Position numbers and translations under genes: made by a program. The notes beneath the pieces are model-generated. The model ran no database searches. It was given only the letters and a program-made list of their open reading frames with translations, and had not been told where the DNA came from. This document shows, one piece after another, positions 1 to 12,192 of a DNA stretch of 12,192 bases. How positions within the stretch are numbered: the stretch's first letter is position 1; each line of letters starts with the position of its first letter. Source of the DNA: an uncultured Elusimicrobia bacterium (GTDB lineage: Bacteria; Elusimicrobiota; Elusimicrobia; Elusimicrobiales; Elusimicrobiaceae); NCBI GenBank assembly GCA_945483375.1, contig CALYRQ010000008.1, forward strand, positions 1 through 12,192. The letters are read 5' to 3'.

Positions 1-210
1 CTGAAAGTTGGTATGGACCGCGAAGACGGCTTCCTCTATTACATTGACAAAGACGGCGATATTGCCCGCGTGCAAATGGCCAGAGGCGGCAAAAAAGGCG
101 GCAAACCGAAAAAAGTAGAAAAATGCGGCATTAAAAAAGAAAAAGGATATCTGTATTTCTTGGATAAGAAAGGCGATATCTCCAGAGCCAAAATGGTCAA
201 CGCCAAATAA
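1..210 (+). CDS. C-terminal end of an unrecognised repeat protein (5' truncated by window edge)
   Basis: Frame 1 is open from the first base to a TAA at 208-210, giving 69 residues; the true start lies outside the window. I do not recognise the family. Visible are two imperfect copies of a lysine-rich unit with a 39-residue period: residues 7-26 (core GFLYYIDKDGDIAR) and 46-65 (core GYLYFLDKKGDISR), 11 of 20 positions identical. They are joined by a basic Gly/Lys linker (GGKKGGKPKK). Alternating hydrophobic/aromatic residues followed by a D-K-x-G-D turn suggest short beta-hairpin repeats, loosely like WG-type or propeller-like repeats, but this is only resemblance. The lysine richness could mean binding to nucleic acid or an acidic surface. 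A strong terminator follows directly, so this is the last gene of its transcript. Confident that it is coding; function unknown. Confidence 0.7.
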   Translation: MKVGMDREDGFLYYIDKDGDIARVQMARGGKKGGKPKKVEKCGIKKEKGYLYFLDKKGDISRAKMVNAK

Positions 211-222
211 CAATTAAGATTT

Positions 223-256
223 AACACCCCGCGTGCTAACAGGCGGGGTGTTTTTC
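223..256 (+). terminator. Rho-independent terminator after the left-edge gene
   Basis: A perfect 10-bp stem, AACACCCCGC (223-232) with GCGGGGTGTT (243-252), encloses a 10-base loop and runs into a T tract (251-255). It begins 13 bases after the stop codon of the left-edge gene. The same hairpin lies downstream of the convergent Stealth gene, but on the minus strand no T run follows it, so it is probably one-directional. Confidence 0.9.
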
Positions 257-393
257 ACAAACACGTTCCGCGCATACCGCACTCTCTCACTCGATTTTGC
301 GCGGGGACGAAAACCTGACGCAAAAGGGGCGCATCTCGCATTGTACGACATCACGCAGTGCCTCAGCGTTTTGCGCCTCTTGTTTATACTGCT

Positions 394-1314
394 TTATACT
401 TCAAAAGAACATTTTTCTGGGAACATGCTTTGTAGATAACGGGCTAATTTTTCTCTGTCCGCCTTTGTACATTGTTCCGAATCATTTAAACAAACTAAAC
501 GCGGCCTGTACTTTTTTATTCCCCGCGCATAATCCTGCCACAGCTCCCACACTAGGCTGTCGCTTCCGAACCAACGCGATTTACGTGTATACCGCCACAC
601 AGCTTTGCCAAGCGCGGCCGATACCCCCGCAAAGACATAACGGCTTATATCCGTTTCCGCCCGGAAACGCGACGCGCAGGTAGCGGTCAAAAGCGGACGA
701 AACAAACGCCAAGCTTCCAAACAACCGCTTTTTACATAAGCGTGTATATTATGATGAGGCTCCAAGGGAAAATGTGCGTCTTTAAACGTCTGCGACAATA
801 ACATTTGCGCAGCCAGCAGCCGCCTGCCGTATAAGGAAGACGAGTAATCTTTATTGGCAAACGTGGTAACATAATTCACGGCCAAATCTTTTTGCGGGAA
901 AAAATAGGAACGCGGAATCGGGCGAAACACAAAGGTGTCATCGTTCGCCAACAAAAAATGTTCGGACAAGTCATGCCACCGGACCAATCCTGCTTCAATG
1001 GCATAAGCATTAAAAGTGGGCAGGCAAGAAGAAGGCATAAACTCGTTATGTGTCAGTATTTTAAGACGGGGGTGGCAAATGTTCAGCCACGCGGGACACT
1101 GCCCGTTTGTTACCAATACAATTCGCGTTACCCACGGCAAAAAAAGTTCCGCGCCGCGCAAAACATAGCGCAGTTCGTCAGACTGAACGAAACGGGCCTC
1201 CGGCGGGATGGGCAACCCCAATCGTTCCGCCCATTTGTTTCGTACGCGAACAAACTCAAGGTCGTTTCCATCTACCCACAGCACCACCAAATCCACAGGA
1301 AAAGCATTCGTCAT
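394..1314 (-). CDS. Stealth-family sugar-phosphate transferase (capsule/exopolysaccharide phosphotransferase)
   Basis: The 306-residue protein matches the four conserved regions of the Stealth family, which includes bacterial capsule hexose-1-phosphate transferases and the catalytic part of eukaryotic GlcNAc-1-phosphotransferase. CR1 is DLVVLWVDGND (8-18). CR2 spans about 44-140 and includes SDELRY (45-50), PWVTRIVLVTNGQ (60-72), LPTFNAYAIE (98-107) and the acidic NDD (124-126). CR3 contains EPHHNIHAYVKS (185-196). CR4 is CLNDSEQ (275-281) through FPEKCSFE (298-305). By family knowledge it would transfer a sugar phosphate from a nucleotide sugar to a growing glycan, making phosphodiester-linked surface polymer, probably at the cytoplasmic membrane face; the actual sugar is unknown. 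The start ATG overlaps the stop of the upstream glycosyltransferase (ATGA), with GAGG a few bases upstream, so translation is probably coupled. No convincing terminator is seen downstream. Confidence 0.88.
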   Translation of the reverse strand: MTNAFPVDLVVLWVDGNDLEFVRVRNKWAERLGLPIPPEARFVQSDELRYVLRGAELFLPWVTRIVLVTNGQCPAWLNICHPRLKILTHNEFMPSSCLPTFNAYAIEAGLVRWHDLSEHFLLANDDTFVFRPIPRSYFFPQKDLAVNYVTTFANKDYSSSLYGRRLLAAQMLLSQTFKDAHFPLEPHHNIHAYVKSGCLEAWRLFRPLLTATCASRFRAETDISRYVFAGVSAALGKAVWRYTRKSRWFGSDSLVWELWQDYARGIKKYRPRLVCLNDSEQCTKADREKLARYLQSMFPEKCSFEV

Positions 1315-2282
1315 CTAAAAATCCTCGTCCAAAAAAATACGCTCCGGCGGCCGCATAATTGTACCGCAAAAAACAACAATTTCCACCGCCAATAGAACAC
1401 GCCCCTGCACAGCGGCAGATTTTCGCGCGCCGCGGTCCACGCGTTTTGAAGTAACGCTCCGTGCTTGTTCCGCACAGCCGGCGAAAACTTGCGAAAGCGG
1501 CAAATCCCCCACACCACCATCAAAATCCACTCTCCGGCGAGGGCCGCATTCCATATCCCGCGAGCCAACAGCGACTCCCGCAAATACAACAGATTGCGTA
1601 AAATGCCCACTGCCATATTTTCCGGACTGGAGGTAATCGCGCCCGCAACTCCTTTGCGGTAAATGTACAGTTCACGCTTTACAAGCGCAATTTTACGCGC
1701 CAAGCAAAACCCTTGCGTAACAAACGCCAAATCTTCCGCCACCTGCCCGTTCAAAAAAGCAAGTCCGTGCGCACGCAAAAAATCCAGCCGCCACAGTTTG
1801 CCCCAAACAACGGAATCATAATATCCGCATAAAAACTTTTCCGCCGGAGAATCCCCCGGATTTTTATAAAAACGCGACGCACAGCAAGCCGCCTGAAAAG
1901 TACGGGTTTTATCATCAAACTCTTTAAAAAAACATTTGGTAATGTCGGCGTTTTCTTTTTCCGCCGCATCGAAAAGAACCTGCAGATACTCCGGCTCCGC
2001 CCAGTCGTCCGCGTCCACAAACGCAACATATTTTCCGCGGGCTTCGGCCAGCAGCCGGTTGCGTGCGGCGGCGACACCGGCGTTGGCTTGTTCTATAAAC
2101 CGCAGCCGGTGTTCGAGCCGCCCGACGGCCCGCAGGACCTTGGCGGAGGAATCGCGGGAACCGTCGTCCAAACAGATAATTTCAAAATCGGTAAATGTTT
2201 GCGCAGATAAAGACGATAAACATTGCTCCAGATATTTTTCCGCATTATAAACGGGAATTAAAACGGACACTTTAGGGGACAT
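1311..2282 (-). CDS. Family 2 glycosyltransferase (GT-A fold)
   Basis: The protein has 323 residues if started at the ATG at 2282-2280. I chose this start because a perfect GGAGG lies four bases upstream (CGGAGGAACTATG) and because the protein then begins at the usual GT2 N-terminus, MSPKVSVLIPVYN. The same frame extends upstream to 2387, but that part is low-complexity hydrophobic sequence without a good ribosome site. GT2 hallmarks: VSVLIPVYN (5-13), DDGS (39-42), N-A-G-V-A-A-A-R-N (67-75), the metal-binding DADD (90-93), and WGKLWRLDFL further on. The C-terminal third is hydrophobic and basic, so the enzyme may associate with the membrane. It should add one sugar from a nucleotide-sugar donor to a lipid-linked or surface glycan; donor and acceptor cannot be read. 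It is coupled by ATGA overlap to the Stealth gene, so the two probably build one phosphoglycan. Confidence 0.88.
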   Translation of the reverse strand: MSPKVSVLIPVYNAEKYLEQCLSSLSAQTFTDFEIICLDDGSRDSSAKVLRAVGRLEHRLRFIEQANAGVAAARNRLLAEARGKYVAFVDADDWAEPEYLQVLFDAAEKENADITKCFFKEFDDKTRTFQAACCASRFYKNPGDSPAEKFLCGYYDSVVWGKLWRLDFLRAHGLAFLNGQVAEDLAFVTQGFCLARKIALVKRELYIYRKGVAGAITSSPENMAVGILRNLLYLRESLLARGIWNAALAGEWILMVVWGICRFRKFSPAVRNKHGALLQNAWTAARENLPLCRGVFYWRWKLLFFAVQLCGRRSVFFWTRIFR

Positions 2283-2385
2283 AGTTCCTCCGATAAGCAA
2301 AACGCTCCCGCACACAAACGGGAGAAGAAGCACGGAGGATAAAATGGGAAGAAAAAAGCAGGCTTCTTGTAAAGCCCACCGGAAC
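2283..2385 (-). promoter_or_regulatory. Leader of the glycosyltransferase gene, with two small hairpins
   Basis: Between the structured RNA block and the glycosyltransferase start, the minus strand holds three things. A short terminator-like element has GGCTT (2376-2372) pairing with AAGCC (2365-2361), extendable by a G-U pair, with six Ts at 2357-2352 after a three-base gap. A hairpin CTCCCG/CGGGAG (2324-2319 with 2310-2305) follows. The ribosome site GGAGG is at 2291-2287. No open reading frame with support is seen here. Confidence 0.4.
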
Positions 2386-2418
2386 AAAAAGGGAGCAACA
2401 AAAACGGCTGTCTGCTCC
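2386..2418 (-). terminator. Intrinsic terminator-like hairpin at the end of the candidate RNA
   Basis: On the minus strand GGAGCA (2418-2413) pairs with TGCTCC (2397-2392), extendable by a G-U pair (2412/2398). It is followed by C and then five Ts (2390-2386). A competing terminator overlaps it: ACGGCTGT (2451-2444) pairs with ACAGCCGT (2411-2404) and is followed by Ts to 2400. Either could stop leftward transcription about 100 bases before the glycosyltransferase start. Confidence 0.55.
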
Positions 2419-2540
2419 GAGCCACATCACTAACCCAGGACAAACAGCCGTAGCCCCTGCCGTAAAAAATACGGCAGGGAGCATTCAGCGCAAAACAATC
2501 GGGTAATTAGGCCGATTATTTTGCGCTTAAAAACGGCTGT
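2400..2540. repeat. 12-base direct repeat flanking the RNA core (AAAAACGGCTGT)
   Basis: Exact copies of AAAAACGGCTGT occur at 2400-2411 and 2529-2540. The single complement, aaACAGCCGt at 2442-2451, lies between them and can pair with either copy: 8 bp with the left one, 10 bp with the right one. This gives two mutually exclusive folds and is the main reason to suspect a switch. Confidence 0.8.
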
Positions 2541-2657
2541 TTTTGGAGTGATGTGTGCCGCGCAAAAACGCAGCTCAACCTGTTCCGCACAGGCTTCCAA
2601 AAACAGCATAAAATTGTGAAAGCGGACAACGCTTTCAGGTCCGCCTACGCGGACTTA

Positions 2658-2685
2658 ATTATTATCATAACAAATTTTTTGTAAA
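2658..2685 (-). promoter_or_regulatory. Leftward sigma-70-type promoter for the candidate RNA / glycosyltransferase unit
   Basis: Minus strand: -35 TTTACA (2685-2680, five of six to consensus), a 16-base spacer, and -10 AATAAT (2663-2658, five of six). Transcription would begin near 2651, just at the first hairpins of the structured block. The whole stretch is AT-rich compared with its surroundings. Confidence 0.5.
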
Positions 2686-2691
2686 AATTTG
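2671..2691. promoter_or_regulatory. Perfect AT-rich palindrome, possible operator
   Basis: CAAATTTTT (2671-2679), three bases, AAAAATTTG (2683-2691): a perfect 9-bp inverted repeat. It overlaps the leftward -35 element and lies just before the weak rightward -35. That is the position expected of a regulator site in a divergent promoter region, but in so AT-rich a stretch it could be incidental. Confidence 0.35.
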
Positions 2692-2701
2692 ATACAAAGG
2701 C

Positions 2702-2729
2702 TTGATTTTCCATCCAATAAGATTACACT
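2702..2729 (+). promoter_or_regulatory. Weak upstream rightward promoter candidate
   Basis: TTGATT (2702-2707), a 16-base spacer, then TACACT (2724-2729). It is far weaker than the promoter at 2845-2873. If used, it would give the hibernation-factor gene a leader of about 180 bases containing a small hairpin (TGCGGTT/AACCGCA near 2791-2806). No supported gene is seen between 2730 and 2840. Confidence 0.25.
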
Positions 2730-2844
2730 ATAAACATCCGACGTACCGGGAGGCTCATCAAATCATTCTTCTTTCTCTTTCCGTTTTCCATGCGGTTTCA
2801 ACCGCAGCATACACTTTCTCCCCCTACGCGCGAACGCGCGCGAA

Positions 2845-2873
2845 TTGACAGCAGACGCTTTTAATGGTTTAAT
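2845..2873 (+). promoter_or_regulatory. Near-consensus sigma-70 promoter of the hpf–PTS–lepA gene row
   Basis: Perfect -35 TTGACA (2845-2850), an optimal 17-base spacer, and -10 TTTAAT (2868-2873, five of six). The expected start near 2880 leaves a leader of about 39 bases to the ATG at 2919, with the ribosome site GGAGG at 2910-2914. It is the only strong promoter seen ahead of this 8.5-kb row. Confidence 0.8.
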
Positions 2874-2918
2874 AATTCTACGGGGGACTCTCTCGTAACC
2901 GATACATACGGAGGAACT

Positions 2919-3470
2919 ATGGATATTAAAATTACGGCCAAAGGCATTAAACTTACGCCAGCCATCAAAGAATTTATCAATACCCGCGTGGGCAAAGTGG
3001 AAAACTTTTTCGACAATATCGTTTCCGCCCAGGTACTTATTTCGGTAGAAAAGAAAATCAACCAGAAAGCGGAAATCATCCTGCACACGGGCGCCAAAAC
3101 CACCATCAACGCGAGCGCGGTGGAGGACAACCTGTACAAAGCCATCGACGCCGCGGCCGTGAAAGCCGAAGCACAGGCAAAAAAAATCAAAAGCAAAGCC
3201 AAAGCCCGCAAAGTGACCAAAAAATCCGTCAAAGAAGCGGACCTCAGCCCCTTTGCCGAACAAGTGATGATTCCCCAGAACGACGTGAAATTTTCCGTCA
3301 TCAAACAGGTGGAAGTTTCTCCCATGAACCCGGAAGACGCCGCCTACGAAATGGAACGCCTGGGATACTCCTTCTGGATGTTCCTGGACGAAGATTCCAA
3401 ACAAATCAACCTGATTTTTAAACGCCTCGACGGCACTTACGGCCTTTTAAAACCCGTAAAGAAAAAATAA
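2919..3470 (+). CDS. hpf: Long-form ribosome hibernation promoting factor (HPF/RaiA family)
   Basis: The 183-residue protein has the two-domain layout of long HPF. The N-terminal HPF/YfiA domain covers about 1-95 (start MDIKITAKGIKLTPAIKEFI; conserved LYKAIDA at 72-78). A basic linker follows (about 96-122). The C-terminal dimerisation domain spans about 124-180 (VEVSPMNPEDAAYEMERLGY, then FKRLDGTYGLLKP at 167-179). In known long HPFs the N-domain sits in the decoding region of the 30S subunit and the C-domains of two copies dimerise, pairing inactive 70S ribosomes into 100S particles under starvation. The start is fixed by GGAGG four bases upstream (CGGAGGAACTATG, a 13-base match to the start of the divergent glycosyltransferase). 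It is first in the row; hprK follows after 18 bases. Placement of HPF ahead of HprK/RapZ/PTS genes is a known arrangement in other Gram-negative phyla, there often after rpoN, which is not seen here. Confidence 0.95.
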   Translation: MDIKITAKGIKLTPAIKEFINTRVGKVENFFDNIVSAQVLISVEKKINQKAEIILHTGAKTTINASAVEDNLYKAIDAAAVKAEAQAKKIKSKAKARKVTKKSVKEADLSPFAEQVMIPQNDVKFSVIKQVEVSPMNPEDAAYEMERLGYSFWMFLDEDSKQINLIFKRLDGTYGLLKPVKKK

Positions 3471-3488
3471 CGGCATTAGGGGCGGAAC

Positions 3489-4448
3489 GTGGAATTTACT
3501 AAATCCATTACCGTTGCGGAACTGCTCCAGGTTAAACGTCTTAACCTGGAGCTGGTCTGCGGCAAACGTTACATTCACCGCGAGATTACGCTGGGCAGCG
3601 TCAACCGCCCCGGCCTGGCGCTCGGCGGTCATTTGGACAATTTCCGCACCCACTCCGTGCAGGTGTTCGGGCGCGGGGAACAGGCGTTTTGCCAAAAAGA
3701 AAATAAATCGCGCCTGCGCGCCAACGTGGCCAAAATGCTGGAAGAAGGCCAGGTGCCGTGCGTGATTATGTCCGCGGATTTGGACCCGCTTCCCGCCGTG
3801 CGCAAAGCGTGTTTAAGCGCGGACGTACCCGTTCTAAAAACGCCGATGGAATCCACCGCTTTCGTGGCGGAATTTTCCCGCTTTTTGGACGAAAAACTCG
3901 CCCCCGTCACCCACATGCACGGCGTACTGGTAGACGTAAACGGCATGGGTGTGCTTATCCGCGGGGAATCCGGCATCGGCAAAAGCGAATGCGCGCTTGA
4001 GCTTATCAAACGCGGGCATATTTTAGTGGCCGATGACGTTGTAGAAATTCAAAAAAGCCGTGGCCGTTACCTGCTCGGTTCCTGCCCTACCATGTTGAAA
4101 CATTATATGGAGGTGCGCGGACTGGGGATTTTGGACGTACCGCTTCTGTTCGGCGTGGGTTCCACGCTCGACGAAACCAAAATCGATATGGAAGTGGTGC
4201 TTACTTTTCCCTCCGACAAACCGCTCGACAGACTGGGAGTGGAGCAGAAAACGACCAACATCCTGGGGGTGGAGATTCCGTCCCTGGGTTTACCCGTCAC
4301 GCCGGGGCGCAACCTGGCGGTGCTGATTGAAGTGGCGTCGCTCAACCAACGCTTAAAAAGCCAGGGCATTTTTTCCGCCCAGGAATTCAGCCAGCGCATT
4401 TTGGATAAAATGAAAAAAGGAGCCGGAAAACCCGATGCAACCCGATAA
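3489..4448 (+). CDS. hprK: HPr kinase/phosphorylase
   Basis: 319 residues, the usual length. It phosphorylates HPr on Ser46 using ATP or pyrophosphate and removes the phosphate by phosphorolysis, linking glycolytic state to carbon control. Seen: an N-terminal HprK domain (about 1-130), THMHGVL with the conserved His144, Walker A GESGIGKS (159-166), the acidic ADD (181-183), the family signature [11 protein letters not shown] (207-217), and the K-loop segment PVTPGRN (269-275). The start is GTG at 3489, preceded by a purine-rich AGGGGCGG; no better ATG is available without cutting the N-domain. Its substrate HPr, with Ser46 intact, is encoded five genes downstream. Its 3' end overlaps rapZ by 14 bases, implying coupled translation. 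Confidence 0.96.
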
Positions 4449-5292
4449 AAGACGCATTTTTATTATTACCGGCATGAGCGGAGCCGGCAAAACGCAGGCG
4501 TTGAAAATCTTTGGCGACCTGGGGTTTTACTGCGTAGACAATTTGCCGCTCGCGCTTTTTGGCAATTTTATTGATTACGTGCGCGCCAACGGCGAAATCC
4601 AAAACGTTGCGCTGGGCATGGACGTGCGCGAAGGCGACCGCCTGAAAGAAATGCCCAAGCTGATTTCCGCCCTGCCCAAAGACGATTTTACCGTTAAAGT
4701 TATTTTTCTGGACGCGGGTGAAGACTGCCTGGTCCGCCGCTTTTCGGAAACCAAACACAAACACCCCATTCACAAAAAACTGGCTGCGGCCATCGCGCAC
4801 GAACGCGAAGTGATGAACCCCATCAAAACGATGGCGGATAAAGTAATCGACACGTCGGACTTAAAACTGGGAGAGCTGAAAGAAAAACTATCCGCCCTTT
4901 TAAGCCTTACGCGCGAACGCGACATGCAGATTTCGGTCATGTCCTTCGGGTTCAAGCACGGGCTGCCCAAAGACTGCGACATCGTAATGGACGTACGCTT
5001 TTTACCGAACCCGTATTATATTGCGGATTTGAAAGAAAAAACGGGCTTAGATGAAGGCGTCCAAAACTACATTATGTCGTTTAAAGAATCGCAGGAGTTT
5101 GCGGAAAAATTCGCCGATTTGATTAAGTATTTGATTCCCAAATACATTAAAGAAGGAAAAAGCTACCTGACTATCGCCATGGGCTGTACGGGCGGCAGAC
5201 ACCGCAGCGTGTTTATGGCGCATAAGCTGGCGGAGTATTTAAACCAACTGGGGCTGAGCGCCTCGGAATTTCACAGGGATATAGGACTCTAA
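4435..5292 (+). CDS. rapZ: RapZ/YvcJ-family nucleotide-binding protein (RNase adapter)
   Basis: 285 residues, standard length. The N-terminal P-loop domain has Walker A GMSGAGKT (13-20), CVDNLP (33-38) and [11 protein letters not shown] (101-111). The C-terminal RapZ domain has [20 protein letters not shown] (170-189), then NP (191-192), and [10 protein letters not shown] (250-259), the conserved metabolite-binding face. In enterobacteria RapZ senses glucosamine-6-phosphate and guides RNase E to the GlmZ small RNA, so controlling GlmS and envelope precursor supply. In Gram-positives YvcJ binds nucleotides with a less clear role. Whether an RNA adapter role applies here is unknown, since no GlmZ-like RNA is evident. 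The ATG lies inside the end of hprK with AAGGAG 12 bases upstream. EIIA begins three bases after the stop. Confidence 0.95.
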
Positions 5293-5294
5293 TT

Positions 5295-5702
5295 ATGGTA
5301 AAAATCATTTTAGTAACCCACGGGCAACTGGCCCAACAAATGCTGGATACGGCGGCGCAGATTATCGGCAAGCCGTCCGACGACGGTTTTGCGGCTTTTT
5401 CCGTTACGGCGGCGGCGTCCGTCGAACAGGAAGCGGCCAAACTGAAAGAAACCCTTTCCGCCTGCGAAGACGGGGCCGTCGTGCTGACCGACATTTTCGG
5501 CGGCAGTGCCACCAATATTTCGCTCACCGCCAGCAAAGACCTGGCCAACTGCCACGTTATTACGGGGCTCAATTTAAGTATGCTCCTTACCGCCATCAAC
5601 AGCCGCAAAAAAATGACGGCCAAAGAACTGGCGGAAAAAATCGAAGCCGACGGAAAACGCGCCGTTATTAACGCGACCGAACTGCTGATTAAAGGATTTT
5701 AA
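5295..5702 (+). CDS. PTS mannose/sorbose-family EIIA component
   Basis: 135 residues, a stand-alone EIIA of the mannose superfamily. The phosphoacceptor is His9 in ILVTHGQLA (5-13). A second hallmark is TDIFGGSATN (65-74). It would accept phosphate from HPr-His15 in the cytosol and pass it to EIIB His14. Its stop codon shares one base with the start of EIIB (TAATG). Encoding beside HprK and RapZ suggests it may also sense PTS state rather than serve transport only; related systems in delta-proteobacteria-like genomes have been viewed this way. The sugar cannot be deduced from sequence. Confidence 0.93.
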   Translation: MVKIILVTHGQLAQQMLDTAAQIIGKPSDDGFAAFSVTAAASVEQEAAKLKETLSACEDGAVVLTDIFGGSATNISLTASKDLANCHVITGLNLSMLLTAINSRKKMTAKELAEKIEADGKRAVINATELLIKGF

Positions 5703-6172
5703 TGCCTATTATTTTTGTGCGGGTGGACGACCGCTTGATTCACGGACAAATCGTACAAGCCTGGCTGCCGGAACTGAACGTGGACGAGGTGCTGATTCCC
5801 TTTTCCAAAGGGAGCGAAGGGCGCCTTAACCGCGGGCTTCTGCGCCTGAGCCTGCCGTACGAATATGACCTGACGATTTTGGACTCCACCGCCGCCGCAA
5901 GCCACGCGGCCGAATCCAACCGCCGGATTTTCCTGCTGATGGGTTCGCTCAAAGAAGCCGCGGAACTGATACAAAACGGCCTGCAGTTTACCTCCATCAA
6001 CATCGGAGGTATGCATTTTAAAGACGGCGCGCAAAAACTGGCCGACAACGTGTTTTTAGACGGCGACGACAAACGCTTTCTAAAACTCATCCGGGACCTG
6101 GGAATTAACATCGAAACCCGCGCGGTGCCGTCTTCCGCTTCCGTTTCCGTAGCCGGAGCCCTTGAACCATGA
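5702..6172 (+). CDS. PTS mannose/sorbose-family EIIB component
   Basis: 156 residues, typical EIIB length. The signature FVRVDDRLIHGQIV (5-18) carries the phospho-histidine His14 and the Asp/Arg residues around it. IGGMHFKDGAQKLADNVFLD matches the later conserved stretch of the family. It receives phosphate from EIIA and transfers it to the incoming sugar bound at EIIC/EIID. The ATG overlaps the EIIA stop (TAATG) and its own stop overlaps the EIIC start (ATGA), so stoichiometric coupled translation is likely. Confidence 0.94.
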   Translation: MPIIFVRVDDRLIHGQIVQAWLPELNVDEVLIPFSKGSEGRLNRGLLRLSLPYEYDLTILDSTAAASHAAESNRRIFLLMGSLKEAAELIQNGLQFTSINIGGMHFKDGAQKLADNVFLDGDDKRFLKLIRDLGINIETRAVPSSASVSVAGALEP

Positions 6173-6774
6173 CACCTGAGATATTCTCCCTCTGCGCGCT
6201 TGCCGCCATTTTGGAACTGGATACGACGTACGCTGTCCAGCTGACGTTTTCGCGCGGCATTATCGCGGGCCCGCTTTTGGGCCTTATTACGGGGGATTTA
6301 ATGGCGGGCGTGCAAATAGGCGTGTTTACCGAACTGATTTTTGCCGACGTAAATCCGCTCGGCGGTATTTTACCCCCCAGCGCGGCCGTTTGTTGCGCCG
6401 TAACCATGGCGCTGCACGCCTTGGGGGTGGAATTATACTTTGCTTTCTTCTTTGGCATTATCGGCGCGGCGTTGTTCTCAACACTGGAAAAATTCATGCG
6501 CAAGAACCGTTTTAAATGGCTCGTTTTTTGGGAACAGAAAATCACCCAAAAGCCCAATACCGTCAATCGGACGGTGGGATTTGCGCTTGCCTCCTCGTTT
6601 TTAATGAATTTCATTTATATTTTTGTATTCGTGTGGCTGATTGGCCAGCTGACGCTGGCGCTCCTGCCGCACCTGCCCCTGAAAGCGCACGACGCGTGCA
6701 AATTCGCTTTCATGGCCGTACCGTGGATCGGCTTGGCCACGCTGATACCGGCGTTTCGTTTAAAATCGAGGTAA
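6169..6774 (+). CDS. PTS mannose/sorbose-family EIIC membrane component
   Basis: 201 residues, rather short for the EIIC family (usually about 230-270), though start and stop are well set by the ATGA overlap with EIIB and the EIID ribosome site. Membrane-rich throughout. The conserved core GLITGDLMAGVQIGVFTELI (38-57), with G-D and the Glu of TEL, matches the sorbose-type EIIC signature. The C-terminal part has two further long hydrophobic segments (about 142-165 and 178-197). With EIID it forms the sugar-translocating channel in the inner membrane. The shortness seems to lie at the C-terminal end; I see no frameshift. A sensory rather than high-flux transport role is possible but not shown. 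Confidence 0.9.
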   Translation: MTPEIFSLCALAAILELDTTYAVQLTFSRGIIAGPLLGLITGDLMAGVQIGVFTELIFADVNPLGGILPPSAAVCCAVTMALHALGVELYFAFFFGIIGAALFSTLEKFMRKNRFKWLVFWEQKITQKPNTVNRTVGFALASSFLMNFIYIFVFVWLIGQLTLALLPHLPLKAHDACKFAFMAVPWIGLATLIPAFRLKSR

Positions 6775-6777
6775 TGC

Positions 6778-7599
6778 ATGAACTTTGCCATGCGCCTGAA
6801 CATCTTTTTGCGTTCGTTCTTTTTGCAGACGGGTTGGAATTATATGAAATACCAAAACGTGGGGCTTACGTTCGTCATGTTGCCGTTCTTAAAAACACTG
6901 TATGAAAACGACAAAGACGCACTGCCCTCCGTTCTCACCCGCTACCTGGAAACGTTCAATACGCAGCCGGTAATGGCCTCGTTTTGCTTCGGGGCGCTGG
7001 CGCGGAAAGAAGAAGCCGTCGCGCATGCAAAAACGCTGACCGCGTTTAAAGAACGCGTAACCGAATGGAGCGCCGTACGCAAAAGCCTTTCCATTACGGC
7101 CGCGTCCATCGGGGACCGTTTGTTTTGGGGGGCGCTCAAACCGCTTACGCTTTTACTAGCGCTGTTTATTTGGCTGAGCCTGGGCGTTAACTTTTTTGAA
7201 GGATGCGCCAACCAGACTATTTCGGCCTGGGCGGCTTTTTCCGCCGGGGCGGTAGCGTTTTTCGCGTTCAACGCGGTGGCGATGTTTGTAAAGTGGAAAG
7301 GCATTAAAATCAGCTTTTTAGAAGACGAAAACGCCTGTTTCGGGCTCACCCGGTTCGACTGGAACAAAACCATCTACCGCGCCAAACGCCTGGGGCTTTT
7401 GGCGGCGGTCTGCATGATCGTATACGGGCTGTATTATTATTTAAAAGATTTTCAGGAGCCTAACGCTCATTTTTACGCGCGGGCGGCTATTGTACTGGTG
7501 TTTGTGTGCCTTAGCTTTGTTACGCGCAAATTAAAAATTGCCAATATGTATTTGTATCTGGCGGCGGTGGTAACGCTCAACATCGTCTGCCTGTTTTAA
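6778..7599 (+). CDS. PTS mannose-family EIID membrane component
   Basis: 273 residues, usual EIID length. Family landmarks: the amphipathic N-terminus with RSFFLQTGWNYMKYQNVG (12-29), FNTQPVMASFCFGALARKEE (60-79), the IGDRLFWGALKP core (111-122), and hydrophobic segments near 120-137, 150-170, 205-221 and 235-248, ending in a final membrane helix. The start at 6778 has GAGG (6768-6771) six bases upstream; an ATG at 6790 is a weaker alternative. It works with EIIC in translocation and is unique to this PTS superfamily, confirming the mannose type. The gap to the HPr gene is 13 bases. Confidence 0.94.
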   Translation: MNFAMRLNIFLRSFFLQTGWNYMKYQNVGLTFVMLPFLKTLYENDKDALPSVLTRYLETFNTQPVMASFCFGALARKEEAVAHAKTLTAFKERVTEWSAVRKSLSITAASIGDRLFWGALKPLTLLLALFIWLSLGVNFFEGCANQTISAWAAFSAGAVAFFAFNAVAMFVKWKGIKISFLEDENACFGLTRFDWNKTIYRAKRLGLLAAVCMIVYGLYYYLKDFQEPNAHFYARAAIVLVFVCLSFVTRKLKIANMYLYLAAVVTLNIVCLF

Positions 7600-7612
7600 C
7601 CGGGGGATATTA

Positions 7613-7882
7613 GTGATAGAACAAAACCTTAAAATCAACAACCGTTTGGGTCTGCACGCCCGCCCCGCCGCGCTCATCGCGCAGACGGCGGCCGGATTTA
7701 AGTGCAGCGTCCAGCTGACCAAAGACGGCGTAAGCGTAAACGCCAAGAGCATCATGGGGGTAATGATGCTGGCCGCGGAATACGGCTCCGAACTGATGCT
7801 TTGCACGGAAGGAGACGACGAACAGCAGGCAGCGGACGCCATCAAAAAACTGTTCGACGATAAATTTAACGAGGAGTTTTAA
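7613..7882 (+). CDS. ptsH: HPr phosphocarrier protein
   Basis: 89 residues. The EI-dependent phosphorylation site is His15 in NRLGLHARPAA (10-20). The regulatory serine is Ser46 in VNAKSIMGVM (42-51), so both canonical positions fall at their textbook numbers. With hprK in the same row, the Ser46 pathway is probably active; in Firmicutes HPr-Ser-P works with CcpA, but a partner here is unknown. The start codon is GTG with GGGGG six bases upstream. The stop overlaps the EI start by one base (TAATG). Confidence 0.96.
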   Translation: MIEQNLKINNRLGLHARPAALIAQTAAGFKCSVQLTKDGVSVNAKSIMGVMMLAAEYGSELMLCTEGDDEQQAADAIKKLFDDKFNEEF

Positions 7883-9624
7883 TGCTGGTTTTAAAAGGCG
7901 TGGCCGCAAGCCCCGGCGTAGCGATTGGTCCGGCGGTTTTACTGCCGGGAGAAAGTTTTGCCGTTACCCGGCACTATGTGGAACCCTCCGAAGTTAAAAA
8001 CGAAATCCGCAAATTAAATACAGCCGTACAAAAAACGCTCTCGGATTTGAACGCATGCGAACAAAAAGTAATGGGTGAACTCGGCGGCGAATACGCGAAC
8101 CTGCTTTCCGCCCACAAACTCATTTTGCAGGATCCGTCCCTCTCCGGCAGCGTTACAAAAAAAATCACTACCGAACATTTAAGCGCGCAGGCGGCCATTT
8201 TGTTTACGTTGCAGGAACTCGCCGCCCAGTTTGAAAAAATAGAAGACCCGTTTTTTAAAGAACGCCGCAACGATATTTTTGACGTAGGCAAGCGGCTCGT
8301 CAGCAACTTGGAAGGGGACGATCGCGGATTCTTGGAATCCATCAAAAAGCCTTCTTTGCTGGTGGCGCACAATTTGTATCCGTCCGACACCATCAACCTG
8401 CAAGCAAACCAGGTAATGGGCTTCTGCACGGACGCGGGCGGCAAAACCAGCCATACCGCACTTTTGGCGCAAAGCCTGAACATCCCGGCCGTGGTGGCCT
8501 TGGGCACCGCGTCCAAAGACGTACGCGACGGAGATACGCTGATTATCGACGGCGAAAACGGCCTTTTGGTTATCAACCCGGATAAATACACCCTCGCCAA
8601 TTACCGCAAAATCCAGCGCGAAATTAAAAAGACCGACGCGCTGTTAAAAACCATCAACCATTTGCCGGTAATCACCAGCGACGGACACCCGGTTAAGCTC
8701 TACGTAAATTACGACCCGCGCACCGACAACAAAGACAACAAACGCCTGATTACCGACGGTCTGGGCCTGCTGCGCACCGAATTTTTATTTATGAATACCC
8801 CCGTCCCGCCGACGGAAGAAGAGCAGTACCAAATCTATTTGGCCGTTGCCAAACGTTTTGACATGCGTCCCGTTACCATCCGTCTGGCGGACCTGGGGGC
8901 CGACAAAATGCCCGATTTTCCGCTGGATGAATTTGATCAGGACGCCAACCCCTTTATGGGCTGCCGCGGTATCCGGCTGTTCTTAAAGAACCCGGAACTG
9001 CTGCACACCCAGCTGCGCGCGATTATCCGCACGGCGTGCGAAGTGCCCGCGCAGGTAAAAATCATGATTCCAATGATTTCGTCAGTGGAAGAAATCCGCC
9101 ACGTGCGCGAAGCGTTCAACCAAGCGCTCGCGGAGTTTGAAGCCAAAGGCAAAAAGCCCGTTAACAAGATTGCTTTGGGTGGCATGATTGAAGTGCCCGC
9201 CGCCGCGATTGCGCTGGACGGCATGATTGGGGACCTCGATTTTATTTCCATTGGAACCAATGACTTGATACAATATTTAATAGCGGTGGACCGCGTGAAC
9301 CAGGAAGTCGCCCATATGTACGACCCCTGCCACCCCGCCGTAGTACGCACGCTGAACCTAATTTTACAGACGGTGCACAAACGCGGAAAACATGCCAGCA
9401 TCTGCGGAGAACTGGCCTCGGACGCAAAAATGTTGCCCATTTTGCTGGGCTTAAACGTGGACGGATTATCCGTCACGCCGCGCATGTATTTGCGCGTAAA
9501 AAACAATATCCGCAATTCCAATTTTGAGCACTGCTCCGACCTCGCCCAAGCGGCGTTACTCATGGGCAGTTCGGCGGACATCCGCAATTTAATAGAGCAG
9601 AACGACAAACATGAAGATTCGTAA
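7882..9624 (+). CDS. ptsI: PTS enzyme I (phosphoenolpyruvate–protein phosphotransferase)
   Basis: 580 residues, full length. It autophosphorylates with PEP on His191 in GGKTSHTALLAQ (186-197) and passes the phosphate to HPr His15 in the cytosol. The N-terminal HPr-binding and phosphohistidine domains run to about 235. The C-terminal PEP-binding barrel includes GLGLLRTEFLFMN (293-305), MGCRGIRL (359-366), GGMIEVPAAA (433-442), DFISIGTNDLIQY (453-465) and the catalytic ICGELASD (507-514). Ribosome site GAGGAG lies shortly before the ATG. The last 14 bases overlap the start of lepA. As the only EI seen, it supplies the phosphorelay of the whole row. Confidence 0.97.
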   Translation: MLVLKGVAASPGVAIGPAVLLPGESFAVTRHYVEPSEVKNEIRKLNTAVQKTLSDLNACEQKVMGELGGEYANLLSAHKLILQDPSLSGSVTKKITTEHLSAQAAILFTLQELAAQFEKIEDPFFKERRNDIFDVGKRLVSNLEGDDRGFLESIKKPSLLVAHNLYPSDTINLQANQVMGFCTDAGGKTSHTALLAQSLNIPAVVALGTASKDVRDGDTLIIDGENGLLVINPDKYTLANYRKIQREIKKTDALLKTINHLPVITSDGHPVKLYVNYDPRTDNKDNKRLITDGLGLLRTEFLFMNTPVPPTEEEQYQIYLAVAKRFDMRPVTIRLADLGADKMPDFPLDEFDQDANPFMGCRGIRLFLKNPELLHTQLRAIIRTACEVPAQVKIMIPMISSVEEIRHVREAFNQALAEFEAKGKKPVNKIALGGMIEVPAAAIALDGMIGDLDFISIGTNDLIQYLIAVDRVNQEVAHMYDPCHPAVVRTLNLILQTVHKRGKHASICGELASDAKMLPILLGLNVDGLSVTPRMYLRVKNNIRNSNFEHCSDLAQAALLMGSSADIRNLIEQNDKHEDS

Positions 9625-11440
9625 CTTTTCCATTGTGGCGCATATTGACCACGGCAAAACCACCCTTTCGGACCGTATTCTGGAAGATACCGGCACCGTA
9701 CCGAAACGCAAAATGCAGGCCCAGCTGTTAGACGGCATGGACCTGGAGCGCGAGCGCGGCATTACCATTAAGGCCAAAGCCGTACGTATTCAGTATAAAG
9801 ACTATATTTTGAACTTAATCGACACGCCCGGCCACGTGGACTTTTCCTACGAAGTGGCCCGCTCCCTGCGCGCGTGCGAAGGGGTGCTTCTCTTGGTGGA
9901 CGCGTCGCAAGGCGTGGAAGCACAGACCGTAGCCCACGCGCATTTGGCGCAAAGTTTGGGTCTTAAAATTATCCCGGTAATGAACAAGGTGGATTTGTCC
10001 CAGTCCGACGCGGACGCTTCGGAAGAACAATTATGGGACATTCTGCGCGACCCCATTGAAGCTGAACGCGTCAGCGCCAAAACCGGCATGGGCATTGAAC
10101 ACCTGCTCGACCGTATTATTTCCGACGTTCCCGCCCCGCAGGGTGACCCGGAAGCCCCCTTGCGCGCGTTGATTTTCGACTCGTATTACGACCCGTTCCG
10201 CGGCGTAATTATGTATATCCGCATTGTAGACGGCTCCGTCAAACCGGGCCAGACGATTCAGTTTATGTCTTCCGGCGCGTCGTATAAAACCGAAGAAATC
10301 GGTTTTATGACGCCCAAACAACTCCACAAATGCGATAAACTTTCCGCCGGAGAAGTAGGCTATTTGGTCGCCGGGATTAAAGACATTCACCAAGTAAAAG
10401 TAGGCGATACCGTCACGCTGGCCGAACGGCCCGCGCAAGTGGCGCTCCCCGGGTATGCGGACGCGAAACCCGTCGTCTTTGCCAGTATCTTCCCAGTGGA
10501 AACGACCGATTTCCCCCTTTTAAGAAAGGCGCTTGAAAAACTGAATCTGTCCGACTCGTCTTTCCATTACCAAAGCGAAACGTCCAAAGCGTTGGGCTTT
10601 GGGTTCCGCCTGGGATTTATGGGAATTTTACACATTGAAATCGTAAAAGAACGGTTGGAGCGCGAGTTTAATTTGTCGCTCATCGCCACCAGCCCCAACG
10701 TGGTGTATCACGTTAAATTTACGCCGCGCAAATCCCATCCGCAGGAACTGGCCGCCCTGCCGGACGCGCCGGACGACCTGGGGTATAAAATTATCGACAA
10801 CCCGGCCAACTTTCCCCCGCACGGCGATATCATTGACATTAAAGAGCCCGTCATCCATATTACGATTGTAACGCCCGTAGAATTTATGGACGGCGTAATG
10901 ACGCTGTTAAAAGACAAGCGCGGCGTATTTATGAATATGGACCATTTGTCCAACCAGCGCGTCATTATCAAGTACGAAATGCCGATGGGCGAAATGGTTA
11001 TCGATTTCTATAATAAATTAAAATCCGTTTCCAAAGGATACGCTTCGTTTGACTACGAAGTGGCGGGCTTTAGAAGCTCCGACGTGGTTTTAATGGAAAT
11101 CTTACTGCACGGAACGCCGGTAGACGCCTTGTCCGTCGTTGTACACAAAGACAAGGCGCAAACCATGGGCCGCGCGCTGTGCGCCAAACTCAAAGAACTT
11201 ATCGGACGCCAGCAGTTTGAGGTAGCCGTACAGGCCGCCATCAACGGCAAAGTGATTGCGCGCGAAACCATCCCCGCGTTCCGCAAAGACGTTATCGCCA
11301 AATGTTACGGCGGTGATATTACGCGTAAACGCAAACTTTTAGAGAAACAGAAAGAAGGGAAAAAGCGCATGAAGTCTATCGGCAGTCTGAACATTCCGCA
11401 GGAAGCCTTCGTGGCCATGCTGAAAATCGACGAAGAATGA
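9611..11440 (+). CDS. lepA: Elongation factor 4 (LepA), ribosome-associated GTPase
   Basis: 609 residues. The G domain has AHIDHGKT (10-17, G1), GITIKA (50-55, G2), DTPGH (71-75, G3), NKVD (125-128, G4) and SAKTG (155-159, G5). Domains II, III and V are EF-G-like, and the EF4-specific C-terminal domain contains RQQFEVAVQAAINGKVIARE and CYGGDITRKRKLLEKQKEGK near the end. It promotes back-translocation or correct initiation/assembly under ionic or cold stress and is usually cytosolic or membrane-associated. The ATG lies inside the end of ptsI, with no strong ribosome site, so coupling to ptsI translation is likely. Co-transcription of lepA with PTS genes is not its common neighbourhood; with HPF at the other end of the row it places two ribosome factors around the carbon-control genes. 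A terminator follows. Confidence 0.97.
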   Translation: MKIRNFSIVAHIDHGKTTLSDRILEDTGTVPKRKMQAQLLDGMDLERERGITIKAKAVRIQYKDYILNLIDTPGHVDFSYEVARSLRACEGVLLLVDASQGVEAQTVAHAHLAQSLGLKIIPVMNKVDLSQSDADASEEQLWDILRDPIEAERVSAKTGMGIEHLLDRIISDVPAPQGDPEAPLRALIFDSYYDPFRGVIMYIRIVDGSVKPGQTIQFMSSGASYKTEEIGFMTPKQLHKCDKLSAGEVGYLVAGIKDIHQVKVGDTVTLAERPAQVALPGYADAKPVVFASIFPVETTDFPLLRKALEKLNLSDSSFHYQSETSKALGFGFRLGFMGILHIEIVKERLEREFNLSLIATSPNVVYHVKFTPRKSHPQELAALPDAPDDLGYKIIDNPANFPPHGDIIDIKEPVIHITIVTPVEFMDGVMTLLKDKRGVFMNMDHLSNQRVIIKYEMPMGEMVIDFYNKLKSVSKGYASFDYEVAGFRSSDVVLMEILLHGTPVDALSVVVHKDKAQTMGRALCAKLKELIGRQQFEVAVQAAINGKVIARETIPAFRKDVIAKCYGGDITRKRKLLEKQKEGKKRMKSIGSLNIPQEAFVAMLKIDEE

Positions 11441-11476
11441 CCCGTAGGGTCATGGAGATACAGAAGCACTCTTCTG
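11437..11476 (+). other. Two small perfect hairpins at and just after the lepA stop codon
   Basis: ATGACCC (11437-11443) with GGGTCAT (11447-11453) encloses only three bases and contains the lepA stop codon. CAGAAG (11461-11466) with CTTCTG (11471-11476) has a four-base loop. Neither is followed by a T run. Together with the terminator they form three hairpins in a row and may protect the 3' end of the transcript. Confidence 0.45.
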
Positions 11477-11484
11477 ATTACTCG

Positions 11485-11516
11485 GGCGACACTATTTTTG
11501 TGGTGTCGCCTATTTT
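11485..11516 (+). terminator. Rho-independent terminator after lepA
   Basis: GGCGACAC (11485-11492) pairs perfectly with GTGTCGCC (11503-11510) across a 10-base T-rich loop and is followed by TATTTT. It lies 45 bases after the lepA stop and would end the row. On the minus strand no T run follows, so it gives no clear stop for the convergent pilin gene. I see no supported gene in 11517-11553. Confidence 0.82.
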
Positions 11517-11553
11517 AGAAACAGAACGTCTCTGCCGCCGCCGTATTTTCCAA

Positions 11554-12033
11554 CTAATTAAAATGAAATGTTTTACATACGCCGGCGCATTTGGGATGCG
11601 TACCCGAACATTCTATTTTACCGGGGTTCGTGGATTGGTCCAGCCATACTTTAAACAAACATCCGTTCTGCGCGCCGCTGGAACACTGGGAGCCAATCCC
11701 GCCATAAATCACCCAGCCGGAGGCTTCCGTTCGCGAGGATAAATTATCAATGCAGGTTCCGTTGGAGTAATCCTCCTGCCCGCTGGCGGAGGCGGAACGC
11801 TTGTCCCCCTTGGGAACGGAAATATCCAAATCATTCAAATTGTCCGTATACGTACCATTAGCCATATAGTAGGCTTCCTGTGCGTCTTTAATACCCTTTA
11901 AAATCGGCCACATGGCGCTCATGCGGCTCTTCATAACGGCTGTCTCATACTGGGGCAATGCCACCGCCGCCAAGATACCGATAATTAAAACGACTACCAA
12001 CAGCTCTATTAACGTAAAACCTTTCATTTCCAT
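11554..12033 (-). CDS. Type IV pilin / pseudopilin-like protein with class III prepilin leader
   Basis: 159 residues. The short leader MEMKG is followed by FTLIELLVVVLIIGILAAVA, with the prepilin peptidase site between Gly5 and Phe6 and the conserved Glu at mature position 5 (Glu10 of the precursor). The first about 25 mature residues form the hydrophobic helix that anchors the subunit in the inner membrane before assembly. The rest is a small globular head with six cysteines (94, 117, 125, 142, 149, 153), suggesting disulphide bonding outside the cytoplasm. Many such single-gene pilins occur in Elusimicrobium-like genomes, and this resemblance underlies my taxon guess. No assembly genes (ATPase, secretin, peptidase) are nearby, so it must use machinery encoded elsewhere. 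The start is taken at the first ATG; Met3 is equally possible since neither has a strong ribosome site. It could be a minor pilin or a type II secretion pseudopilin. Confidence 0.9.
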   Translation of the reverse strand: MEMKGFTLIELLVVVLIIGILAAVALPQYETAVMKSRMSAMWPILKGIKDAQEAYYMANGTYTDNLNDLDISVPKGDKRSASASGQEDYSNGTCIDNLSSRTEASGWVIYGGIGSQCSSGAQNGCLFKVWLDQSTNPGKIECSGTHPKCAGVCKTFHFN

Positions 12034-12039
12034 AAAGAT

Positions 12040-12134
12040 GTCATTCCCGAGTGTGTAAGCAGCGCGCAGCGTTCGGAAATCTCCTCCTTTTTCTGCCCAG
12101 ATTCCCTACTACAGCCCTAGGGAATGACGGGCAG
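12040..12134. repeat. Compound inverted repeat in the pilin leader (GTCATTCCC / GGGAATGAC type)
   Basis: Outer arms GTCATTCCC (12040-12048) and GGGAATGAC (12120-12128) are perfect inverted copies. A second, tighter hairpin uses CTGCCC (12093-12098) with GGGCAG (12129-12134) and ATTCCCTA (12101-12108) with TAGGGAAT (12118-12125). The GTCATTCCC motif resembles dispersed intergenic palindromes common in several bacterial groups. On the minus strand a GGAGGAG (12087-12081) lies inside it, about 50 bases before the pilin start. Confidence 0.65.
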
Positions 12135-12152
12135 GAAATACGATTTATCCCC

Positions 12153-12180
12153 ATGGTATCAAAAAAAAAAAACGGGTCAA
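12153..12180 (-). promoter_or_regulatory. Possible pilin promoter with homopolymeric spacer
   Basis: Minus strand: TTGACC (12180-12175), a 16-base spacer that includes 12 consecutive Ts (12172-12161), then TACCAT (12158-12153, four of six to consensus). An alternative reading uses TTGATA (12162-12157) as -35. Transcription would leave a leader of about 110 bases that contains the compound inverted repeat. Confidence 0.35.
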
Positions 12181-12192
12181 GGCCTTGTAAAC

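Follow-up and report, generated by a model that had tools for sequence, protein, structure and literature searches.

Organization of the locus

The window, as we call the whole 12,192-nucleotide stretch analysed here, contains a block between the hpf gene and two minus-strand genes, which encode a family-2 glycosyltransferase and a Stealth protein. The block is free of genes, as the first-pass annotation had it. Three listed ORFs enter it: two are short (61 and 70 amino acids), and one is the glycosyltransferase ORF extended to a TTG, the ATG of this gene lying at 2282 behind a Shine-Dalgarno sequence. The block harbors an RNA element that is divergent from hpf. In the RNA, upstream hairpins are followed by helix P2 enclosing P3 and P4, the segment J4/2, hairpins P5, P6 and P7, a U run, two terminator-like hairpins, the Shine-Dalgarno sequence, and the ATG. 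The features are listed in this order:

2658–2685, minus strand: candidate promoter TTTACA-16-AATAAT
2664–2672, minus strand: extended -10-like TGTTATGAT, overlapping the candidate promoter
2617–2654, minus strand: two upstream hairpins (2639–2654 and 2617–2637) located 5' of P2, outside the covariance model R1
2401–2616, minus strand: conserved element of the leader RNA, matching R1 in full at 193.4 bits (E 6.8e-53)
2596–2606, minus strand: P2 5' arm CUGUUUUUGGA
2577–2596, minus strand: P3 hairpin of the three-way junction, pairing kept and sequence variable
2557–2574, minus strand: P4 hairpin of the three-way junction
2547–2555, minus strand: J4/2 barcode CACAUCACU, the complement of the P7 loop in its own copy
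2537–2547, minus strand: P2 3' arm UCCAAAAACAG; together with the next CCGU it also complements the P7 5' arm (alternative stem)
2487–2527, minus strand: P5 hairpin, loop CC-UAAUUA-C at 2503–2511 with a 6-nt palindrome at 2504–2509
2453–2482, minus strand: P6 hairpin, pairing kept and sequence variable
2404–2451, minus strand: P7 terminator-like hairpin, its loop carrying the second barcode AGUGAUGUG (2423–2431)
2399–2411, minus strand: P7 3' arm and U run (ACAGCCGUUUUUG)
2352–2380, minus strand: second terminator-like hairpin with T6 in the interval between P7 and the gene (called at 2357–2380 by the terminator scan)
2305–2324, minus strand: further terminator-like hairpin before the glycosyltransferase start, from the terminator scan
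1311–2282, minus strand: family-2 glycosyltransferase, the next gene downstream, ATG at 2282–2280 with Shine-Dalgarno sequence GGAGGAACT before it (Pfam scan input 1311–2279)
394–1314, minus strand: Stealth protein, the following gene; CR1 and CR2 above the cut-off, CR4 just under its cut-off

An identical stretch of 13 nucleotides, CGGAGGAACTATG, is present at the start of the glycosyltransferase gene (2280–2292) and at the start of hpf (2909–2921).

The minus strand of 2386–2651 folds with a predicted energy of -127.9 kcal/mol, compared with -81.9 ± 4.6 kcal/mol for 200 shuffled sequences (z -10.0), none of which folded as well; the plus strand reaches z -8.5 against its shuffles. The predicted minus-strand fold is composed of P2 around P3 and P4, forming a three-way junction, followed by P5, P6 and P7, with additional hairpins upstream. 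The junction agrees with the first-pass annotation, apart from a further 9-bp stem proposed to close it, which was not recovered: P2 itself is the closing stem, 11–12 bp long. The promoter suggested earlier, TTTACA-16-AATAAT, is present; such a match alone is no better than chance (1 versus 0.8 in shuffled sequences). P7 with its U run (2399–2451) is conserved in the family. The simple terminator scan of the window called two further hairpins downstream and did not call P7, because it permits loops of 8 nucleotides at most.

Comparison with Rfam 15 at gathering scores, a check proposed with the first-pass annotation, returned no family in the window, and the same scan of 18 other loci with copies of the element (113 kb) yielded tRNAs only. 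Models of 6S RNA, tmRNA, RNase P and SRP RNA had no match in the window, a dedicated search found no tRNA or tmRNA there, and the GEMM model of c-di-GMP and cGAMP riboswitches matched neither the window nor the other loci scanned. Permissive matches to rli60, DnaX, RAGATH-10, RT-6 and BSR0653 were all far under gathering score and were rejected. Two unannotated Staphylococcus phage records, 83% identical over 54 nt of the AT-rich promoter side, were taken as chance. Among open-licence publications on riboswitches or structured RNAs of Elusimicrobiota, no such leader appears in the titles or the first lines of the abstracts.

A family of leaders in Elusimicrobiota

The covariance model R1 was built from 28 homologues, including the window copy, which is therefore also a member of its seed. 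By blastn, relatives turned up in 23 of 61 genomes, every one in the genus of the window. Within this genus, R1 detected the element in 63 of 66 genomes, counting that of the window, from no more than 36 scored candidates in each. Across Elusimicrobiota, with up to 7 candidates scored per genome, 93 of 340 genomes were positive: 62 from the window's genus, 18 from genus g15 of the same family, 12 from family f21, and one from family f2. The distant f2 copy is missing most of P5 and has kept the barcode pairing described below, as judged by eye. Six genomes representing the same-family genera g12, g13, g14 and g16 had no R1 match; the negative genomes of this family include a one-contig genome of 1.6 Mb with 80 pilin-like matches. 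An exact-pattern scan matched at least 120 stretches of genome contigs and no viral contigs. Among the matches listed, 76 of 80 loci are titled Elusimicrobium, Elusimicrobia, Elusimicrobiaceae, Elusimicrobiales or Elusimicrobiota, and four 'uncultured bacterium'.

The number of copies per genome in related gut bacteria ranges from a few to about 130. Many of the sampled genomes are metagenome-assembled. The 1.7-Mb rumen genome G070 has 135 matches at E<=1e-3, of which 129 are full-length and score at least 57 bits. Genome G071 has 51 matches, 45 of them with at least 84 bits; two of these are cut at contig ends. The window's genome, which is 76% complete, contains three copies, and the two outside the window precede pilin-like genes. 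A non-redundant set of 122 copies from many genomes was compiled without one duplicate locus, two repeated rows, and weak, partial or reverse matches (three and three). Since the copies are related, counts over them are not independent events.

The covariation analysis of homologues, also suggested with the first-pass annotation, revealed compensatory changes throughout the structure. A MAFFT alignment of the 28 sequences, independent of the model, has double changes at 38 of 56 base pairs. An alignment of 121 copies from G070, which leans towards the model since it was fitted to it, has double changes at 48 of 56 pairs and a covariation score of 0.495, compared with 0.213 for shuffled sequences and 0.101 or less with slid partners. 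Paired cells over these 121 copies contain 649 G-U and 91 A-C combinations. This excess identifies the minus strand as the RNA, in agreement with the earlier strand call from G-U pairs, and together with the fold energy and the family-wide compensatory changes it bears out the minus-strand structured RNA. Unpaired stretches are conserved in the 5' leader, in J2/5, and in the linker before P6. The loop of P4 is not conserved and that of P3 is so in part (aGA in 60–90% of G070 copies); a ligand aptamer formed by P3 and P4 was rejected for this reason.

The element is positioned in front of genes. In G070, 112 of 120 copies precede an ORF resembling a type IV pilin (111 recognized by pattern and one by eye), as counted over 1.04 Mb of stretches chosen to hold copies and using 120 of 121 copies, with one cut copy dropped. 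The pilin gene begins 28–55 nt past the element (median 40). A strict pattern detects a pilin downstream of 49 of the 122 non-redundant copies, 25 of the 122 copies being from G070. Outside G070, the pilin motif lies within 330 nt downstream in 38 of 92 copies with enough downstream sequence, and pilins are the commonest partner. Glycosyltransferases follow about a dozen of the 122 copies by eye, three of them verified with Pfam. The partners other than pilins are family-2 and family-8 glycosyltransferases, polysaccharide pyruvyl transferase, an EcoRI-type DNA methyltransferase, an outer-membrane beta-barrel protein, and a PH-domain protein; three of nine further downstream proteins searched had no Pfam match. 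Genes resembling EcoRI-type adenine methyltransferases were observed behind the leader at loci L161, L141 and L074, the first of which was assigned with Pfam. Of the two earlier alternatives, a stand-alone RNA or a leader of surface-glycan genes, the leader is favored; it is one copy of a multi-copy family, whose partners are more commonly pilins than glycosyltransferases.

Of 119 G070 copies, 81 have an extended -10 motif in the 110 nt upstream, compared with 5.3 expected from shuffling, and 70 of these 81 sites lie 24–26 or 32–37 nt before P2. The corresponding counts in two other sets of copies are 48 of 93 (3.7 shuffled; set A2) and 9 of 26 (1.9 shuffled; set A3). At the other end of the element, 117 of 119 G070 copies have at least five T within the eight positions after P7. 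Judged from the sequence, the promoter, leader, intrinsic-terminator-like hairpin, and gene follow each other on the same strand in the order of an attenuator. The region 5' of P2 varies: in some copies it contains a hairpin (AAGCC..GGCUU), and in others the promoter is directly there. Copies with a promoter about 70 nt away often have an AGGAG motif and the AAGCC..GGCUU hairpin before P2. Attenuation by a leader peptide was considered, as AGGAG-like sites occur 5' of P2 in some copies, and was rejected; no conserved start codon or short ORF is visible by eye.

The pilin genes themselves are numerous. Counts of the pilin N-methylation motif are 57 in genome G000, at least 150 in G070, 114 each in G071 and G084, and 80 in G102; extreme pilin expansion thus also occurs in G102, where the leader was not found. 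The G070 stretches L271–L327 encode 173 pilin-like N-termini, with the RNA leader within 320 nt in 112 cases and absent from 61. Most of the 61 leaderless pilins have an upstream promoter-like sequence, TTGAC-cg-T12-GATATT, in which a T tract is placed between the -35 and -10 elements. Tracts within 80 nt of a pilin start are T12 in 49 cases, T13 in three and T10 in one, and six more sites are without such a start. The window holds a similar sequence, TTGAC-ccg-T12-GATACC (12161–12192, minus strand), upstream of its own pilin gene (11554–12033). The T-tract site in G070 looks like a second switch, of the slippage type.

Barcodes, P5 loops and alternative folds

Two features that the first-pass annotation lacked, the barcode complementarity and the self-complementary P5 loop, suggest a mechanism. 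The barcode is a segment of 9–10 nt in the three-way junction that is the Watson-Crick complement of the P7 loop of its own copy. A perfect Watson-Crick run of at least 7 between the segment 5' of the P2 3' arm and P7 of the same copy occurs in 116 of 121 copies, with a mean run of 9.0 over all 121; the f2 copy L075, in which the pattern used detects no P7, was left out of the 122. Combinations between copies reach a run of 7 in 1.4% of cases. The nine core positions of 116 G070 copies with runs of at least 7 contain three G-U pairs and five mismatches in 1,044 pairs, low counts which are favored by the choice of the longest Watson-Crick run as the register; G-U pairs are common in the other helices, unlike in the barcode helix.

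All 119 barcodes parsed from 120 G070 copies are distinct, which speaks against the barcode as a trans address shared within this genome. Barcodes within a Hamming distance of 2 form 33 pairs, compared with 17.5 expected from column shuffling. The barcodes are thus spread rather less than shuffled ones, and they provide no sign of avoidance of cross-talk. By eye, orthologous barcodes can differ between species, and some barcodes recur across species, partly at orthologous loci and partly elsewhere. Not every class retains the central CCAAA/UUUGG pairing of the antiterminator stem, again by eye.

Self-complementarity of the P5 loop takes unrelated forms: UAAUUA, UUAUAA, UUCGAA, UUGCAA, UCAUGA, GACG, and others. 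Loops were parsed in 246 of 248 copies, 120 of them from G070. Among loops of 8–12 nt, 28 of 33 distinct types contain a 6-nt palindrome, compared with 2.5 in shuffled loops (maximum 7 in 2,000 rounds); by copy, the count is 159 of 164 (75 of 77 in G070 and 84 of 87 outside). Among loops of 4–7 nt, 19 of 28 types (64 of 81 copies) contain a 4-nt palindrome, versus 6.9 in shuffled loops (maximum 13). Short control loops are near their shuffles, with 11 of 77 types versus 7.3 for P6 and 11 of 100 versus 9.5 for P3 and P4. For the 6-nt palindromes the control is limited, since long loops are nearly lacking in P6 and P3/P4 (one and four types, none palindromic). The commonest layout is two nucleotides, the palindrome, and one nucleotide. 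The flanks in the 164 loops of the 6-nt palindrome analysis are C..C in 74, G..G in 13, A..A in 6 and A..G in 5. The GACG class, which has no 6-nt palindrome, comprises 9 of 246 copies, and four of 120 G070 copies belong to no class. A YUNR turn is present in 27 of 44 loop types, versus 15.7 in shuffles (maximum 25), a weak excess.

Leaders that are 85% identical elsewhere may carry different P5 palindromes. Outside P5, leaders that share a P5 class resemble each other slightly more than other leaders do (identity 0.606 versus 0.587, reached in 0 of 300 label shuffles). A link between P5 class and pilin type was rejected, as the class does not track pilin similarity. Homotypic kissing of P5 loops would predict just this, self-complementarity that outlasts a wholesale change of sequence. 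The commonest palindrome, UAAUUA, has A-U pairs only and would kiss weakly.

Folding of partial and complete transcripts points to two alternative states. The calculations, made with ViennaRNA, describe equilibrium and not kinetics or termination; they covered 114 G070 copies with barcode runs of at least 8. In partial transcripts reaching to the P7 loop, the predicted probability is 0.96 for the barcode helix and 0.00 for P2. The barcode helix exceeds 0.5 in 114 of 114 copies and is part of a long stem formed by J4/2 and the P2 3' arm with P7. In complete leaders, the probabilities become 0.92 for P2, 0.91 for P7 and 0.07 for the barcode helix, and P2 and P7 each exceed 0.5 in 93% of copies. 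For the window copy, the minimum-energy folds of partial and complete transcripts show the same switch. The P2 3' arm with the following CCGU is complementary to the P7 5' arm and is conserved beyond the extent of P2. In silico, the antiterminator and terminator folds are mutually exclusive.

The contribution of the barcode was evaluated in 108 copies with runs of at least 9. When the loop barcode is swapped for that of another copy, the long stem exceeds 0.5 in 82 of 108 copies, compared with 108 of 108 with their own barcode, and P2 exceeds 0.5 in 23 of 108. As the long stem mostly survives the swap, the barcode would strengthen it without being its sole determinant. The complete fold leaves the two barcodes of these copies mostly unpaired, with means of 0.71 and 0.63 and with both values exceeding 0.5 in 86 of 108; the P5 loop is open in it (0.96).

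Proposed switch, alternatives and significance

We propose, with a probability of about 0.7, that 2401–2616 of the minus strand, as the 5' leader of the transcript for the glycosyltransferase and the Stealth protein, is an attenuator and belongs to a large Elusimicrobiota family placed most often before type IV pilin-like genes. The proposal builds on features read from sequences and predicted folds (the family, its strand and placement, covariation, barcode complementarity, the palindromic P5, and two-state thermodynamics), from which we infer actual termination or read-through, dimerization through P5, and feedback and its direction. Once the polymerase has passed the P7 5' arm and loop, the loop barcode would pair with the J4/2 barcode, and the P7 5' arm with the P2 3' arm, producing a long antiterminator-like stem and opening P2. 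After synthesis of the P7 3' arm, P2 and the P7 terminator would become the more stable fold. The fold that wins in time would decide between release of a leader RNA of about 215 nt and read-through. The switch may be tipped by a released leader, a ligand, a protein or the speed of the polymerase. The element would thereby act as a strand-displacement switch in cis with a locus-specific toehold, and the leader family looks like a natural set of RNA on/off switches. In the window, P7 may not be the sole control, because two more terminator-like hairpins precede the gene.

The P5 loops would kiss between leader RNAs in a homotypic manner. Through such a kiss, a leader RNA that has been released could influence nascent leaders of its own kind. 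We tentatively extend this to a self-addressing network, an idea that has a minor chance of being right: through its private barcode and homotypic kiss, a released leader would recognize nascent leaders of its own locus only and set their termination. The predicted contact consists of two barcode duplexes and one P5 kiss between identical RNAs. If true, it would amount to over 100 orthogonal, protein-free feedback switches of individual pilin genes in one small genome. To our knowledge, such sense-sense attenuation is known in no organism.

Several other explanations account for part of the data. The J4/2 and P7 loop barcodes might form a stable pseudoknot inside the terminated fold and not an antiterminator, as the barcode helix is conserved more strictly than the central part of the antiterminator stem, and pairing is also maintained in the variable upper stem of P7 (by eye). 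We regard this as unlikely, because a helix of 9–10 bp filling the apical loop would be strained, the P2 3' arm and CCGU retain their complementarity to the P7 5' arm beyond P2, and partial transcripts are predicted to adopt the long stem. The same terminator switch could instead be tipped by a small ligand, such as a cyclic dinucleotide, bound at the P2/P3/P4 junction or in the P5 region. Cyclic-dinucleotide riboswitches are located near pilus genes in Geobacter and C. difficile, and such a riboswitch would fit the attenuator layout and the conserved unpaired 5' leader, J2/5 and linker before P6. The unconserved P4 loop, the partly conserved P3 loop, the wholesale replacement of the P5 loop between classes, and the lack of an Rfam riboswitch match at gathering score make a riboswitch unlikely.

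Its promoter-to-terminator architecture and the further terminator-like hairpins after the window copy would also suit a stand-alone, trans-acting small RNA ending at P7, with a downstream gene that is incidental or has its own promoter. However, the pilin genes of G070 start 28–55 nt past the element, a gap into which a second promoter would scarcely fit, copies in other genomes are placed in the same way, and a search for Hfq found none in 14 genomes; we consider this reading rather improbable. Antitermination can also depend on proteins, as in the case of RfaH, LoaP and UpxY, and the leader could be a recruitment site for such a factor. The range of surface genes behind it (pili, glycans, an outer-membrane protein) would fit this view, but a search for NusG domains in the same number of genomes detected one gene in 13 and two contig-edge fragments in the other, with no paralogue, and there is little chance that this explanation is correct. 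As neither NusG paralogues nor Hfq were detected in the 14 genomes, an RNA-only switch is plausible. About 129 copies at many loci of one genome and near-perfect inverted repeats are reminiscent of repetitive or mobile DNA of the REP, MITE or cruciform type, with the repeats acting on DNA. Such an origin is very improbable given the excess of G-U over A-C, a strand-specific sign of RNA, the fixed position between promoter and gene start, and the lack of exact-pattern matches in viral contigs.

The proposed attenuator combines properties of several known systems. The attenuator of pT181, to which that of pIP501 is akin, chooses between a terminator and an antiterminator. As described in PMC3753616, RNA-RNA kissing with an antisense RNA acts on transcription in the pT181 leader, and orthogonality between members of an attenuator family is a design problem, for which a 7 x 7 orthogonal set was engineered in 2013. 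The element shares with pT181 a leader, here with a predicted choice between terminator and antiterminator and a predicted kissing interaction; unlike in pT181, where the antisense RNA is separate, the complementarity lies inside the sense leader, and P5 is self-complementary. More than 100 members are present in one genome, compared with the 7 x 7 engineered set.

The P5 apical loop, in turn, is similar to the dimerization loop (DIS) of HIV-1, which has nine nucleotides in a 2+6+1 arrangement; it has a 6-nt palindrome and keeps its self-complementarity through sequence change. According to PMC7357161, DIS kissing requires purines flanking the palindrome, and a GACG tetraloop kisses itself in murine retroviruses (MoMuLV). 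One P5 class likewise is a GACG tetraloop. In contrast to HIV-1 DIS, the P5 flanks are mostly pyrimidines, without the purines of the viral loop, and in contrast to the retroviral loops, P5 belongs to a bacterial chromosomal leader, with many different palindromes and predicted kissing. The element resembles GEMM riboswitches as a leader of pilus-related genes with a predicted terminator switch, and differs from them by the lack of an Rfam match and of a visible conserved aptamer core. Phase-variable promoter tracts switch single surface genes in other systems, and the T-tract promoters of G070 precede pilin genes without this leader.

We know of few structured leaders so often repeated in one genome. 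The palindromic kissing loops may represent a code for recognition between RNAs that evolved in bacteria whose 14 searched genomes yielded no Hfq. If our proposal is right, a 1.7-Mb genome contains more than 100 RNA attenuators with addresses of their own, a natural library which offers a testable idea of how well over 100 pilin-like genes could be controlled one by one.
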